Below are positions 1 to 64,000 of a DNA stretch of 64,000 nucleotides, in pieces. The translations under genes and the position numbers were made by a program. Under the pieces are notes generated by a model, which was not told where the DNA came from, made no database searches, and saw nothing but the letters and a program-made list of their open reading frames with translations. Source of the stretch: Opitutia bacterium (GTDB lineage Bacteria > Verrucomicrobiota > Verrucomicrobiia > Opitutales > Opitutaceae). The stretch lies in assembly GCA_947474365.1 (NCBI GenBank), contig CANJIU010000041.1:1-64000 (forward strand). The letters run 5' to 3'. Every line of letters starts with the position of its first letter. The stretch's first letter is position 1.

Positions 1-1
1 C

Positions 2-136
2 GGCTTCGAGTGCTTGTGGAAGGGATACGCCATCTTGAGCACCATGGTGCAGATCATGCAGCGATATCATGACTCCAACCCGAAACCCCGCCGCCCCATG
101 CGTCGCGGCAAATCTGTGGGCCATGCGCAGGGCTAA
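2..136 (+). CDS. 3' end of an unidentified gene, cut by the window start
   Basis: An open frame enters from the left edge and ends at TAA (134-136), giving 44 residues that begin GFECLWKGYAILSTMVQ and end in a basic tail (PKPRRPMRRGKSVGHAQG). A hydrophobic stretch with an adjacent aromatic pair and a basic tail is reminiscent of some transposase C-termini, but no diagnostic motif is present and I do not assign a function. The stop codon lies on the left edge of a palindromic repeat (134-263). The frame could be fortuitous; only the uninterrupted reading and natural-looking composition support it. Confidence 0.3.
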   Translation, partial: GFECLWKGYAILSTMVQIMQRYHDSNPKPRRPMRRGKSVGHAQG

Positions 137-263
137 GAGGGCGTCGAAAAAGGCTTCCGGAAGGTAGGGACGCACCTCCGGGGCGTCCGGTTTTCGTTCC
201 GAGATTCCCACCGATCTTGCGGACGTCTCGGAGAACCGTCCCACCTTTTTCGACGCCCTCTAA
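134..263. repeat. Palindromic repeat family B, copy 1
   Basis: The ends are inverted repeats: AGAGGGCGTCGAAAAAGG near 136-153 pairs with its complement near 245-262. The interior also matches a second copy at 49321-49460, sharing GGTAGGGACG, CCGGTTTTCG, TTGCGGACG and CTCGGAGA in the same order. CTAAG is found at both ends of both copies. It lies between the partial gene and the pyruvyl transferase and has no coding capacity of its own. The structure suggests a REP/MITE-like non-autonomous element. Confidence 0.7.
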
Positions 264-324
264 GCGACCGCGCCATCCCCCTTTTCATCTCCCACGACCG
301 CACGGCAAGGCCTGCGCTCGCGGC

Positions 325-1407
325 TCAAATCCCGAGAAAATTATTTTCCGCCAGGCGCAGGATCGTTTGGCGGTGCGCCGCGTCGGCCAGCGCCGTTTCG
401 GTCGCCAACGCCGCCTTGATTTCCGATCCGACGCGCTCGATGAAATCGGGCGCCTCAAGGTCAACGGGCGGAGGAAGTCCAAACATTTCACAGATGGCGT
501 GGACCTTCGGCGTGTTGCTGGGAAAAACCACGACCGGAGTCCCGACCGCGGCCGCCGCGATCGTGTGGTGAAAGCGCGCAGAGATTACGGCGGCCGCGCC
601 CGCGATGCTGCCGGCCCATTCCGACATGGAACGGGCGTCGACCCGAACGAGCGCCGGAATCACCTCACGCATCGCCTGGAAGGTCACCTCGTCTTCGCGG
701 GCCGGAAAACCCTTGGCCCCGGTGAGAAAATGAACGGCCTGGCCCGGCATCGCCGCGGTCGCCGTGACCGCTGCAATCTTCGCCGCCTGACCGGGGGTGA
801 GCAACACCCCACCGGAGAGCACGAGTGGCGCGCCAGGCCTACGTTCCGCGGTGATTCCGTGGCGCAGAAGAAAACGCGGCAGACAGTCGAAGCCTTGCAT
901 CGCCGGCAAGCCGAGCCGTTCCAGCACCGCGGAGGAGGCGATCTCGCGTGGGACGATGCGGTTGAGGCTCAGGGCGACGGCCCGATAGAGCCCATCGGCC
1001 CGCTCGTCGGGCGCGGACGAGCCGGAGGGGAAGAAAGAGTGATTGATGAGGTGCACCGGCTTTTGCAGGTAGCGCCGGGCCGCGTACATCAGAAACAGCA
1101 GATTGATCGAGGCGGCGCGGATGTGGTGCAGGGTGCCTTCACCATTGACCACGATCAGGTCGGCTTCGGTCAGCTGGTGATACACGGACTTGTTGGCGGC
1201 GAAAAAACGCTTCGCAAACGCGCCGTCCTCAAAATCCTTTCCGTTCGTCGGATTCGGCTCGATCGCATGGGTGCTGCGGACGTCGAGCCAGTTCACGTAG
1301 TAGCCCCGTTCTTGAAGCGTCAGGTAAATTTCCAACGACGTTCCATAGCAACCCCAGTGATAGGTGTTGGCCGTGAAGTTGAGAATGAGGGCGTTTTTCT
1401 GATTCAC
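325..1407 (-). CDS. Polysaccharide pyruvyl transferase family protein
   Basis: The 360-residue protein starts at GTG (1407). Its opening (ALILNFTANTYHWGCYGTS), the central LIVVNGEGTLHH and the later SARFHHTIAAAAVGTPVVVFPSNTPK segment fit the polysaccharide pyruvyl transferase family (PF04230). These cytoplasmic enzymes transfer pyruvate from phosphoenolpyruvate to sugars of exopolysaccharide or cell-wall polymers. The SxRFHxxI motif near residues 255-265 is the family's best-conserved sugar/nucleotide pocket. No glycosyltransferase or capsule gene is nearby, so the acceptor is unknown. It stands alone on the minus strand, divergent from the sulfatase at 1541. Family call is fairly secure; substrate is not. 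Confidence 0.75.
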   Translation of the reverse strand: MNQKNALILNFTANTYHWGCYGTSLEIYLTLQERGYYVNWLDVRSTHAIEPNPTNGKDFEDGAFAKRFFAANKSVYHQLTEADLIVVNGEGTLHHIRAASINLLFLMYAARRYLQKPVHLINHSFFPSGSSAPDERADGLYRAVALSLNRIVPREIASSAVLERLGLPAMQGFDCLPRFLLRHGITAERRPGAPLVLSGGVLLTPGQAAKIAAVTATAAMPGQAVHFLTGAKGFPAREDEVTFQAMREVIPALVRVDARSMSEWAGSIAGAAAVISARFHHTIAAAAVGTPVVVFPSNTPKVHAICEMFGLPPPVDLEAPDFIERVGSEIKAALATETALADAAHRQTILRLAENNFLGI

Positions 1408-1540
1408 CGCGCGGTCGATTGATGGAACGGAACCTGAATCTTGAAGAGGTGGCCGGGGAAAGTGGCGAGTAAAACCGGCCGTATCACCGCGCTTGCCCCC
1501 GCTCCGTCCTCACCTCATCTCCTAGTTTCCCCTTTTCCCC

Positions 1541-2893
1541 ATGCGCCTGTTCGCCCGCCTCGCCGTCCTGCTCACCGTCCTCGCCCTCGCGTGCTCCGCC
1601 CCGGCGGCCGCGCCCAAGCCCAACGTCATCCTCATCCTGGTCGACGACCTCGGCTTTGAGACGATCCGCGCCAACGGGGGAGAATCCTATCGCACCCCGG
1701 CGGTCGACCGTCTCGCCGCCACCGGCGTGCGCTTCACCCACTGTTACGCCCAACCCCTCTGCACTCCCACCCGCGTGCAGCTCATGACCGGGCAGTCGAA
1801 CGTCAGGAACTACATCAATTTCGGGACCATGGACCCGACGCTGACGACCTTCGGCCATCATTTCCAGCGGGCCGGCTACCAGACGGGCATCGCCGGCAAG
1901 TGGCAGCTCGGCCAGGCGCTTGATCTCCCCGGCCGGTTCGGTTTCGCCGAGTCCTGCCTCTGGCAGCACACCCGCCGCCCGCCGCGCTATGCGAATCCGG
2001 GTCTCGAATACAACGGGGTCGCGAAGGATTTCAACCACGGCGAATACGGCCCCGACCTCGTGCACGATTTCGTCACCGACTTCGTCAACCGCCACAAGGA
2101 CGAGCCGTTCTTCCTCTATTACCCGATGATCCTGACCCACGATCCGTACCAGCCCACGCCCCTCAGCCCGGACTGGGATCCGAAGGCGATCGGCGAGCAG
2201 GTGCATCGCGACGAGAAACACTTTGCCGACATGGTGGCGCACATGGACATGCTCGTAGGCAAACTGGTCGCGCAGTTGGAAAGTCTCCGCCTGCGCGAAC
2301 GCACGCTGCTCGTCTTCCTCGGTGACAACGGCACCGGCTTCGGCACCCGCTCAAGGTTCAAGGGGCGCGAATTCATCGGCGGCAAGGGGACCACGACGGA
2401 CGCCGGCATGCACGTTCCGCTCATCGTCAACTGGCCCGGCGTGACCGCCAGCGGCAAGGTGTGCGACGACCTGGTCGACACCACGGATTTCCTCCCGACG
2501 ATTTGCGCTGCCGCCGGCATCACTGTTCCGGCGACGCCCTCGCTCGACGGCCGGAGCTTCTGGCCGCAGGCCCGCGGCGAGAAAGGCACGCCGCGCGAGT
2601 GGCTCTACTCGTGGTATTCCCCTCGGCAGAGCAGCGATCTCTCCGCCCGGGAATTCACCTACACCGCCCGCTACAAACTCTATCGCAGCGGCGAGTTCTA
2701 CAACACCGAGAGCGACCCCGGGGAAAAGAAGCCGTTCGCAGTCGCCGATCTGAAGGGCGAGCCCGCCGCTGCCGCGAAAAAGCTGCAGGCCGCGTTTGCC
2801 CAGTTTGCCAACGTCCGACCAGCACACCTCGACGTCCTTGCGGCGAAAAACACCGAGGGCAAGCCGGCGAAGGAGAATCGAAAAAAACAGTAG
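1541..2893 (+). CDS. Secreted sulfatase (formylglycine type)
   Basis: The 450-residue protein opens with a Sec signal peptide of about 22 residues ending near PAAA. The sulfatase fold follows: [13 protein letters not shown] (metal-binding Asp35/Asp36), then C74-T-P-T-R, the Cys-type formylglycine core CxPxR. GKWQLGQ and the metal-site GDNGTG near residue 261 are also present. It should hydrolyse sulfate esters, probably on a glycan, in the periplasm or outside the cell; activation would need an anaerobic or FGE-type maturase not seen here. It is the first gene of a plus-strand run to 10417, 47 nt ahead of the TIM-barrel gene. The C-terminus is rich in Lys (NRKKQ). Sulfatase family is clear; the substrate cannot be read. 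Confidence 0.88.
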
Positions 2894-2940
2894 GCGGCCG
2901 CACCACACGACGCCTTACCTCCCGCCACCGCCATTCCCAT

Positions 2941-3927
2941 ATGAATCGCCGGCAATTCCTCCACTCCACCGCCGCAGCCACCCTCGCCGCCGGCGCGCTT
3001 TCCTTTCGGGTCGCCCGGGCCGCGGGGTCGGCGCCCCGTTACCGCCTCACCATGGGCCAGTGGACGTTTCACCGCGCCTTCCGCGGCGAGCCGGGATTCG
3101 CGAAGCGCGACACGTTGGAGTTTCCTGCCATGTCGGCCGAGTTGGGATTCGAGGGACTGGACTACAGCGGACTTCTCCTGGGGGAAAACCACGCCAAGCC
3201 GAATTACCTCGCTGAGTTGAACCGTCGTGCGGCCGACGCCGGAGTGCGCAATGTGCTTATCTTGGTCGATCTCTACGATCCCCTGGGCGCGCCCACCGAG
3301 GAAGGTCGCCGCAAGGCCGTGGCGAAATTTCGCCCGTGGCTCGACGCCGCCGCGACCCTCGGGTGCAGCGGCATCCGCGTGAACGCCCGGAGCGACGCCA
3401 CGCTTCCCACCGATGAACAGTCGCGCCTGGCCGCCGACGGCATGGCCCGACTGCTGGAGTTGAGCACGCCGATGAAACTGGATGTGATGATCGAAAATCA
3501 CGGCGAGGGGATCTACTGCGACGGCGCGTGGATCGCGTCCATCGTCCGGCAGGTCGGCCACCCGCGCTGCGGCACGCTGCCTGACTTCGGCAATTTCCAA
3601 AAGAACCGCGCCCGGGCCGAGTTTCACGACCGCTATGCGGGAGTGGCGGCGATGCTGCCGTTTGCGAAATGCGTCTGCGCCAAAGCACTCGATTTCGACG
3701 CCCAGGGCGAAGAGTGCTACACCGACTATTCCCGGATGCTCCGGATGATCGATGACTCCCCGTATCAGGGCTGGATCGAAGTCGAATACGAGGGGCCGGG
3801 CGGCCCCCCGCGCACTCCGCCACCCGAACGTACACCCGGTCCGAAACTCGGCGAACGCGAGGGCGCACTCGCCACCAAGCGCCTGCTCCAAAAACACCTC
3901 GGCGCCACGCTCCGCGCAAAGGCGTGA
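2941..3927 (+). CDS. Tat-exported xylose isomerase-like TIM-barrel protein
   Basis: The start is set at the ATG at 2941, because the protein then begins MNRRQFLHSTAAATLAAGAL, a twin-arginine signal; the frame is open further upstream but overlaps the sulfatase. The 328-residue product fits the sugar phosphate isomerase/epimerase family (AP endonuclease 2-like, PF01261). Candidate metal ligands are the Glu in IENHGEG, the Asp in LPDFGNFQ and the Glu in GWIEVEYEG. Such proteins isomerise or epimerise sugars or sugar acids. It is followed 22 nt later by a Gfo/Idh/MocA gene, a common pairing that suggests oxidation/isomerisation of a released sugar in the cell envelope. Exact reaction unknown. 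Confidence 0.82.
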   Translation: MNRRQFLHSTAAATLAAGALSFRVARAAGSAPRYRLTMGQWTFHRAFRGEPGFAKRDTLEFPAMSAELGFEGLDYSGLLLGENHAKPNYLAELNRRAADAGVRNVLILVDLYDPLGAPTEEGRRKAVAKFRPWLDAAATLGCSGIRVNARSDATLPTDEQSRLAADGMARLLELSTPMKLDVMIENHGEGIYCDGAWIASIVRQVGHPRCGTLPDFGNFQKNRARAEFHDRYAGVAAMLPFAKCVCAKALDFDAQGEECYTDYSRMLRMIDDSPYQGWIEVEYEGPGGPPRTPPPERTPGPKLGEREGALATKRLLQKHLGATLRAKA

Positions 3928-3949
3928 TGTCCGCTTTCCTGTTCCTACC

Positions 3950-5431
3950 ATGAGGACTCTTTCCTCCGGGACCCGCCGCGAGTTTCTCCAACTTACCGCC
4001 ACCGCCGCCGCGATGCTGGGCCTCGCCGGTTGCTCGGGCGTGATGATCACTCCCGAGCCAAAGCTGCGCCCGCCGCGCCCCATTCCGCCCGACTCCAAGA
4101 TCCGCATCGCCGGAATCGGTTTCAACAACAAGGGGTTCTCCGACATTCGCGCCTTCCCTGACGAGGAAATCGTCGCGCTCTGCGACATCGACTGGGGTTT
4201 GAAAAAAGTCCGACAAACCTTCGACGACTTCCCGCGCGCCCGACGCTACAAGGATTTTCGCAAGATGCTTCTGGAAATGGACGACCAGATCGATGCGCTG
4301 GTCGTCAGCACGCCCGACCACATGCACTTCCTCCCGGCCTATCTGGCCGTCGCGATGGGCAAGCACGTCTTCGTGCAGAAACCACTCACGCGGACCGTCT
4401 GGGAATCGCGCGAACTGCGGCGGCTGGCCGAAAAAAATCCCAAAGTCTGCACCCAGATGGGCAACCAGGGTCACCAGATGGAAGGGATCCGCCTCGTGAA
4501 GGAGTGGATCGACGCCGGGGTCATCGGGCCCGTCCGCGAGGCTCAGATTTGGACCAACCGCCCGATTTGGCCGCAGGGCTGGAAGGACCGTCCCTCGCCG
4601 GAGCCGATTCCCGCCGGGCTGGACTGGGAGTTGTTCCTCGGCCGCGCCCCCGAACGTCCATACAACATCGCCTACCACCCGCACGACTGGCGCGGTTGGT
4701 CCGAGTTTGGTGCCGGCGCACTGGGTGACATGGGTTGCCACACCATGGACGCCGCCTTCTACACCTTGAACCTTGGCGATCCGATCAGCATCCAGGCTGA
4801 AGCGCCACAGCCGATCGGCGAAAGTTTTCCTCCCTGGTCGGTCATCACCTATGAGTTTCCGGCCCGTGGAAACATGCCTCCGGTCAAGGTCGTCTGGTCG
4901 GACGGCGGCAAACTGCCGCCGCGCCCCAAGGACCTCGAACCGGAGCGGCCGCTGAACAAGAGCGGCCAGTACTACCTCGGCGAGAAGGGGACGATTTTCG
5001 ACGGCCAGGATTACTGCAACAGCCCGCGCCTCATTCCCGAAGCCAGGATGAGGGAGATGCAGGCCTCATTGCCGCCGAAAACGCTCCGGCGGCCCGATCC
5101 GCTCGGCAACCCTTACCTGGCGTGGACCCAGGCGATCCGCCGGGGCGAACCCGAATGGGCCAACTCGCATTTTGACTACTCGACGCGCCTGACTGAATTC
5201 GTGGTCTTGGGAAATTTTGCGCTGCGTGCGCCCGGTAAAAAAATCCTCTGGGACGGCGCGAACATGCGGGTGACCAACCTGCCTGAACTCAATCAATTCC
5301 TGAAACCCACCTTCCGTCCCGGGTGGAGCCCCCTCGAGTTGGAAAAGATCAAGCGCGACGGCGCGGAGGATCTCAGCCTGCCGGCGCAGTTGCGCGACGG
5401 CACACCGGGGTTCATGAAGAAAAAGAAATAA
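3950..5431 (+). CDS. Gfo/Idh/MocA family oxidoreductase, probable Tat lipoprotein
   Basis: I choose the ATG at 3950 because the 493-residue product then starts with a twin-arginine motif (RREFLQL, residues 9-15) and a lipobox ending LAGC28. The Rossmann NAD(P) site is IRIAGIGFNNKG. The segment corresponding to the family's EKP motif reads QKPLTR, and GDMGCHTMDAAFY supplies the usual His/Asp active-site pair. These enzymes use NAD(P) to oxidise or reduce sugars, or hydrolyse glycosides by an NAD-dependent mechanism. Export of a dinucleotide-binding protein by Tat fits a tightly bound cofactor. It is 22 nt downstream of the TIM-barrel gene and shares its probable operon. Confidence 0.85.
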   Translation: MRTLSSGTRREFLQLTATAAAMLGLAGCSGVMITPEPKLRPPRPIPPDSKIRIAGIGFNNKGFSDIRAFPDEEIVALCDIDWGLKKVRQTFDDFPRARRYKDFRKMLLEMDDQIDALVVSTPDHMHFLPAYLAVAMGKHVFVQKPLTRTVWESRELRRLAEKNPKVCTQMGNQGHQMEGIRLVKEWIDAGVIGPVREAQIWTNRPIWPQGWKDRPSPEPIPAGLDWELFLGRAPERPYNIAYHPHDWRGWSEFGAGALGDMGCHTMDAAFYTLNLGDPISIQAEAPQPIGESFPPWSVITYEFPARGNMPPVKVVWSDGGKLPPRPKDLEPERPLNKSGQYYLGEKGTIFDGQDYCNSPRLIPEARMREMQASLPPKTLRRPDPLGNPYLAWTQAIRRGEPEWANSHFDYSTRLTEFVVLGNFALRAPGKKILWDGANMRVTNLPELNQFLKPTFRPGWSPLELEKIKRDGAEDLSLPAQLRDGTPGFMKKKK

Positions 5432-5552
5432 GCCGCGGGGAGCCCACCCCTCAGGATTCTTGCACTGCCCCCGCTGGGTTCCAATCGGTCACGTCCTCCC
5501 CCCCGCCCCGGCGGCGAACTGAAGCCATGTTCCGTCATTCACCCTGAAAACC

Positions 5553-8500
5553 ATGCCTACCCCACCGTTCTACGTCCGCCACCTTGGCACCACGATCGCA
5601 TTTCTCTTCTCGCTGGTTTCCGCGTCCGCCCAATCCCTCCCCACCGGCATCATCGAGGGCCGCGTGCTCAACGTCCGCACCGGTGAATATGTCGCCGGCG
5701 CGCGCCTCTCGGTGGAGGGCTCTGCACTCGAGACCTTCACCGACTCGGACGGCAATTACCGGCTGACCAACGTTCCCGCCGGCACCGCCCGCGTGACGGC
5801 CTTCTACACCGGGCTGCCGGCGATGACCACTCCGGCCCTCGTGGTCGGCGGGCAGATTTCCCAGCACGACATCAGCCTTTCGACTGCCGCCGCCCGGCCC
5901 GACAGCGCCGTGGTCAAGCTCGACGAATTCCGCGTCGTGACCTCCCGCGAGATCGACGCGGCCGCCCTCGCGATCAACGAACAGCGCTTCGCCTCCAACA
6001 TCAAGAACGTGGTCTCAACGGATGAGTTCGGCAGCGTCGCCGAGGGCAATGTGGCCGAGTTCCTGAAATTCATGCCCGGCATCACCATCGAGTACACCGG
6101 CGGCAACGCCCGCGATGTCTCGATCAACGGCGTGCCGTCGGCCTACGTGCCGATCACCGTCGACGGTTTCAACGTGGCCTCCGCCGCCGGCCGCGCCACC
6201 ACCCGCAACGTCCAGGCCGACATGGTCTCGATCAACAACCTCTCCCGCATCGAGGTGTCATATTCGCCGACCCCGGACTCCCAGGGCTCGGCGCTCGCCG
6301 GCAGCGTCAACATGGTCCCGCGCAGCTCATTCGAACGCGCACGGCCGATCTTCAACTACAGCGTCTATGTGCTGATGCGCGACAACGCCCGCGATTTTCA
6401 CACCGTCCCCGGACCGATGCCCAGCCCGACGCGCAACATTCATCCGGGATTCGATTTCTCCTATGTCGCACCGGTAAACAAGCGTTTCGGATACACGGTA
6501 TCGGCCGGCGTCTCGAGCAACTACTCGCCCCAGGAGCGCTCCATGAACACGTGGATCGGCGCCAGTGCCGCCTCCAACGGCGTCGCCTTCCCCAACACGA
6601 CTCCGGACAAACCCTACCTCTCCAGCTACAATTTTCAGGACGAGCCGAAGGCGACGACCCGCCGCTCTTTTGGCGCCACCATCGACTACAAACTCACGGC
6701 CCACGACCGCTTCTCGCTCGGCTTTCAATACACCTCGTTCGACGGGCGCTTCACCCTCCACAACCAGACCTTCAATCCGCTGCGGGTCCTCCCGGGCGCC
6801 TTCACCACGACCTCGACCCAGGGCGCAGCCGGCGCCGGCGACGTCACGATGGGGCAGAACGAGAAAAACCGTTTCAACCGCACCTACATGCCGACCCTGA
6901 CCTGGCGCCACGACGGCCCGGTGTGGCAGGCCGACGCCGGCGCGGGCTACTCGCAGCAAAGCGACTACAACCGCGACGCGGAGCAGGGATACTTCCGCAC
7001 CGTCACCGCCCGGCGAACGGGGGTGACGGTGGCGTTTAACGACATCTTCTACCTGCGCCCACGGATTATCACCGTGCAGGACGGCACCACCGGCGCGCCG
7101 GTCGACCCGTATCTGCTTTCCAACTATGCGCTCACGGGCGCGACCAGCCAGCGCGACTTCACCCACGACCTGCAGCGTACGGCCTACGGCAACCTGAAGC
7201 GGGATTTTCCCATCGGTATCCCCGTTACGTTCAAGACCGGGTTCTATCTGCGCCAGTCCCAGCGCGACGTCCGTGGAGGCACGCTGACCTACAACTACGT
7301 TGGGCCCGACGGACGGGCGAGCACGACCCCCGTCGGCGGCGACGACAACATCGCGCCCTTCCTCGACCCGTCCTATTCGCTGCGCATGTCACCATTCGGA
7401 TTCCCCCAAAGCCAGGTGCCAAGCACCCGCAAGGTCTGGGAATGGTACGTGGCCCACCCGAATTATTTCACCACGAACGCCAACACCGACTACCGCGGCC
7501 TCGTCACCAACTCGAAATATGCCGAGGAGATCGTGTCGGCACTCTATCTGCGAGGCGACGTGGCGTCGCCCGACCGGCGGCTGAAACTCGTCGGCGGCGT
7601 CCGGGCGGAACAGACCAATGTCGACGCGAGCGGCTTCCTCACCGATCTCTCCCGCAATGTGCAACGCAACGCGCAGGGCCAGCCGATCCTCGGCGCCAAC
7701 GGCCGCCCGCTCGCGATCACCAGCGACCCGCTGGAGATCTCCAAGCTCACCTTCCTCGACCGCGGCGCCCGCGCCCAGAAGGAATACCTGCGCTTCTTCC
7801 CGAGCCTGAACGCCAGCTACAATCTCCGCGAAAACCTGATCGCACGTGCGGCCTATTACGAGTCGGTTGGCCGGCCCAACTTCAACCAGTACGCCGGCGG
7901 TGTAACCCTGCCGGATACGGAGCTGCCGCCGAGCAACGGTAACCGCATCGTGGTCAACAACGCCGCGATCAAGGCGTGGAGCGCCCGCACCGTGAACGTC
8001 CGGATCGAGCGCTATTTCGAGGGCGTGGGGCAGTTCTCCGTCGGCGCCTTCCGGCGCCAGTTCCAAAACTTTTTCGGCGCCACCGTCTTCCGGGCCACGC
8101 CGGATTTCCTCGCGCTCTACAACATCGACGCCGCTACCTACGATGCCTACGACGTCTCCACCCAGCACAACATCGAGAGCACGGTCCGGATGGATGGCTT
8201 CGATTTCAACTACAAGCAGGCCCTCACGTTTCTCCCGCACTGGGCGCGCGGCCTCCAGGTCTTCGCCAACGGCAGCTCCCAGCGCGTCGTGGGCGATGCG
8301 AGCAGCAATTTCGCCGGTTTCATCCCGCTCGCCGGCAGCTGGGGCGTCAGCCTCACCCGCGAGAAATTCAACACGCGGGTGAACTGGAATTATCGCGGCC
8401 GCCAGCGGCAGGGCGCAGTAGCCGCCGGCGCGAGCATCGAGCCCGGCACGTTCAACTGGGGCTCAAAGCGGCTCTACGTCGACGTGCTCGGCGAATACTA

Positions 8501-8660
8501 TTTCACCCGGCGCCTCGCGGCATTCTTCAATCTGCGCAATGTCGGCGACGCCACGGAGGACATCGAGATTTCGGGCCCGAGCACGCCGGCCCACGCCCAA
8601 TTCCGCCAGCGGCTGGACTACGCCTCGCTCTGGACGTTCGGCCTCAAGGGCACGTTTTGA
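5553..8660 (+). CDS. TonB-dependent outer-membrane receptor with N-terminal carboxypeptidase-regulatory-like domain
   Basis: The 1035-residue protein has a signal peptide (about residues 1-27), then a carboxypeptidase regulatory-like domain (about 30-120; GIIEGRVLNVRTGEYVAGA and TDSDGNYRLTNVPAGT). A plug domain follows (about 130-265; EGNVAEFLKFMPGITIEY, VDGFNVASAA), then a long beta-barrel ending in aromatic FGLKGTF. The family imports large ligands such as oligosaccharides using TonB/ExbBD energy. It sits 121 nt after the Gfo/Idh/MocA gene and 11 nt before a second sulfatase, so a sulfated glycan fragment is the likely cargo. No SusD-like partner is present, as is typical outside Bacteroidota. 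Confidence 0.9.
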   Translation: MPTPPFYVRHLGTTIAFLFSLVSASAQSLPTGIIEGRVLNVRTGEYVAGARLSVEGSALETFTDSDGNYRLTNVPAGTARVTAFYTGLPAMTTPALVVGGQISQHDISLSTAAARPDSAVVKLDEFRVVTSREIDAAALAINEQRFASNIKNVVSTDEFGSVAEGNVAEFLKFMPGITIEYTGGNARDVSINGVPSAYVPITVDGFNVASAAGRATTRNVQADMVSINNLSRIEVSYSPTPDSQGSALAGSVNMVPRSSFERARPIFNYSVYVLMRDNARDFHTVPGPMPSPTRNIHPGFDFSYVAPVNKRFGYTVSAGVSSNYSPQERSMNTWIGASAASNGVAFPNTTPDKPYLSSYNFQDEPKATTRRSFGATIDYKLTAHDRFSLGFQYTSFDGRFTLHNQTFNPLRVLPGAFTTTSTQGAAGAGDVTMGQNEKNRFNRTYMPTLTWRHDGPVWQADAGAGYSQQSDYNRDAEQGYFRTVTARRTGVTVAFNDIFYLRPRIITVQDGTTGAPVDPYLLSNYALTGATSQRDFTHDLQRTAYGNLKRDFPIGIPVTFKTGFYLRQSQRDVRGGTLTYNYVGPDGRASTTPVGGDDNIAPFLDPSYSLRMSPFGFPQSQVPSTRKVWEWYVAHPNYFTTNANTDYRGLVTNSKYAEEIVSALYLRGDVASPDRRLKLVGGVRAEQTNVDASGFLTDLSRNVQRNAQGQPILGANGRPLAITSDPLEISKLTFLDRGARAQKEYLRFFPSLNASYNLRENLIARAAYYESVGRPNFNQYAGGVTLPDTELPPSNGNRIVVNNAAIKAWSARTVNVRIERYFEGVGQFSVGAFRRQFQNFFGATVFRATPDFLALYNIDAATYDAYDVSTQHNIESTVRMDGFDFNYKQALTFLPHWARGLQVFANGSSQRVVGDASSNFAGFIPLAGSWGVSLTREKFNTRVNWNYRGRQRQGAVAAGASIEPGTFNWGSKRLYVDVLGEYYFTRRLAAFFNLRNVGDATEDIEISGPSTPAHAQFRQRLDYASLWTFGLKGTF

Positions 8661-8671
8661 TTTCTCCTCCC

Positions 8672-10417
8672 ATGACCTTTTTCCGCCTTCTCCTCGCCAC
8701 GCTGACCGCCTGCGGCATCGCAGCCGTCGCCACCGTGGCCGCCGCCGCAGCCTCGCGGCCGAACATCATTCTGATCATGACGGACGATCAGGGCTACGGC
8801 GACCTCAGCATCCACGGCAATCCAGTGCTGGAGACGCCGCATCTCGACGCGTTCGCCCGCGGCAGCGCGACGATGAAGAACTTCCACGTCAGCCCCGTGT
8901 GCTCCCCCACCCGGGCCAGTCTCATGACGGGTCGCTACAACTATCGTACGCGCGTCATCGATACGTTCAAGGGACGCTCGATGATGGACCCGGCCGAAGT
9001 CACCGTGGCCGAATTGCTCCGCGGGGCCGGATACGCGACGGGCATTTTCGGCAAATGGCATCTCGGAGACAATTACCCGATGCGACCCACCGACAAGGGA
9101 TTCGAGGAGGCACTGACGATCCGGGGTGGCGGCCTCGCCCAGCCCTCCGACCCGATTGAAAACGACCGCCGCTACACCAACCCAATCGTGTTTCGCAACA
9201 ACCGGCAGGAGCAGGCGAAGGGATTTTGCACCGACGTGTTCTTCGACGGGGCGCTCGACTTCATCACGAAGTCCCAGCGCGCGGGCCGGTCGTTCTTCGC
9301 CTACCTCGCGCCCAACGCGCCGCACGATCCGCTCCACGACGTGCCGCCTGCCCTCTACGCTAAGTACAAGGCGAAGGATCTCACGTCGGTGCTGCTCGGC
9401 CAAGGCAAGGACACCGACTCCGTGGCGCGGATCTACGCCATGGTCGAAAACATCGACGAGAACGTCGGCCGGCTCATGGCCCGGCTCGAGGCGCAAAACC
9501 TCCTCGCGAACACAATCGTGATCTTCATGTGCGACAATGGCCCGGCAAGCCTGCGCTACGTCGGCCCCATGCGCGGCAAAAAGACCGAGCCCCTCGACGG
9601 TGGCATCCGTTCTCCCTTCTACGTCCACTGGCCGGCCCGGCTCAAGCCCGGCACCGCCAGCGATCGGATCGCGGCCCACCTCGATGTGCTGCCCACACTG
9701 CTCGACGCTGCGGCCGTTCCGCTTCCCGCCGGCCTGAAGCTCGACGGCCGCAGCCTGCTGCCTCTCCTCGAGGGCCGAAACGTACCCTGGCCGGATCGCA
9801 CCCTCGTGCTGCAATCCCACCGCGGCAACGCCCCGGCCGCCACGCACAACATGACCGTGCGCACCCAACGCTGGAAACTGGTCCATCCGACGGGATTTGG
9901 TCGCGAGACGCCGCCGCCGAACGCTCCCTTCGAACTCTACGAACTCCCGGTCGACCCAATGGAGAAAAACAACCTCGCCGCCAGCCAGCCCGAGGTCCTG
10001 CAACGGCTGCGCGATGCCTACGCCGCGTGGTTCGCCGACGTTTCCAACACGCGGCCGGACAATTTTGGTCCGTCACGGATCATCATCGGTTCGGATCACG
10101 AAACGACCACCGTGCTCACTCGCCAGAACTGGCGGGTGCCGGACACAGGCGACACCGGACGCGATGGCGCATGGCTCCTCCGGGCCGAACGGGACTCCAA
10201 TTACTCGGTGGAACTGCGCTGGTTGAAACCGATCGCGCCTGGCACGATCGAAATCCGCGCGGGCGACATCGTGCGCACGATCGATGTTCGCGACGCCACC
10301 GACCGCGTCACCCTCGACGGTCTGCGCATTCCCCGGGGAGAACTGGCCTTCAGCGCGACGCATCACGCCGGCAAGACCCACGAAGGCGCGTACCACGCGA
10401 CGTTGATCCGGCGGTAG
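8672..10417 (+). CDS. Secreted sulfatase (formylglycine type)
   Basis: The ATG at 8672 lies 11 nt after the receptor stop and gives a 581-residue protein with a Sec signal peptide (about residues 1-27). The catalytic core is RPNIILIMTDDQGYGD, C77-S-P-T-R-A-S-L-M-T-G-R (the CxPxR formylglycine site), GKWHLGDNYP and CDNGPASLRYVG. After about residue 470 a C-terminal beta-rich segment follows (YSVELRWLKPIAPGTIEI), which could be an accessory domain. It is the last gene of the 1541-10417 run, which now has two sulfatases, two oxidoreductase/isomerase genes and a receptor but no obvious glycoside hydrolase. Confidence 0.9.
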   Translation: MTFFRLLLATLTACGIAAVATVAAAAASRPNIILIMTDDQGYGDLSIHGNPVLETPHLDAFARGSATMKNFHVSPVCSPTRASLMTGRYNYRTRVIDTFKGRSMMDPAEVTVAELLRGAGYATGIFGKWHLGDNYPMRPTDKGFEEALTIRGGGLAQPSDPIENDRRYTNPIVFRNNRQEQAKGFCTDVFFDGALDFITKSQRAGRSFFAYLAPNAPHDPLHDVPPALYAKYKAKDLTSVLLGQGKDTDSVARIYAMVENIDENVGRLMARLEAQNLLANTIVIFMCDNGPASLRYVGPMRGKKTEPLDGGIRSPFYVHWPARLKPGTASDRIAAHLDVLPTLLDAAAVPLPAGLKLDGRSLLPLLEGRNVPWPDRTLVLQSHRGNAPAATHNMTVRTQRWKLVHPTGFGRETPPPNAPFELYELPVDPMEKNNLAASQPEVLQRLRDAYAAWFADVSNTRPDNFGPSRIIIGSDHETTTVLTRQNWRVPDTGDTGRDGAWLLRAERDSNYSVELRWLKPIAPGTIEIRAGDIVRTIDVRDATDRVTLDGLRIPRGELAFSATHHAGKTHEGAYHATLIRR

Positions 10418-10469
10418 GCGAGGGTTTCACCGACACGACGATCGAGCTCGGCACCGGTTCGTCTGGAGG

Positions 10470-10516
10470 CGCAACGCCCTCGTCGCGGTTTCGATCCACG
10501 CGACGAGGGCGTCGCG
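10470..10516. repeat. GC-rich palindromic repeat family A, copy 1
   Basis: Two 18-nt arms face each other: 10470-10487 (reads CGCAACGCCCTCGTCGCG) and 10499-10516 (CGCGACGAGGGCGTCGCG), separated by an 11-nt loop GTTTCGATCCA. Similar palindromes occur at 45956-46002, 48147-48196 and 55167-55213. It lies between the ends of two convergent sulfatase genes. Confidence 0.85.
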
Positions 10517-10594
10517 TCCCCAGGAAACAGTCCGGAGAGTCGCGTCGGGCACCGCGGATCGCTCCATTGTCTCAGAGGGCGTACAAGAAAGGCA

Positions 10595-10691
10595 TGTCAT
10601 TCTGAGCGTAGCGAAGAATCCAATTTGACCTTCGCGGCGTTTTCAGAGGAGCGAACGTCTTGATGGATTCTTCGCTGCGCTCAGAATGACA
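10595..10691. repeat. Inverted repeat of the TCATTCTGAGC type
   Basis: Arms of 28 nt at 10595-10622 and 10664-10691 are complementary with one mismatch. They begin TGTCATTCTGAGC and contain AGCGAAGAATCC. The 41-nt spacer is unrelated. From memory this motif is dispersed in many unrelated bacterial genomes. It fills the gap between the convergent sulfatases at 10417 and 10720; the rest of 10418-10719 shows nothing else I can identify. Confidence 0.8.
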
Positions 10692-10719
10692 AACAGGAAG
10701 GCACTTTTTCGTCGCCCGT

Positions 10720-12606
10720 TCAGCGCCGCGCGGCGGCGGCAAAGTCCGAGACCATCGCGTTCGCCTGACCCGGCCCGCGCAGTTCGATCCGCTCAATCTC
10801 CAGCGGCAGCCCGCCGGGAAATTGCAGACGCACGTGAATCACTTTCCCTTTCGCCGGAACCTCAAGCGTCACATCGCGCCAGTCGCGTCTCCCGGGAAAA
10901 TCCGCCGCCGCGGTCTGCTCGGGTGAAAAATCCGGCTGCTCCGCCGTTCTCCACGCCAGTCCGAGACGGCCCGCCTTCGCCGCCCGCACTCGCACCGTCA
11001 GCGTCAGCGTCAGCGGCCCCGAGACGCTGAGCCCGTTGCGCGTGAGAAACGGCACTCCGCGCCCGCCTCCCGCCGCGTCGACGTGGAGCGCGCCGTCGCG
11101 CACGACGATGGTGCAGTTTCGCGCCACCCAGTTCTGCACTTCACCGCCCGCCTTCGTTTCGGCGCGAGCCGACGACTTCGTTGCGACGCGCTTGGTCGCT
11201 TTTGCTCCGGTCTTGGTGACGTGGGCGTCAAAGAAAAGCTGGTCCTGCGCGTTCGCCTCGCGCGGCAGGTGCGGGGGCGGCAGCGTGGCATCCCACGCCC
11301 GCAATTTTTTCTCCAACGCCACCGCGATCGCAGGAAATTCCGTGACACGGTTCTTCGTCTCGCCTTCGGCGCTGGCGAGGTCGAAAAGAAATTTCTGCTC
11401 CGGTCCGAGGAAAATCAGCTTCCAGCGATCGTCGCGCACCGCGGCCTGCGACCGCCAGCGCCAGAAGAGCGCGTCGTGCGGCCGGCCTCGGTTCTCGCCC
11501 GTGAGAAACGGCATCAGGTTCACGCCGTCGAGTTTTTCGTCGGGCGGCAATCCCGCCAGCGCGACCGCGGTCGCCGCGACGTCGAGGTTGATCACCGGCG
11601 GCTCGTAGGTTTTGCCCGCCGGCAGGGTGCCGGGCCAGGTCACGACGAACGGCGTGCGCACCCCGCCGTCGGTCAGCATGCCCTTCTCCCCGATGAGCGG
11701 GGTGTTGAGCGAGCCGTTCCACGCCCCGTCCTTGAGCGGCGCCCCGTTGTCACCGATGAAAAAGATCAGTGTGTTCCGATCGAGTCCGCGCTCGCGCAGC
11801 GTTGCCCGCAGGCGTCCGATCCCGTCGTCCATCGCGGCGATCATCGCGAGCGCCTGGCGACGCTCCTTCGGCAAATGGGCTGGCGTCTTGGAGAACCAAG
11901 GCTCCGGCGACTCCAACGGCACGTGCGGCGTGTAATACGCGAGATACAGGAAAAACGGATCGCGCTGATGCCGCTCGATGAACGACACCGCGGCGTCCGT
12001 CTGCCACACGCAGCGAAACCGGCTGTCGGTCAGCCGCTGTGGCGCATTCGGCAGCTTGTTGCCCTTAAGATCGTGCGACGCGACGAACGAGTTCATCGGC
12101 CCGGTGAAGTATTCCTCGAATCCCTGACCCAGCGGCAGGTAGGCCCGGTCCCCCGCCGCATCGCTCCCCGCCTCACCTTTCACGCCATCGCTGCGCGGGG
12201 TGGGCTCGAGGTGCCATTTGCCCACTTGACACGAAACATAGCCGGCCGGTTTCAACCGCTCCGCGATGGTGAGCTCTGCGAGCGGAAGCGGACCCTTGAG
12301 ATTGTCCTCCACGCCAAACCGCTGCTGGTAGCGTCCGGTCATGACGCCGGCGCGCGACGGCACGCATTGCGGCGCACTCACGTAGCCACGCACGCAGCGC
12401 ACGCCGTCCCGGGCCAACTGATCGAGATGCGGTGTGCGAATGTCCGGATCGGAACCCTGCGAGCCGAGATCTGCCCAGCCGTGATCGTCGGAGTAGATCA
12501 GGATGATGTTGGGACGGGTGGCGGCGGGAGCAGCCGACAACGGGAGGGCGGCGCCGACGAACGCGGAGATGAGCGTGAGACGCAGCAGTCGGAGCAGATG
12601 ACACAT
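10720..12606 (-). CDS. Secreted sulfatase with C-terminal accessory domain
   Basis: The start is placed at the ATG at 12606; the frame is open upstream but enters the divergent intergenic region, and from here the protein has a signal peptide (MCHLLRLLRLTLISAFVGAA). The 628-residue product carries RPNIILIYSDDHGWAD, C81-V-P-S-R (formylglycine core), GKWHLEP and GDNGAPLKDG. The catalytic part ends near residue 455. A Lys/Ala/Thr-rich linker (TKTGAKATKRVATKSS) leads into about 150 residues with beta-sandwich character (GPLTLTLTVRVRAAKAGRLG, HVRLQFPGGLPLEIERIEL). The tail may bind carbohydrate; that is inference. Confidence 0.88.
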   Translation of the reverse strand: MCHLLRLLRLTLISAFVGAALPLSAAPAATRPNIILIYSDDHGWADLGSQGSDPDIRTPHLDQLARDGVRCVRGYVSAPQCVPSRAGVMTGRYQQRFGVEDNLKGPLPLAELTIAERLKPAGYVSCQVGKWHLEPTPRSDGVKGEAGSDAAGDRAYLPLGQGFEEYFTGPMNSFVASHDLKGNKLPNAPQRLTDSRFRCVWQTDAAVSFIERHQRDPFFLYLAYYTPHVPLESPEPWFSKTPAHLPKERRQALAMIAAMDDGIGRLRATLRERGLDRNTLIFFIGDNGAPLKDGAWNGSLNTPLIGEKGMLTDGGVRTPFVVTWPGTLPAGKTYEPPVINLDVAATAVALAGLPPDEKLDGVNLMPFLTGENRGRPHDALFWRWRSQAAVRDDRWKLIFLGPEQKFLFDLASAEGETKNRVTEFPAIAVALEKKLRAWDATLPPPHLPREANAQDQLFFDAHVTKTGAKATKRVATKSSARAETKAGGEVQNWVARNCTIVVRDGALHVDAAGGGRGVPFLTRNGLSVSGPLTLTLTVRVRAAKAGRLGLAWRTAEQPDFSPEQTAAADFPGRRDWRDVTLEVPAKGKVIHVRLQFPGGLPLEIERIELRGPGQANAMVSDFAAAARR

Positions 12607-12723
12607 GAAGAGGGAGCGGTTGAAAACAATCTGAGATCCCTCCGATGTGGCGGAACCACGGGCCACCGTCGAGGCCGCAGACAAATCCGTTACCAAGGCC
12701 CCCACCGCCGCGTCTGTCCCCAC

Positions 12724-13518
12724 ATGCCGCGGTTCGCCCTTCTTGTCGCCCTGTTTGTGTTCAGCCTCGCCGCCGCCGCATCCAGAAAACCCGAGGGACC
12801 GGAGGTGCTCGTGGTTTCCGACGTCCTGAACGGGCCCGCGGAAAAGCTCCGCCCGACGAAGGAAAATCCCGTTTACTACATTGTCTTGGGTGGCATGGAG
12901 CGGACGCTCGGCGACTCGATCGCGGGAGAAAAGATGCCCGACCGCGCCGTGCTCACCCAGGAAATCGAGCGCGCGATGGCTTCGCAGGGCTTCACTCTCA
13001 CCCGCGTCGGCGGACCGAAACCGTCCATCGCCCTCCTCTTCACCTACGGCAGCGCCAATCTCTCGACCGCGGAGCTCAACGATACCGACGCCACGACCGG
13101 CGAAACCACCACCTCGACGATTGCCTTCAACCAACGGGAGATCGCGGCGCTCGTCGGCGCCCTGAAGGCGGACCGCCATCTCCTCATGTCGAGCGAGGCC
13201 GATCGCATCAACGAGGCGGCCCGCGAAGACCGGCTCTACATCCTCGTGGCCGCGTTCGACGTCGATGCGATGGTGAAGAAACAGAAGAAGCTGCTCTGGC
13301 GCACACGCATCTCGATTTCCTCGCGCCGGCAAAGCCTTCCCGAGTCGATGCGCATCATGCTCGCGAGCGCGGCCCCGTACTTTGCGACCGAGACCGATCT
13401 CCCCCGGTTCATCGAGGACGCCGATCGCCGCAAGACCGAGGTAACGATTGGCCCGGCCACCGTGGTGGAGGATGCGGTTCCGGCGGGAGGAAAGCCGCTC
13501 GCGCCAGAGAAAAAATAA
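12724..13518 (+). CDS. Exported protein of unknown function
   Basis: The ATG at 12724 gives 264 residues with a signal peptide (PRFALLVALFVFSLAAAASR). I do not recognise the family. The mature part has regularly spaced acidic and basic residues, a segment TTGETTTSTIAFNQREIAAL, and an ILVAAFDVDAMVKKQKKLLW stretch that looks like a beta-strand followed by a basic helix. There is no lipobox or catalytic signature. The gene is divergent from the sulfatase at 10720-12606 (117 nt apart) and convergent with the TIM-barrel gene at 13544. Confidence 0.7.
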   Translation: MPRFALLVALFVFSLAAAASRKPEGPEVLVVSDVLNGPAEKLRPTKENPVYYIVLGGMERTLGDSIAGEKMPDRAVLTQEIERAMASQGFTLTRVGGPKPSIALLFTYGSANLSTAELNDTDATTGETTTSTIAFNQREIAALVGALKADRHLLMSSEADRINEAAREDRLYILVAAFDVDAMVKKQKKLLWRTRISISSRRQSLPESMRIMLASAAPYFATETDLPRFIEDADRRKTEVTIGPATVVEDAVPAGGKPLAPEKK

Positions 13519-13543
13519 GGCGACGGGTTCAGCTCTGGCCTGC

Positions 13544-14509
13544 TCACCCGAACGCCTGCCGCAACATCGCAATGCTCTTCGGCACGGCTACGTCGGGGTC
13601 TTCCTTCCCCTCCATCTCCAGCGCCACCCAGCCGTTGTAGCCGACACCGGCCAGCATCCGCGCCACCCGATCGTAGTCGAGATCCAGCGAGTACCACTCG
13701 CCGCCTCCGTGGTAGGTCTTCGCCTGCACGTAAACCGTCTTCGCCGCGATGGCCTCCAGCTTCACGTAGGGATCCTCGAGAAAATTTCCCGTGTCCATCA
13801 ACCCGCCAAGCCAGGGCGACTTCACGTCGTTGAGGATGCGCAGCAATCCCTCCGGCGTGCGGGCGAGCCCCCAATGATTCTCAAGGGCGAGCACGACCCC
13901 GCACTCCTCCGCTTTCGGCAGGCACCGCGTAATACCCTCGATGCACCACTTGAACCCCTCTTCCTCCGTGTGTCCCGGCAGCACCGGCTCGATGCCGCGG
14001 TTTTTCATCAACTCGTCGAAGCTCTTGGACGTGCCCCAGCGACCGGTGTTAATCCGGATGGAGGGACAGCCGAGTTCATGCGCGATCTCGATGCACTTCT
14101 TCGTGTGCTCCACGTTGGCCGTCAGCTCCGCCGCGTCCGGTTGCACGAAACTCTGGTGCGTCGACACGCAACAGATGCTGAGACCGTTCAGAAACGCGTG
14201 ACGCCGCAACCGGTGGAGGTAGGAGCGCGCCGCGGCGTCGAGCGGGCCCTTTTCCGCGATGTCCATCTGCCGGTGCAAGATGTCGACGCCTTCGACGCCG
14301 ATCGCCGCCGCCTTGTCCATCACGGTCTGGACTGAGATCTTCGGGTCGCGAAAATGCCAGTACGAGTAAGTCGCGATCGCGAGCCGCGTGCGTTTACGCG
14401 GACGTGGACTCGTTGGCGCGCCCGACCCGGAAGACGGCAGCGCGCCCAGCGCGAGGGCGGCGCCCGCCAGGGTGGACGAAGTGAGGAACGAACGGCGGTC
14501 AAGAGGCAT
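13544..14509 (-). CDS. Tat-exported sugar phosphate isomerase/epimerase-like TIM-barrel protein
   Basis: I use the ATG at 14509 because the 321-residue product then starts MPLDRRSFLTSSTLAGAALA, a twin-arginine signal. The body fits PF01261. Likely metal ligands are the Glu in VVLALENHWG, the Asp/His region of GLMDTGNFLEDP, the AKTYHGG motif and the Glu in WVALEMEGKED. It probably isomerises or epimerises a sugar or sugar acid outside the cytoplasm. It is divergent from the TonB receptor at 14652 (142 nt apart), so the two may share a control region. It is only distantly similar to the TIM-barrel protein at 2941-3927. Confidence 0.82.
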   Translation of the reverse strand: MPLDRRSFLTSSTLAGAALALGALPSSGSGAPTSPRPRKRTRLAIATYSYWHFRDPKISVQTVMDKAAAIGVEGVDILHRQMDIAEKGPLDAAARSYLHRLRRHAFLNGLSICCVSTHQSFVQPDAAELTANVEHTKKCIEIAHELGCPSIRINTGRWGTSKSFDELMKNRGIEPVLPGHTEEEGFKWCIEGITRCLPKAEECGVVLALENHWGLARTPEGLLRILNDVKSPWLGGLMDTGNFLEDPYVKLEAIAAKTVYVQAKTYHGGGEWYSLDLDYDRVARMLAGVGYNGWVALEMEGKEDPDVAVPKSIAMLRQAFG

Positions 14510-14651
14510 AAGCGGATAGGGTGGCACCATTCGTATGCGCCCCACCCGCTCATGGAAAGCCCGGACCCACATCAATTGCCGCTGTCAGCCCCGCTCGGTT
14601 GGGAAAACGTTGGACTCGCCTGCCACCAATCGTCCGTCTCATCTTTTGGCC

Positions 14652-17600
14652 ATGACCCCCTCGCGCACCACGCCGCTTCGTCTGGCCGGATTGCTAGCCC
14701 TCTCGGTCCTTACCGATCATGCCATCGCGCAGTCGGTGACTCCGCCATCACCCGTAGCGCCGCGCGCCGACGAGGCGGTCGTGCTCTCGCCGTTTGAAGT
14801 CACGACCAGCAGCGATGTCGGCTACATCGCCACCAATTCGCTCGCGGGCAGCCGGCTCAACGCCTCGCTGAAGGACACGCCCGCCATCATCGACGTTTTC
14901 ACCAAGGAGTTTCTCATCGACATCGGCGCGACCAACCTTGAGCAGGCGATGGCGTACGCCAACAACAGCCAGACCGACGACGGTGACACGCTCCGCGTCA
15001 ACAACGGCATCAGCCAGACCGCCGCCGGCAATTCGTTCAACTTCCGCTCGCGCGGCATCCTCGGCAACAGCACGCGCAATTACTTCGAGACACGGCTCGG
15101 CACCGATTTCTACAGCACCGAACGCCTCGACGATTCGCGCGGCCCCAACTCCGTGCTCTTCGGCATCGGCTCGGCCGGCGGCATCATCAACAACTCGCCG
15201 AAGCGCGCCCAGTTCGGCCAGACGTTCTGGGAAACCCAGCTGCAGACCGGCACCGAGGAACGCGGTCGCGCCACCCTCGATCTCAACCTTCCGCTCTTAA
15301 AGCGGAAATTCGCCGCGCGGCTGAACGCCGTCTACGATCACAAGGGCAGCTGGCGCGATTACATCGCGTCCACCCGCCGCGCCGCCACCGTCGCACTCAC
15401 GTTCCGCCCGTTTGAAAAGACCGAAGTCCGGCTCGACGCCGAGAAGGGCAACGTGCGTGGTACGCTTGGCCGCAACTATCCGGTCGTCGACGGTATCACC
15501 CAATGGTGGCGCACCGGCAGCACGATCGCGGCCAGCACCGCCGCAGCCGCGCTCACGGCTGCGCAGACCGCTCTCGGCTACACCCGCCCCCTCACCGCCA
15601 ATCGCCTGGTCTACGTCGAAAACCAGAACTTCATCCTCAACGCCAACAATGCGTGGTCGACCAGTACGGACGGGGCGTTTGCCCCTTCGATTCTCAACGA
15701 TCCCGCGCGCGTGCCGTACTCCGCCAACGCCGCCGGCCCCGGCGGCCGCACGCTGCATGATTTTGAGAACATTACCGCGATCGCCGAGCATCGGTTCACG
15801 AGCTCGCTCGTGGGCGAAGTGGGCTTCTATCACGAACTCGGCACCTGGACCAATTACGACGTCGGCGGCGACAACGTGACCATCCGCGGCGACCCGAACG
15901 GCCTCCTCCGCAATCCTGCCAATTTCCAATCGTTCTCCGGCTTCCGCCCCGCCCTCGACTCCGCCGGCAACCAGATCAATCCCAACGCCGGCGGCACCTA
16001 CCTCGAAACGCCCTGGCTGCGCCGCGTCGGCCGCACCGCCAGCGACAATTTCCGCGGCACGCTCGCCTACGAGCTCAACGCCGGCCGCTGGGGGCTGCAC
16101 CGGATGGCCGGCATGGCCCAGCATCAGGTCGAGGACACGATCAACTACACCGACCGCGAGGTCTGGCTCGGCGCGCCCTTCAACACCGAACCAACGAACG
16201 ACAACAACTCGGTCTGGCGCCGTTACTATATCACCTTGGGTGACGCCGCATCGCAGCGCCTGCCCGATCCGCTCGATCCCGGCACGCTCGCCGTCAACGT
16301 CCCAGGCCGCACCGCGCCCGTCTCCAATGGCTGGATTCAACAGGGCGGCACCAAGAGCAAGCGCACGGTCGACAGCCAGATGTTCGCCGTGCAGAGCACC
16401 TGGTGGCGAAACCGCATCGTCACAACCCTCGGCTACCGCCGCGACGAACTCAAACAGACGCGCACCACACCCGTGCGCGACACCACGGGCATCTGGGCCG
16501 GCAGCGCCGGGATTCAGGTCTTCAACGCCAGTTCGCCCACCTCAAGCTATGATTTTTCCGGGAGCACGACCACCGCGGGCGTCGTGATTCATCCGATCAA
16601 CGGCCTCTCGGTCTTCGCCAACCGCTCCCGCAACCTCGGCCTGCCCGATTTTTCCCAGCGCGTCGGGGCCGACGGCGGCGTGCCGCCCGCGCCCAAGGGC
16701 AACGGCTTCGACACCGGCCTCATGGTCAGCCTGCGCAACGACCGCATCGTCGCGCGCCTGAGTTATTTCACGACCGACGTCACGGATCAGGTCGGCTCCA
16801 TGGGCGTGAACAATGCATTTGCCCCGCGTTACGATCAGATTCTCTCGATTCTCGATGACCCCAACGGCGACGGTCGCACCACCGACCGGCTTTATACCAC
16901 CGCGCAAATGGCGAAATACTCGGAGCTCCGTCCCACCGCGCTGGCCAACGCGGACTCCCTCGACAACGCGAACCGCGGCTACGAATTTCGCGTCACAGCC
17001 AATGTCGGCGAGAGCCTGCGCTTCATCGTCAACTACTCCTACAACCTCCAGGAGCGCGCCAACGTCTACAAGCGCACCACACTGCTGTTCGACCAGCTCG
17101 ATCTCTTCGTCGCGGATCTGGTGAAGGCCAACCCAAGTGTCGACGTGCTCAACGCCCGCGGGACGCAGGGCACCACCCTCGCCTCCCTGATCGCCGTCAA
17201 CCGCTCCGACCTCGACGGGCGCCGGCTCGACTTCGAGGGCGCGTATGGGAATCGCAAGCACAAGGCCAATTTCTTCGCCAACTACACGTTCAAGGATGAG
17301 ACCTTCAAGGGCTGGTCGGCCGGATTTGGCGGCCGCTACCTGAGCCCGATCGTGGCCGGCCGCATCTCGACCCAACCCGGCCTGCCCCCGCAGGGCTCCG
17401 GTTCCAACACCGGCGTGGGCGTCAACGGCGGCATCAAATACGGCGACGACAGCCTCCGGTTCGACGCCATGCTGCACTACCAGATGCGCGGCGCGTTCTT
17501 GGGCCGCAACGTGCGCGCGAGCTTCCAGCTCAACGTCCGCAATCTGCTCGACGATCACGACATCGAGGTGCGCCGCCACAAGACCGACGGGCTGACCCTC

Positions 17601-17660
17601 GATCGCTTCGTTTTCACTGATCCGCGCGACATCCAGCTTTCGACGACGCTGCGGTTCTGA
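14652..17660 (+). CDS. TonB-dependent outer-membrane receptor (hydroxyproline locus)
   Basis: The ATG at 14652 gives a 1002-residue protein with a short signal peptide (to about residue 26, HAIAQS). VVLSPFEVTTSSDVGYIATN then leads into the plug (SRLNASLKDTPAIIDVFTKE, about residues 60-180) and a 22-strand-type barrel ending LSTTLRF. There is no carboxypeptidase-regulatory domain. The following epimerase gene starts 25 nt later, so it is probably co-transcribed with the hydroxyproline genes. A hydroxyproline-containing peptide or glycopeptide is therefore a plausible ligand, but this rests on context only. Confidence 0.88.
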   Translation: MTPSRTTPLRLAGLLALSVLTDHAIAQSVTPPSPVAPRADEAVVLSPFEVTTSSDVGYIATNSLAGSRLNASLKDTPAIIDVFTKEFLIDIGATNLEQAMAYANNSQTDDGDTLRVNNGISQTAAGNSFNFRSRGILGNSTRNYFETRLGTDFYSTERLDDSRGPNSVLFGIGSAGGIINNSPKRAQFGQTFWETQLQTGTEERGRATLDLNLPLLKRKFAARLNAVYDHKGSWRDYIASTRRAATVALTFRPFEKTEVRLDAEKGNVRGTLGRNYPVVDGITQWWRTGSTIAASTAAAALTAAQTALGYTRPLTANRLVYVENQNFILNANNAWSTSTDGAFAPSILNDPARVPYSANAAGPGGRTLHDFENITAIAEHRFTSSLVGEVGFYHELGTWTNYDVGGDNVTIRGDPNGLLRNPANFQSFSGFRPALDSAGNQINPNAGGTYLETPWLRRVGRTASDNFRGTLAYELNAGRWGLHRMAGMAQHQVEDTINYTDREVWLGAPFNTEPTNDNNSVWRRYYITLGDAASQRLPDPLDPGTLAVNVPGRTAPVSNGWIQQGGTKSKRTVDSQMFAVQSTWWRNRIVTTLGYRRDELKQTRTTPVRDTTGIWAGSAGIQVFNASSPTSSYDFSGSTTTAGVVIHPINGLSVFANRSRNLGLPDFSQRVGADGGVPPAPKGNGFDTGLMVSLRNDRIVARLSYFTTDVTDQVGSMGVNNAFAPRYDQILSILDDPNGDGRTTDRLYTTAQMAKYSELRPTALANADSLDNANRGYEFRVTANVGESLRFIVNYSYNLQERANVYKRTTLLFDQLDLFVADLVKANPSVDVLNARGTQGTTLASLIAVNRSDLDGRRLDFEGAYGNRKHKANFFANYTFKDETFKGWSAGFGGRYLSPIVAGRISTQPGLPPQGSGSNTGVGVNGGIKYGDDSLRFDAMLHYQMRGAFLGRNVRASFQLNVRNLLDDHDIEVRRHKTDGLTLDRFVFTDPRDIQLSTTLRF

Positions 17661-17685
17661 ACGCGGCCACGGTGGAAGCAGCGCC

Positions 17686-18618
17686 ATGAAAAAAATCCGC
17701 GTTCTCGATTCCCACACCGGCGGCGAACCCACCCGGCTGGTGCTTGAGGGCGGGCCTGATCTCGGCATCGGTCCGCTCGAAGAGCGCGTCGCGCGCTTTC
17801 GCGCGGAATTCGACGCATACCGCTCCGCCATCGTCAACGAGCCGCGCGGCTCCGACACGGTCGTCGGCGCCCTTCTCGTCCCGCCGCATCGCGCCGGTTG
17901 CGATCTCGGCGTGATTTTTTTCAACAATGTCGGTCCGCTCGGCATGTGCGGCCACGGCACGATCGGCCTCGTCGCCTCGCTCGCCCACCTCGGTCGACTC
18001 ACTCCGGGTCGAATAAAACTCGATACCCCCGTCGGCGCGGTCGGCGCCGAATTGCACCTGGATGGATCCGTTTCGGTCGAAAACGTGCCGTCTTACCGCA
18101 AGGCACACGGCCTCCAGGTCGATGTTCCCGGGCACGGCACCGCAGTCGGCGATGTGGCGTGGGGCGGCAATTGGTTTTTCCTCGTCGGGGAGCACGGCCT
18201 TCGCCTCGAACTTGCCGCGCTGGAGGCGCTCACCGAATTTACGTGGCGGGTCCGGCAGGCGATCAACGCGCAGGGGTTTCTCGAGGTGGATCACGTTGAA
18301 TTGTTTGCGCCCTCGCCGAATCCCGCCGCCCACAGCCGCAATTTTGTCCTCTGTCCTGGCAAGGCTTATGATCGTTCGCCCTGCGGCACGGGCACGAGCG
18401 CCAAGCTCGCCTGCCTCGCCGCCGACGGAAAACTCGCCGAGGGCGAGACGTGGATCCAGGAGAGCGTGATCGGCAGCACCTTCACCGGCCGCTACCGCTG
18501 GCACGACCGAGCCAAGGGGGAAATCTCGCCGACCATCACCGGCAGCGCTCATGTTTGCGCCGAGGCCACCCTGATCCTCGACGAGCGCGATCCGTTTTGT
18601 TGGGGCATCCGCGCGTGA
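17686..18618 (+). CDS. Proline racemase family, probable 4-hydroxyproline 2-epimerase
   Basis: The 310-residue protein has both catalytic cysteines of the proline racemase family: Cys88 in MCGHGTIG and Cys233 in SPCGTGTSAK. DSHTGGEPTR at the N-terminus is the usual substrate-binding segment. Family members are proline racemases, trans-3-hydroxyproline dehydratases or 4-hydroxyproline epimerases. Two cysteines exclude the dehydratase group, and the downstream D-amino-acid-type dehydrogenase and deaminase point to trans-4-hydroxy-L-proline to cis-4-hydroxy-D-proline. It acts in the cytoplasm as a homodimer in known members. Its stop overlaps the next start by 4 nt (GTGA). Confidence 0.88.
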   Translation: MKKIRVLDSHTGGEPTRLVLEGGPDLGIGPLEERVARFRAEFDAYRSAIVNEPRGSDTVVGALLVPPHRAGCDLGVIFFNNVGPLGMCGHGTIGLVASLAHLGRLTPGRIKLDTPVGAVGAELHLDGSVSVENVPSYRKAHGLQVDVPGHGTAVGDVAWGGNWFFLVGEHGLRLELAALEALTEFTWRVRQAINAQGFLEVDHVELFAPSPNPAAHSRNFVLCPGKAYDRSPCGTGTSAKLACLAADGKLAEGETWIQESVIGSTFTGRYRWHDRAKGEISPTITGSAHVCAEATLILDERDPFCWGIRA

Positions 18619-19889
18619 GCCCGACCCGCTCCCAACGCGTCGTCATCTGCGGCGCCGGCATCATCGGCCTCTGTTGCGCCCGCTCCCTGCGCGCTCGCGG
18701 CCACGATGTCACCGTGATCGAGCGCGCCCCCGAGGATCGCGACGGCTGCTCGTTTGGAAATGCCGGGATGATCGTGCCGAGCCACTTCATTCCGCTTGCG
18801 GCTCCCGGGATGACGACGCTTGCGCTCAAGTGGATGTTCGACGCGAAGAGTCCTTTCTACATCCGCCCGCGCCTGAGCGTCGACCTGATCACCTGGGGCC
18901 TGCGCTTCATGCGCGCCGCCAACGCCGACCATGTGACTCGGTCCGCCCCGGTGATTCGCGACCTGAGTCTCGCGAGTCGTGCGCTTTACGAACAGCTCGC
19001 CGAAGAGACCGCCAACGACATCGGATTGATCCAGCGCGGTCTGCTGATGCTGTGCAAGACGCAGCACACGCTGGACGACGAAGCCGGCGTCGCCACCCGC
19101 GCCCGCGAACTCGGCCTGCCCGCCGAGGTGGTGTCGGCCGCCCGCGCGGCGGAGATTGATCCCGACGTGCGGATGGACATCGCCGGCGCAATTTATTTCC
19201 CACTCGACTGCCATCTCACGCCCCAATGCCTCATGCCCTCGTTGCTCCGCCTCGCGCGGGCGGCCGGCGTGAAATTTCAATGGTCGACCGAAGTCACTGG
19301 CTGGCGCACGGCCGGTCGTCGCGTGGCGGCCGTACGGACCACCGCCGGCGAGCTCGAGGCCGATGAATTTGTCCTCGCGGGCGGCTCGTGGTCACCGAAG
19401 ACGGTGCGTTCCCTCGGCCTCACGTTGCCCATGCAGGCCGGCAAGGGCTACAGCGTCACCCTGCCGCGCCCACGGCAATTGCCGCGGCTCTGCTCCATCT
19501 TCACCGAGGCACGTGTCGCCGTCACCCCGATGGGGAGCGCGTTGCGCGTGGGCGGGACGATGGAGCTCAGCGGCATGGATGAGTCCATCCAAAGCGAACG
19601 CGTCGCCGGCATCACCGAAGCGGTGCCGCGCTATTTTCCGGATTTTTCCGCGGCGGATTTCCGCGACCTCCCGGTCTGGCGCGGGTTGAGGCCGTGCGCG
19701 CCGGATGGCATGCCCTACATCGGACGTTTCGCCCGTCACGAAAATCTTTGCGCGGCCACGGGCCATGCGATGATGGGGCTAAGCCTCGCGCCGATCACGG
19801 GCCAGCTCGTCGCGGAGATCCTTTCCGGCGAAAAACCGTCGATTGCCATCGATTCCCTCCGACCCGACCGCTTTTCCTCCCTCCCATGA
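18615..19889 (+). CDS. FAD-dependent D-amino acid (D-hydroxyproline) dehydrogenase
   Basis: I set the start at GTG 18615, which overlaps the epimerase stop (GTGA) and puts the dinucleotide-binding motif VVICGAGIIGLCCA at the extreme N-terminus. The 424-residue length and the C-terminal WRGLRPCAPDGMPYIGR and ATGHAMMGLSLAPITGQLV segments fit the DadA-type DAO family. In this context it should oxidise cis-4-hydroxy-D-proline to 1-pyrroline-4-hydroxy-2-carboxylate, passing electrons from FAD to the respiratory chain. Its end overlaps the next gene by 4 nt (ATGA at 19886-19889), so all three genes are translationally coupled. Confidence 0.86.
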   Translation: MSPTRSQRVVICGAGIIGLCCARSLRARGHDVTVIERAPEDRDGCSFGNAGMIVPSHFIPLAAPGMTTLALKWMFDAKSPFYIRPRLSVDLITWGLRFMRAANADHVTRSAPVIRDLSLASRALYEQLAEETANDIGLIQRGLLMLCKTQHTLDDEAGVATRARELGLPAEVVSAARAAEIDPDVRMDIAGAIYFPLDCHLTPQCLMPSLLRLARAAGVKFQWSTEVTGWRTAGRRVAAVRTTAGELEADEFVLAGGSWSPKTVRSLGLTLPMQAGKGYSVTLPRPRQLPRLCSIFTEARVAVTPMGSALRVGGTMELSGMDESIQSERVAGITEAVPRYFPDFSAADFRDLPVWRGLRPCAPDGMPYIGRFARHENLCAATGHAMMGLSLAPITGQLVAEILSGEKPSIAIDSLRPDRFSSLP

Positions 19890-20788
19890 CCATGAACTGG
19901 ACCGGCGTTCTCCCCGCCATCACGACCAACCTGCGCGCCAATGGCGCCATCGATCATCCTGCGCTGGCAAAACATTGCCGTTGGATGATCGAAAGCGGCT
20001 GCCGTGGCATCATCTGCTGCGGCTCGCTCGGCGAATCAGCCACCCTTTCCTTCGAGGAAAAAATCAGCGTTGTCCAAACGTGCGTGCGCGCAGTCGGCGC
20101 CCGCGCGCCGGTCGTCATCGGCGTGGCGGCGCTGAGCACCGCAGAGGCCGTCGCGCTCGCCCGCGCCGCGGCCAAGGCGGGCGCCTCAGGTCTGATGGTG
20201 CTGCCACCGTACGCGTACAGCACGGACTGGCAGGAGATGAAAGCCCATGTCGCCGCCGTGTTTCGCGCCACGCGCCTGCCGTGCATGCTCTACAACAACC
20301 CGATCGCGTACAAAACCGATTTCCTACCCGCACACATCGCCGAACTGGCGGCGGAGCATCCGAATCTCGCCGCCGTCAAGGAATCGACTGGCGACACCCG
20401 CCGTCTCACCGCGCTCCGTGCGATTCTCGGACGACGGCTCGCGCTGCTCGTCGGCATGGATGACGCCATTGTCGAGGGCATCCGCAACGGCGCCGAAGGC
20501 TGGGTCGCCGGCCTCGTCAACGCGTTTCCCGTCGAGTCTGTCGCGCTCTTCGACGCCGCCGTGGCCGGCGAAAATGCCCGGGCCGACGCACTGTACCGCT
20601 GGTTCCTCCCGTTGCTACGACTCGATACGGTGCCAAAATTTGTCCAGCTGATCAAACTCGTGCAGGCGGAAACCCGCACCGGCGCCGCCACAGTGCGCGC
20701 CCCCCGGCTTGAGGTCACCGGCGCCGAGCGTGCCGCGGCGCTGAAGGTGTTGCGCACCGCGCTCCGCACCCGACCGAAACCGGTTTGA
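19886..20788 (+). CDS. DapA-family lyase, probable 1-pyrroline-4-hydroxy-2-carboxylate deaminase
   Basis: The ATG at 19886 overlaps the dehydrogenase stop. The 300-residue protein is a DHDPS/NAL-superfamily class I aldolase barrel: CCGSLGESATLSFEE near residue 45, Tyr136 in YNNPIAYK, and the Schiff-base Lys165 in AAVKESTGD. In hydroxyproline pathways this family deaminates and dehydrates 1-pyrroline-4-hydroxy-2-carboxylate to 2-oxoglutarate semialdehyde. The semialdehyde dehydrogenase that would finish the route is not in this window. By sequence alone it could be another DapA homologue; the coupling to the epimerase and dehydrogenase decides the call. Confidence 0.85.
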   Translation: MTMNWTGVLPAITTNLRANGAIDHPALAKHCRWMIESGCRGIICCGSLGESATLSFEEKISVVQTCVRAVGARAPVVIGVAALSTAEAVALARAAAKAGASGLMVLPPYAYSTDWQEMKAHVAAVFRATRLPCMLYNNPIAYKTDFLPAHIAELAAEHPNLAAVKESTGDTRRLTALRAILGRRLALLVGMDDAIVEGIRNGAEGWVAGLVNAFPVESVALFDAAVAGENARADALYRWFLPLLRLDTVPKFVQLIKLVQAETRTGAATVRAPRLEVTGAERAAALKVLRTALRTRPKPV

Positions 20789-20819
20789 GCCTGCCTGCCT
20801 ATCGCGGTGGACGCCGGCC

Positions 20820-22184
20820 TCACGCCGCCCATCGCCGCCAGACCTGATAGACGGGAAACCCGGCCGCGACCAAGGCGACACCCCACAGCGGCGCAAAGTC
20901 GCCCTGTGAGCACGCACTCCACAACAACGCGGTCAAACCGAGCCCCGTCCCACCGACGAAGATCGCGGGCACGACGGGATATCCGGGTGTCCGATACGGC
21001 CGCCGCGCATCCGCCATTGTGCGCCGAAGCACAAAAATCGCCCCAACGCCGAACACGAGCGCCAGCCACTCCACCATCACGAAATAGGCGGTCAGCCGGT
21101 CAAAAAGCCGCAACGGCCGCGCCGGATCGCGCAGCACCAGGATGAGAACGACGGCGATCAGGCCCTGGATCAAAATCGAAACATAAGGAGTCGCCCGGGT
21201 CGGGTGCGCCCGGCCGAGCCAGGAAAAGGAAAGACCATCCCGCCCGAGCGCGTAGGCGACGCGCGCCTTGGTCATGATCACGCCGTTCAGGGAACCAAAA
21301 ACGCTCGCGAGAATGCACGCTCCCATGACCGACGCCGCCAACGGTCCCGCCAACACTCGAACGGCCTCCTTCGCCACCACCGTGCCCGGCATCGCCGCCA
21401 GCGGAATCAGGTAGAGATAGGCAAGATTGGCCGAGAGATAGAGGCCGATCGTTGTGCCCGTGCCGACGAAGATAATCCGCGTCAAATTGCGTTCCGGGTC
21501 CTTCAATTCCCCTGCCATGAAGCCGATGTAGACCCAGCCGTTATAGGTAAACAGGACTGACTTGACCGCGGCCGCCCACCCTCCGCCGCCCTCGATCGGC
21601 GCGGACGCCACGACCCAGCGAGAAACATCTCCCGCTCCGGAGAAAAGGGTCGCAATCGCCACGGTCAAAAGCGCGCCGACCTTGATGACCGCAAAAACGT
21701 TTTGGATCGAGGCGCCAAGCCGGACACCGACGATGTTGGCCGCCGACAAGGCCACGACCGCCGCAATCGCAATGAGGGGAATTCCCCAGGGATAATCGGC
21801 GGAGGTCAGGCCGGCCATCCCGAGCCCGAGTTCGCCGAGAAACACCGCCAGCGCCGCCATGCCACTTGGGATGGCCGCCACCAAGTAGAGCCAACCAAAG
21901 ACAAAGGCCGCGCCGTCGCCAAACGCGGCGCGCAAATAGACATACATGCCGCCCGTCTTGGGCAGCATCGTCGCCAGTTCGGCAAGCGTCAGCGCCCCAC
22001 AGAGGCAGACCACGCCGAAGAAAACCCACAACCCGAGGATGACAACCGGATTGGGCAACACCGCGGCAATCGAAGCCGGCGTGCGGAAGATGCCGCCCCC
22101 GATCATCGTACCCGTCAGGAGCGCAACGCCGCTCCAAAATCCAATCGAAGGCCTGACTTCAGGGGTGGATGGCATCCGGCTCAT
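20820..22184 (-). CDS. APC-family amino acid permease
   Basis: The protein is about 454 residues from the ATG at 22184, with a GTG 15 nt upstream and another ATG at 22175 as alternatives. It has about 12 hydrophobic segments. The first, VALLTGTMIGGGIFRTPASI, is the glycine-rich helix 1 signature of the APC superfamily, and KTGGMYVYLRAAFGD follows helix 2. It would import an amino acid with protons or exchange it across the inner membrane. It converges with the hydroxyproline unit, 31 nt from the end of the deaminase gene, so hydroxyproline or proline is a plausible substrate. Confidence 0.85.
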   Translation of the reverse strand: MSRMPSTPEVRPSIGFWSGVALLTGTMIGGGIFRTPASIAAVLPNPVVILGLWVFFGVVCLCGALTLAELATMLPKTGGMYVYLRAAFGDGAAFVFGWLYLVAAIPSGMAALAVFLGELGLGMAGLTSADYPWGIPLIAIAAVVALSAANIVGVRLGASIQNVFAVIKVGALLTVAIATLFSGAGDVSRWVVASAPIEGGGGWAAAVKSVLFTYNGWVYIGFMAGELKDPERNLTRIIFVGTGTTIGLYLSANLAYLYLIPLAAMPGTVVAKEAVRVLAGPLAASVMGACILASVFGSLNGVIMTKARVAYALGRDGLSFSWLGRAHPTRATPYVSILIQGLIAVVLILVLRDPARPLRLFDRLTAYFVMVEWLALVFGVGAIFVLRRTMADARRPYRTPGYPVVPAIFVGGTGLGLTALLWSACSQGDFAPLWGVALVAAGFPVYQVWRRWAA

Positions 22185-22236
22185 CGCCAGCGACCACACA
22201 CCCCGAGTCGGAGCCTGTCCAGACCGAAGCCGAAAA

Positions 22237-22554
22237 TTACTGGTTCTTCTTCTTCCGCTTCTTCGGCGTCTCGTCCTGGCCCGTGGTGCCGTATTCTTCC
22301 TTGGTCAGCTTGCCGTTATTGTCCTTGTCGAGGGACGCGAACTTGGACTTGGCACCGTCCTCGCCGAGCTTCTCCTTAAACGCCGCGATGAACTCGGCCT
22401 GCGTAACCGAAGCGTCGCCATCCTTGTCAGCGACTTCGAACGTGATCGCGGCGGAGTCGTTTTTCTTGCGGTTCCCCTTGGCTGCGAAGGCGGCGATGGG
22501 CAAAGCAACGGTGGCTACAAGTGCGGACAGGAGGAGGCGTTTGGACAGTTTCAT
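22237..22554 (-). CDS. Small exported EF-hand protein
   Basis: The 105-residue protein has a signal peptide (about residues 1-24, ending AAFAA) and two EF-hand calcium loops: DKDGDASVTQAEF and DKDNNGKLTKEEY. Both keep Asp/Asn at loop positions 1, 3 and 5 and Glu at 12 (or its equivalent). The C-terminus is strongly basic (PKKRKKKNQ). It is probably a periplasmic calcium-binding protein; partners are unknown. It stands alone between the permease and the PDZ gene. Confidence 0.85.
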   Translation of the reverse strand: MKLSKRLLLSALVATVALPIAAFAAKGNRKKNDSAAITFEVADKDGDASVTQAEFIAAFKEKLGEDGAKSKFASLDKDNNGKLTKEEYGTTGQDETPKKRKKKNQ

Positions 22555-22674
22555 GCTGATGGGGGATTGAGAACGTCGTGAATTCGACGTCCTGCCTAGA
22601 CGGTGGGGCGATGATTTGGTTTCATATCATTTAAACTGGGCGGAGCACCACACCGCTGGGGACCGAATTCCTGC

Positions 22675-23733
22675 TCAGAGAACGGCGGGGAGGAGCGGTG
22701 GCGCCGGCGGCCTGGGCGGTACCGGCAGCACAATGCCACGAGGCCGGATGATCCGGGTCTCAGCACCCTTGAAATCGCCATCGGTCCGGAAGCTCAGGTC
22801 GTGCATGCCCTCGAGTTTTTCCAATCGGGCCCGCACCATTGGCGGCATCGCTGCGCGTTCCTCGGCCGTCGTCACCGGTCCGGAGAAAACGGCCTCGCCC
22901 TTCGGGCCGTTCACGACCAGCGATTTCACACCGCCCTTAATCGTGAGTTCGAGGGAGCCTTCGTCGTCTGAATAGACCAGATTGCCGTTGCCTGTGTTGA
23001 TGCTCATCGCACGCATGCCCGTGCCTCCACTATGGTCGATGCGGATGCGGGCGCTCGATGGGACGATTCCGTGCGGGCCGTCCGGAGCGGGACGCGCCCG
23101 CTGCAACAGGGAGAGAACCCGATCCCATTCCTCGCGGCGTTCAAGCCCATCCGGACCATGGGCCATGATTTCGGCTCGAATCTCGGGGGAAATGCTGAAC
23201 GGAAGACCATCGCTCCCGGGCAACGGCTGATCAACCGTAGCCACCTTCGGCACCTCCTGTTTGCCCAACGTGATCGTGGCGGTCGATTTCTGTCCGCCAC
23301 GCAGGTAAGTGAGGGTGACCTCCTCGCCTTCCTTTCGATTCCGGATGAGCACCGCGAGTTGGCGCGTCTCGATGAGAATTTGCTCGTCGAGCTTCAACAG
23401 GATGTCGTGCACCGCCAAGACCTTCACAGCGGGACTGTCCGGGACGAGGTGATTCACCACGAGACCTGTGCCACGAGGCAGCCCGAGCTGGGAAGCCGTC
23501 GTCGCCGAGACAGAAGCTGTCTCCACCCCGAGGAAGGCAACGGTCTCCATCTCGACCTTTCGCTTCTCGGCGCCTGACGTGGTGACGCGACGCTCGCGCC
23601 CCGGCAGCGACAGCACGCGCACCTCGCGTTTTTCCTCCTTCGGAGCAGGAGCGGGTTCAGCGGCGCGCAGTGACGGTTGCACGGCGACGAGCGCCGTGGT
23701 GATCGAGAGAAGGCAATGGATGGTGATTTTCAT
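22675..23733 (-). CDS. Exported PDZ-domain protein in a sigma-factor operon
   Basis: The ATG at 23733 gives 352 residues with a signal peptide (about residues 1-24, LRAAEP). A PDZ-like domain lies at about residues 60-160 (ASQLGLPRGTGLVVNHLVPD, HDILLKLDEQILIETRQLAV, EEVTLTYLRGGQ). No serine-protease domain precedes it, so it is not a DegP-type enzyme. The C-terminal part holds a beta-rich segment (GNLVYSDDEGSLELTIKGG) and ends in a Pro-rich tail (PVPPRPPAPPLLP). The gene follows the putative anti-sigma gene by 22 nt and is probably controlled by the ECF sigma factor, perhaps as an envelope-stress sensor. Confidence 0.8.
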   Translation of the reverse strand: MKITIHCLLSITTALVAVQPSLRAAEPAPAPKEEKREVRVLSLPGRERRVTTSGAEKRKVEMETVAFLGVETASVSATTASQLGLPRGTGLVVNHLVPDSPAVKVLAVHDILLKLDEQILIETRQLAVLIRNRKEGEEVTLTYLRGGQKSTATITLGKQEVPKVATVDQPLPGSDGLPFSISPEIRAEIMAHGPDGLERREEWDRVLSLLQRARPAPDGPHGIVPSSARIRIDHSGGTGMRAMSINTGNGNLVYSDDEGSLELTIKGGVKSLVVNGPKGEAVFSGPVTTAEERAAMPPMVRARLEKLEGMHDLSFRTDGDFKGAETRIIRPRGIVLPVPPRPPAPPLLPAVL

Positions 23734-23755
23734 GGGAAAATTCTCGGTGGGGGAG

Positions 23756-24238
23756 TTATTGGAAAGAGATCGGGACGACTCGCACCTCTTCGCGGGGTAC
23801 GGTCCAAACGAGCGAGGCGTTGGTCCGCGGATTTTTCCAGGTGATGGTATCGACAAAATGCAATCGCTCGCGCCGGGCCTCAGTGCCGTCTGCGAGCGTG
23901 ACCAACCCCTCGTCGCGGGCGGAAACGAGCACGTTTTCCGCGGCGATGGGTTTCATTTCCATCGGTGAGTCGGCGACGACGCGGGTCGGGGAAGTCACGA
24001 GCGCGGCCGGCATACCCGCCCCGGACTTCGAGGGCGAATGGAAGAACACCGTCCAAGCCACGGCGACGGCAGCCGCAGCGGGCAAGGCGGCGATCCAAAA
24101 CCACGGGGCAGACGTCGCGGTTCGCCCGGCGGGCCTTTCCCGCAACTGGCATTCGATGCGCGAGAGCAGCGCGGGCGACGGTGCGGAGGGACGCAGCCGT
24201 TTCAATTCCGCTTCGAGGTCCAAAAATTCGTCATCCAT
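23756..24238 (-). CDS. Putative membrane anti-sigma factor
   Basis: The 160-residue protein has an acidic/basic N-terminal region (LDLEAELKRLRPSAPSPALL), one hydrophobic helix (APWFWIAALPAAAAVAVAWTVF without its ends, about residues 45-65) and a periplasmic domain with a conserved-looking ITWKNPRTNASLVW segment. The gene overlaps the ECF sigma gene by 8 nt (24231-24238). Size, topology and position fit an anti-sigma factor, although no ZAS zinc motif (HxxxCxxC) is present. The function is inferred from context. Confidence 0.65.
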   Translation of the reverse strand: MDDEFLDLEAELKRLRPSAPSPALLSRIECQLRERPAGRTATSAPWFWIAALPAAAAVAVAWTVFFHSPSKSGAGMPAALVTSPTRVVADSPMEMKPIAAENVLVSARDEGLVTLADGTEARRERLHFVDTITWKNPRTNASLVWTVPREEVRVVPISFQ

Positions 24239-24746
24239 GGCAATCGGCTGAGGTTAGTTCACGACGCAGGGCGGCAAGGGCGTACCGATAGCGCGACGCG
24301 GCGGTGTTGGGCGACAGGTTGAGCTCTCGGGCAATCTGATCGAACGTGAGTTCGCCCCAGATTTTGAGCACGAGCACCTCCCGCTGCTCGGCGGGAATTC
24401 TGTGCATCGCCTCCTCGATCGCGGCGCGACGCTCGTCGTCCTCCAGTGAGACTTGAAAACAGGCGACCGTTTCTGCGGCCCCATCGACGTGTCTCTCCTC
24501 GCGAGCGGTACGGCGATCCTCCCGCCGCACCAGATCGAAGGCCGCACGTCGCGCCGACGTAACGAGAAGCGCCATCGGTTCGCCGGGAAGATCGCGCTGA
24601 TGGCGCCAGAATCGGATGAAGGCCTCCTGGACCACGTCTTCGGCATCGGCATGGGAACGCGTCCATTGGCGGGCGCAGAGGAGCAGTTTCGGGCCGAAAA
24701 GCTGAAACCAGTTCTTCCAGGTGTCATGATTGGGCGGTTCCTCCAT
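24231..24746 (-). CDS. ECF-family RNA polymerase sigma factor
   Basis: The 171-residue protein has sigma region 2 (SHADAEDVVQEAFIRFWRHQ) and region 4 (MHRIPAEQREVLVLKIWGEL, then the helix-turn-helix FDQIARELNLSPNTAASRYR). It lacks regions 1 and 3, which defines the extracytoplasmic-function group. It is the first gene of a probable three-gene operon with the putative anti-sigma factor and the PDZ protein, an arrangement that suggests a membrane-signalled regulon. I could not find a convincing autoregulatory promoter upstream. Confidence 0.88.
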   Translation of the reverse strand: MEEPPNHDTWKNWFQLFGPKLLLCARQWTRSHADAEDVVQEAFIRFWRHQRDLPGEPMALLVTSARRAAFDLVRREDRRTAREERHVDGAAETVACFQVSLEDDERRAAIEEAMHRIPAEQREVLVLKIWGELTFDQIARELNLSPNTAASRYRYALAALRRELTSADCHG

Positions 24747-24855
24747 GTTCAGGAGTTTCGTGGTGTTTGCCTTGAGAGCGTCACGACCGTGCGACTTTGT
24801 TCACGGTGCCCCGATTTTATCTGCCAAGCCGGCCACAATGTCCGGCCAATAAAAA

Positions 24856-24879
24856 GGGGCCCGGATTGCTCCGGGCCCC
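24856..24879 (-). terminator. Rho-independent terminator of the 61-aa membrane protein gene
   Basis: A perfect 10-bp stem (GGGGCCCGGA with TCCGGGCCCC) with a TTGC loop is followed, on the minus strand, by a run of T (24855-24851). It lies 29 nt downstream of the stop codon at 24908 and would end a transcript of about 280 nt starting near 25130. Confidence 0.88.
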
Positions 24880-24907
24880 TGTTACAAGCTAACCGCTTTG
24901 GACGCTT

Positions 24908-25093
24908 TTAGCTGCGTCCGAAGAGCCGCTTCCAGCTGATGCGGTACTCCAAGCCGGCAACGAACAGCAGTGCGATCACGCTGGCGTAGCCAATCAGGGA
25001 CTCCGCGTTAACTGAGGAACGGAAAGAAAGCACGAGAGCGGCAACAGCGATGAGGCTGACGGGGACCGCAACTAACAGGATGTTCTTGTTCAT
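24908..25093 (-). CDS. 61-residue two-helix membrane protein of unknown function
   Basis: The 61-residue protein is almost entirely two transmembrane helices (about residues 3-24, LLVAVPVSLIAVAALVL, and 32-50, LIGYASVIALLFVAGL). They are separated by a short polar turn (RSSVNAES), and the protein ends in a basic tail (RISWKRLFGRS). I know no named family. It has its own promoter (25137-25164), a 5' UTR of about 37 nt that can fold into a TGAACC/GGTTCA stem (25111-25127), and its own terminator. An OxyR-type operator abuts its -35 box, so it looks like a dedicated target of the divergent LysR regulator. No strong Shine-Dalgarno sequence is visible. Confidence 0.8.
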   Translation of the reverse strand: MNKNILLVAVPVSLIAVAALVLSFRSSVNAESLIGYASVIALLFVAGLEYRISWKRLFGRS

Positions 25094-25136
25094 AGTTTTA
25101 TATCTTTTGCTGAACCTTCTCGGTTCAACGACGCCG

Positions 25137-25164
25137 ACTATACCGGAGAATCACAATAGTTGAA
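25137..25164 (-). promoter_or_regulatory. Sigma-70-type promoter of the 61-aa membrane protein gene
   Basis: On the minus strand the -35 box is TTCAAC (25164-25159) and the -10 box TATAGT (25142-25137), with 16 nt between. The predicted start is near 25130, 37 nt before the ATG. The -35 box directly touches the operator at 25165-25201, the classic position for a LysR-type activator. Confidence 0.65.
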
Positions 25165-25201
25165 ATCGCACCTTCCTATCTCTATCATAGGTTTATTCTA
25201 T
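25165..25201. promoter_or_regulatory. OxyR-type operator between the LysR gene and the small membrane protein gene
   Basis: The 37-bp site reads, on the plus strand, ATCG-N7-CTAT-N7-ATAG-N7-CTAT: four quarter sites at exact 11-nt steps (25165, 25176, 25187, 25198). The published E. coli OxyR consensus is ATAG-N7-CTAT-N7-ATAG-N7-CTAT, so 15 of 16 defining bases match. It abuts the -35 box of the small membrane gene and overlaps the ATG of the regulator (25200-25202), which predicts activation of one gene and repression of the other. Confidence 0.7.
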
Positions 25202-26111
25202 GGAATTACACCAACTGAGGTACTTCGTGGCGGTGGCCGAGACGGAAAACTTCACGCGAGCGGCGGAACGTTCGCACGTATCGCAGCCGTCACTCAGCCA
25301 GCAGATCCTCAACTTGGAGAGCGAGATAGGACATAAACTCTTCCATCGACTCGGCCGCAAAGCCGTCGTCACCGAAGCCGGTGTGGCCTTCCTGGAACGC
25401 GCACGGCGAATCCTCTTCGAAGTCGAAAACGCCGCCAAGGAGCTCGGGGATCATCCCAGTTTGGGTCGCCGGATTACGGTCGGAGCGGTGCAGACCGTGA
25501 TGCCGTACCTGCTTACGCCCCTGATCGCCGAGCTGCACACCTCGCATCCGAACCTGCTGATTGACGCGCGCGAAGACTTTCGGGCGAACCTGCTCCGCGG
25601 GGTCATCGAGGGAGATTTGGACATGGCGATCGTCCCGTTACCGGTGAAGGACCATCGCATTTCGATCGAGCCGCTCCTGATGGAACCGCTGCTTCTCGTC
25701 GTCGGAAAGACCCATCCCATCGCGTCCCGAACCGAGATCAGTCTCAACGACCTCTCGGACGAAACCTTCGCTTCTCTCGGAGACGCGAGTGCGCTTGCCA
25801 CGCAGATTCGCACGTTTTTTGGCGATCAGAAGCTGCAGCCTCGAATCGGCATCCACTGCGCGCAAGTGGCAACGTTGAAGCAGTTCGTGGCCGCGGGCTT
25901 GGGCATCTCAATTCTTCCGCAACTTGCGAGAATGGCGGATGACCGGGAAACACTCACCTATCTCCGGCTAACCGGGAGCGCACCGACGCGCGAGTTGGTC
26001 GTGATCCGACACCTGCAGCGCTATCAGAGCCGCGGAGCGGAGCAGTTTCTGTCCGTGCTGCGTGAACACGTCCGGCTGCGAAATGAAGCGGTGACTGCCG
26101 TACCCGTCTGA
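25200..26111 (+). CDS. LysR-family regulator, OxyR-like but without the redox cysteines
   Basis: The 303-residue protein has an N-terminal winged helix-turn-helix (FTRAAERSHVSQPSLSQQIL, about residues 18-37) and a LysR substrate-binding domain (about 90-295). Its nearest recognisable relatives are OxyR-like regulators, for example in VAAGLGISILPQLA (about 230-243). In E. coli OxyR the two redox cysteines are in GHCLRDQAMGFC; the corresponding stretch here is ASALATQIRTFF (about 196-207) with no Cys. The only cysteine is Cys220 (GIHCAQ). The gene is divergent from the small membrane gene and its ATG lies inside the OxyR-type operator. Signal is unknown. Confidence 0.85.
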   Translation: MELHQLRYFVAVAETENFTRAAERSHVSQPSLSQQILNLESEIGHKLFHRLGRKAVVTEAGVAFLERARRILFEVENAAKELGDHPSLGRRITVGAVQTVMPYLLTPLIAELHTSHPNLLIDAREDFRANLLRGVIEGDLDMAIVPLPVKDHRISIEPLLMEPLLLVVGKTHPIASRTEISLNDLSDETFASLGDASALATQIRTFFGDQKLQPRIGIHCAQVATLKQFVAAGLGISILPQLARMADDRETLTYLRLTGSAPTRELVVIRHLQRYQSRGAEQFLSVLREHVRLRNEAVTAVPV

Positions 26112-26151
26112 CGGTTGCGCTTTGCACAAAAAGGCCAACGCTCGTTCCTTC

Positions 26152-27426
26152 ATGCCGCACAGTGGAAAACATCACGCGCTCTCGCCGGGGCGCGAACGCG
26201 CGACACTCCTGACGTTGGGAGCGCTGCAGTTCACGCACATCCTTGATTTCATGATCATGATGCCCCTGGGTGCGCAGTTGATGACGGTGTTCCAGATCAC
26301 GCCGGCGCAATTCACGCATCTGGTCGCATCGTACGGACTCGCCGCCGCGGTCAGCGGATTCGCCGGCGGCTTTATTCTCGACCGGTACGATCGCAAGCGG
26401 TCGCTGGTTATTCTCTATGCCGGCTTCGGTCTGGCGACGCTCGCCTGCGGTCTGGCGCCGACGCACCACGCCCTGCTGCTTGCGCGCATCGCCGCGGGCG
26501 CGTTTGGCGGATTGGCAGGCTCGATGGTAAACGCGATGATCGGTGATGTGATTCCCCCGATCCGACGCGGTCGGGCGATGAGCATCGTGATGGCGTCGTT
26601 TCCCGTCGCCTCGGTGCTTGGCGTGCCAATCGGGCTGGTACTGGCCGGCAAGTTTGGGTGGCATGCGCCCTTCTTTCTCCTCGGCGGCTGCGCCGGGGTG
26701 ATCCTGATCCTTGCAACCCTAGCGCTGCCCCACATCAAGACCGCAGTGATCGACCACCAACCCGTGCAGCAGATGCGGGAGATTCTCACCGACGGGGTCC
26801 ATCTGCGGGCGTTCGCGCTCGGCGCCATGCTGGTAATGGCTGGCGGGGTGTTGATTCCTTTTATCGCACCGTCGTTCATTGCCAATGTCGGGCTCGACGA
26901 AAAGATCCAGTTGCCGATCACCTACATGGTCGGCGGCTTGGCGACCGCGCTCACGACGCCGATTGTCGGCTGGCTGAGCGATCACATGGACCGGCTGAAG
27001 CTTCTCGGGATCATGTCGGCCGGGGCCGTCGCCGTGGTGCTCGTGATCAGCCATATGGGGCTTTCGTCGGTCGGGTTCGCCTCATTGATGATGGCGCTTT
27101 TCATGGTGACGATGTCGGGGCGTTTTGCCCCGGCGATGACGATGATCACCAGCGCCGTTGGAGCGCGATATCGCGGAGGATTCATGAGTGTTAACGCCGC
27201 CCTGCAACAAGCCGCGAGTGCGGGGGCGAGCATGCTCGCGGGGCTCTTTGTGACTCGTACCGCCACCGGGCAGCTCGCCGGCATGCCCGCGCTGGGCTAC
27301 GCATCGATTGCGTTCTTCGTCCTGACCGTGGTGCTGGCCGCGGAACTCCGATCCGCTGCGCCGCACGTGGCGATTCCAACAGCCAAGCCCCCACTCGCCC
27401 CGCCTCCGGCTGAAGCGACCGTTTGA
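26152..27426 (+). CDS. MFS transporter (DHA1-like)
   Basis: The ATG at 26152 is preferred over an upstream TTG at 26122; it gives 424 residues with about 12 transmembrane segments. The MFS motif A is visible between helices 2 and 3 (GGFILDRYDRKRSL), and GMPALGYASIAFFVL is near the last helix. Related proteins export drugs, sugars or arabinose-type compounds. It follows the LysR gene by 40 nt and precedes the U32 gene by 13 nt, so all three may be co-transcribed. Substrate cannot be deduced. Confidence 0.82.
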   Translation: MPHSGKHHALSPGRERATLLTLGALQFTHILDFMIMMPLGAQLMTVFQITPAQFTHLVASYGLAAAVSGFAGGFILDRYDRKRSLVILYAGFGLATLACGLAPTHHALLLARIAAGAFGGLAGSMVNAMIGDVIPPIRRGRAMSIVMASFPVASVLGVPIGLVLAGKFGWHAPFFLLGGCAGVILILATLALPHIKTAVIDHQPVQQMREILTDGVHLRAFALGAMLVMAGGVLIPFIAPSFIANVGLDEKIQLPITYMVGGLATALTTPIVGWLSDHMDRLKLLGIMSAGAVAVVLVISHMGLSSVGFASLMMALFMVTMSGRFAPAMTMITSAVGARYRGGFMSVNAALQQAASAGASMLAGLFVTRTATGQLAGMPALGYASIAFFVLTVVLAAELRSAAPHVAIPTAKPPLAPPPAEATV

Positions 27427-27439
27427 GGCACCGTCCCCG

Positions 27440-30088
27440 ATGAAAACCGATTCACCTCAGGCGTCCGTCAACCCCACGCCGGCCAACCTGCACCGCCCGG
27501 AATTGTTGGCCCCGGCGGGTGATTGGGAATGTGTCCGGGCGGCGGTCGAAAATGGCGCTGACGCGATCTATTTCGGCCTTGAGCGCTTCAACGCCCGGAT
27601 GAGGGCAAAAAACTTCACCCAGGCGGATCTCCCGGCGTTGATGGAGTTCCTGCATCGGCGCGGCGTGCGCGGCTACGTGACGTTCAACACCCTGGTGTTT
27701 GCGAACGAACTTGCTCCGGCCGAGGACTACCTCCGCACGATCATCGCCGCCGGCGTAGATGCGGCGATTGTTCAGGACATCGGAATCTGCGGGATGATCC
27801 GCGCGCTCTCGCCGGATTTCCCCATTCATTGCTCAACGCAGATGACGATCACGAGTTCGGCCGGCGTGGACTTCGCGCGTGGGCTCGGAGCCCAGCTCGT
27901 CGTCCTCGCCCGGGAAAACTCCATCGCGGAAATCGAGAAGATGCGCGCGGCCCAAGCAACGAACGCCACCGAGCTGCCGCTCGAAGTGTTTGTGCACGGC
28001 GCACTCTGCGTCGCCTATTCCGGCCAGTGCCTCACAAGTGAGTCGCTCGGCGGTCGCTCCGCCAATCGCGGCGAATGCGCCCAGGCGTGCCGGCTGCCCT
28101 ACGATCTCATTTCCGACGGTCAAAAGGTCGATCTCGGCGACCGGCGTTATTTGCTGAGCCCGCAGGATCTCGCCGGCATCGAAGTGCTGCCGGATCTCGT
28201 GCGCGCCGGAGTATCTTCACTCAAGATCGAAGGACGGCTCAAGTCTCCCGAGTACGTCGCCAGCATCACGCGGGTGTATCGCAAGGCGCTGGACGAAATC
28301 TGTGGAGCCGCGAGCCTGGAAGCGAAATCCCAGGGCCAGAAAGATCTCGGCGGATCGGCTTCTCCCGCTCCGGACACGCGACTCCCCTCGTTTGGCCCGT
28401 CGGCCTCGCACTATGAGTTGCAGATGGCGTTTTCCCGGGGGCTTTACACGGGATGGTTTCGAGGGATCGACAATCAAGCGCTGGCACATGCGCGGTTTGG
28501 GACGAAGCGAGGCGTTTTCCTCGGCAAAGTCGCTCACGTGGCGCACGAAACAGTGTCGGTCGATCTGGTCGCACCGCTGAAACCTGGGGACGGCATCGTC
28601 TTCGACGACGGCAAGCCGGATGAACGCGAACAGGGCGGCCGGGTTTACCAAGTTGAACCCAAGTCCGGACCCGCGGGCGAAACCAACCTCCGCTTCGGCC
28701 AAGGCGACATCGACTGGCGGCGCGTGCGCAAGGGGCAATTGATTTGGAAGACCAACGACCCGGCACTCGATCGCGACCTCCGCGCCACGTTTGAAGGGGA
28801 ACGCATCCGGTTTCAGCGCCCGATCTCACTCGAGGTACACGGTCACGCCGGCGCCCCAATGACGCTGATTGCCAACGATGGCGACGGGCATGTCGTGCAG
28901 GTCGACTCGACGATCCCGCTCGCGACCGCCGAAAAGCAACCGCTGACCACAGAGCGTCTTCGCGAACAGCTGGGAAGGCTGGGAAGCACGCCATTCCGTC
29001 TCGGCGAGATGAAATCTCTCCTCGCCGCAAACCTGATCCTTCCTCTCAGCGAGTTGAACCGGCTGCGACGCGACGTCGTCACCGCCCTCGAACGGCAACG
29101 CGCACAGCCGCGACGGTGGCAGCTAAATCCAGGCCCGGTTAGCCTTCCGTCCGGCCCCGGCGCCACCCACGCAGCCAAGACGATCTCTGCGCCCGAGCTC
29201 ATCGCGGTCATCCGTTTGTTGGAACAGCTGGATGCCGCCTGGAACGCCGGCGCCCGAACCATCTACTGCGAATTCGAGAATCCGAAGCACTACCGCGACG
29301 CCGTCGCCCGCTTCCGCCAGCTCCAAAGCGCCGCAGACTCGCCCCCCAACGATCAGCCCGCCGCATCCAGCATCTGGGTCGCCCCGCCGCGCATCTTCAA
29401 ACCCGGGGAAGAATGGATCTTGAAACAAGTCCGCTCGTCCGAAGCGGACGGTTATCTGATTCGCAACTACGATCACCTTGCCTACTTCGCCGCGGATCGG
29501 AAGCGCGGTGATTTTTCGCTCAACGTCGCGAACCCTTGGACGGCGCATTACTTCCGTTCGCGCTACGGGTTGGATCGCGTCACGGCGAGTTACGACCTCA
29601 ACATCGGGCAACTCGAAGCGCTGCTGCGCAGTGCACCACCCGAGGAATTCGACATCACGATCCATCAGCACATGCCGATGTTTCACATGGAGCATTGCGT
29701 GTTTTGCGCCTTTCTCTCTTCCGGCAAGGACTATCGGGATTGCGGGCGCCCCTGCGACACCCACCGTGTCGCCCTGCGCGACCGGGTCGGGGCCGAGCTG
29801 CCGCTCAAGGCGGACGCCGGGTGCCGCAACACGGTGTTCAACAACCGGGCGCAGACCGGTGCGGAGTATGCCGGGCGTCTGCTGGAACTCGGCGCCCGCA
29901 GCTTCCGCGTGGAGTTCGTCAACGAGCCAGCCAGCGAGGTCGAGCACACGCTCTCCCGTTACGGTCAGCTCCTGCGCGGCGAAATCACTGGCGCGGAGCT
30001 TTGGCGGGAACTGAAACTGCTGAACCAGCTCGGAGTCACCCGTGGCCAAATCGACACCGCGCCCCAAATCATCGCCCGGAAAGCATAA
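27440..30088 (+). CDS. U32 peptidase-family protein (RlhA-like) with second cysteine cluster
   Basis: The 882-residue protein opens with the U32 barrel (RPELLAPAGDWECVRAAVEN, DAIYFGLERFNARMRAKNF). It has the cysteine-rich family signature near residues 195-215 (YSGQCLTSESLGGRS and NRGECAQACRLPYD), which in relatives supports an iron-sulfur cluster. Family members include RlhA, which hydroxylates 23S rRNA C2501, and tRNA hydroxylation proteins; the 'collagenase' label is historical. The C-terminal half carries a further set of cysteines in HMEHCVFCAFLSS and DCGRPCDTHR (about residues 750-775). E. coli RlhA is about 650 residues, so this protein is longer. RNA modification is more likely than proteolysis. 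Confidence 0.8.
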   Translation: MKTDSPQASVNPTPANLHRPELLAPAGDWECVRAAVENGADAIYFGLERFNARMRAKNFTQADLPALMEFLHRRGVRGYVTFNTLVFANELAPAEDYLRTIIAAGVDAAIVQDIGICGMIRALSPDFPIHCSTQMTITSSAGVDFARGLGAQLVVLARENSIAEIEKMRAAQATNATELPLEVFVHGALCVAYSGQCLTSESLGGRSANRGECAQACRLPYDLISDGQKVDLGDRRYLLSPQDLAGIEVLPDLVRAGVSSLKIEGRLKSPEYVASITRVYRKALDEICGAASLEAKSQGQKDLGGSASPAPDTRLPSFGPSASHYELQMAFSRGLYTGWFRGIDNQALAHARFGTKRGVFLGKVAHVAHETVSVDLVAPLKPGDGIVFDDGKPDEREQGGRVYQVEPKSGPAGETNLRFGQGDIDWRRVRKGQLIWKTNDPALDRDLRATFEGERIRFQRPISLEVHGHAGAPMTLIANDGDGHVVQVDSTIPLATAEKQPLTTERLREQLGRLGSTPFRLGEMKSLLAANLILPLSELNRLRRDVVTALERQRAQPRRWQLNPGPVSLPSGPGATHAAKTISAPELIAVIRLLEQLDAAWNAGARTIYCEFENPKHYRDAVARFRQLQSAADSPPNDQPAASSIWVAPPRIFKPGEEWILKQVRSSEADGYLIRNYDHLAYFAADRKRGDFSLNVANPWTAHYFRSRYGLDRVTASYDLNIGQLEALLRSAPPEEFDITIHQHMPMFHMEHCVFCAFLSSGKDYRDCGRPCDTHRVALRDRVGAELPLKADAGCRNTVFNNRAQTGAEYAGRLLELGARSFRVEFVNEPASEVEHTLSRYGQLLRGEITGAELWRELKLLNQLGVTRGQIDTAPQIIARKA

Positions 30089-30118
30089 GTGCGTTCCCCT
30101 CCATCCTGAGAAAAACAA

Positions 30119-30144
30119 GGCGGGGCCGCTTGCGCGGCTCCGCC
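30119..30144 (+). terminator. Possible terminator hairpin after the U32 gene
   Basis: An 11-bp GC-rich stem (GGCGGGGCCGC with GCGGCTCCGCC, one G-T pair) and 4-nt loop lies 31 nt after the U32 stop. No T-run follows on the plus strand, so it may stall rather than terminate. The remaining gap to 30331 holds nothing else I can identify. Confidence 0.3.
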
Positions 30145-30331
30145 AGGTCCAGCTTCAACATCACAATTCGGTCAGAAGTCCGGCGCGAATCGTTCGGCAG
30201 GGTTGACCACGCCGCCTCCACGAGGTTCCGTTCCTATCCGGCTTTCGACCCAATCGCCACCCCTTTGCCCCGGCCGATTTTCTGTTGTCGAACTCGCCAA
30301 CAAAACCCTTTAACCCCTCCCTCTACCCTGC

Positions 30332-31552
30332 ATGTCGACCAACGCTCCTGTCACGCCCTCCACTCCGACTCCGGTCGCCGGCAAGCTCACTGATCTCGAA
30401 ATCAAGGACGCCTTCCTGATTTTCGAATCCGTCTGGCAGGATCTTGAGGCCGACTTCGGCCGCGAAAACCTCCGCTTCCCGAAGGAGATCATCTTGCTCG
30501 GCGGTGCACCCGGCGCGGGCAAGGGCACCAATACGAAGTTTATCACCAAGACCCGCGGCCTGACCTGTGACCCCGTGGTGATCAGCGCCCTGCTCGACTC
30601 GCCGGAAGCCCAGACGTTGAAAAATGCCGGCAACATGGTTGGCGACCGCGAGGTGGTCGGACTGCTTTTGCGTCAGCTCCTGCGCAGCGAATACCGCGAC
30701 GGGGTCATCCTCGACGGCTTTCCGCGCACCAAGGTGCAGGTCGAGTGTTTGAAGCTGCTGGTCGACAAGATGCACTCACTCCGCCGCGAATTCTATAATT
30801 CGACCCTGAGCATTCATTTTCGCCAGCCGACGATTCACATCATGGTGCTGTTCGTCGACGAAAAGGAGTCGATCGCCCGCCAGCTCAAGCGCGGGCGCGA
30901 GACCAAACTGCACAACGAGGAAGTTGAGCGCACCGGCATCGGCGAGCTGCTCGAAGATCGGCCGACCGACCACGACGAATCACTCGCCCGCCGACGGTAC
31001 CGCGTGTTCAAGGAACAGACGTGGGACGCGCTGCAGTCGCTGAAGGAGATCTTTCATTATCATTTCATCAACGCACAGGGCCCGATCGACGAGGTTGAGC
31101 AGAACATCCTCCGGGAGCTGGAATACCAAAGCACCCTCGAACTCGACCCGCGCACCGTGGATCGCCTGCGCGGCGTGCCGGTCGCCGGCGAGATCATCGT
31201 CCACGCCCGGCAGGAGCTGGTGAAGCGCCTCGACAGCTACGAACTTGAACACGGGGAACTGTTCGCGCAGGTCGTCGGCTTCATCGAAAAAAAGGTCATC
31301 CCCATCGTGATTCGCCATGCGATTTCCGGCGTCGCGCAAATCAACGCCGAGGAGAAGGTGCTGGAGGATCCGATGGCGCTCGCGATGTTGATCGACGTGT
31401 TTTCCGAGCGCGGCTACCACGCCGTCGTCGATCTGCACAAAATCGAGGTCCCGGAGAAATTCGACCTTGAGACCGGGATGATCAAATGCCGGATGAAGAA
31501 GGTGTTTCGGATCCAGATTCGCTTCCAAGGCTCGGAGATCCGGCGCGGTTAG
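30332..31552 (+). CDS. Adenylate kinase-like nucleoside monophosphate kinase with long C-terminal extension
   Basis: The 406-residue protein has a P-loop GGAPGAGKGT (residues 57-66) and the adenylate kinase signature DGFPRTKVQVE (about 133-143). An LID-like basic segment (QLKRGRETKLHNEEV) and a conserved late region (RRRYRVFKEQTWDALQSLKE) follow. Classical adenylate kinase is about 215 residues; here about 50 residues precede the P-loop and about 150 follow the kinase core. The extension (EIIVHARQELVKRLDSYELE, GFIEKKVIPIVIRHAI, GYHAVVDLHKIEVPEKFDLE) has mixed helix/strand character and no motif I recognise. It should phosphorylate a nucleoside monophosphate in the cytoplasm; specificity is uncertain. 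Confidence 0.78.
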   Translation: MSTNAPVTPSTPTPVAGKLTDLEIKDAFLIFESVWQDLEADFGRENLRFPKEIILLGGAPGAGKGTNTKFITKTRGLTCDPVVISALLDSPEAQTLKNAGNMVGDREVVGLLLRQLLRSEYRDGVILDGFPRTKVQVECLKLLVDKMHSLRREFYNSTLSIHFRQPTIHIMVLFVDEKESIARQLKRGRETKLHNEEVERTGIGELLEDRPTDHDESLARRRYRVFKEQTWDALQSLKEIFHYHFINAQGPIDEVEQNILRELEYQSTLELDPRTVDRLRGVPVAGEIIVHARQELVKRLDSYELEHGELFAQVVGFIEKKVIPIVIRHAISGVAQINAEEKVLEDPMALAMLIDVFSERGYHAVVDLHKIEVPEKFDLETGMIKCRMKKVFRIQIRFQGSEIRRG

Positions 31553-31570
31553 GTTTTGCCCGCCAAAACG

Positions 31571-32793
<1,223 letters not shown>

Positions 32794-32797
<4 letters not shown>

Positions 32798-34041
32798 TCG
32801 TAGCGCAGCGCCTCGACGGGATCCAGTTTACTGGCGGACCACGCCGGCGCGAAACCGCTGAAAATCCCGGTGAACACCGAAACTCCGAGTCCGGTGAGCA
32901 CCAGGCCGGCGGAAAAGACCAACGGAAACGAAGGCGCGAAGACACTCACCAGCTGCGAAAGGCCGGCCGCCAGTGCAAGGCCGCCCACCCCGCCCACCAA
33001 GCAGATCGCCACCGCCTCGATCAGAAATTGCAGCAGAATCGTGCGCCGCCGCGCTCCGAGCGCCTTGCGGGTACCGATCTCCTTGGTGCGCTCCTTCACG
33101 CTGACATAGGTGATGTTCATGATGCCGATGGCGCCCACGAAGAGCGCGAGCCCCGTGATGAACAGCCCGGCGAGTGCGATACCGTTCTTGATCGGATCGA
33201 TGCGCTCCCGAATCGTCCCCACTTCGTTAAGCGCAAAGTCATCGGCCTGTTCGGGAGCCAGCTGTCGCAGGCGGCGCACCAGTCCGCGCAACTCGTCCTT
33301 CGCCTCCTCCATCCGCTTCACGTCCACCTGCACCTGGATGTCGCTGTCTTGGCTGGAACGCGAGAAACGGCGGAAGGCGCCAAGCGGAATCACCATCATC
33401 GAATCCCAGCTGAACGCCCCGAAGAAACTGCCCTGCCGGGCCACCACGCCCACGATCTTGAAATTCTGATCCCGGACCCGGATCGTCTGCCCGATCGCCG
33501 ACTCGGAGGGAAAGAGGGCGTTCGCGACATCGTAGCCGATGACCGCGACGTTGGCTCCCGCATGGGATTCGAATTCGCTGAAGAACCGCCCGGCGGTGAC
33601 GTCCGACCTGACGATCCGCGCATAGTCGGCCGACGTGCCAAAGGTCATGATGTTACGCAGACGGTTGTCGCCGCGGTTGATGTTGAAAAACCACTGCGCA
33701 TACGGCACCGCCACCTTCAGCGCGGAGTTCGGCGTCGCGTCGATCCACTCGTTGATCTGCGCCACATACTCGGAACGGATCGAACGTCGATTGCGAAACT
33801 TCGCCCAGTCATTCCGCTCGCGCCACGGGAATTTGCTCACGTAGACAATGTCGTCACCGAAGCCCGCGAGGCTCCGATCCACTCCTGCATCAATGCCGTT
33901 GATCGCCGTGCCCATGAGGGTGACGGCGACGATGCCGATGATCACCCCGAGCGCGGTGAGTGTCGACCGCAGCTTGTTCGCCTGGATCTGCGCAGCCGCG
34001 ATGCGGATCGACTCGAAGAGTTCGTAAGCGAGGCGGCGCAT
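32794..34041 (-). CDS. MacB-type ABC transporter permease
   Basis: The 415-residue protein has the same layout as its neighbour: helix 1 (LRSTLTALGVIIGIVAVTLM), a periplasmic domain with SQDSDIQVQVDVKRMEEAKD, and a C-terminal FtsX domain (AIGIMNITYVSVKERTKEIG followed by RKALGARRRT). The two permeases are clearly related but diverged, suggesting a heterodimer. It lies 96 nt downstream of the ATPase gene and overlaps the second permease by 4 nt, so both are translated together. Confidence 0.85.
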
Positions 34042-34137
34042 ACGGGCTAGTGATGCTTCACGATTGCCAGATCGCGCCAGAACCCGGCACCGGGCCGGAA
34101 CGCGGATCGACGATCGAAGGTCGCAAGGAGCAGGGCC

Positions 34138-34881
34138 TCAGTTCGCCGGACCGTCGGCTTCAATGAGCCCGTCGCGCAAGCGGACAATCCGGCGGGCATG
34201 GCGCGCGATGTCCTCCTCGTGCGTGACGACGATGAGCGTGTTGCCCTGGGCGTAGAGCTGCTCGAAGAGGTTCATGATCTCAACTCCCGTCTTGGAATCG
34301 AGGTTTCCGGTCGGCTCATCGGCGAGGATGATCGAAGGGCGGGTGACGAGGGCTCGGGCGATGGCCACGCGCTGGCGCTGTCCGCCGGAAAGCTCATTCG
34401 GGCGGTGATGAACGCGATCGCCGAGGGCGACATTCTCCAATGCCTCGCGTGCGCGCTCCAGCCGCGCCTGCTTTGGGAGGCCGGCGTAAATCAAGGGAAG
34501 CTCGACGTTGTGCAGCGCGTTCGAACGCGGCAGCAGGTTGAACGTCTGAAACACGAACCCGATCTCCCGGTTCCGAATGTCGGCCAGTTCATCATCGCTC
34601 ATGCTCGCGACGTCCTTGCCGCTGAATTCATACCGGCCGTCGGACGGCGTATCGAGGCACCCCAGCATGTTCATCAGCGTCGACTTTCCCGACCCGGACG
34701 GCCCCATGATGGCGAGGTATTCGTTGCGGCGGATCTGCAACGTCACACCCCGGAGCGCGTGGACGGTTTCAGAACCCATTTTGTAGAGCTTGGTGACACC
34801 CTCGATGTCGATGACCAGCGGACCGGCGGGCCGAACCGTGCGCGATTTGAGGGAGGCGGCGGTGGGAGGAGGAGGCGTCAT
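34138..34881 (-). CDS. ABC transporter ATP-binding protein (MacB/LolD-like)
   Basis: The 247-residue ATPase has Walker A (GPSGSGKST, near residue 60), the Q-loop region ([20 protein letters not shown]), the ABC signature [15 protein letters not shown], Walker B ([16 protein letters not shown]) and the H-loop ([18 protein letters not shown]). It drives the two FtsX-type permeases encoded downstream. The GNLDSKTG following Walker B is typical of the MacB/LolD group. The start could also be an internal ATG near residue 28. Confidence 0.9.
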
Positions 34882-34947
34882 GCTGGAAGATTATTGGGGA
34901 GGGATTGGAGTGTCCGGGGCGCCCCGAGGCCGGCCCCATCTTAACGC

Positions 34948-36354
34948 TCACTTCTTTTCTTCATCCTTTTTCTTCGGCTTTTCGAACCGAATCTTTGAAC
35001 CGTCCTTGAGCAGGCGAGTGACGGTGCTGAACGGTCCGCTCACGACCTCGTCCCCTTCCTTCACGCCCGACTTGATCTCCATGTGAGTGGTGTCACCGAT
35101 CCCTGTCTCCACCGGGACTTTTTTGACCGTGTCACCCGTCCGGACAAAGACGACCCGCTGCAGCACCTCGCGATCCGATCGTTCCATTTCGCGCTGCTTC
35201 TTCGCGTTGACGGCATTGGCCGCGCCGTCTCCCTGCGTTTCCTTCGCCTTCTGCTCCCGCTCGGAGGCCAGTTGCTCAACCGTGCGACTGCCTTCCCGAC
35301 TGCGCACGGTCACGGCCTGGATCGGCACCGCCACCACATTTTCGATCGTCTTGGTTTCGACGTCGACATTGGCGCTCATCCCGGGCCGCAGGGGAACGTC
35401 CTTGTCGGTGATGCGGATCTTGACGAGAAAGTTGGTGACTTCGTCCTGCGTGTTGGCCCCGGTCACTTTCGCGGCCGCGGCGATCTCCTTGACGATTCCG
35501 CTGAATTTCCGGCCCGGGTAGGCATCAATCGCGATGCGCGTGCGATCACCAACCTTCACGTTGACGATATCGTTCTCGTTAATGTTCACGCGCACCTCCA
35601 TCATGTTGAGGTCCGCGATCCGCATGATGTCGGCTCCGCCATACTGGCCGGTGCCGGCAACCCGCTCCCCGACCTCGCTGGTGCGGGAGGTCACAGTGCC
35701 GTCAACGGGAGAGTAAATGGTCGCCTTGGTCAGCTGGTCGCGCATCTGACTGAGAAGGCCATCGGTGCGGGTGATGTTGGCCAGGGCGCTCTCATACCCA
35801 GCCTGCGCGCCCTCGAAGGCATTTCGAACGGCGGTGAGATCGGAGTCGGAGATGAGCTGCTTGCGGTGCAGCTCGATGGTGCGCTTCAAATCCTCCTCCG
35901 CTTTTTGCAGGGCGGACTTGTTGACCAGACTCGAGGCCTTTGCCGCGACGAGACTGGCCTCCTGCTGCTCGACCTGAAACCGGAAAGCATCCGCCTTGAT
36001 ACTGACGAGCAGGTCTCCCTTTTTAACCGCCGCGCCCTCCCGAAACGGCATCGCAATCACCTCGCCGGGGACCTCTGGCGCGATCTTCACCTCCACCTCG
36101 GGCTGGACCTTGCCGGTGGCGTTGACGAGTTGGGTAATCGTCTTGATGATCGCCTTGTCCGTCGTGATCGGCAGGCCTTTGTCGCCCGTCGTTTTTTTGT
36201 AATAGTATCCTCCGCCGGCGGCGCCGAGCAAAACCACCACGATCGTAATATACCAGCCGGCCCGGGACTTTCGTGCAGCGGCGCCGGGGCGAGCCGGGGT
36301 TCCTTCCGTGGAACGATTCATGGTAGTCGGTTGCGTGATAATAGGAGCCGTCAT
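34948..36354 (-). CDS. MacA/HlyD-like periplasmic adaptor protein
   Basis: From the ATG at 36354 the protein is 468 residues; an ATG at 36321 is the main alternative, and longer upstream starts are unlikely because they lack a signal. One transmembrane helix (about residues 32-52, GWYITIVVVLLGAAGGGYYY) anchors it. A biotinyl-lipoyl-like segment (VKIAPEVPGEVIAMPFREGA), a coiled-coil hairpin (about 125-195) and beta-barrel/membrane-proximal domains follow. It links the ABC permeases to an outer-membrane exit. A Lys/Glu-rich insert (QLASEREQKAKETQGDGA) and tail (KPKKKDEEKK) are unusual. Confidence 0.85.
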   Translation of the reverse strand: MTAPIITQPTTMNRSTEGTPARPGAAARKSRAGWYITIVVVLLGAAGGGYYYKKTTGDKGLPITTDKAIIKTITQLVNATGKVQPEVEVKIAPEVPGEVIAMPFREGAAVKKGDLLVSIKADAFRFQVEQQEASLVAAKASSLVNKSALQKAEEDLKRTIELHRKQLISDSDLTAVRNAFEGAQAGYESALANITRTDGLLSQMRDQLTKATIYSPVDGTVTSRTSEVGERVAGTGQYGGADIMRIADLNMMEVRVNINENDIVNVKVGDRTRIAIDAYPGRKFSGIVKEIAAAAKVTGANTQDEVTNFLVKIRITDKDVPLRPGMSANVDVETKTIENVVAVPIQAVTVRSREGSRTVEQLASEREQKAKETQGDGAANAVNAKKQREMERSDREVLQRVVFVRTGDTVKKVPVETGIGDTTHMEIKSGVKEGDEVVSGPFSTVTRLLKDGSKIRFEKPKKKDEEKK

Positions 36355-36680
36355 CAGATGAAATCGCCCCCGCCGAAGCAAGCGGCCTGTTTGCCCGGCC
36401 ACGGCAAAAAAATGTGGCCGGCCCCACAACGAGCCGGCCACACAACACAACTTACTACTACGAACGGGGAAAACAAAACCGTCTCCACTCCGCGATGGAA
36501 CAACTTAGCGACGGACGACCGCGTTCCTGCGACGAACGGCGAGAGTATGATGTTGGAAAAGCAGGCCCATGATTCGGCAGGCATGCCTGTGAAACACGTC
36601 CGAGCGGCTAAAGTTACAGTAAACGAGCGAAGAACAGCGGCGCCCCGCGGGAAAATCCCGAACCGCCGCTCCCGCGATCG
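36355..36680. other. Intergenic region between the TonB receptor and the adaptor gene
   Basis: These 326 nt lie downstream of the receptor stop and upstream of the adaptor start on the minus strand. An AT-richer stretch near 36435-36480 may hold the promoter of the efflux genes, but I cannot fix -35/-10 boxes. Near the receptor stop an imperfect CGCGGGA/TCCCGCG stem is possible without a clear T-run. I see no gene. Confidence 0.4.
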
Positions 36681-39461
36681 TCAGAACTTGTACTTCGCCT
36701 GCACGTAAACAAAGCGCCCGATCGGATCGTAGGCGTTGATGTCGTGCGACTGGTTGCCCTCCGACGGAATCAGCGGCGGAAACTGGTTGAACACGTTGTT
36801 CACGCCGATCGTGGTCTGCAGGCCCTTCAGCATCCGGAGGCCCGTGTTGGCAAAATTGTACGAAACCTGCAGATCGAACGAGTGATAGCGACCCACCCGA
36901 TAGGGCGTCGGGTTCGTGAGGTCATCGAGGCTCGGCACATAGGTGTGGGCCACCCCGATGTTCCAGCTTTTTTGGGTCCAATCCACCCGATTGTTCAGCC
37001 GATAACGCGCAAAGACTCCCGAGCTGCTGGTGCCGCGGGCAAAAAACCCATCCTGATAGCCGACCGGCGCGGAGGTCGGAAGCGTCTGGACCACATAGTT
37101 GCGGAGAAACGTCCCGGCGGTGGCGAAATGAAGCCGACCCCACCCTTGCAGGTCGCGGCGATAGTCCGCCTTCAGATCGAGGCCATCCTGCCAATAACCC
37201 GCGACGTTCACGTTCGCATTTGAAATCCAGACCTCATCGGACGGCCGGAGGCTCATCTGGCCCGGCGCCGAAATCGGCGTCCCGTCGGTGAAGTGAGTTT
37301 CACCCGCGACGCTGGTCGCCAGGCGCACGGCCGACGCATAGCTGGAACGCGACCCGAGGCGCTCGACGTCGTTGACGATCGTTGTCGTGGGCACCGCAGC
37401 AATCAGGTCACGCTCGTCGATATTGAACCAGTCCGCTGAAACGGAAAAGCCCTTCAGCGCCTTGGGTGACCAGACGACGCCGGCCGACCAGTTGCGGGAC
37501 TGCGACGGATTCAGTCGGGCGTTCGAGCCGGTCTGCGAGCGATATTGACGGTTGCCCGTCGTCACGTTGAGGGAATTGCCGCTGCTGTCGTAACGCGTGA
37601 TATTGATCGAGCTCGTGAAACCCACCTGCAGCGGCCCGTAGAGTTCGAAAAGCGTCGGCGCCACGAACGACTCCGAATAAGTGCCGCGAAACGCCAGCTC
37701 ATCGTCAAAGGGCAGGTAACGGAGCGAGTACTTCGGCGTGGTCGGATCGGACGTCGTGCTGTACTTGTCGTAGCGACCTGCGACGGAGAGCTCAAGGAGG
37801 TGGATCCCGCACACGGCATTTTTCCCGCCAAAGACCGGGACGCGCACCTCCGCATAATAGCCGTCGATGTTCGACTTCGCGTTGAACGGCTGGCGCGGCG
37901 TCGCCTGCAGCCACCCGCCCGTCTGGTCGAGACGGTCGTTGGTGAAGTCCAGCTCCTCCCAGGTGAATCCGGCACCGACGCCCAGCTGCAACGGACCGGC
38001 GGGCAGTTGAAAAAGCTCACCGTTGACCCGCACATCGAGCGTGCGGAGGGAACTCATGAAGTCGCGCACCTGTGTGCCCAGCATGCTTTGGAGCACGCCG
38101 GGAGCCTGATTACGGGCAAACGGATTGTAGGCTCCCGAGTTGGCGAGCTCCGTGTACTTGGCGCCGTCGATCAGGTTGCGATTCCGGTAATGGTGATTCG
38201 TGCGGTTGAAATTGCCCGCCGCCTCGTAGTTCCAGCCGTTGCCCAGCTCGCCCCGGACACCGACCACTCCCCGCAGGCTCGTCGATTCGTTGGCATAGAT
38301 ACGCGGAAACGCCAGGAACCGGTTCCGCGCCGTCACTGCGACGTCGAACGGGTTGAACGGATTGTTGGCGGCCACCGTGCCCGACACCGGCTGGGCGTTC
38401 AACACGGACTCCGTTTCGTTGAGCGAGTAGATAAAGTCACCGAAAAGCGTCGTGGTCCCGGTCAGCCGGTGCTCGATCGCGGCGGTGACGCTGCGGCGTT
38501 CCGCGTTGGCGAGCAGCGTTGGGTAGGCCGCGAGATCGAGAAACTGGGAAACCTGATCCTGCGTGAGCGGGCCGCGGTAGATTCCCTGGGTGGCCAGCTG
38601 TGCCGGCGTCAGATCAAGGTTGAGCGCCGGGGCGTTGGCCGCCGGGTTGAGGTAGTAGTAGTCATTTCCAATGCTGACCGAGCCAGCAAATGTCGGCGTC
38701 CGGAACAGACCCGTGGAATAGGCGCGCTCGTTTTGAATCAGCGGGTCGCTGCTCTTCCACTCGGTTGTGACCGTGAGGCTCGTCTTGTCGGAACTCGCCC
38801 CAAAGACCCCGTAATAGCTCCGGTTCGCCCAATGCCCCTTGTTGGTGCTGAACCCGTAGGAGCCGCCGGTCTCGGCCCCGTTGTAGTTCGTCTTGAGAAT
38901 GATGTTCACGACGCCGGAGACCGCATCCGAGCCGTAGGTCGCCGAGGCGCCGTCGGACAAAATCTCCACCCGTTCGACGGCCGCGAGGGGAATCACACTG
39001 ACATCGACAAAGGCGATGCCCCCGGTGGTCAGCACCGGAGAAAGCGCCGCGCGCCGCCCGTTGATCAGGACCAGCGTCGAACGATTGCGCAGGGCAAGTC
39101 CGGAACCTCCATTGGAGTCGCCCGAGTTGGTGTTGGCCACGTCCGATCCGAGGTTGTTCGCCCCGTAAAACGCGGGCTGGCTCTTGCGTAACACGTCGAT
39201 GAGATCGGTGCTGACTCCGGTGTGCGCAATGTCGGCGGCGCCAATGACGGTGACCGGACTCGCGGCGGCTCCGGCGGCGATGGGAATCAGGGATCCCGTG
39301 ACGACGAAGCGCTCCAGCGAGACCGCGTCCTCGGCGCCGGTCCGGGCTGCGCCGGGCGCCGTCTGGGCAAGGGCCGCCGCCGCCAACAGTGAAACACCGC
39401 AACCGGCGACAACCGCTCCGCCCGACAATTTCCAGAGCAAGGAAGATAGGATGGATTTCAT
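36681..39461 (-). CDS. TonB-dependent outer-membrane receptor
   Basis: The 926-residue protein has a long signal peptide (about residues 1-33, ending ALAQT) and a TonB-box-like SLERFVVTGSLIPIAAG. The plug (about 60-200; VTVIGAADIAHTGVSTDLID, LVLINGRRAAL, VERVEILSDGASATYGSDAV) is followed by a barrel ending FVYVQAKYKF. It is of the TonB receptor subtype with VxxINGRR and YGSDAVSG motifs, different from the three other receptors in the window, which have the SLAGSRLN- or regulatory-domain types. It lies upstream of the efflux genes, but a 326-nt gap argues against a tight operon. Ligand unknown. Confidence 0.88.
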   Translation of the reverse strand: MKSILSSLLWKLSGGAVVAGCGVSLLAAAALAQTAPGAARTGAEDAVSLERFVVTGSLIPIAAGAAASPVTVIGAADIAHTGVSTDLIDVLRKSQPAFYGANNLGSDVANTNSGDSNGGSGLALRNRSTLVLINGRRAALSPVLTTGGIAFVDVSVIPLAAVERVEILSDGASATYGSDAVSGVVNIILKTNYNGAETGGSYGFSTNKGHWANRSYYGVFGASSDKTSLTVTTEWKSSDPLIQNERAYSTGLFRTPTFAGSVSIGNDYYYLNPAANAPALNLDLTPAQLATQGIYRGPLTQDQVSQFLDLAAYPTLLANAERRSVTAAIEHRLTGTTTLFGDFIYSLNETESVLNAQPVSGTVAANNPFNPFDVAVTARNRFLAFPRIYANESTSLRGVVGVRGELGNGWNYEAAGNFNRTNHHYRNRNLIDGAKYTELANSGAYNPFARNQAPGVLQSMLGTQVRDFMSSLRTLDVRVNGELFQLPAGPLQLGVGAGFTWEELDFTNDRLDQTGGWLQATPRQPFNAKSNIDGYYAEVRVPVFGGKNAVCGIHLLELSVAGRYDKYSTTSDPTTPKYSLRYLPFDDELAFRGTYSESFVAPTLFELYGPLQVGFTSSINITRYDSSGNSLNVTTGNRQYRSQTGSNARLNPSQSRNWSAGVVWSPKALKGFSVSADWFNIDERDLIAAVPTTTIVNDVERLGSRSSYASAVRLATSVAGETHFTDGTPISAPGQMSLRPSDEVWISNANVNVAGYWQDGLDLKADYRRDLQGWGRLHFATAGTFLRNYVVQTLPTSAPVGYQDGFFARGTSSSGVFARYRLNNRVDWTQKSWNIGVAHTYVPSLDDLTNPTPYRVGRYHSFDLQVSYNFANTGLRMLKGLQTTIGVNNVFNQFPPLIPSEGNQSHDINAYDPIGRFVYVQAKYKF

Positions 39462-39683
39462 GACGTGTAGTTAGGCCGGCACTACCCCGGGCCGCTCAAC
39501 GGCATTGCGACCAAGCACCCCTGCCGTGCGACGGACGCTCGACCAACCGCGACAAATTCCGCGGGCACCGGAGCGCCCAGCAGCGGTCGGACGGCGACGG
39601 ATGTCTCCTCCGGTACGCCGAACGCCGGACTCCCAGCACAGCCTCCGGTTCTGGATCCGGGCACAGCGCACGCTCCGGAAGAA

Positions 39684-40427
39684 TCACGACCGGGCGGGCG
39701 ACTCCCCTGCCGCGCGACCACGGGGACCGCCGCGGTCCGCCATCACCACGGGCGTTTCTACCGCACCGTCGAGCGACAGCGTTCGCACCGACACCACCCG
39801 CGACCCGGCAATCAGGCGGGCCAGGTTGAGCGGGCTGGCTCCCACGTCGCTGCGGACGATCCTTCGCTCATCGGGGCAGACCGGGTCGATTACCTCGACC
39901 TGTCCGTCTGTTTCATACGCGAGCACGGTATGTCCCAACCGCCCCGCGGGAGTGTCCAGGTAATAGGAAACCAGGCGCGGCCTGGTGGCCGGCATTCCCG
40001 TCGGAAGCCGTCCGCGCCAGAGGGAGACACTCTCGATGAAGCATCCGTTGCGCAGCCGTGCGCCTCCCCGGGAGGGCGCCGGCGATGGTGACGTGACCTC
40101 CGACCAGCGGAGGAAACCGCGATCGATGTCCCGAAGCAACGGCCCAAAGTCCGCCTTCTCCTCCTCAACCCGATCGCGATGGAGCGAGAAACTCTGGGTC
40201 CCGTCGGAATCCGTGTAGAACCAGAGCACGCCGCAAAGTTCAAACACCAGGGCGTGCACGACCCGGGGATAACGGCCCAACCGGGAGTCGTTTTCGATGC
40301 GGATGATTTTTGACCAGACCGCAGGTCCGAGCAGCGACCGGGCGTGCGCGGCATTTTCCAAGGAAGTTTGCGCGTGGAGTGGAATCGCCCCGAGCAGGAG
40401 AAACAACAGGATCGAGAAACGCGGCAT
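39684..40427 (-). CDS. Exported protein of unknown function
   Basis: The 247-residue protein has a signal peptide (about residues 1-20, LLFLLLGAIPLHAQ). The mature part contains RYPRVVHALVFELCGVLWFY and TDSDGTQSFSLHRDRVEEEK, and later PAGRLGHTVLAYETDGQVEV IDP. The pattern of a Cys in FELCGVLWF with a His in GHTVLAY and an Asp in VIDP could suggest a transglutaminase-like or cysteine-protease-like fold. I do not assign it. The C-terminus is Arg/Gly-rich. It follows the response-regulator gene by about 110 nt on the same strand. Confidence 0.65.
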   Translation of the reverse strand: MPRFSILLFLLLGAIPLHAQTSLENAAHARSLLGPAVWSKIIRIENDSRLGRYPRVVHALVFELCGVLWFYTDSDGTQSFSLHRDRVEEEKADFGPLLRDIDRGFLRWSEVTSPSPAPSRGGARLRNGCFIESVSLWRGRLPTGMPATRPRLVSYYLDTPAGRLGHTVLAYETDGQVEVIDPVCPDERRIVRSDVGASPLNLARLIAGSRVVSVRTLSLDGAVETPVVMADRGGPRGRAAGESPARS

Positions 40428-40538
40428 GCCTCCACTACACCGCCTCCGCGCCGGAGTTTTCGGAATGCGACGAACCCCGGAAAATTCGCGGCAGGCGCCC
40501 CCGCGGCCGCGGCGGCCGTATCCACCGCTCCCCTGCGC

Positions 40539-41378
40539 CTAAAGCGCCTGCTTCAACAGCACGGCGATCCGTTCATGATAGCCGCGGCTGAGTTTCAACT
40601 TGGTTCCGTCCTGGAGGATCACGGCGTATTCGCCCGCAAACGAAGGGCTGAGTTTGCGCAGCCGATCGATGTTCACGATGGTCGAGCGGTGGATGCGGAT
40701 GAACCGCTTCGGATCAAGTCTCGCTTCCAGCCGCGCCATCGTCTCGCGCATCAGGTGCGAGCGCCCGGCGACATGAAACTTCATGTAGTCGCCTTCGGCC
40801 TCAATCCAGTCGATCTCGTCGGCCTTTAGGAAAAAAATCTCCCCCGACGATTTCACCAGGATGCGGTCGCCGGACTTGTCCTCCGGCGCTGCGGACGCCG
40901 GACCCCGGGTGTGCCGCAGGTAGTCGAGCAGCTGGGTCAGCCGATCGTTGACCTGATCCGCCTGCCGACGGCGGATTTCCTCCCGCGCGCGGCGCAGGGC
41001 CGCGAAAAACCGCGCGTCATCAAACGGTTTGAGCAGGTAATCGACCGCGCTCACCTCAAACGCCCGCAGCGCGTGTTCATCGTAGGCCGTCACAAAAATC
41101 ACCGCCGGTACCGTCGCTGCGTCGAGCTCGGCCAATGCCTCGAAGCCGTCCGCTCCCGGCATCTGCACATCGAGAAACGCCAGGTCCGGTTTCTCCCGCC
41201 GAATCAACTCCACCGCTTCAAGCCCTGTCGCGGCTTCACCCACGACGTCGACGCCACCCTCGCGGTCCAGCAGGAGCCGGACGCCGCGGCGCGCCGCCGG
41301 CTCGTCGTCCACGATGACGGCGCGAAGGCGCGCGGCGGTTGCGACTGGTGACAAGGGGGAGGCGGCGTCGAAGTTCAT
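40539..41378 (-). CDS. LytTR-family response regulator
   Basis: The 279-residue protein has a receiver domain (about residues 18-140; VIVDDEPAARRGVRLLLDRE, phosphorylation site Asp70 in LAFLDVQMPGADGFEAL, Lys in YLLKPFDDARF). It ends in a LytTR DNA-binding domain (about 170-279; IDWIEAEGDYMKFHVAGRSH, RFIRIHRSTIVNIDRL). It controls transcription after phosphorylation by the kinase encoded just upstream; their genes overlap by 4 nt (41375-41378). Confidence 0.9.
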   Translation of the reverse strand: MNFDAASPLSPVATAARLRAVIVDDEPAARRGVRLLLDREGGVDVVGEAATGLEAVELIRREKPDLAFLDVQMPGADGFEALAELDAATVPAVIFVTAYDEHALRAFEVSAVDYLLKPFDDARFFAALRRAREEIRRRQADQVNDRLTQLLDYLRHTRGPASAAPEDKSGDRILVKSSGEIFFLKADEIDWIEAEGDYMKFHVAGRSHLMRETMARLEARLDPKRFIRIHRSTIVNIDRLRKLSPSFAGEYAVILQDGTKLKLSRGYHERIAVLLKQAL

Positions 41379-42466
41379 GGGCGGCAGGGAAGAACAATTT
41401 GAACGGAGACGCCGCGGCCGGATTCGCTGCGCAACGTGAGCTGACCGTGGGCACCGTAAATCTTGGCCATCCGCTCGCGGGTGTTGGTCAGGCCCACGCC
41501 TTCCTTGGCGCGTTTCGTCCCGTCGCCCAAACCGGGCCCGTCATCGCACACCTCCAGATGCAGACGGCCGTCTTCCACCCGCCCCTTCACCCCGACCCGT
41601 CCGGGGCCGGACTTGGGCGCGATGCCGTGCAGAATCGCATTCTCGACCAACGGCTGCAGCAGCAGATTGGGAATTCGCATCTCCATCGCCGCGGGCTCAA
41701 TCGTGATGTCGACACTCAACCGGTCGGAAAACCGCACTTTCTGGATGTCGATGTACCGCTCCAGAAAATCCATCTCCTGCCGCAACGTCACCTCGTGCGC
41801 ACGCGTGTGATCGAGGGTCATCCGCAGAAGCGAACTGAGCCGGGCGATCAGGTTTACCGCCTCGTCGTTCTTGTTTTCACGAATCAAGACCGAGATCGTG
41901 TTGAGCGTGTTGAACAGGAAGTGCGGCCGCAGCTGTTCGCGCAGCGCCTTGAGTTCAGTCTCGATCAGGCGCGACTCCAGCTGGGCCGCCTTGAGTTCCT
42001 CGCGCTTGTACCGCCGGTGGATTTCGAGGCCGTGGCCGAACGCGAGGACGCCCCAATAGAAGGCCATGTCGATCAGGTTCCGCCCCCAAAAACCGTTCAG
42101 CGCCATGGTCCAAAAATCAGACCAACGCTCATCGCTGAAGATGATCCACGAAAACGTCCGCCCGAGGTAAAATGTCGCCATCACCAGGAAGCTCATGGCG
42201 AAATGAAATCCCACGCCTCCCACCCACCCTCCCCGGCGCAGGGGCATTTTTCGGTGCAGGCTTAAAATCAGCGGGGCCATCGCCGCCCACATCGCCACGC
42301 GGCCAAATTGCGGAATCGAGACGTCGATGAAATCGAAGCGCCCCATTTCCTTCTGGGCCCGAAAATTCAGGAAGACCTCGATCGACAGGACAAATCCCAG
42401 GAAAGCCCAGCCGGCGACGACGACGGCGTAGCGGATCCAGCGGTTTTCCATGGTGCCGGCGTTCAT
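41375..42466 (-). CDS. LytS/YesM-type sensor histidine kinase
   Basis: The start is put at the ATG at 42466 (363 residues; an ATG at 42451 is possible), because the upstream frame is Arg-rich without features. Four predicted transmembrane helices span about residues 10-150. A coiled-coil linker (REELKAAQLESRLIETELKA) leads to the His_kinase domain with phospho-acceptor His in LRPHFLFNTLNTISVL. The ATPase follows (LLLQPLVENAILHGIAPKSG, CDDGPGLGDG). No extracellular sensor domain is evident, so the signal is probably sensed in the membrane. It overlaps the response-regulator gene (ATGA). Confidence 0.88.
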   Translation of the reverse strand: MNAGTMENRWIRYAVVVAGWAFLGFVLSIEVFLNFRAQKEMGRFDFIDVSIPQFGRVAMWAAMAPLILSLHRKMPLRRGGWVGGVGFHFAMSFLVMATFYLGRTFSWIIFSDERWSDFWTMALNGFWGRNLIDMAFYWGVLAFGHGLEIHRRYKREELKAAQLESRLIETELKALREQLRPHFLFNTLNTISVLIRENKNDEAVNLIARLSSLLRMTLDHTRAHEVTLRQEMDFLERYIDIQKVRFSDRLSVDITIEPAAMEMRIPNLLLQPLVENAILHGIAPKSGPGRVGVKGRVEDGRLHLEVCDDGPGLGDGTKRAKEGVGLTNTRERMAKIYGAHGQLTLRSESGRGVSVQIVLPCRP

Positions 42467-42559
42467 CCGCCCGTCTTCGGCACGATTCAAGCGGATAAAA
42501 CCACACTTGCGACGAACCGACGTTTTTCTGCGACGAATCACCGATTCTGCCGGCCAAAC

Positions 42560-43534
42560 CTATCGCCGCCCGAACCGGCCCACATCGATCTCGGCGTCGA
42601 ACGGCGCGCCTTTCGTGAGGTGGTCCACCCACTGCCGGGCGAGGAGCGGAGCCCACAGCGCGCCCTTTGAGCCAAGCGCGTTGACGATGCCCCACCCGGA
42701 TTTCTCCGGATGCCGCCCCGCCACCGGACGCTTGTCGGGCAGATTCCCCCTCACCCCGGACCGATGCCCGACAACGCGGAACGGCCGATCGCCCAGCAAC
42801 CCGCGCGCACTCGCCTCCAAGGTTGCGCGCGCGACCGGGTTCGGGTCCGCATCCTGCTGCCCCGGTTGATGGGTGGCGCCCACCCAGGCAACCCCCTCTC
42901 CCACCGGGACGACCCAATGCCGGCGGTTCAGCACGACATCGGGCACCAGTCCGTCGACAGCCAGTTCCAGGATATCCCCCTTGGAAAACTCCCACGGCAC
43001 AAAACCAAACTCAACCAGCCGCGTCACCGCCGCACCGGTGCAATCGATCACCAAGGCGCCCGCTGGTTCGTCGCCGCCCTTGACCCAACGTCCGTCACGC
43101 TCCCAGCGCGCCCGGGCCACCGCCACAAGCCGCGGCAGATCCACGCGCGCGCCGCCTTGAATCCAAAAACCCGATTCATCCACCTCGCCGCCATACGGCG
43201 CAAGCTCACCCTGGCTCCACTTCCGGGCAAACACCTCCCGCTCCCGATCGTCCGCGAAGAACCGTCGCACCCGCATGTCGCGCCACAACGGGACCGACAG
43301 CACCTCCTCCAACTCGCGAAACACCGTGCGTGCGGCCGGCAACAGCGTGTCGATCCGCCAGCTCTTCACCAAGCGCCGGCCCGTGACCGGGTTGATGATT
43401 CCCGCCGCCGCCGCCGTCGCCATCGGCGCCTGCCCCCCGTCGGTGATCGCAAACGCAATGCCCGCGCGTTCGAATTCCCACGCCAACAAGGTGCCGGCCA
43501 GGCCCTGCCCCACGATGAGGATCTCAGGGCGCAT
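42560..43534 (-). CDS. FAD-dependent oxidoreductase (DAO family)
   Basis: The 324-residue protein starts with a dinucleotide-binding motif (ILIVGQGLAGTLLAWEFERA). DAO-family features are GIINPVTGRRLVKSW, VIDCTGA, WVVPVGEGVAWVGATHQPG and RSGVRGNLPDKRPVAGRHPE. It resembles glycine/D-amino acid oxidases and the C-terminal oxidase domain of MnmC; the latter modifies tRNA wobble uridine. Being monofunctional and short, the substrate is not determined by sequence. It is 25 nt upstream of the PIG-L gene (same strand, reading order PIG-L then this gene). Confidence 0.78.
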   Translation of the reverse strand: MRPEILIVGQGLAGTLLAWEFERAGIAFAITDGGQAPMATAAAAGIINPVTGRRLVKSWRIDTLLPAARTVFRELEEVLSVPLWRDMRVRRFFADDREREVFARKWSQGELAPYGGEVDESGFWIQGGARVDLPRLVAVARARWERDGRWVKGGDEPAGALVIDCTGAAVTRLVEFGFVPWEFSKGDILELAVDGLVPDVVLNRRHWVVPVGEGVAWVGATHQPGQQDADPNPVARATLEASARGLLGDRPFRVVGHRSGVRGNLPDKRPVAGRHPEKSGWGIVNALGSKGALWAPLLARQWVDHLTKGAPFDAEIDVGRFGRR

Positions 43535-43558
43535 GACCGGCGGAAACGCGGACAGCGT

Positions 43559-44410
43559 TCACGCGAACTTCGCCAATCGCGCCGCGACGTCCTGCTTGAA
43601 CCGATCGATGAACCCTTGGGTGTAATCCGCCATCGACAACGACGGATCGTTCACGAGCGGGGTCAGATCGATCGCCCACGTGATGCCCTGGAACTTGTCC
43701 GTCGCATGCGAGGTGTGATACGTCGCATGCGCGATCCTCCGTCCGGCGGTGGCGAGGTCGTAGCGTTTCCCTCCCGTGATCTGGGAATCAAACACGCCGA
43801 CGAGCGCCATCGCGAGATTCGGAAACTGCCCGGCGTCGAGCACCACCTTGTCGGTGTCGAGCATCCAATCGAGATCCCGCCAGACTTCGCAGCCGAGCAC
43901 CCGCTTCGGCCGGCGGTCGGCGGGGATTTTCCGCAGCGCCGCGATGCTGTGCGCGAGCACGCCGATGTGCGTGTCGTGTTTGTCTGCCGGCTGGTGCAGG
44001 TAGACCACCTCCGCCCCGGCGGCGGAGAAGATTTCCACCAGGTCGCTCTGGACGGCGGCGTTGGACTTGTCCTTCACCGCGGAGCTCGGATGCGCCAGCT
44101 GCAGCTGGATGCTGTAGTCGCCCACCATCGCGGCCTTGCGCTGCTCCTGGCGGCGCACGTCCTGCATCTGTGCGTCCGTGTAATTCGCATACACGCCGGA
44201 ACGGGGACTGCCGGCGCCGTTGGTCACCACCACGCCGCTGAACCAGCGGTCGGCCCGGCCGAAACATTCGGCGATGCCGTGGTAGGCCATGATCTCGATG
44301 TCGTCCTGGTGCGCGGCCACGCAAAGATGCGTGGTGCGGGCGAGCGCGGCGGCGGGCGCGACGCTCGCATCGAGCACAAAAATATCGGCGGCGGGATGGG
44401 AGAATTTCAT
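43559..44410 (-). CDS. PIG-L family deacetylase
   Basis: The 283-residue protein has the zinc-site motif AHQDDIEIMAYHG (about residues 33-45), where the usual AHPDDE has Gln for Pro, and the distal His of HQPADKHDTHIGVLAH. PIG-L/LmbE enzymes remove N-acetyl groups from sugars such as GlcNAc derivatives. It overlaps the ROK-like gene by 4 nt (44407-44410), suggesting the two act on the same sugar. No signal peptide is seen, so it should act in the cytoplasm. Confidence 0.85.
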   Translation of the reverse strand: MKFSHPAADIFVLDASVAPAAALARTTHLCVAAHQDDIEIMAYHGIAECFGRADRWFSGVVVTNGAGSPRSGVYANYTDAQMQDVRRQEQRKAAMVGDYSIQLQLAHPSSAVKDKSNAAVQSDLVEIFSAAGAEVVYLHQPADKHDTHIGVLAHSIAALRKIPADRRPKRVLGCEVWRDLDWMLDTDKVVLDAGQFPNLAMALVGVFDSQITGGKRYDLATAGRRIAHATYHTSHATDKFQGITWAIDLTPLVNDPSLSMADYTQGFIDRFKQDVAARLAKFA

Positions 44411-45810
44411 CGGGAGGAAGATCGCAGGGCGGGAAGACTGGCCGCGGCGGTGGCCTGGCCGTGGCGCTTGCTTTTCTCATCGGGCGTGCAGAACCGAATC
44501 GCCTCGGCGAGCGCCGGGAATTCCGCACGCAACACCGCTCCGGCCCGCTCGATGATCACTTCGCCACCCTCGCCGGAGGTCACCCGTCCGAGGATCAGCA
44601 AGTTTCGAATTTCGTAGAACTCCGCGTAGTGCGCGATGGCGTAGCCGAAGCAAAGGCCGATGGTCTCGTAAATGGCGCGCGCGCGCGGGTCGCCGGCTTT
44701 CATCGCCGCCTGCACGGCGAGCAATTGCTCGGGCAGCGGCTGACTCGACGGAAAACCAAACCCGGCGAGGGCGGCGAGCCGCGCCACTCCCTGCTGGGAG
44801 AAATACTGCGCTCCGCAACCGCGGTCGCCCGACCACTCATCGCGCGGGCCTCCCGGTCGGTAGTCGATCGGGGCGAAAGCCAGCTCGTTGAGCCACGAGG
44901 TGATGTTGCCCGACGGCGTGACATAGCCGCCCGCCTGGCTTGTGCCCATCGACACGCCGAGCACGGCATTGTCGTTCATCTCCATCGATCCCGCGAGCGC
45001 GGTGACCTCGCCGTCGTTGACCACCTCAAACGGCACGCCCCCCCAGCGTTCCTGCAGCGTGAAGAACATGCGCCGGACATGCTGTTCGAAAAGATCCGCC
45101 GGCACGCCGCGGAAAAGCGAGGCGACCCGCACTTCGTTGTTCACATAAACCCCTGCCGCACTTCCGCCGATCGCGTCGACCCGCGGCAGATGCGCCGCCG
45201 CCCGGGTGAGCGTGTCATGCACCCCCGCGATGTGATACGCCGGGTCTTTTTGGAAATACGGGTCCCACGCGATCTCCTCGGAAAAGACCACCTTGCCGTC
45301 GATCAGGGCCGCCGCCTTGCGATCGCTGCCGCCGAGGTCAAATCCAATCCGGCAGCCGTCGAGATGACGGCCCATCGGCAGGCTCGTCTCCTTCGCCGCC
45401 GGCAAACCGTCAAACGAGGACGCCACGAGGGAAAACCGCTCGCCGAAGACTTTTTCTCCCATGAATTCGAAATCGAACGCCCGCGTCCCAGCCGGACCAT
45501 AAATTCCCCCGAGCGCCGCCGCGACCTCATCGGCCCCGGCGACCAGGACCCGGCTGCCGCCCTTCATCCAGAGGAGAAATTTCAACAGGCGCTCCGCGTA
45601 CGTGAGTGTCAGGGCCGCCGCCGGATGCGCCGCCGCCAGCACCCGGCAGTCGTGCCGGAACACCGTACCGTCGCGCCGCACCAGCACCATGGCAAACGGA
45701 CGGGCCCCGGCGTCGCGGGCCACGAGTTCACGGTACGCCCGGTTCCAGAGCGAGGCCGGCAGAAATTCGGGATCGAGTTGAGAGCGGAGTTTGGGAGTGA
45801 CGGACAGCAT
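44407..45810 (-). CDS. ROK-like sugar kinase or repressor family protein
   Basis: The 467-residue protein carries the actin-fold phosphate motif RIGFDLGGSDRKAAALIDGK (about residues 165-184). An adjacent sugar-binding segment (PFEVVNDGEVTALAGSMEMN) and a glycine-rich SMGTSQAGGYVTPSG follow, and SGDRGCGAQYFSQQG sits where ROK proteins bind zinc or sugar. About 150 residues precede the domain, with no helix-turn-helix I can see. It is longer than a typical ROK kinase (about 300). Overlap with the deacetylase gene suggests phosphorylation of an amino sugar; uncertain. Confidence 0.68.
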   Translation of the reverse strand: MLSVTPKLRSQLDPEFLPASLWNRAYRELVARDAGARPFAMVLVRRDGTVFRHDCRVLAAAHPAAALTLTYAERLLKFLLWMKGGSRVLVAGADEVAAALGGIYGPAGTRAFDFEFMGEKVFGERFSLVASSFDGLPAAKETSLPMGRHLDGCRIGFDLGGSDRKAAALIDGKVVFSEEIAWDPYFQKDPAYHIAGVHDTLTRAAAHLPRVDAIGGSAAGVYVNNEVRVASLFRGVPADLFEQHVRRMFFTLQERWGGVPFEVVNDGEVTALAGSMEMNDNAVLGVSMGTSQAGGYVTPSGNITSWLNELAFAPIDYRPGGPRDEWSGDRGCGAQYFSQQGVARLAALAGFGFPSSQPLPEQLLAVQAAMKAGDPRARAIYETIGLCFGYAIAHYAEFYEIRNLLILGRVTSGEGGEVIIERAGAVLRAEFPALAEAIRFCTPDEKSKRHGQATAAASLPALRSSSR

Positions 45811-46127
45811 GGCGAAGCGTCGGTGACCCTAGCCTACGCGCGCCGAAGATTGAAAGTCTTTTGGGAGTGGGAGGGACGCTGCGCGAATCGCCTCACTCGT
45901 GGGACACACGAAGAGGACAATCGACGGTCGCATCTCACTTTCTGGACCCTGGGGACGCGACGCCCCCGTCGCGTGGCTCGAAACCGCGACGAGGGCGTCG
46001 CGGCTCCAGCAGTTGCACGATGGTGGTCGATGCGGGATTCGCCGATCCGAAAAGCGGGTTGCGCTCCCTGCGGGCCACCCATCGGACTGCGGATTGACTC
46101 ACCGACAACGCAACCCATCCTAGGCCC
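45811..46127. other. Intergenic region holding palindrome family A, copy 2
   Basis: The 317 nt between the ROK-like gene (-) and the UPF0175 gene (+) contain the family A palindrome (45956-46002) within a longer block (about 45940-46060) that closely matches the reverse complement of about 55110-55235. Short frames through it read GDATPPSRGSKPRR, the same peptide as in the frame at 55000-55404. No independent gene is evident. Confidence 0.6.
45956..46002. repeat. GC-rich palindromic repeat family A, copy 2
   Basis: The 18-nt arms are 45956-45973 (CGCGACGCCCCCGTCGCG) and 45985-46002 (CGCGACGAGGGCGTCGCG) around an 11-nt loop TGGCTCGAAAC. The loop is the reverse complement of the GTTTCGA-type loop of copies 1 and 4, so this copy is inverted relative to them. 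Confidence 0.88.
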
Positions 46128-46373
46128 ATGCTCGTGGACCTGCCCGAATCGCCCTCCGCCGCCGCCCGACTCACGCCACAGCAAGCGCGCCTTGAGCTGG
46201 CCCTGACGCTTTTCCAACAGGAAAGACTCTCTCTCGGGCTCGCGAGTGAAATGGCCGGTTTACGCGTCGCCGACATGATGCCGGAAATCTCACGCCGTCG
46301 GCTTTCATTTCACTACGGTGTCGAAGAATTCAAGGAAGACTTCGCCTCATTGAGCCAGGCGCCCGGTACGTGA
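46128..46373 (+). CDS. UPF0175-family antitoxin
   Basis: The 81-residue protein matches the UPF0175 family: QQARLELALTLFQQERLSLG, LASEMAGLRVADMM and YGVEEFKEDFASL. These DNA-binding-like antitoxins usually precede a PIN-domain toxin. Its stop (46371-46373) overlaps the GTG start of the toxin by 4 nt, typical of such pairs. It would bind the toxin and repress its own promoter. Confidence 0.85.
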   Translation: MLVDLPESPSAAARLTPQQARLELALTLFQQERLSLGLASEMAGLRVADMMPEISRRRLSFHYGVEEFKEDFASLSQAPGT

Positions 46374-46648
46374 TCGTAGTCGGCGATTCATCGATCCTGA
46401 TCGCGCTCGAACGCATCGGGCAACAGGAACTGCTTCACTCGCTCTACGGACAAGTGCATGTACCGGACGCCGTCTGGCGTGAGGTTTTCGAATCCGATTC
46501 GCCGAGGCCCTCACCCCTTCCCCTGTGGATTGTACGCCATCAGGTGCGTGCTCCTTTGGCCGGAGAATCGCTCCGAGACCGTCTCGACCAAGGGGAAATC
46601 GAAGCCATCTTGCTGGCTCGCGAACTCATCTCGCGGGACTGCAGCTAG
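46370..46648 (+). pseudogene. PIN-domain toxin (DUF3368 type), C-terminally truncated
   Basis: The GTG at 46370 opens a 92-residue frame that begins with the PIN motif VVGDSSILIALERIG (first catalytic Asp) and continues through HVPDAVWREVF and LDQGEIEAILLARELISRD (second acidic residue, Glu of GEIEA). Full-length DUF3368 toxins are about 150-160 residues and carry a further Asp-containing segment (usually VLIDE-like) after this point. Here the frame ends at TAG after RDCS. The last third, including the distal acidic site, is missing. It is probably inactive, although the antitoxin is intact. Confidence 0.72.
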
Positions 46649-46780
46649 TCGGACTGTTTCAACCTCTAGTTTGACCTTCGCTCCTGCTTTCAGCTCAATC
46701 AACGAGCCAAACGTGGTTTGGTGAAATCGGGCCAGAAATTTGACAACATAGCCTCAGGCCCGAAAGGCGATGTACGAAAA

Positions 46781-46808
46781 AGCCGACGGCGGATCCTTTC
46801 CGTCGGCT
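46781..46808 (-). terminator. Rho-independent terminator of the 187-aa gene
   Basis: A 9-bp stem (AGCCGACGG at 46781-46789 with CCGTCGGCT at 46800-46808) is followed on the minus strand by TTTTT (46780-46776). It lies 56 nt past the stop of the gene at 46865-47428. Confidence 0.82.
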
Positions 46809-46864
46809 CGTTTATCTGGCGGAGGCGCGGCCGTCTGCAGTCAGTCGCGCCCCTGCACTCGGCT

Positions 46865-47428
46865 TCAAGGGTACAGCTGGTTTTTCACCCCCTTGTTGCC
46901 GGGCCAGTCGACGGCCGTGACCTCGATGATCAGGTTCGTCCCCGCCGCGACCGCCGTCGTCGCAGTGTAGACCCAACCGTCGAACAATGGCGCGGCCGGC
47001 CCTTCCTCGAGCACGGTGCCGGCGCTTTTGCGCACCTTGACCTCGACCTTGCGCACCGCGACGTCGTCATCGGCCATGATGGCGATTTTGTCGCCCACGC
47101 GCCCGTTGTAGTTCGACATGTCGACCTTCTGCACCGTGGGCGGGCGGAAGAAATCGCCGACCGCCAGGGCGCGGGCATCCTTGTTCTTCGCCTGCGCCGC
47201 CGCCTCGTAGACCACGCGCGTCTCCGGATCCGCCAGCGCGCCCTTGGCATAGTTCAGGGCCTCCTTGAACACCGCCTGCTGCGCGAGTTGATCCGAGGTT
47301 GGTGGCGGCCGCCGCAGCGTGCGGGGCCGCAACACGGCCTGCATCTGCCCGCAGACCCGCCGGAACACCATGTCGCCCACGCGCCCCTGGAGGTGCTGCG
47401 TGAGAGAGTTCATGTCGACTTTAGCCAT
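46865..47428 (-). CDS. Protein of unknown function (187 aa)
   Basis: The ATG at 47428 is preferred because GGAGGGCACTCCC precedes it. The 187-residue protein begins MAKVDMNSLTQHLQGRVGDM and continues VFRRVCGQMQAVLRP. The C-terminal half is beta-rich (GRVGDKIAIMADDDVAVRKV, WVYTATTAVAAGTNLIIEV TAVDWPGN). No signal peptide or membrane helix is present. The opening is reminiscent of small phage- or secretion-associated proteins, but I cannot name the family. It has its own terminator and overlaps a short upstream frame by 8 nt. Confidence 0.72.
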   Translation of the reverse strand: MAKVDMNSLTQHLQGRVGDMVFRRVCGQMQAVLRPRTLRRPPPTSDQLAQQAVFKEALNYAKGALADPETRVVYEAAAQAKNKDARALAVGDFFRPPTVQKVDMSNYNGRVGDKIAIMADDDVAVRKVEVKVRKSAGTVLEEGPAAPLFDGWVYTATTAVAAGTNLIIEVTAVDWPGNKGVKNQLYP

Positions 47429-47714
47429 GGGAGTGCCCTCCGAGGTTGATGGTGGCGGAACGTCCCAGGCCGAGCATCGGCAGATTTCTGGGGTGTTCAC
47501 CCGGTGCGGATTCGAGATGGAGTCGAGGACGATTCGAGCACGATTCGAGGACGATTCGGGCAGGAGCCGGCGGACGACGGGACGGGTTCTGGGTGGGACC
47601 GACCGGCGCCGTGGCGACGGCGACGATCGGATTGACGGGGAGAGCCGAGCTAATCGGCTCCCGGCGGCCGGATTGCTCCGCCGCGTTGGACTCTGGCTGT
47701 ACTGTATCTTTCAT
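47421..47714 (-). CDS. Possible short coupled gene upstream of the 187-aa protein
   Basis: An ATG at 47714 follows an A-rich leader (CAAAACCAACAAAACAAA) unlike the surrounding GC-rich DNA, and opens a 97-residue frame ending 8 nt inside the next gene. The product begins MKDTVQPESNAAEQSGR, is Pro/Arg/Ser-rich and ends NLGGHSHG. No domain is recognised. The leader and overlap favour a real coupled gene; the composition and 11-bp tandem repeats within it (47529-47561) argue for caution. Confidence 0.45.
   Translation of the reverse strand: MKDTVQPESNAAEQSGRREPISSALPVNPIVAVATAPVGPTQNPSRRPPAPARIVLESCSNRPRLHLESAPGEHPRNLPMLGLGRSATINLGGHSHG
47529..47561. repeat. Three tandem 11-bp units
   Basis: Three consecutive units, ACGATTCGAGC, ACGATTCGAGG and ACGATTCGGGC, with a related ATTCGAGATGG just before. 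The unit is not a multiple of 3, so no peptide repeat results. They lie inside the short frame at 47421-47714. Confidence 0.75.
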
Positions 47715-47839
47715 TTTGTTTTGTTGGTTTTGAATTCGCCCGAACCCGACCGGCTGGCCCCCGGGTCGTTCTGACCTTCGGGCCCTCCGGTCTTCGCGGG
47801 CGTGGTGCCAGAATAGCGCAAACCCGGCGCGGGGGTGCA

Positions 47840-47876
47840 TTGGGAAAAACCCAAGCCTGGCTTGGGTTTTTCCCAA
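47840..47876. repeat. Perfect 18-bp inverted repeat with 1-nt loop
   Basis: TTGGGAAAAACCCAAGCC (47840-47857), a single T, then its exact complement (47859-47876). The stem contains two self-similar parts (GGGAAAAACCC). Downstream no T-run extends beyond the arm. It may act as a bidirectional terminator or be a small mobile repeat. Confidence 0.85.
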
Positions 47877-48146
47877 CTTGACAAACGCCAATTCCGATCG
47901 GGAAAGCGCCGCAGGGAGGGCTTCCATCGACCGGAACCGATCAGGTTCAACCCTCTACCACACCTCCGGTCCCAGAAATATGGCCTGCACTTGCGCGACG
48001 CGCGGCGTCGAAGCAATCCCACTGGATCGCCATCGCGTGACGCCAACAGTCAAACCGTTACGGGCGATCGGCGCGGAGCATGGAGGCGGCCGAGCGGACG
48101 GAAATAACGCCTCGGAGGATTTGGCCGAACTGAGTGCTCGGGAGCC

Positions 48147-48196
48147 GCGACGAATCGTTCGCGTTTTCAATCCACGCGACGAGGGCGTCGAGTCCC
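48147..48196. repeat. GC-rich palindromic repeat family A, copy 3 (decayed)
   Basis: The right arm CGCGACGAGGGCGTCGAG (about 48175-48192) and loop GTTTTCAATCCA resemble the other copies, but the left arm (CGCGACGAATCGTTCGCG, about 48147-48164) has diverged and pairs imperfectly. It lies upstream of the SDR gene end. Confidence 0.6.
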
Positions 48197-48250
48197 CCGT
48201 TTTCAAACACGGGTGTCGAAAGACTGGAAGCCCTCACCGCCGCCCGTTTT

Positions 48251-49102
48251 TCAAATCCCCGACGACGCCAAAAAACCTCCGTCCACCGGTAACGTCACCC
48301 CGGTCACGAAGCCGGCGCGATCGTCGTCGAGCAGCCAGCAGACCGCACCGAGCAACTCGTTCGCCTCGCCGAAGCGCTTGAGCGGCGTGTGGCCCATGAC
48401 GTTTTGCCCGCGCGCCGTCAGTCCGCCCTCGGGCGTCAGGAGAATTTTCTTGCTGCGCTCATTCACGAAGAAACCGGGGGCAACGCCGTTCACCCGGATG
48501 CCCGCCGGCGCGAGATAAACGGCGAGCCATTGCGTGAAGTTCACCACGCCGGCCTTGGCCATCGCGTACGCCGGCACGCGCGTGAGCGGCCGGTAGCTGT
48601 TCATCGAGGCAAAATTCAGAATCGAACCGCGGCCGAGCGCCGCCATCTCGCGCCCGAACACCTGACACGGAATCACGGTGCCGAGCGTGTTGATGCGCAC
48701 GACGTCGTCGAAACGGGCCAGGTTCAGGTCGAAGAAGCCGCGCGTGCCAGCGGGTTTGTCGGCCGCAAGCTCCGACGGAGAAAACTCCGTGAGCGTCGTC
48801 ACCGCGTCGGGCTGATTACCGCCGGCGCCGTTGATCAGAAAATGGCAGGCGCCGAGTTCGCGCGTGACGGTCGCGCGGGCGCGTTCGACGGCGGCGGCGT
48901 CGACCACATCGCACGCGACGGGGAGCGCCGTGCCGCCGGCGGTGCGAATTTCGGCGGCGACGCCTTCGAGCGAGGCGAGCGTGCGGCCGAGCAAGGCGAC
49001 GCGGGCGCCCTGTCGAGCGAGTTCTTTGGCCACTGCGGAACATAACGTGCCACCCGCACCGGTGACCACGGCCGTTTTACCTGAGAAACACGACGAATTC
49101 AT
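48251..49102 (-). CDS. SDR oxidoreductase, probable D-mannonate/fructuronate reductase
   Basis: The 283-residue protein has the SDR cofactor motif AVVTGAGGTLCSAVAKEL (about residues 11-28), NGAGGN, and the catalytic Ser/Tyr/Lys set in SMNSYRPLTRVPAYAMAKAG. A segment after FSPSELAADKPAGTRGFFDL is longer than in generic SDRs and is typical of the D-mannonate oxidoreductase group. It would interconvert D-fructuronate and D-mannonate in the cytoplasm. The uxaC gene on the same strand supports this. A 573-nt repeat-filled gap separates them. Confidence 0.78.
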   Translation of the reverse strand: MNSSCFSGKTAVVTGAGGTLCSAVAKELARQGARVALLGRTLASLEGVAAEIRTAGGTALPVACDVVDAAAVERARATVTRELGACHFLINGAGGNQPDAVTTLTEFSPSELAADKPAGTRGFFDLNLARFDDVVRINTLGTVIPCQVFGREMAALGRGSILNFASMNSYRPLTRVPAYAMAKAGVVNFTQWLAVYLAPAGIRVNGVAPGFFVNERSKKILLTPEGGLTARGQNVMGHTPLKRFGEANELLGAVCWLLDDDRAGFVTGVTLPVDGGFLASSGI

Positions 49103-49149
49103 GGAGGAAAAGAAAATCGGGACGACCTAAGCCGGGACGATTCATTTGA

Positions 49150-49301
49150 ACCACGGATGGACACGAATAAACACGGATGCTCAGAGCAAGTCGTGCCGGT
49201 CCGTGCGGATTCCTGGCGGTCACCGTTCGGTGGCGTTTCGGATTTCCAACGGTGGCTGGTTCTCGCCTCTGTATCCGTGTCCATTCGTGTCCATCCGAGG
49301 T
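49150..49301. repeat. Inverted repeat of the ACCACGGATGGACACG type
   Basis: Arms of 29 nt at 49150-49178 (ACCACGGATGGACACGAATA...) and 49273-49301 (complement reads ACCTCGGATGGACACGAATG...) pair with three mismatches around a 94-nt centre. I recall the same end motif dispersed widely in bacteria. It is the first of three different repeats in the gap before uxaC. Confidence 0.75.
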
Positions 49302-49320
49302 TTTCTTCTGCTTGGTTGCG

Positions 49321-49460
49321 GCTAAGGGTGCGTCGGAAAAGACCACCGGCAGGTAGGGACGCTCCTCTGCTCTGAGGTTTCCGGTTTTCGGAACGAGACT
49401 CCCACCGGTCTTGCGGACGGCTCGGAGAGCCGTCCCTACCTTTTTCGACGCAGGCTAAGG
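49321..49460. repeat. Palindromic repeat family B, copy 2
   Basis: This matches copy 1 (134-263) along its length: GGTAGGGACG, CCGGTTTTCG, CTTGCGGACG and CTCGGAGA in the same order, ending CCTTTTTCGACGC. Terminal arms (GCGTCGGAAAAG and complement) are imperfect. GGCTAAGG occurs at both ends. Confidence 0.75.
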
Positions 49461-49477
49461 AATTTTCCCCGACAAGC

Positions 49478-49590
49478 GGGCCGCAAAAAGGCGCAAAAAA
49501 TCGGAGGGCGAAACAATGTCTCGAGGCGCCTATAGGCGCGCGGAAATCCTCCGCCGGCCGGACATAAGCCTCTTGCGCTTTTTTGCGGCC
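49478..49590. repeat. Inverted repeat of the GGCCGCAAAAAAGCGCAAGA type
   Basis: The left arm GGCCGCAAAAAGGCGCAAAA (49479-49498) pairs imperfectly with the right arm at 49571-49590, whose complement is GGCCGCAAAAAAGCGCAAGA. Spacer 72 nt. It is the third repeat stacked upstream of the uxaC end; the remaining 49591-49675 shows nothing identifiable. Confidence 0.65.
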
Positions 49591-49675
49591 ATCTGGCTTG
49601 GGCTGTTGGGTTGCGGCGTCGCCCGGCTGGGCATCATTGCGGCAAAAAGCGCCTGGGTCGATTGCGTGCATCGAA

Positions 49676-51073
49676 TCAGAGCGAAAGGTACCGCCGGGCG
49701 TTCTCCGACGAGACGGCGTGCACGAGCGGACCGAGTTCGTTGAGATCGGAGGGCATTGCGCCCGCCTCGGCCTGCTCGCCGAGCCAGTCGCACAAGACGC
49801 GCCGGAAATATTCGTGACGCGCCATCGAGAGCAGGCTGCGCGAGTCCGTCGTCATGCCAATAAAGACCGCGAGCAGACCGTAATTCGCAATCGCCTCGAG
49901 CTGCGCCCGCATGCCCGCGGCGTGATCGTTGAACCACCATGCCGGGCCGAGTTGAATTTTTCCCGGCACGCCGTCTTCCACGAAGGAGCCGGCCAGCACG
50001 GCAAGCGGCGCAAAATCCGCCGGGTGGAGCGGATAGAGAATCGTCCGCGGCAACGCCCCTTCCGTTTCCAAATCGTCGAGCCAGGCGATGAGACTCGGCA
50101 CATCGCAGGCGCTCCCGATGCCCGCGTAGCCGCCTGCGGGTCCCGCGAGCCGACGCAGCCGCGAACTCGTGCGGCGCTGCGCCCCGAGATGAAGCTGCAT
50201 GATCCAGCCGCGCCGCGCGTACTCTGCCCCGAGAAAACGCAACAGGCCCGACTGCAGTCGCACTGTATCGACCGTCGAAAGGACCCCTCCCCCGAGCCGC
50301 CGCGCGAACAGCCCCGCCGTGTCCGCGTCGCTCAGGACGACATAGGAAAAATCATCGAGCCCATGATCCGCCAGTCGGCAGCCCGCGCCCCCAAAGACAT
50401 CCAGCCGCCGTCCTACCGCAGCACGAAACGCGTCGTAGTCCAGGATCGCGCCGCCGGTCGCCTCCCCGAGCTGTCGCACCCAGGTGGGAAACACCGGCGC
50501 TTCCACCGCCACCACATCGTCGGAGCGCAGCGACGGGAGCACGCGGAGCGCCCCACCCTCGCGCGCCATTTGCGCGTGAGGCGAAAGATCGTCGAGCAGG
50601 CGGTCCGAAGTGCAGACACACGCCACGCCGCGCTGCGCGAGCAGTCCGCGCGCGGTGAAGCCGGGCTCGGCCAGGCGCGCGTTGCACGCGTCCCACGTGC
50701 GCTGGGCCGTCGCCGCGGTAAGCGGCTCGTCGAGGTCGAAATACCGCTTCAATTCCAGCGCAGTCCAATGGTGCAACGGGTTCCCCAGCGTCTGCGGCAC
50801 CGTCGCCGCCCAGGCGTCGAATTTCTCGCGTTCCGATGCCGCACCCGTGATCAGGTGCTCCGGCACGCCGGCGATGCGCATCGCGCGATGTTTGTACGGA
50901 TCACCCGTGACCCAGAGCTGGGCGATATTTTCAAACCGTCGGTCGGCCGCGAGGTCGCGCGGGTCGAGGTGGCAATGGTAATCGATGATCGGTGCCGGGC
51001 TCGCGAAGTCGCGATACAGGCGCCGGGCCGTCGCAGAGCGCAGCAGGAAATCGTCGTGAACGAAGGAACTCAC
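49676..51073 (-). CDS. uxaC: Glucuronate isomerase UxaC
   Basis: The 465-residue protein is of normal UxaC length (about 470). The metal-binding His33-x-His35 is in IIDYHCHLDPRDLAADRRFE without its end, and RFENIAQLWVTGDPYKHRAM, WTALELKRYF and NELGPLVHAVSSENARRYLS are family hallmarks. It interconverts D-glucuronate/D-fructuronate and D-galacturonate/D-tagaturonate in the cytoplasm. It follows the RraA-like gene by 24 nt and the whole minus-strand locus leads into it, so uronates released by the lyase and hydrolases are its likely substrates. Confidence 0.92.
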   Translation of the reverse strand: MSSFVHDDFLLRSATARRLYRDFASPAPIIDYHCHLDPRDLAADRRFENIAQLWVTGDPYKHRAMRIAGVPEHLITGAASEREKFDAWAATVPQTLGNPLHHWTALELKRYFDLDEPLTAATAQRTWDACNARLAEPGFTARGLLAQRGVACVCTSDRLLDDLSPHAQMAREGGALRVLPSLRSDDVVAVEAPVFPTWVRQLGEATGGAILDYDAFRAAVGRRLDVFGGAGCRLADHGLDDFSYVVLSDADTAGLFARRLGGGVLSTVDTVRLQSGLLRFLGAEYARRGWIMQLHLGAQRRTSSRLRRLAGPAGGYAGIGSACDVPSLIAWLDDLETEGALPRTILYPLHPADFAPLAVLAGSFVEDGVPGKIQLGPAWWFNDHAAGMRAQLEAIANYGLLAVFIGMTTDSRSLLSMARHEYFRRVLCDWLGEQAEAGAMPSDLNELGPLVHAVSSENARRYLSL

Positions 51074-51097
51074 GGGGAGGAACGATTACGCTGTGGC

Positions 51098-51808
51098 TCA
51101 GAAGTAGCCACCACGCTTTACGATCTCGGTGGCGGACATGCCTTCCTTGATCCACTTCTTCAGCTGGGACTCGCCGTTGGCAATTTCCTCGGAGCGGAGG
51201 AGGATCGGCACGCAGATGTCGCGCGGTACCACGATGACGCCGTCGATGTCGCCGAAGATCAAGTCACCCGGCTGGATGAACACCTCGCCGATGCGGATCT
51301 GGGTCTGCCACGCGCTGATGCGGAAGCGACCGAGCATGCCGTTGGAGTTGCGATAGCGCACCCAGAGCGGGAAGCCGAGTTCGAGGACCTTGTCGGTGTC
51401 GCGGACGCCGCCGTCGACCGCCGCCCCGCGGACCTTTTTCCGCTGCGCGGCCATCGTCATGCACTCGCCCCATTGCGTGGACTCGTCGTCATTGCTGGTG
51501 TCCCAGACCACGAAGGAATTTTCCTTCAGGGAATCGAGCATCTCGGCGCGCTGCGCCATCTCGTTTTTCAATTCGAGATTCTTCGCACCCTTGATGGTGA
51601 ACGCGAAGCCGGCCACGCGCTGGTGGTCGCGCAGCGGCATGATCCCGTTGGGGAGAATCTGGCACGTGAGCATGTTCTCCCGCAGCACATCGTTCACCGC
51701 GGCGGTGAAGATCTTTTCGTAGCGCTGGCAGATTTCCAGTTCCGGGAGTTCGAGGGGGGAATCGGGGTGCGCGACCCGCGATGCCTTGAGTTGGTCGAGT
51801 TTCATCAT
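51098..51808 (-). CDS. RraA-family protein
   Basis: The 236-residue protein has the RraA fold core: VNDVLRENMLTCQILPNGI, RKKVRGAAVDGGVRDTDKVL (the usual G-G-x-R-D active-site loop) and PGDLIFGDIDGVIVVPRDIC. Relatives are either RNase E regulators or oxaloacetate/4-hydroxy-2-oxoglutarate-type aldolases; the conserved Arg-Asp of the loop favours a catalytic role. It lies between uxaC and the heparinase-type lyase, hinting at cleavage of a sugar-acid intermediate. Start at the first of two adjacent ATGs. Confidence 0.78.
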   Translation of the reverse strand: MMKLDQLKASRVAHPDSPLELPELEICQRYEKIFTAAVNDVLRENMLTCQILPNGIMPLRDHQRVAGFAFTIKGAKNLELKNEMAQRAEMLDSLKENSFVVWDTSNDDESTQWGECMTMAAQRKKVRGAAVDGGVRDTDKVLELGFPLWVRYRNSNGMLGRFRISAWQTQIRIGEVFIQPGDLIFGDIDGVIVVPRDICVPILLRSEEIANGESQLKKWIKEGMSATEIVKRGGYF

Positions 51809-51865
51809 GTTGGTTTGGATGCCACAGGGGCAAAGGTGAGGGTGAAGTGAACGGTCGGTCGGGTT

Positions 51866-53758
51866 CTACGGACGAATCGCCCGGGCGCCCGCGCCGGACG
51901 AGCCCGGGGCTGCGACGACCCCAAGACGCGCCGTCGCGTTCGCCGGCGTGTCGACATGGATCACGATGCGACGGAGGCCGGGGTTCGGTGAATCCCAGGC
52001 GTGGCGCGGTTGCGAAACGTCGTCGACTTCGAGGCGGGCGCCGCGATCGGACGTGAACCGGAAACGGAGGGTTTCGCCGTCTTGACGAAGGATGGCACCT
52101 CCGGTCACGGGCGTGACCTCGGCGCAGGTGAGCCACTGAAAGGTAACGTGCGTCGCGGTGGTGAGTGTCGTCCACTCATCCTCGATGGAGACGGAGCGAT
52201 CGGGGTTTAGCCGGATGCGCCGTTGCGCGCGTGCGACCTGACCGCGAACGACCGGGGACAAATCCACCGCGAAGCCGGGCGCGCCAGAGCTGGACGGAGA
52301 AAGCGGTTGAAGTTCGGCTTTTGCCGAGACGAGCGGCGGCGCGCCGTCAAAGCGCAGCAGGTTGTGGCTTTCCGGCCCTGAGCGGAAAATGCTCCAGCGT
52401 CTGCTCGCCTGCGTGGTCTTGAACAAATCGGCAGCCATGCCGTTGGCGCGGGCGTGCGGATAACTCTCGCGCCCGAAATCGACGGCCCAGCGCACGCCGT
52501 CGGCTTCCAGGATGAACGAGCCGGCATCCATGTGCGCGTGCGAGTCGTCGGCCTGGCCGGCCTTGATGCCCACGAAGGTGGCGCGCGGGTCGTTCCACTT
52601 CGAACGGAGCACGGCCTGCGGCTGCGAGCCGCCTTCGCTCCACCACACGAGTGGAGGCGAGGACGCCGGAGCCGGTGCAAGCGACGGATCGCGCCAGATC
52701 AACGCGAGGGACAACAGACGGCTGGCATCGCTGCGCGGATCGCCGGCCGTGATGGCGTCGGCGAGGGTCTTGAGGTTGGCGATTTCGCGCGCCACCAGGT
52801 CACCGCGACGCAGTTCACGGGCGAACCAGAAGAGAATCGGTTCGAAGCCCAGGCCGGAGCCGTTGTCGCCAAAGTTGTAGAGCAACCCGCTCGGCGCGGT
52901 CATCTGCAATGTATAGTCGGCGGTCTTGAGAAACCCGGGAGCACGCTCGAGTCCCGTCGTGGTGCCGAGCGCCGTGCGCATCGACTCGGCAAGCAGGGCA
53001 TAAAACGTTGTGCCGTAGGCCCAGTAATCGGGTCCCTCGGAGTAGGCGCCGACGGGTGCGTAGAGTTCGGCGTAGCGCGGCAGGTTTTTGAGCGCGCGTT
53101 CGACGATCTGTTGGGCGAGGGCGGGCTCGCGCTCGGCGACCACGAGCGCGGCCGCAACCAAGCCGCCATGACAGACGGCCGTCCAATTGTTGTTTCCGCT
53201 CACCCAGGTTTTCTCGTCGGCGATAAGCGTCGACGGTTTCAACGCCTTCTGCACCAGCGCGGCGGCGAACCGTTCGCGTTCGTCGGCAGTGAGCGCATCG
53301 TGGAGCCAGTCCAGCCCGGTTGCGAGTCCAAGTGCGCCCTCGGCCGTGTCGAGAAAGTGCTGCGGATACCAGTTCGGCAGCTCGGCCATCGTGCGCATCT
53401 CGTGTTTGGCCCGCCCGAGAAAACGGACGTCGCCGGTAATCCGATACATCATCGCCAACGACAGGATGCGCCCCTGAGCCTGGCGCATCGGGCCGTGCCA
53501 GAACGCGCCGGTGTCGACGTACGCGACCGGCGGCTGGTCGAGCAGACGTTCGGCGGAATTTTTCACCACCGTGAAAATCTGCTGAGAAACCGGATCCTCC
53601 CTGACCTGCTGCTGCAATGCCGTCCAGCGGGCTGCGTCGGCGAAGAGTCGCGGATGCGGGGTGAGCCTGGCCCAGTCGATCTCGGCGCCAGCAGCGTCGA
53701 CGACGAGGAGGATGGCGCAACAGAATCCGCCCACCGGACCTAATGGGGAAGGCTTCAT
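51866..53758 (-). CDS. Secreted heparinase II/III-type polysaccharide lyase
   Basis: The 630-residue protein has a signal peptide (about residues 1-25), an alpha/alpha-toroid domain (about 30-380; NWYPQHFLDTAEGALGLATG, SGNNNWTAVCHGGLVAAALV) and a C-terminal beta-sandwich with the heparinase II/III signature DDSHAHMDAGSFILEADGV followed by WAVDFGRESY. This group cleaves uronic acid-containing polymers by beta-elimination. Substrates range from heparin to alginate and ulvan and cannot be fixed here. It precedes uxaC/RraA in the reading order and shares the strand with receptors and hydrolases of the same locus. Confidence 0.86.
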   Translation of the reverse strand: MKPSPLGPVGGFCCAILLVVDAAGAEIDWARLTPHPRLFADAARWTALQQQVREDPVSQQIFTVVKNSAERLLDQPPVAYVDTGAFWHGPMRQAQGRILSLAMMYRITGDVRFLGRAKHEMRTMAELPNWYPQHFLDTAEGALGLATGLDWLHDALTADERERFAAALVQKALKPSTLIADEKTWVSGNNNWTAVCHGGLVAAALVVAEREPALAQQIVERALKNLPRYAELYAPVGAYSEGPDYWAYGTTFYALLAESMRTALGTTTGLERAPGFLKTADYTLQMTAPSGLLYNFGDNGSGLGFEPILFWFARELRRGDLVAREIANLKTLADAITAGDPRSDASRLLSLALIWRDPSLAPAPASSPPLVWWSEGGSQPQAVLRSKWNDPRATFVGIKAGQADDSHAHMDAGSFILEADGVRWAVDFGRESYPHARANGMAADLFKTTQASRRWSIFRSGPESHNLLRFDGAPPLVSAKAELQPLSPSSSGAPGFAVDLSPVVRGQVARAQRRIRLNPDRSVSIEDEWTTLTTATHVTFQWLTCAEVTPVTGGAILRQDGETLRFRFTSDRGARLEVDDVSQPRHAWDSPNPGLRRIVIHVDTPANATARLGVVAAPGSSGAGARAIRP

Positions 53759-53764
53759 GGCGAC

Positions 53765-55003
53765 TCAGGCTTTGAGGCCACGAAGGTCAACGTCTCTGCG
53801 ACGATTTTCCCGCAGGAGTTCCGTCATCGTCAGGCGGGTGCCCCGCTCCGCGGCCTCCATGCCGAGCAGGCACGTCAGCACGCCGTCCACCGAACGCTCG
53901 AGCGTCCCATTGGCGCAGTCTCCCGCGACCATCGCTTGGTGAAACTGCGCAATGTTTCGCTGCGCTCCCGCCTGATACAGGTTGGCGACCTCTCCGCCGC
54001 CGAAATGCTGCGTGCCGCCCTTCAGGAAAGCCCGGCCCCAATAGTTCACCAGCGCGTTGGCCTCGGTGCCGTAGGCCGCGACACTCAGCTCCCCGGCCGC
54101 GTTGTTCTTCAGGTTCTGCCCGTAGTGATTGTGGATGATGCCGTTTTCATATTCGTAAACCAACGAACAGACATCGCGGGCGTCGCCATGCGGGTCCGGC
54201 CGCGTGACCGCCGAGCGCCCAGTGGCGGCGACGGGACGTCGACCCGTGATCCAGAGGGCCGCGTCGAGGGCATGAATGTCGAAGTTGCCGATGGAATCAC
54301 AGCCCAGGGCCACGTCCGACACCCAGATGAGTTCGCGCAGCCGGCTCTCGATCGTCTCGGTTTTCGGCGGGTCCTTCAGGCCCCCGGCGATGCCGGTGGA
54401 GCGGAGGTGAACGATCTTTCCGAGCCCTCCGGCGTGAATTCGGCGCACCGTCTCGACATTCACCGGGTCGGTGGGAATCTGATAATCGATGAGGAAGCAC
54501 TGTTTGCGCCGCCGCGCCTCTTGCCCGGCCGCGAGCACACTCAACGCGCCGGGCACGTCGACCGCCACCGGTTTCGCCATGTAGACGTGCTTGCCCGCCG
54601 CGACCGCCGCGGTGGCCTGCTCGGGGAGAAAATAGCACGGTGTTTCAAGCGCCACCGCCTCGACTCCACTCTCCAGCAGCCGTTGGTAGCCGGACAACGT
54701 CGAAAAGCGACGAGACGGATCCACCCCCAGTTCGCTGCCGCATTTTTCCGCCACGGCGGGAAAGTAGTCTGCCACGGCCCACATCTCGTAACCACCGTGG
54801 GCCTGGAACAGCTTCGCGATCCACCCGCCTCGGCCGCCGTTGCCCACCACCCCGAGCTTGATCTTGCGGGTGGGCCCCGACTCAGGAGCCGCGAAGGCGG
54901 TGCCGACCGCTCCAGCGGCAAGGGCTCCGACACTGGCGCCCAAGAATGCGCGGCGGGAAAGATGATGGCCGGTGGAAGGCGACTCGGTGCTCATGGGATT
55001 CAT
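53765..55003 (-). CDS. Gfo/Idh/MocA family oxidoreductase with Tat signal
   Basis: From the ATG at 55003 (an ATG at 54994 is possible) the protein is 412 residues. A twin-arginine signal (SRRAFLGASVGALAAGAVGT) precedes the Rossmann motif LGVVGNGGRGGWIAKLF. MAKPVAVDVPGA replaces the EKP motif, and GNFDIHALDAALWITGRRPV holds the catalytic His/Asp region. It could oxidise a sugar acid or hydrolyse a glycoside with bound NAD. It is 7 nt upstream of the lyase gene in reading order, so both are co-transcribed; its ATG overlaps the stop of a short frame (ATGA). Confidence 0.85.
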   Translation of the reverse strand: MNPMSTESPSTGHHLSRRAFLGASVGALAAGAVGTAFAAPESGPTRKIKLGVVGNGGRGGWIAKLFQAHGGYEMWAVADYFPAVAEKCGSELGVDPSRRFSTLSGYQRLLESGVEAVALETPCYFLPEQATAAVAAGKHVYMAKPVAVDVPGALSVLAAGQEARRRKQCFLIDYQIPTDPVNVETVRRIHAGGLGKIVHLRSTGIAGGLKDPPKTETIESRLRELIWVSDVALGCDSIGNFDIHALDAALWITGRRPVAATGRSAVTRPDPHGDARDVCSLVYEYENGIIHNHYGQNLKNNAAGELSVAAYGTEANALVNYWGRAFLKGGTQHFGGGEVANLYQAGAQRNIAQFHQAMVAGDCANGTLERSVDGVLTCLLGMEAAERGTRLTMTELLRENRRRDVDLRGLKA

Positions 55004-55404
55004 AGCGAAAATTTCTGCGTCTGGAGGCGGGGTCGTTTTACGGCAAGGCGGGGCGGTATTCGAAGGCTCCCCGATCCGGCGCGACGCCAGACGGGCGAGC
55101 GAGCGCAACCCGTTTTTTTTGGACCGGCGGAACCTGCATCGATCACCATCGCGCGACTGCTGGAGCCGCGACGCCATCGTCGCGGTTTCGAGCCACGCGA
55201 CGGGGGCGTCGCGTCCCCAGTGATCAGAAAATGAGATGCCACCGATCGGGCGAGGCCCGTCAAATCGGATTCCAGCGAAAGGTCGACGCCGGCACGATCG
55301 ATCGCGGCGCTGCCGACTTGCAGCGGGAAATCGGCCGCGGGCAGCATCGCACCCACGGTGAGCGATAGGAAAGCAAGGACCCGAATGAGGAGGCCGACGA
55401 ACAT
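55000..55404 (-). pseudogene. Short signal-peptide frame running through palindrome family A
   Basis: An ATG at 55404, only 5 nt after the receptor stop, opens a 134-residue frame with a plausible signal peptide (MFVGLLIRVLAFLSLTVGAM) and about 40 further ordinary residues (DFPLQVGSAAIDRAGVDLSL). It then runs straight through the family A repeat as GDATPPSRGSKPRRWRRGSS and ends at 55000 with an ATGA overlap with the Gfo/Idh/MocA start. It is either a gene truncated by the repeat or a gene that tolerates it in frame. I do not recognise the N-terminal part. Confidence 0.4.
55167..55213. repeat. GC-rich palindromic repeat family A, copy 4
   Basis: Arms 55167-55184 (CGCGACGCCATCGTCGCG) and 55196-55213 (CGCGACGGGGGCGTCGCG) with loop GTTTCGAGCCA. 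The longer surrounding block (about 55110-55235) is the reverse complement of about 45940-46060 with few differences. Confidence 0.88.
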
Positions 55405-55409
55405 GGGGG

Positions 55410-58400
55410 TTAGAACGTAAACGAGTTCGTGAGGTAGATTCGCTTTTCAGGCGGAACGCGGTACGAGGCGACGGTGCCGTCGTATTGGGCGTTAATCGGG
55501 ATGAGGGTGTCGGTGCCGAGGGCGTTGCGAACGTTGAGCTGCACGCGCCAGTCGATGTTTTTCCAAACACGCCGGCCATACGAGGCGAAGAGGTCGACGT
55601 TGGTTTCGCCGGGAGCGAAGAAGGGCTTCTTCCGGTCGATGATGATCGCGCCGGAGGCATCGCGGGTCGTCACATAACCGATGCCGATTTTGTCCTGCCA
55701 GCGGACGCCGGTGCCGATGCCGACGCCCTTGATCCAGCCGGTGCGGAACGTGTAGTTCGTCACCAGATTCGCGCGATACTTGCGCTGCTCGGCGGAGGCG
55801 AGCCCCTCGGAAGAGAGGATGTTGCGGTAGGGCACGACCACGAGATTGGTGAGATAGCTGAGGGTGTTTTCCGTGCTGCGCGGAATGTTGGCGAAGCCCG
55901 GCGCGCTCCAGACCGGCAACAGGGCTTCCATCGCGGCGCGGGCGCCGGGCTGGACGTTGCTGACGACGGTTTCCTGCTGCGCAACGTTGGCACTGATCCG
56001 CCAGCTGTTCGTCGGGTTGATGACCAGTTCAAGTTCGTGGCCCTTGGCCACGCTGTCGACGGTGTCGGAGAGGCCGGAGAGCGGTGTGAAGTGATAGGCG
56101 AGCGTGCCGTCGAGGGCGTTGCCGTCGACGTAGGCGTTGTAGGCCTTTGACAGACCGGGAACGGCATTGAGGACCGATTGAATCTGGGGCTTGTAGTCGA
56201 TCCGGCCCGTGTTGGCGGCGGCGGCGATCTGGCCGTTGAGCTGGTGGACGGCGTTGTTCTGAATCGTGCCGACCAAGGGGCTGCGCGCACTGCCGTTCAC
56301 CGCCTTGGTTTCGAAATTGTTGTAGCGGACGATGACCTTGTGGTGGAACAGCGAGAGATTGAAGCCGATCTCGCGGGTCTTGCCCTGCGGTGACTCGATT
56401 TCCGAGCCGTCGAGTTTCACGCGCGTGCCGGAGGGTGAGAAATTTTCCGAAGAGTTAAAGAACACGCTGGCCGACGTGCCGTCCGGCAGTTTCACGAAAC
56501 GGGTCGGCCAGCGGAGCACCGTGCTGACGCTGAGCTTTTCTCCGGTGGCGGTAAGCGGAGGAAGATTCGGCAGGGGGAAGAGTGACTGCGTGGTGCCGGC
56601 GGCATCCTTGAACGTGGAGTTGAAGCCGTAGACGAGCGGCGAACCGCCGTTGATCGTCGGGCGCACCGAGGCGAAATAGCGCTCGTCGCGCCGCCAGCCG
56701 AGCGTGGTGACGAGGAGGTCGTCGAGCCAGTAGCTGTTCAACGCGTAGGCGTTCGAACGGACGACTTCGCGGGTGGCGTCGAGGTTGTTGAGAATCTCGC
56801 GGAGAACGTTGGGCTCAGTGCCGTAGACGGCCTGCGCCGCGGAACCTGCCGCCGCGAGCGGGAGCAGCGTCTGGGCGGTGAAGCCGTCCGTCAGGCGGTT
56901 GATTTGAATCGGATTCAGTTTCAAGGACGTGCCGTTGATCACGGAGTCGCCCATGTAGACGAGAAAGTACGGCCGGTTGTTGAATCCGGTGGGAGGGAGG
57001 GAACCGTCGGTGAGCTGGGCGCCATTGGTATTCGTAAGGCGCGAGCCGAAGTTCAGGACGTTGCGGGTCTGCTCCTCGGCGAGCCCGGTGAGCGTGTGTT
57101 GCCCGACCCACTTGCCCCAACGCGGCGAAAGGTCGCGGAAATCATACCGGAGGAACCCGGTGGCGCGGCGGGCCTCGCGCTGGCGGATGCTGTTGTAGTC
57201 GGCTGTCTGCTGGAAGGCCGTGTAGGGGCGGCCGAAATTCGGATTCGGCAGGCCGTTTTGCAGCGTGACGTTGGGGTCGACGCGGATGTGATTGCCGTTG
57301 CCGCCATTCGCGAAGAACGCGTTGCGGTTCCGGTTTTCGTAGCGCTGCGAGTAATAACTCACCTCGATGCCGATTCGGTCCTGCCACGCGCGTTGCTCGA
57401 GCGTGATCGTGCCGGTGTTGAAGCTCTCGTACTGGCGCCCCGTCTCGTCGATCTCGCGGTTGCGCCAATCGAAGGCATCGTAGTTGCTGAAACCCTGGAA
57501 CTTTACCCCAGCGGGACGCAGATTGCCGGGGTAGAGAAAGGTGGGCAGCTCGGCGCGATTGAGCGTCTCGAGAAACGTGTAGGTATCGAACGAGGTATCC
57601 CTGTTGAAAAGCGGATCAAAGACGTTGTTGCGAATCGCGTTGGCCGGCTGGTTCGTCGTCGCACTCGTGTTGGGCGGATTGGTGGCAAACATGCCGGTGC
57701 TCGGCGTCTTGGAATTCGCGTGGTCGAAGACGAGGACTTTGCCGCCGAACACCTGGCCTTGTCCGACCGAAATCGGAATCAGGCCGGCCTGTTGGTAAAT
57801 CGGGATATTGGTGGAATTCGGATCCATGGTACGCGCAGTGGGGTTGCGCGCGGGATCGTCGAAATAGGACCAATCGTAACCGTAGAGAAGCGGATTGTTG
57901 GTGGCGCGGCCCCGGGCGAGCGCGGCGATCCATTCGTCAGAAATACTGCGGAACGGCATGCCGGTAAAGGGACGGTTGGCCTTCGTGGTTCCGGTCTCGA
58001 AATTGGCGTGCAGGTTGGTCGTGCGAAAGGGATTGTATCCGACGGATCCGGACAGGCGCTGCTTCTTCTCGAAGGCGGGCCGCTGCTGGTAGCGCTCATC
58101 GTCGTCGACCGCCGCGAGGCGAAAGGCGAGCACGCCGCGGACGAGCACACGGTTGAAGTCCACGTTGGTGCGCGTGCTGTCGTTGTCGCCGTAGCGGAAC
58201 TGGATCTTGTTGCGGTTGACGAGCGGATTGGCGCGCAACATCCCGGACTCGATGACGCCGCCCGCGTTGCCGGCTCCAACAAGCATGGCGTTGGCCCCGC
58301 GGTTGATCGTGATGCGGTCGAGCGTGTAGGCGTCGGATGCGATGTCCGTGGCGAAAAAGCCGCGCGTGAGATTGGCCGAGCCGAGCCCGCGGGCGCGTGT

Positions 58401-58814
58401 GACGGTCTGCGGCTCATTGCGCGCGTCGTCGCTCTGAACGGAAGCGTTGGTGATGTCGCCGCCCGCAGCCCCGGAAAAATTTCCGCCGGGACCGCCGGCC
58501 TCCATGCCAACGGCGTAGATGAGCGCGTCGTTGATGCTGGTCGCGCCGATGTCGTCGAGAAAATCCTTGGTGAGAATCGAGATGGAGGCGCCGAGATCGG
58601 CGATCGGGGTATTGAGTCGCGTGCCAGCGAGGGTCGACGATGCGGAATAGCCGGTGTCCTTGCTCGTGTTTACGACGAAAGGATTCAAGACGAGCGTTGT
58701 GTCATCACCCGGAACGGCGGAGCTGGCCGGCTTGATTTGCTGGGCGACGAGCGCCGCGGTCAGGGAAATTGAGCCGAAGAGGAGTGGGAGGCAGGGGCGA
58801 GGCAGACGAATCAT
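55410..58814 (-). CDS. TonB-dependent outer-membrane receptor (uronate locus)
   Basis: The ATG at 58814 gives 1134 residues with a signal peptide (about residues 1-24, LTAALVAQQ). The N-terminal LVLNPFVVNTSKDTGYSASS and SRLN-like TRLNTPIADLGASISILTKD mark the same receptor subtype as 14652-17660. The plug spans about residues 60-230 (RITINRGANAMLVGAGNAGG) and the barrel ends IYLTNSFTF. It should import oligosaccharides produced by the lyase and hydrolases of this locus. It lies 31 nt downstream of the GH88/105 gene end on the same strand. Confidence 0.9.
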   Translation of the reverse strand: MIRLPRPCLPLLFGSISLTAALVAQQIKPASSAVPGDDTTLVLNPFVVNTSKDTGYSASSTLAGTRLNTPIADLGASISILTKDFLDDIGATSINDALIYAVGMEAGGPGGNFSGAAGGDITNASVQSDDARNEPQTVTRARGLGSANLTRGFFATDIASDAYTLDRITINRGANAMLVGAGNAGGVIESGMLRANPLVNRNKIQFRYGDNDSTRTNVDFNRVLVRGVLAFRLAAVDDDERYQQRPAFEKKQRLSGSVGYNPFRTTNLHANFETGTTKANRPFTGMPFRSISDEWIAALARGRATNNPLLYGYDWSYFDDPARNPTARTMDPNSTNIPIYQQAGLIPISVGQGQVFGGKVLVFDHANSKTPSTGMFATNPPNTSATTNQPANAIRNNVFDPLFNRDTSFDTYTFLETLNRAELPTFLYPGNLRPAGVKFQGFSNYDAFDWRNREIDETGRQYESFNTGTITLEQRAWQDRIGIEVSYYSQRYENRNRNAFFANGGNGNHIRVDPNVTLQNGLPNPNFGRPYTAFQQTADYNSIRQREARRATGFLRYDFRDLSPRWGKWVGQHTLTGLAEEQTRNVLNFGSRLTNTNGAQLTDGSLPPTGFNNRPYFLVYMGDSVINGTSLKLNPIQINRLTDGFTAQTLLPLAAAGSAAQAVYGTEPNVLREILNNLDATREVVRSNAYALNSYWLDDLLVTTLGWRRDERYFASVRPTINGGSPLVYGFNSTFKDAAGTTQSLFPLPNLPPLTATGEKLSVSTVLRWPTRFVKLPDGTSASVFFNSSENFSPSGTRVKLDGSEIESPQGKTREIGFNLSLFHHKVIVRYNNFETKAVNGSARSPLVGTIQNNAVHQLNGQIAAAANTGRIDYKPQIQSVLNAVPGLSKAYNAYVDGNALDGTLAYHFTPLSGLSDTVDSVAKGHELELVINPTNSWRISANVAQQETVVSNVQPGARAAMEALLPVWSAPGFANIPRSTENTLSYLTNLVVVPYRNILSSEGLASAEQRKYRANLVTNYTFRTGWIKGVGIGTGVRWQDKIGIGYVTTRDASGAIIIDRKKPFFAPGETNVDLFASYGRRVWKNIDWRVQLNVRNALGTDTLIPINAQYDGTVASYRVPPEKRIYLTNSFTF

Positions 58815-58845
58815 GTGCGGAGGGATTGATGCGATCGCATTACGG

Positions 58846-60819
58846 TCAGGGTCGGATGGGCTTGGGCGAGTAGAGTTCGTTGAGTCCGCTCCACGTGGTC
58901 GTGCGCAGCAGCGCCGCCCAACTACCGGCGGCGCTGAAATGGCGGTTTCCCTCCCACGCGGCACCGAGGAAGTAGGTGAACGGCTTGTTCGGCGACACGT
59001 TCAGGAGCATGTACCGATCGCTGCCGGCCTCGCCGAAGCCCGTCACTTGTCGCGGGTCGGCGATGATGGCCGTGCCGATCCTCGGATAGGCGGGATCGGC
59101 CTTCTCCCAGATCGACATCGTGCCGTGCTCCCGGCTCTGTTCGAGCGCCGGCTGGCCAAACGTCGTCAACCCGAGGCCGACCGTGATGTTCGCAGCGTCT
59201 TCGGTTTTGATCGTGTGGGTGACCTGGAAAAAATTAGTGCCGGGCACCAGGCGAATCGTCTTGGTCTCGGACACGCGCCGTCCGCCGGCGTCCCACGGTT
59301 CGAATTCAAGGGTGAACTCCACGTGGTCGGGTGCGTTGGCGACGATGCGGTATGTGCCATAGGTCTCCGAGGGAAATGGCCGGCCATCACGCCAGATCGC
59401 ACTCCCGCCGCAACCGCGCTCTCGGCCCACATGATAGAAGTCCACCCCTTCACCGCGCTCGGTATGATACTCGAAACCGGCGGCGCTGAGCCGATACCAT
59501 TTGTCGATGATCGGGTAGTCGACGGACTTGGGCCAGATGTCGATTCCGCTCCCGACGCGGTGACGCACCGTCGGTCCATAAACGCGAAACGCAATGCGGT
59601 CGTTTTCCCAGTTGATGTTCTGGGCACCCTCCGGATTTCGCAGGACGTACGCGCGGGGTTTCCCCGGGCTGTCCTCCGCCGCGGCGAAAACACCCGGTTT
59701 CACCGTCGGAGTGATCGACGGGATGCCCATCTTCACGGCCTGCGCATAGGCGAGCACGATCGGACCGAAGGCGTGGGGGTCGTTGTGCGCCCACACGCGG
59801 CTCTTGTAGTCCTCCTTGGTTCCCTGTTCCGGACACAGGCAGCCGATGCAGGCATGGCCCACGGACCCGTCCGCCGCGATGTAGGCCGGGAGGGCGGCGA
59901 GACCTCTCTGGAAATTTTCCAAATACTTCGGCTCGAGCAATCCGCCCTCCAACATAACTCCGAGGCCATGGAGCAGGAGACCGCTGCCCGAAATCTCAGT
60001 ATACGATGAGGGGTCGGTCATCTCCTGATGCCACAGGCCCGCCTTGTTTTGGTGGCGCAAAACCGCGGCGAAGAAATCTTTCGCGACGGCTTCCACATTC
60101 TTCCGCCTCGGGTGCCCGGCCGGCAAATCGCGCACCAATGCCGCGAGACCCACCGCGCCCCAACCGTTGCCGCGGCTCCAATTGTCCTGGGAGACGACTC
60201 CCGCGCCCTGAAAGCCGCGCCCTTGATGCACGAGCCCCGTCTTCGGGTCGCGTAGGATGCGAAACAGCTCGAGGGTTTCAAAAACCGCGAGGTCAACATA
60301 GCGGTCGTTCTTCTCCGCGAGCCCCGCGTAGAGCATGAACGGCGTCACGGCGAACGCCACATCGATGAACACCTGGTCCTTTTCCGGCACGACCCACGGA
60401 GGAACGAGCAGACCCTCGCTCGAACGTTTTTGCTTTTCCATCATGCGCGCTGCCGCCGCAGAGACCGCGCGATCCAGTGCCGGTGTGCCGCCACGCCAGC
60501 GCACTAACGCCGCGCCGCTGCCGCCGACTTCATAGCTGATGAAGCTGCCGCGGCCCTTGATCTCCTTGGCCGCATATTTCGCCAACAACTCAAGGACCTG
60601 CCTGCGCAACGGCGAGGCGGGTTCGATCAACGACAGTTCGCTCATGCCCTGCACGAGCAGGGTCCCCGGATAGAGTCCGAGATCAATTTCGGCCAGACCC
60701 TTGGTCAGGACACGTTCCGCGATTTCCCGGGTGGCCACGGGCGGCAGAGGCGCGGCCGAACGCAACACCGGAACTCCGGCAAAGAGTGCGCCGAGCAGCA
60801 GGAAGCGAAACGGATTCAC
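58846..60819 (-). CDS. GH88/GH105-type unsaturated uronyl hydrolase with C-terminal DUF4861-like domain
   Basis: The GTG at 60819 is chosen because a signal peptide follows (NPFRFLLLGALFAGVPVL). The 657-residue protein has an alpha/alpha-barrel (about residues 30-370) with QVFIDVAFAVTPFMLYAGLA (catalytic Asp), SRGNGWGAVGLAALVRDLP and GLWHQEMTDPSSYTEISGSG, as in GH88/GH105 hydrolases that remove unsaturated uronic acids left by lyases. From about 400 a beta-rich domain (ENDRIAFRVYGPTVRHRVGS, GIDIWPKSVDYPIIDKWY) resembles DUF4861. It complements the heparinase-type lyase of the same locus. Confidence 0.83.
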   Translation of the reverse strand: MNPFRFLLLGALFAGVPVLRSAAPLPPVATREIAERVLTKGLAEIDLGLYPGTLLVQGMSELSLIEPASPLRRQVLELLAKYAAKEIKGRGSFISYEVGGSGAALVRWRGGTPALDRAVSAAAARMMEKQKRSSEGLLVPPWVVPEKDQVFIDVAFAVTPFMLYAGLAEKNDRYVDLAVFETLELFRILRDPKTGLVHQGRGFQGAGVVSQDNWSRGNGWGAVGLAALVRDLPAGHPRRKNVEAVAKDFFAAVLRHQNKAGLWHQEMTDPSSYTEISGSGLLLHGLGVMLEGGLLEPKYLENFQRGLAALPAYIAADGSVGHACIGCLCPEQGTKEDYKSRVWAHNDPHAFGPIVLAYAQAVKMGIPSITPTVKPGVFAAAEDSPGKPRAYVLRNPEGAQNINWENDRIAFRVYGPTVRHRVGSGIDIWPKSVDYPIIDKWYRLSAAGFEYHTERGEGVDFYHVGRERGCGGSAIWRDGRPFPSETYGTYRIVANAPDHVEFTLEFEPWDAGGRRVSETKTIRLVPGTNFFQVTHTIKTEDAANITVGLGLTTFGQPALEQSREHGTMSIWEKADPAYPRIGTAIIADPRQVTGFGEAGSDRYMLLNVSPNKPFTYFLGAAWEGNRHFSAAGSWAALLRTTTWSGLNELYSPKPIRP

Positions 60820-60845
60820 GGGAGACGATGCAGACGCACGACCGG

Positions 60846-62318
60846 CTAACGCGTCGCAGACGTGATCCGGAGCACGGCCCGTTCGGCGATCAGCATTGGC
60901 GAGTCGTACACGGGCAAAGCCCGGAAGACGGTGCCGGAAGTGGACTGACTCCAACTTCCTTTCGGCAGCGCGTAGACCGTGCTCGTGCGCACATCGACGA
61001 GGACGGGGTCGGAAAATCTGCCCGCCTTGAGCGTGAGGTCAGCGAGCGAAACGCCGTTGGCGTCCGCCGGCGGAGCATCGGCAAACCAGAAGGCGACCAC
61101 CTGCGCGCCATCGGTCGCGCGACGATAGCCGGACAACGTAAGGGCGCGCAGCGCAGTCGACGCGGACGCATAGTCGGGCATCCGTGCCAACGAGTCGTCG
61201 AAGATCGCGAAGACGGTTTGCGCAGCGTAGTAGGCGGGCTTCACGTGGGAGACCGTCTGATCGGGATTCGTCCCGAGGAGACCCTTGTAATTCATCCGCA
61301 AGACGCCATCCGCCCCGCCTTGGTTGCTCGCCTGCGTGTAATGCATGTCGGAGAGCGTGAAGAGGTTCATCGGCACATCCTTTGCCCGGTGCGCCAGCAG
61401 ACGGCGAATGTCCCACTTCGCATGCGTCGTTTCGGTAAACGTGATTTTCGAAAGCGCGAAATTCTCCTGGAATTTCGAAGGCGCTCCGGTCTCGCCCTGC
61501 CGGATGGACATGGTGCCGCCGTGCTTCGCAATGACCGCACGCAGCTTGTCCACCGGCGTCGTATCATCGGGATTGCGCGGGTACCCGTGGAAGGTGATCT
61601 CGTCGATCAGGTCGAGTTTTCCCTTGGCCTTCATCCCGGCGAGAAACTTGTCCGCGTAATCGATGTTCCCCGCCAGGGCCAGGGCCCAGAGCCGGCCCTT
61701 GGGCTGCACTTCACGCACCATCGTCGCCGTGCGAATGTAAAGATCGACATAAGCTCCGACGGGCGCCGTGCCGGCATGATTGATATCCGGCTCGTTCCAC
61801 ACCTCCCACTCGCTGACGCGGTCCTTGTAGCGTTCGACCAGCGCCCGGCACCACTTGTCCCAAGCCGCCAACGCCTCCGGCGAGGACGGAAATCCCCCGC
61901 CGAGCCCGGTGTCGCCGCCGCCGGGATAGATCGTGTTGCCGTAGTTGAATTCTATCCACGGGAGGACGCCCTGTGCGACGGCGTCGTTGACGATCGCGTC
62001 GAGCCAATCCCAGGAATAGACGCCCTTCACTTTTTCGCACTTCGCCCAGCCGGCCTGGAGGCGGACGCCCTTGGCGCCGAGTGGGCCCAGGTGTTTTTTG
62101 AAGTTCGCGTAGACGGTAAAGTCGCGGTCGATGGTCTCGGCTCCGATGGACCAGGGCGAAGACGTAATTTCCTTGGCGGCGCGCGGTGCGACCTGGCCGA
62201 GCACGGGCAGCGAAATTCCTGTGGTGGGCGCGATCTCCTGCGCTTCAAGGCCGGCAAAAAGGAGGGCCACTCCGGCAAGTGCGGCATAACGGCGGGCAGA
62301 GCGAGGGATTAGTCTCAT
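60846..62318 (-). CDS. Secreted GH39-like glycoside hydrolase
   Basis: The 490-residue protein has a signal peptide (about residues 1-26, LLFAGLEAQE) and a TIM barrel: GVRLQAGWAKCEKVKGVYSW, WIEFNYGNTIYPGGGD, the acid/base Glu in EWEVWNEPDINHAG (about residue 175), and a candidate nucleophile Glu in IRQGETGAPS. This is clan GH-A, closest in layout to GH39. A C-terminal beta-domain follows (from about 400). It should hydrolyse a beta-linked sugar, outside the cytoplasm. It lies 26 nt from the GH88/105 gene on the same strand. Confidence 0.76.
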   Translation of the reverse strand: MRLIPRSARRYAALAGVALLFAGLEAQEIAPTTGISLPVLGQVAPRAAKEITSSPWSIGAETIDRDFTVYANFKKHLGPLGAKGVRLQAGWAKCEKVKGVYSWDWLDAIVNDAVAQGVLPWIEFNYGNTIYPGGGDTGLGGGFPSSPEALAAWDKWCRALVERYKDRVSEWEVWNEPDINHAGTAPVGAYVDLYIRTATMVREVQPKGRLWALALAGNIDYADKFLAGMKAKGKLDLIDEITFHGYPRNPDDTTPVDKLRAVIAKHGGTMSIRQGETGAPSKFQENFALSKITFTETTHAKWDIRRLLAHRAKDVPMNLFTLSDMHYTQASNQGGADGVLRMNYKGLLGTNPDQTVSHVKPAYYAAQTVFAIFDDSLARMPDYASASTALRALTLSGYRRATDGAQVVAFWFADAPPADANGVSLADLTLKAGRFSDPVLVDVRTSTVYALPKGSWSQSTSGTVFRALPVYDSPMLIAERAVLRITSATR

Positions 62319-62330
62319 GGTGCGAAAGTG

Positions 62331-63587
62331 CTAGGCGGGAGTGGCGGTCGGAGCAGACCGGGAAGCTGAGATGGCCGGCGGTGTGCGCACGTAGAACCAC
62401 CAGAGGATGGCCGCGGACAGCGGATAGAGCAGACCGAGTACGGCGAAAATCACGCCGTAGCCGAACGCGTGGATGAGTGCGCCGATGACGAGATTCATGA
62501 CCGCGCCGACGACGCCGATGAGGAAATTGAGCACGCCAAACGCCGTGCCGGTGAAACCCCGCGGGAGGCTGTCGGCGATGAGCGCCGCGCCGAGATTGTT
62601 CCACTGCGCGTAAATCATGTGGATGCACGCGAACACCCCGATCGCGAGGGCCCAGTTTTTCGAAAATGGCAGCAACCAAAGCGAAGCGCCCAACAGCGCG
62701 AGCGCCTGCATGACCGCGGTGCGACTGCGGGAGGCCGAGAACCCGCCCTTGAACAACCGGTCCGAAATCAGCCCGCCGAGGACCGCGAGCACCGAACTCG
62801 CAACGGGCGGAATCCAAGCGTAACGCCCGAGGTCATCGAGGGTAAGCCCCAGCCCTTCCTGCAAGTAGCCCGGCTGCCAGTTGGTGTAGAACACATAGAC
62901 CGGCTCGGCCACGACCCGGGCCAGGAGGATGCCCCACAGCGCCCGATGCCGAAACAGCTCGCGCCACGACACCGCCCGCCCGGCCTCCTGCGGCACACCG
63001 TAGTCCGGCGGGTTGCGATCGAGCCACCACCACACCGCGGGCACGAGCAGACCGAAACCGCCGGGGATGAAGAACGCGTAGTGCCAGCTGTACTGTTGGG
63101 TGATTAACGCGACCAACTTCGGCGCGATTACGAAACCCATCAGACCGAACGGAGTTTTGAACGAAATCGCCGTCCCCCGGCGCTCCGGCGGGAACCAGCG
63201 GGCCACGGCGACCACCGCCGAAACCGTGACGCCCGCGTCGGCAAAACCGAGCAGGACGCGGGCGACGATCATCTCGTTTAGGCTGCCCGACGTGCCGCAT
63301 AGTATGGCCGCAAGCGACATCACGCCGATGGAAAGCGTCGCCGTCAGCCGCGTGCCGGCCCGGTCGATAAACCGGCCCGCCGCCAACGCGCCCAGCGTAT
63401 AGGCGACACTGAAGCTCGTCATCAGCCATGAGTAATCCGTGTCCGACCACCCCATCTGAACCTTAAGCGTCGTCTTGAGGATGGACAGCACCTGCCGATC
63501 GAGAATGAAGAGCAGCAATGCCAGCGAGACGAGGACCACGATGCCCCAGGCGCGGACCGGGATTTTTTGGGACGGAGCGGTGGTCAT
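62331..63587 (-). CDS. MFS hexuronate transporter (ExuT-like, ACS family)
   Basis: The 418-residue protein has 12 predicted helices. FILDRQVLSILKTTLKVQMG after helix 1, AAGRFIDRAGTRLTATLSIG (motif A) and WFPPERRGTAISFKTPFGLM are typical of the anion:cation symporter family with ExuT. It would import glucuronate/galacturonate with protons. It is 12 nt upstream of the GH39-like gene in the minus-strand locus that ends with uxaC, consistent with uronate uptake. Confidence 0.85.
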   Translation of the reverse strand: MTTAPSQKIPVRAWGIVVLVSLALLLFILDRQVLSILKTTLKVQMGWSDTDYSWLMTSFSVAYTLGALAAGRFIDRAGTRLTATLSIGVMSLAAILCGTSGSLNEMIVARVLLGFADAGVTVSAVVAVARWFPPERRGTAISFKTPFGLMGFVIAPKLVALITQQYSWHYAFFIPGGFGLLVPAVWWWLDRNPPDYGVPQEAGRAVSWRELFRHRALWGILLARVVAEPVYVFYTNWQPGYLQEGLGLTLDDLGRYAWIPPVASSVLAVLGGLISDRLFKGGFSASRSRTAVMQALALLGASLWLLPFSKNWALAIGVFACIHMIYAQWNNLGAALIADSLPRGFTGTAFGVLNFLIGVVGAVMNLVIGALIHAFGYGVIFAVLGLLYPLSAAILWWFYVRTPPAISASRSAPTATPA

Positions 63588-63614
63588 GGTCTCGAAAGAT
63601 GCGGAACCACGATT

Positions 63615-64000
63615 TCAGGGGCCCTCGCCGACAACGGAAACGGGCAGGATCACGTGCAGCGTATCGCCGGACTGCGTGACCGGGAATTTCTCCAGCGCCT
63701 CGCCCTGGATCTCCACGGCGATGCGCTTCAGCTTCGTCTCCGGATCAACGAGGTGCTCGCCCGTGCGAAGGTCAAACTCCCACCCGTGCCACGGACAGCG
63801 CAAAATGCCGCCCTCGCGGCCGTAGTCGTATTCATAAACCGCCGAGGGCAGCGTGGTGCCGGAAATTTTCCCGACACACACGGGTGCGCCGGCATGCGGA
63901 CAAATGTTCCGGTAGGCGAAGAATTCCCCGCCGACATTGAACACGCCAAACTGAACCCTTCCGACGGTGACGAGCTTGCGCCCACCCGGAGGAATTTCGC
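63615..64000 (-). CDS. Rieske [2Fe-2S] protein, cut by the window end
   Basis: The frame is open to the window edge, where it reads EIPPGGRKLVTVGRVQFGVF before the conserved core, so the start lies outside. The cluster ligands are complete: CPHAGAPVC... in RNICPHAGAP and CPWHGWEF (CxH and CxxH pairs). The C-terminus GDTLHVILPVSVVGEGP ends at 63615. Such small ferredoxin-like proteins donate electrons to oxygenases or similar enzymes. It is 27 nt upstream of the transporter on the same strand; its partner is not visible. Confidence 0.85.
   Translation of the reverse strand, partial: EIPPGGRKLVTVGRVQFGVFNVGGEFFAYRNICPHAGAPVCVGKISGTTLPSAVYEYDYGREGGILRCPWHGWEFDLRTGEHLVDPETKLKRIAVEIQGEALEKFPVTQSGDTLHVILPVSVVGEGP

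Follow-up and report, generated by a model that had tools for sequence, protein, structure and literature searches.

A REPIN with GG-tagged hairpins, partly carried by ISKra4-type MITEs, and its probable RAYT in an Opitutia bacterium

Introduction

What are the G+C-rich palindromes that recur between the genes of an Opitutia bacterium, and which machinery might have spread them? The question is posed by a 64,000-nucleotide stretch of DNA (the window), a part of contig C41 in an assembly of 10.35 Mb and 275 contigs (completeness 97.6%, contamination 7.4%). A preliminary description of the window, made from its letters, had reported four copies of such a palindrome and likened them to REP elements mobilised by RAYT transposases. 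Our answer, in which we place considerable confidence, is that the palindrome is a REPIN, that a RAYT of the same genome is bracketed by the same hairpins and would move the REPIN in trans under the guidance of a GG tag, that an ISKra4-type MITE appears to have captured it, and that the shift of the tag from GT to GG accompanies a substitution at the RAYT position corresponding to H101.

Results

The four palindromes of the window are pairs of converging hairpins

All four palindromes are present in the window. In pattern searches with shuffle controls, CGTCGCGGTTTCGANCCACGCGACG, with at most three mismatches, occurs three times there and not once in 100 dinucleotide shuffles, and CGCGACGNNNNCGTCGCG, with at most one mismatch, occurs seven times against 0.58 expected, a figure that 0 of 100 shuffles reached. 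The palindromes lie where they had been placed, but their proposed length of 47 nt was too short, as the full unit is wider and measures 61 nt. As had been stated, they occur in both orientations:

10463..10523, forward strand: REPIN copy 1, outside any MITE, beginning 46 nt past the end of a predicted gene (8672-10417); converging REPs at 10464-10487 (+; tagged TGGAG; 1 mismatch) and 10499-10522 (-; tagged TGGGG)
45949..46009, reverse strand: REPIN copy 2, inside the MITE 45926..46066; REPs at 45985-46008 (-; TGGAG) and 45950-45973 (+; TGGGG)
48139..48199, forward strand: REPIN copy 3, decayed, outside any MITE; REPs at 48140-48163 (+; 3 mismatches) and 48175-48198 (-; 2 mismatches)
55160..55220, forward strand: REPIN copy 4, inside the MITE 55101..55243; REPs at 55161-55184 (+; TGGAG) and 55196-55219 (-; TGGGG)

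Each unit is an inverted pair of REP hairpins around an 11-nt spacer, which between both REPs of the window copies reads TTTCGANCC. The first side consists of TGGAG followed by CCGCGACG-cccy-CGTCGCGG, and the second of TGGGG followed by ACGCGACG-cccy-CGTCGCGT. The 18-nt arm and GTTTCGANCCA loop of the preliminary description are both real, with the exception of the decayed copy, which reads TTTTCAATCCA at the loop and deviates from the REP consensus by 2-3 letters per REP. Because every copy consists of two converging tagged hairpins, the 18-nt arm is a complete hairpin by itself and thus more than one stem arm. The palindrome is consequently a REPIN, a dimer of the BIME type in which two REPs stand head-to-head with their tags pointing outward and a short spacer between them. 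Folded as single-stranded DNA and compared with 200 shuffles, three copies are far better than expected (z -7.2, -5.6 and -5.0); the decayed copy 3 does not stand out from its shuffles in this way (z -1.8; 9 of 200 were equally good).

When a loose pattern was applied to 40 further regions of the same genome, picked for exact half-REPs or sister REPs, 54 units emerged, 24 of them head-to-head dimers and 30 single REPs, with a few units visibly misassigned. The spacers in these regions vary in both letters and length, and the family found in the window (family A) therefore represents a single spacer type among a broader set of REPINs. The same architecture, REP, variable spacer and inverted REP, appears in 23 rows from related genomes; since both REPs are kept there around other spacers, the REPs are the conserved units. 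One region departs from the dimer form: L324 (G000:C53:34453-34596) holds a head-to-tail array of four single TGGGG-tagged REPs with a 40-nt period.

Two further inverted repeats were seen in the window. One, at 10595-10691 just after REPIN copy 1, has arms of 41 nt around TCATTCTGAGCG(T/C)AGCGAAGAATC that are 85% complementary, and its core gives two matches in the window and 0 in 100 shuffles; the other, at 49149-49302, is AACCACGGATGGACACGAATAAACACGGAT with 30-nt arms that are 90% complementary. Searches of the window yielded 0 Rfam matches over the gathering score, and none for tRNAs.

A high-copy repeat found mainly in intergenic DNA

Far from being limited to a few places, the core of the repeat was found, with at most three mismatches, at 186 places of the genome (94 + 92), compared with 33 (14 + 19) for the reversed control; a half-REP with at most two mismatches was found at 244 places and its control at 0. 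Matches over 61 nt that are 95-98% identical to the consensus are spread over many contigs. For a closer inspection of position and flanks, we rely on 102 copies located by nhmmer in 406.6 kb including the window, after merging of 192 two-strand hits.

Codon-model gene calls place 102 of these 102 copies, among them all four in the window, between genes, in keeping with the placement first described; random 61-nt places were intergenic in 2270 of 10000 cases. The corresponding figures from a cruder caller are 86 of 102 copies and 1280 of 5000 random places. This cruder caller, which lacks a free choice of start, puts 15 copies inside genes and one partly so, and none once starts are chosen by codon score; we take these 15 cases as reading frames extended over the repeat. 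The value of 102 out of 102 is a best case, since gene ends that run into a repeat may have been cut short by the codon-model caller. Either way, the copies do not lie mainly inside genes.

These data leave next to no room for the notion that the palindromes are chance hairpins of a G+C-rich genome. Inverted repeats of low strength are indeed numerous in the window (207 pairs of ≥18 nt), yet a chance origin is refuted by the shuffle and reversed-pattern controls, by the long matches of high identity on many contigs, and by the intergenic bias.

A second reading would see in the hairpins transcription terminators or mRNA-stability elements that were selected at gene ends, with mobility being secondary. 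An intergenic location and strong hairpins are what it calls for, and such roles have been proposed for REPs (PMC3733652). The main prediction for an intrinsic terminator, a preference for convergent gene ends, failed: the 76 copies with both neighbours called lie between codirectional (44), divergent (20) and convergent (12) genes, and the corresponding numbers for every gap of 60-1500 nt within these stretches (n=145) are 85, 35 and 25. An intrinsic terminator is hence disfavoured. Moreover, the REPIN spacers vary, and copies inside MITEs have target duplications (see below). Taken together, we judge selection for terminator or stability functions to be an unlikely origin of the repeat.

An own-genome RAYT is bracketed by the same hairpins

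The window itself is devoid of a RAYT gene, as initially noted; the Y1 profile PF01797 matches at 12 places of the genome, 0 of which are on the window's contig. The search of the genome for a Y1 (RAYT-type) transposase did recover an intact gene on contig C25, and this gene stands between inverted copies of the repeat. The features of this locus (flanks in positions of locus L066) are:

C25:4681-5142, reverse strand: intact RAYT gene, 154 aa; PF01797; NF047646 97.4 bits (cut-off 80)
L066 1264-1303, forward strand: family A, half copy
L066 1331-1358, forward strand: sister REP B, whole
L066 1870-1897, reverse strand: sister REP B, whole
L066 1924-1979, reverse strand: family A

The order A(+) B(+) RAYT(-) B(-) A(-) thus forms an inverted bracket. 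The sister REP B reads TGGAG-CGGCGACG-cccc-CGTCGCCG; its pattern occurs at 85 places of the genome against 0 for the control, 62 of them with at most one mismatch, and 21 of the 23 places with two mismatches are A-type REPs. Neighbours of the RAYT gene are an RNase III gene (rnc) and a gene encoding a UvrB-interaction domain like that of Mfd.

Among solved structures in the PDB, the best relative of the C25 protein by sequence is the E. coli RAYT 4er8 (E 4.4e-6). The same entry is the best Foldseek match (E 5.1e-9) for the structure model (pLDDT 91.9) of the RAYT L211, which is 72% identical to the C25 protein. The C25 protein is accordingly predicted, from its sequence and from the model of its close relative, to be a RAYT with the HUH Y1 fold. 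The many intergenic copies and a genomic RAYT flanked by inverted palindrome copies lend support to the likeness to REP elements and their RAYTs that had been suggested for the window, and we infer from these sequence data that family A is probably moved by the C25 RAYT.

The genome encodes a second RAYT, on contig C219 (L067), which is flanked by a different, GTAG-tagged repeat. This GTAG-tagged family, GTAGGGACGGCTC-tcc-GAGCCGTCC, is also represented in the window near 164-245 and within 49320-49444, there at 49411-49439; the match is exact at 49415-49439 and has 3 mismatches at the other sites. To judge from the two loci, one genome holds two putative RAYT/REP pairs with differing tags.

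Many REPIN copies reside in an ISKra4-type MITE

Two of the four window copies, those at 45949 and 55160, are embedded in larger elements of about 140 nt:

45926..46066, reverse strand: ISKra4-type MITE with REPIN copy 2; bounded by the decayed TIRs GAGCGCAACCCGC.. and ..GATGCGACC; inverted-repeat match I1, 129 nt, 89%
55101..55243, forward strand: ISKra4-type MITE with REPIN copy 4; bounded by the decayed TIRs GAGCGCAACCCG.. and ..GATGCCACC

Their flanks bear no recognisable 9-bp duplication (3 of 9 letters at 45926..46066 and 1 of 9 at 55101..55243); both window MITEs have eroded ends, and a duplication can no longer be made out at either. The outer arms of the MITE are GGGCGCATCCCGC..TTTGGACA... 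and ...TGTCCAGAAATTGAGATGCGCCC. Both arms accompany 39 of the 102 located copies, 28 have one arm (15 the left, 13 the right), 32 have none, and three abut a contig end, one of these with a left arm. Over the 39 copies with both arms, a 9-bp duplication is detectable as an average of 3.74 matches versus 2.32, the top of 300 shuffles being 2.89; no signal was found for duplications of 7, 8 or 10 bp over the same copies. At least seven of the nine letters agree in 8 of the 39. In L003 (G000:C25:103565-103941), three MITE-REPIN units follow one another in tandem at a period of 159 nt, and the contig end cuts off the third.

The ends of the MITE recur in an ISKra4-family IS, of which the genome has a whole and a partial copy:

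G000:C1:182916-184433 (L133): ISKra4-family IS, 1518 nt; transposase of 484 aa, 224.2 bits (cut-off 205); own 9-bp duplication GTTTGAGCT
G000:C184:1-1082 (L138): second ISKra4 IS copy, left part only; reading frame lost near the contig start

These elements are the likely source of the MITE ends. Because copies of the REPIN lie in MITEs with ISKra4 ends and a 9-bp duplication, one REPIN seems to have been spread by two transposase systems, and the 39 of 102 copies with both arms make it probable that the RAYT was not the sole spreader.

Is the palindrome, then, just the inner part of an ISKra4-type MITE, with the solo copies as MITE remnants and the RAYT as a bystander? The 39 copies with both arms, the 28 with one, and the 9-bp duplications would all fit. 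Against it stand the 32 copies without either arm, which favour another spacer (CA 15, CG 9, other 8) than copies with both arms (CA 5, CG 30, other 4). Furthermore, the REP pair recurs in relatives with other spacers, and MITE arms were discerned by eye in just 3 of the 23 rows (two from G017, one from G025). Both A copies at the C25 RAYT lack MITE arms. We therefore regard an origin as a mere MITE interior as very improbable; the simplest history, as far as sequence comparison can tell, would be that one REPIN was captured by an ISKra4 MITE and then multiplied by that transposase. The same REPIN-in-MITE chimera exists in G017.

Occurrence of repeat and RAYT in related bacteria

Across 57 genomes (own included), the A consensus matches at E ≤1e-3 in 16, all of the same family as our genome, and the C25 RAYT has a match at E 1e-10 in 31. 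The two are only loosely linked, a point against the RAYT as the mover of the repeat: G002, G018 and G019 possess family A without a C25-RAYT match at E 1e-10; conversely, G004 carries a close RAYT but lacks an A match at E 1e-3. The best-matching named RAYT records (L211-L217) are from Opitutus, Opitutaceae, Opitutae or Opitutia. An inverted repeat spans the RAYT gene in 13 of 18 loci, in at least one of which (L191) it is not REP-like, and further RAYT loci bear tagged hairpins with differing stems. The neighbourhood of the C25 RAYT (rnc and Mfd/UvrB-like genes) was not found in 28 loci of relatives; our own locus, used as the positive control, gave both genes. A search for empty sites within the genus showed that G013 keeps both neighbours of the copy at 55160 (86% identity for one of them), and that the gap between them is much shorter there and lacks the MITE, a case that is weak because the join is not precise. 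On a broader scale, the family model NF047646 detects RAYT-like genes at E 1e-12 in 167 of 288 Verrucomicrobiota genomes, 99 of which exceed the family cut-off, and the highest number of RAYT-like matches per genome is at least 13.

The second base of the tag appears to vary with a single RAYT residue

REPs have been defined by a GT[AG]G at the foot of the hairpin, a motif on which the published REP search is based (PMC6006769). The tag of family A is TGG[AG]G and so differs from this canonical form. We tallied the 4-mers beside hairpin stems at RAYT loci without presupposing any tag. In a first set of 98 loci, GGAG was present at 39, GTAG at 23, and the next 4-mer at 16, GG being over-represented there because these loci were found by their likeness to our own RAYT; in a second set of 87 loci, the order was GTAG (37), GGAG (16) and the next 4-mer (12). 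A GG[AG]G hairpin with an 8-bp stem and a 4-nt loop was picked at 34 loci, with TGGAG in 23 and another GG[AG]G form in 11. Their stems differ yet pair, at 93% versus 46% with shuffled partners, a value that is partly due to selection since the stems were found as hairpins. The GG tag might have been a GT[AG]G shifted by two bases (GTAG plus two bases); this was rejected, as a GT[AG]G stands just upstream in 14 of the 168 GG hairpins that come from non-His loci.

The tag was then set against the RAYT residue aligned to H101 of the E. coli protein. Hairpin ends in the first set, in which two duplicate pairs are included and the residue is other or unread at 10 loci, read GT 60, GG 22, GA 7 and GC 8 at His loci; GG 65, GT 3, GA 9 and GC 6 at Arg loci; and GG 60, GT 2, GA 8 and GC 7 at Thr loci. 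The second set was drawn after the predicted relation of tag and residue had been fixed. It comprises 90 loci from the 288 Verrucomicrobiota genomes, taken as best or next-best family-model matches and not at random; three already seen were dropped, and 0 of the remaining 87 proteins are ≥80% identical to any protein of the first set. Here, His loci gave 34 GT, 2 GG and 15 no call; Arg loci 8 GG, 1 GT and 17 no call; Thr loci 3 GG, 1 GT and 2 no call; and loci with an unread residue 2 GT and 2 no call. With duplicates removed, both sets combine to 53 His/GT, 5 His/GG, 43 other/GG and 2 other/GT (103 called of 180 rows). The exceptions are L183, L215, L260, L356 and L421 (His with GG) and L351 and L430 (non-His with GT).

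We read these counts as suggesting that His pairs with T and is also compatible with G, and that Thr or Arg pairs with G; the tag of the repeat and one RAYT amino acid thus seem to change in concert. On the tree, this association rests on about 4 residue changes and 8 tag changes, and a sign test on independent pairs, of which there are 3-4, was not significant. L183 and L215, RAYTs of our own clade with His at position 101 and clear TGGAG tags, are possible intermediates of the tag switch. H101 is discussed in PMC6006769 among the residues of the GTAG interaction; the same source mentions that, among subclasses whose REPs bear GT[AG]G, an R can take its place, which counts against the link. 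We nevertheless propose that the residue at the H101 position may cause the preference for the second tag base.

Discussion

Our data lend themselves to the following course of events. The RAYT, as an HUH Y1 single-strand nuclease, would recognise in single-stranded DNA, for every REP, both the hairpin and its GG[AG]G tag, with the residue equivalent to H101 of E. coli TnpA_REP presumably reading the second tag base. It would cut beside tag and hairpin, so that the REPIN could move in trans and re-integrate, a course that we modelled on previous RAYT work (PMC8266576; PMC3116915). For one RAYT, cutting at CT has been proposed to be determined by tag bases three and four (PMC8266576); both are retained in GGAG. 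One REPIN would have ended up within a miniature element whose termini are those of an ISKra4-family IS, and the ISKra4 transposase may then have multiplied the chimera, producing 9-bp target duplications. Mobilisation by a RAYT is here deduced from the arrangement of genes and repeats. Points against the scheme are the half copy of A on the left of the RAYT, the single REPs that made up 30 of the 54 loosely matched units, and a tag that departs from the REP definitions. A host function is not needed to explain the repeats, though they may have one.

A wider interpretation, which we advance tentatively and credit slightly less than we doubt it, extends this to a large RAYT/REP class in Verrucomicrobiota and some loci of neighbouring phyla. 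These systems would be guided by GG[AG]G where others use GT[AG]G. The second base would be read by residue 101, a T by His and a G by Thr or Arg, which would make this a single letter in a code of protein-DNA recognition; in our genome, the GG-guided REPIN would additionally travel in an ISKra4 MITE, and so be served by two independent engines. How RAYTs recognise their own REPs is described as being under study (PMC8266576), and natural pairs in which the second tag base and a single contact-region residue differ open recognition to a direct test by one swap.

The kind of element is known already, namely a REPIN with its RAYT; the GG tag and the MITE-borne copies are the variant form. Word searches of the CC-licensed PMC literature retrieved no publication on GGAG-tagged REPs or on REPINs inside MITEs. 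The letters GGAG occur inside GTGG- and GTAG-tagged repeats of PMC2817692. Because published searches rest on GT[AG]G (PMC6006769) or sort REPs by GTAG or CGTC ends (PMC3733652), families with a GG tag may escape them and could have been overlooked. The REPIN-in-MITE chimera, in turn, suggests a route by which a non-autonomous repeat may spread beyond the reach of its own RAYT.

Comparison with known systems

The REPINs and BIMEs of Pseudomonas fluorescens SBW25 and E. coli (PMC3116915; PMC2817692) are the closest models for the repeat studied here. They, too, consist of inverted REPs around a variable spacer that form a long hairpin, are intergenic and of high copy number, have a cognate RAYT flanked by the same repeats, and form tandem clusters with their flanks, as in our array with the 159-nt period on C25. 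Differences lie in the GG[AG]G tag, which replaces GT[AG]G, and in the many copies that reside in an ISKra4-type MITE. The GTAG repeats of Opitutus terrae (PMC3733652) come from what we take to be the same bacterial family and include dimers with outward tags (the HH type of that paper), and our genome has a GTAG family of its own at the second RAYT on C219. Families in PMC3733652 have degenerate second and third bases (GYAG, GYRG, GTRG and GTMG, with GTGG in O. terrae GTAG-20), but GGAG is found nowhere as the start of a word in the portion of that paper compared here. With E. coli TnpA_REP (PDB 4er8), its best PDB match by sequence and, through the L211 model, by fold, the RAYT shares the HUH motif PDHVH, the WQ, an acidic residue at position 100 and R104; unlike the E. 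coli protein, it has R at the position of H101 (T in the sister clade) and a length of 154 aa. Finally, the MITEs resemble the ISKra4-family IS and the MITEs derived from it in the terminal repeats of the local ISKra4 IS and in the 9-bp target duplication, and they differ in their cargo, which here is the REPIN of another transposase system.
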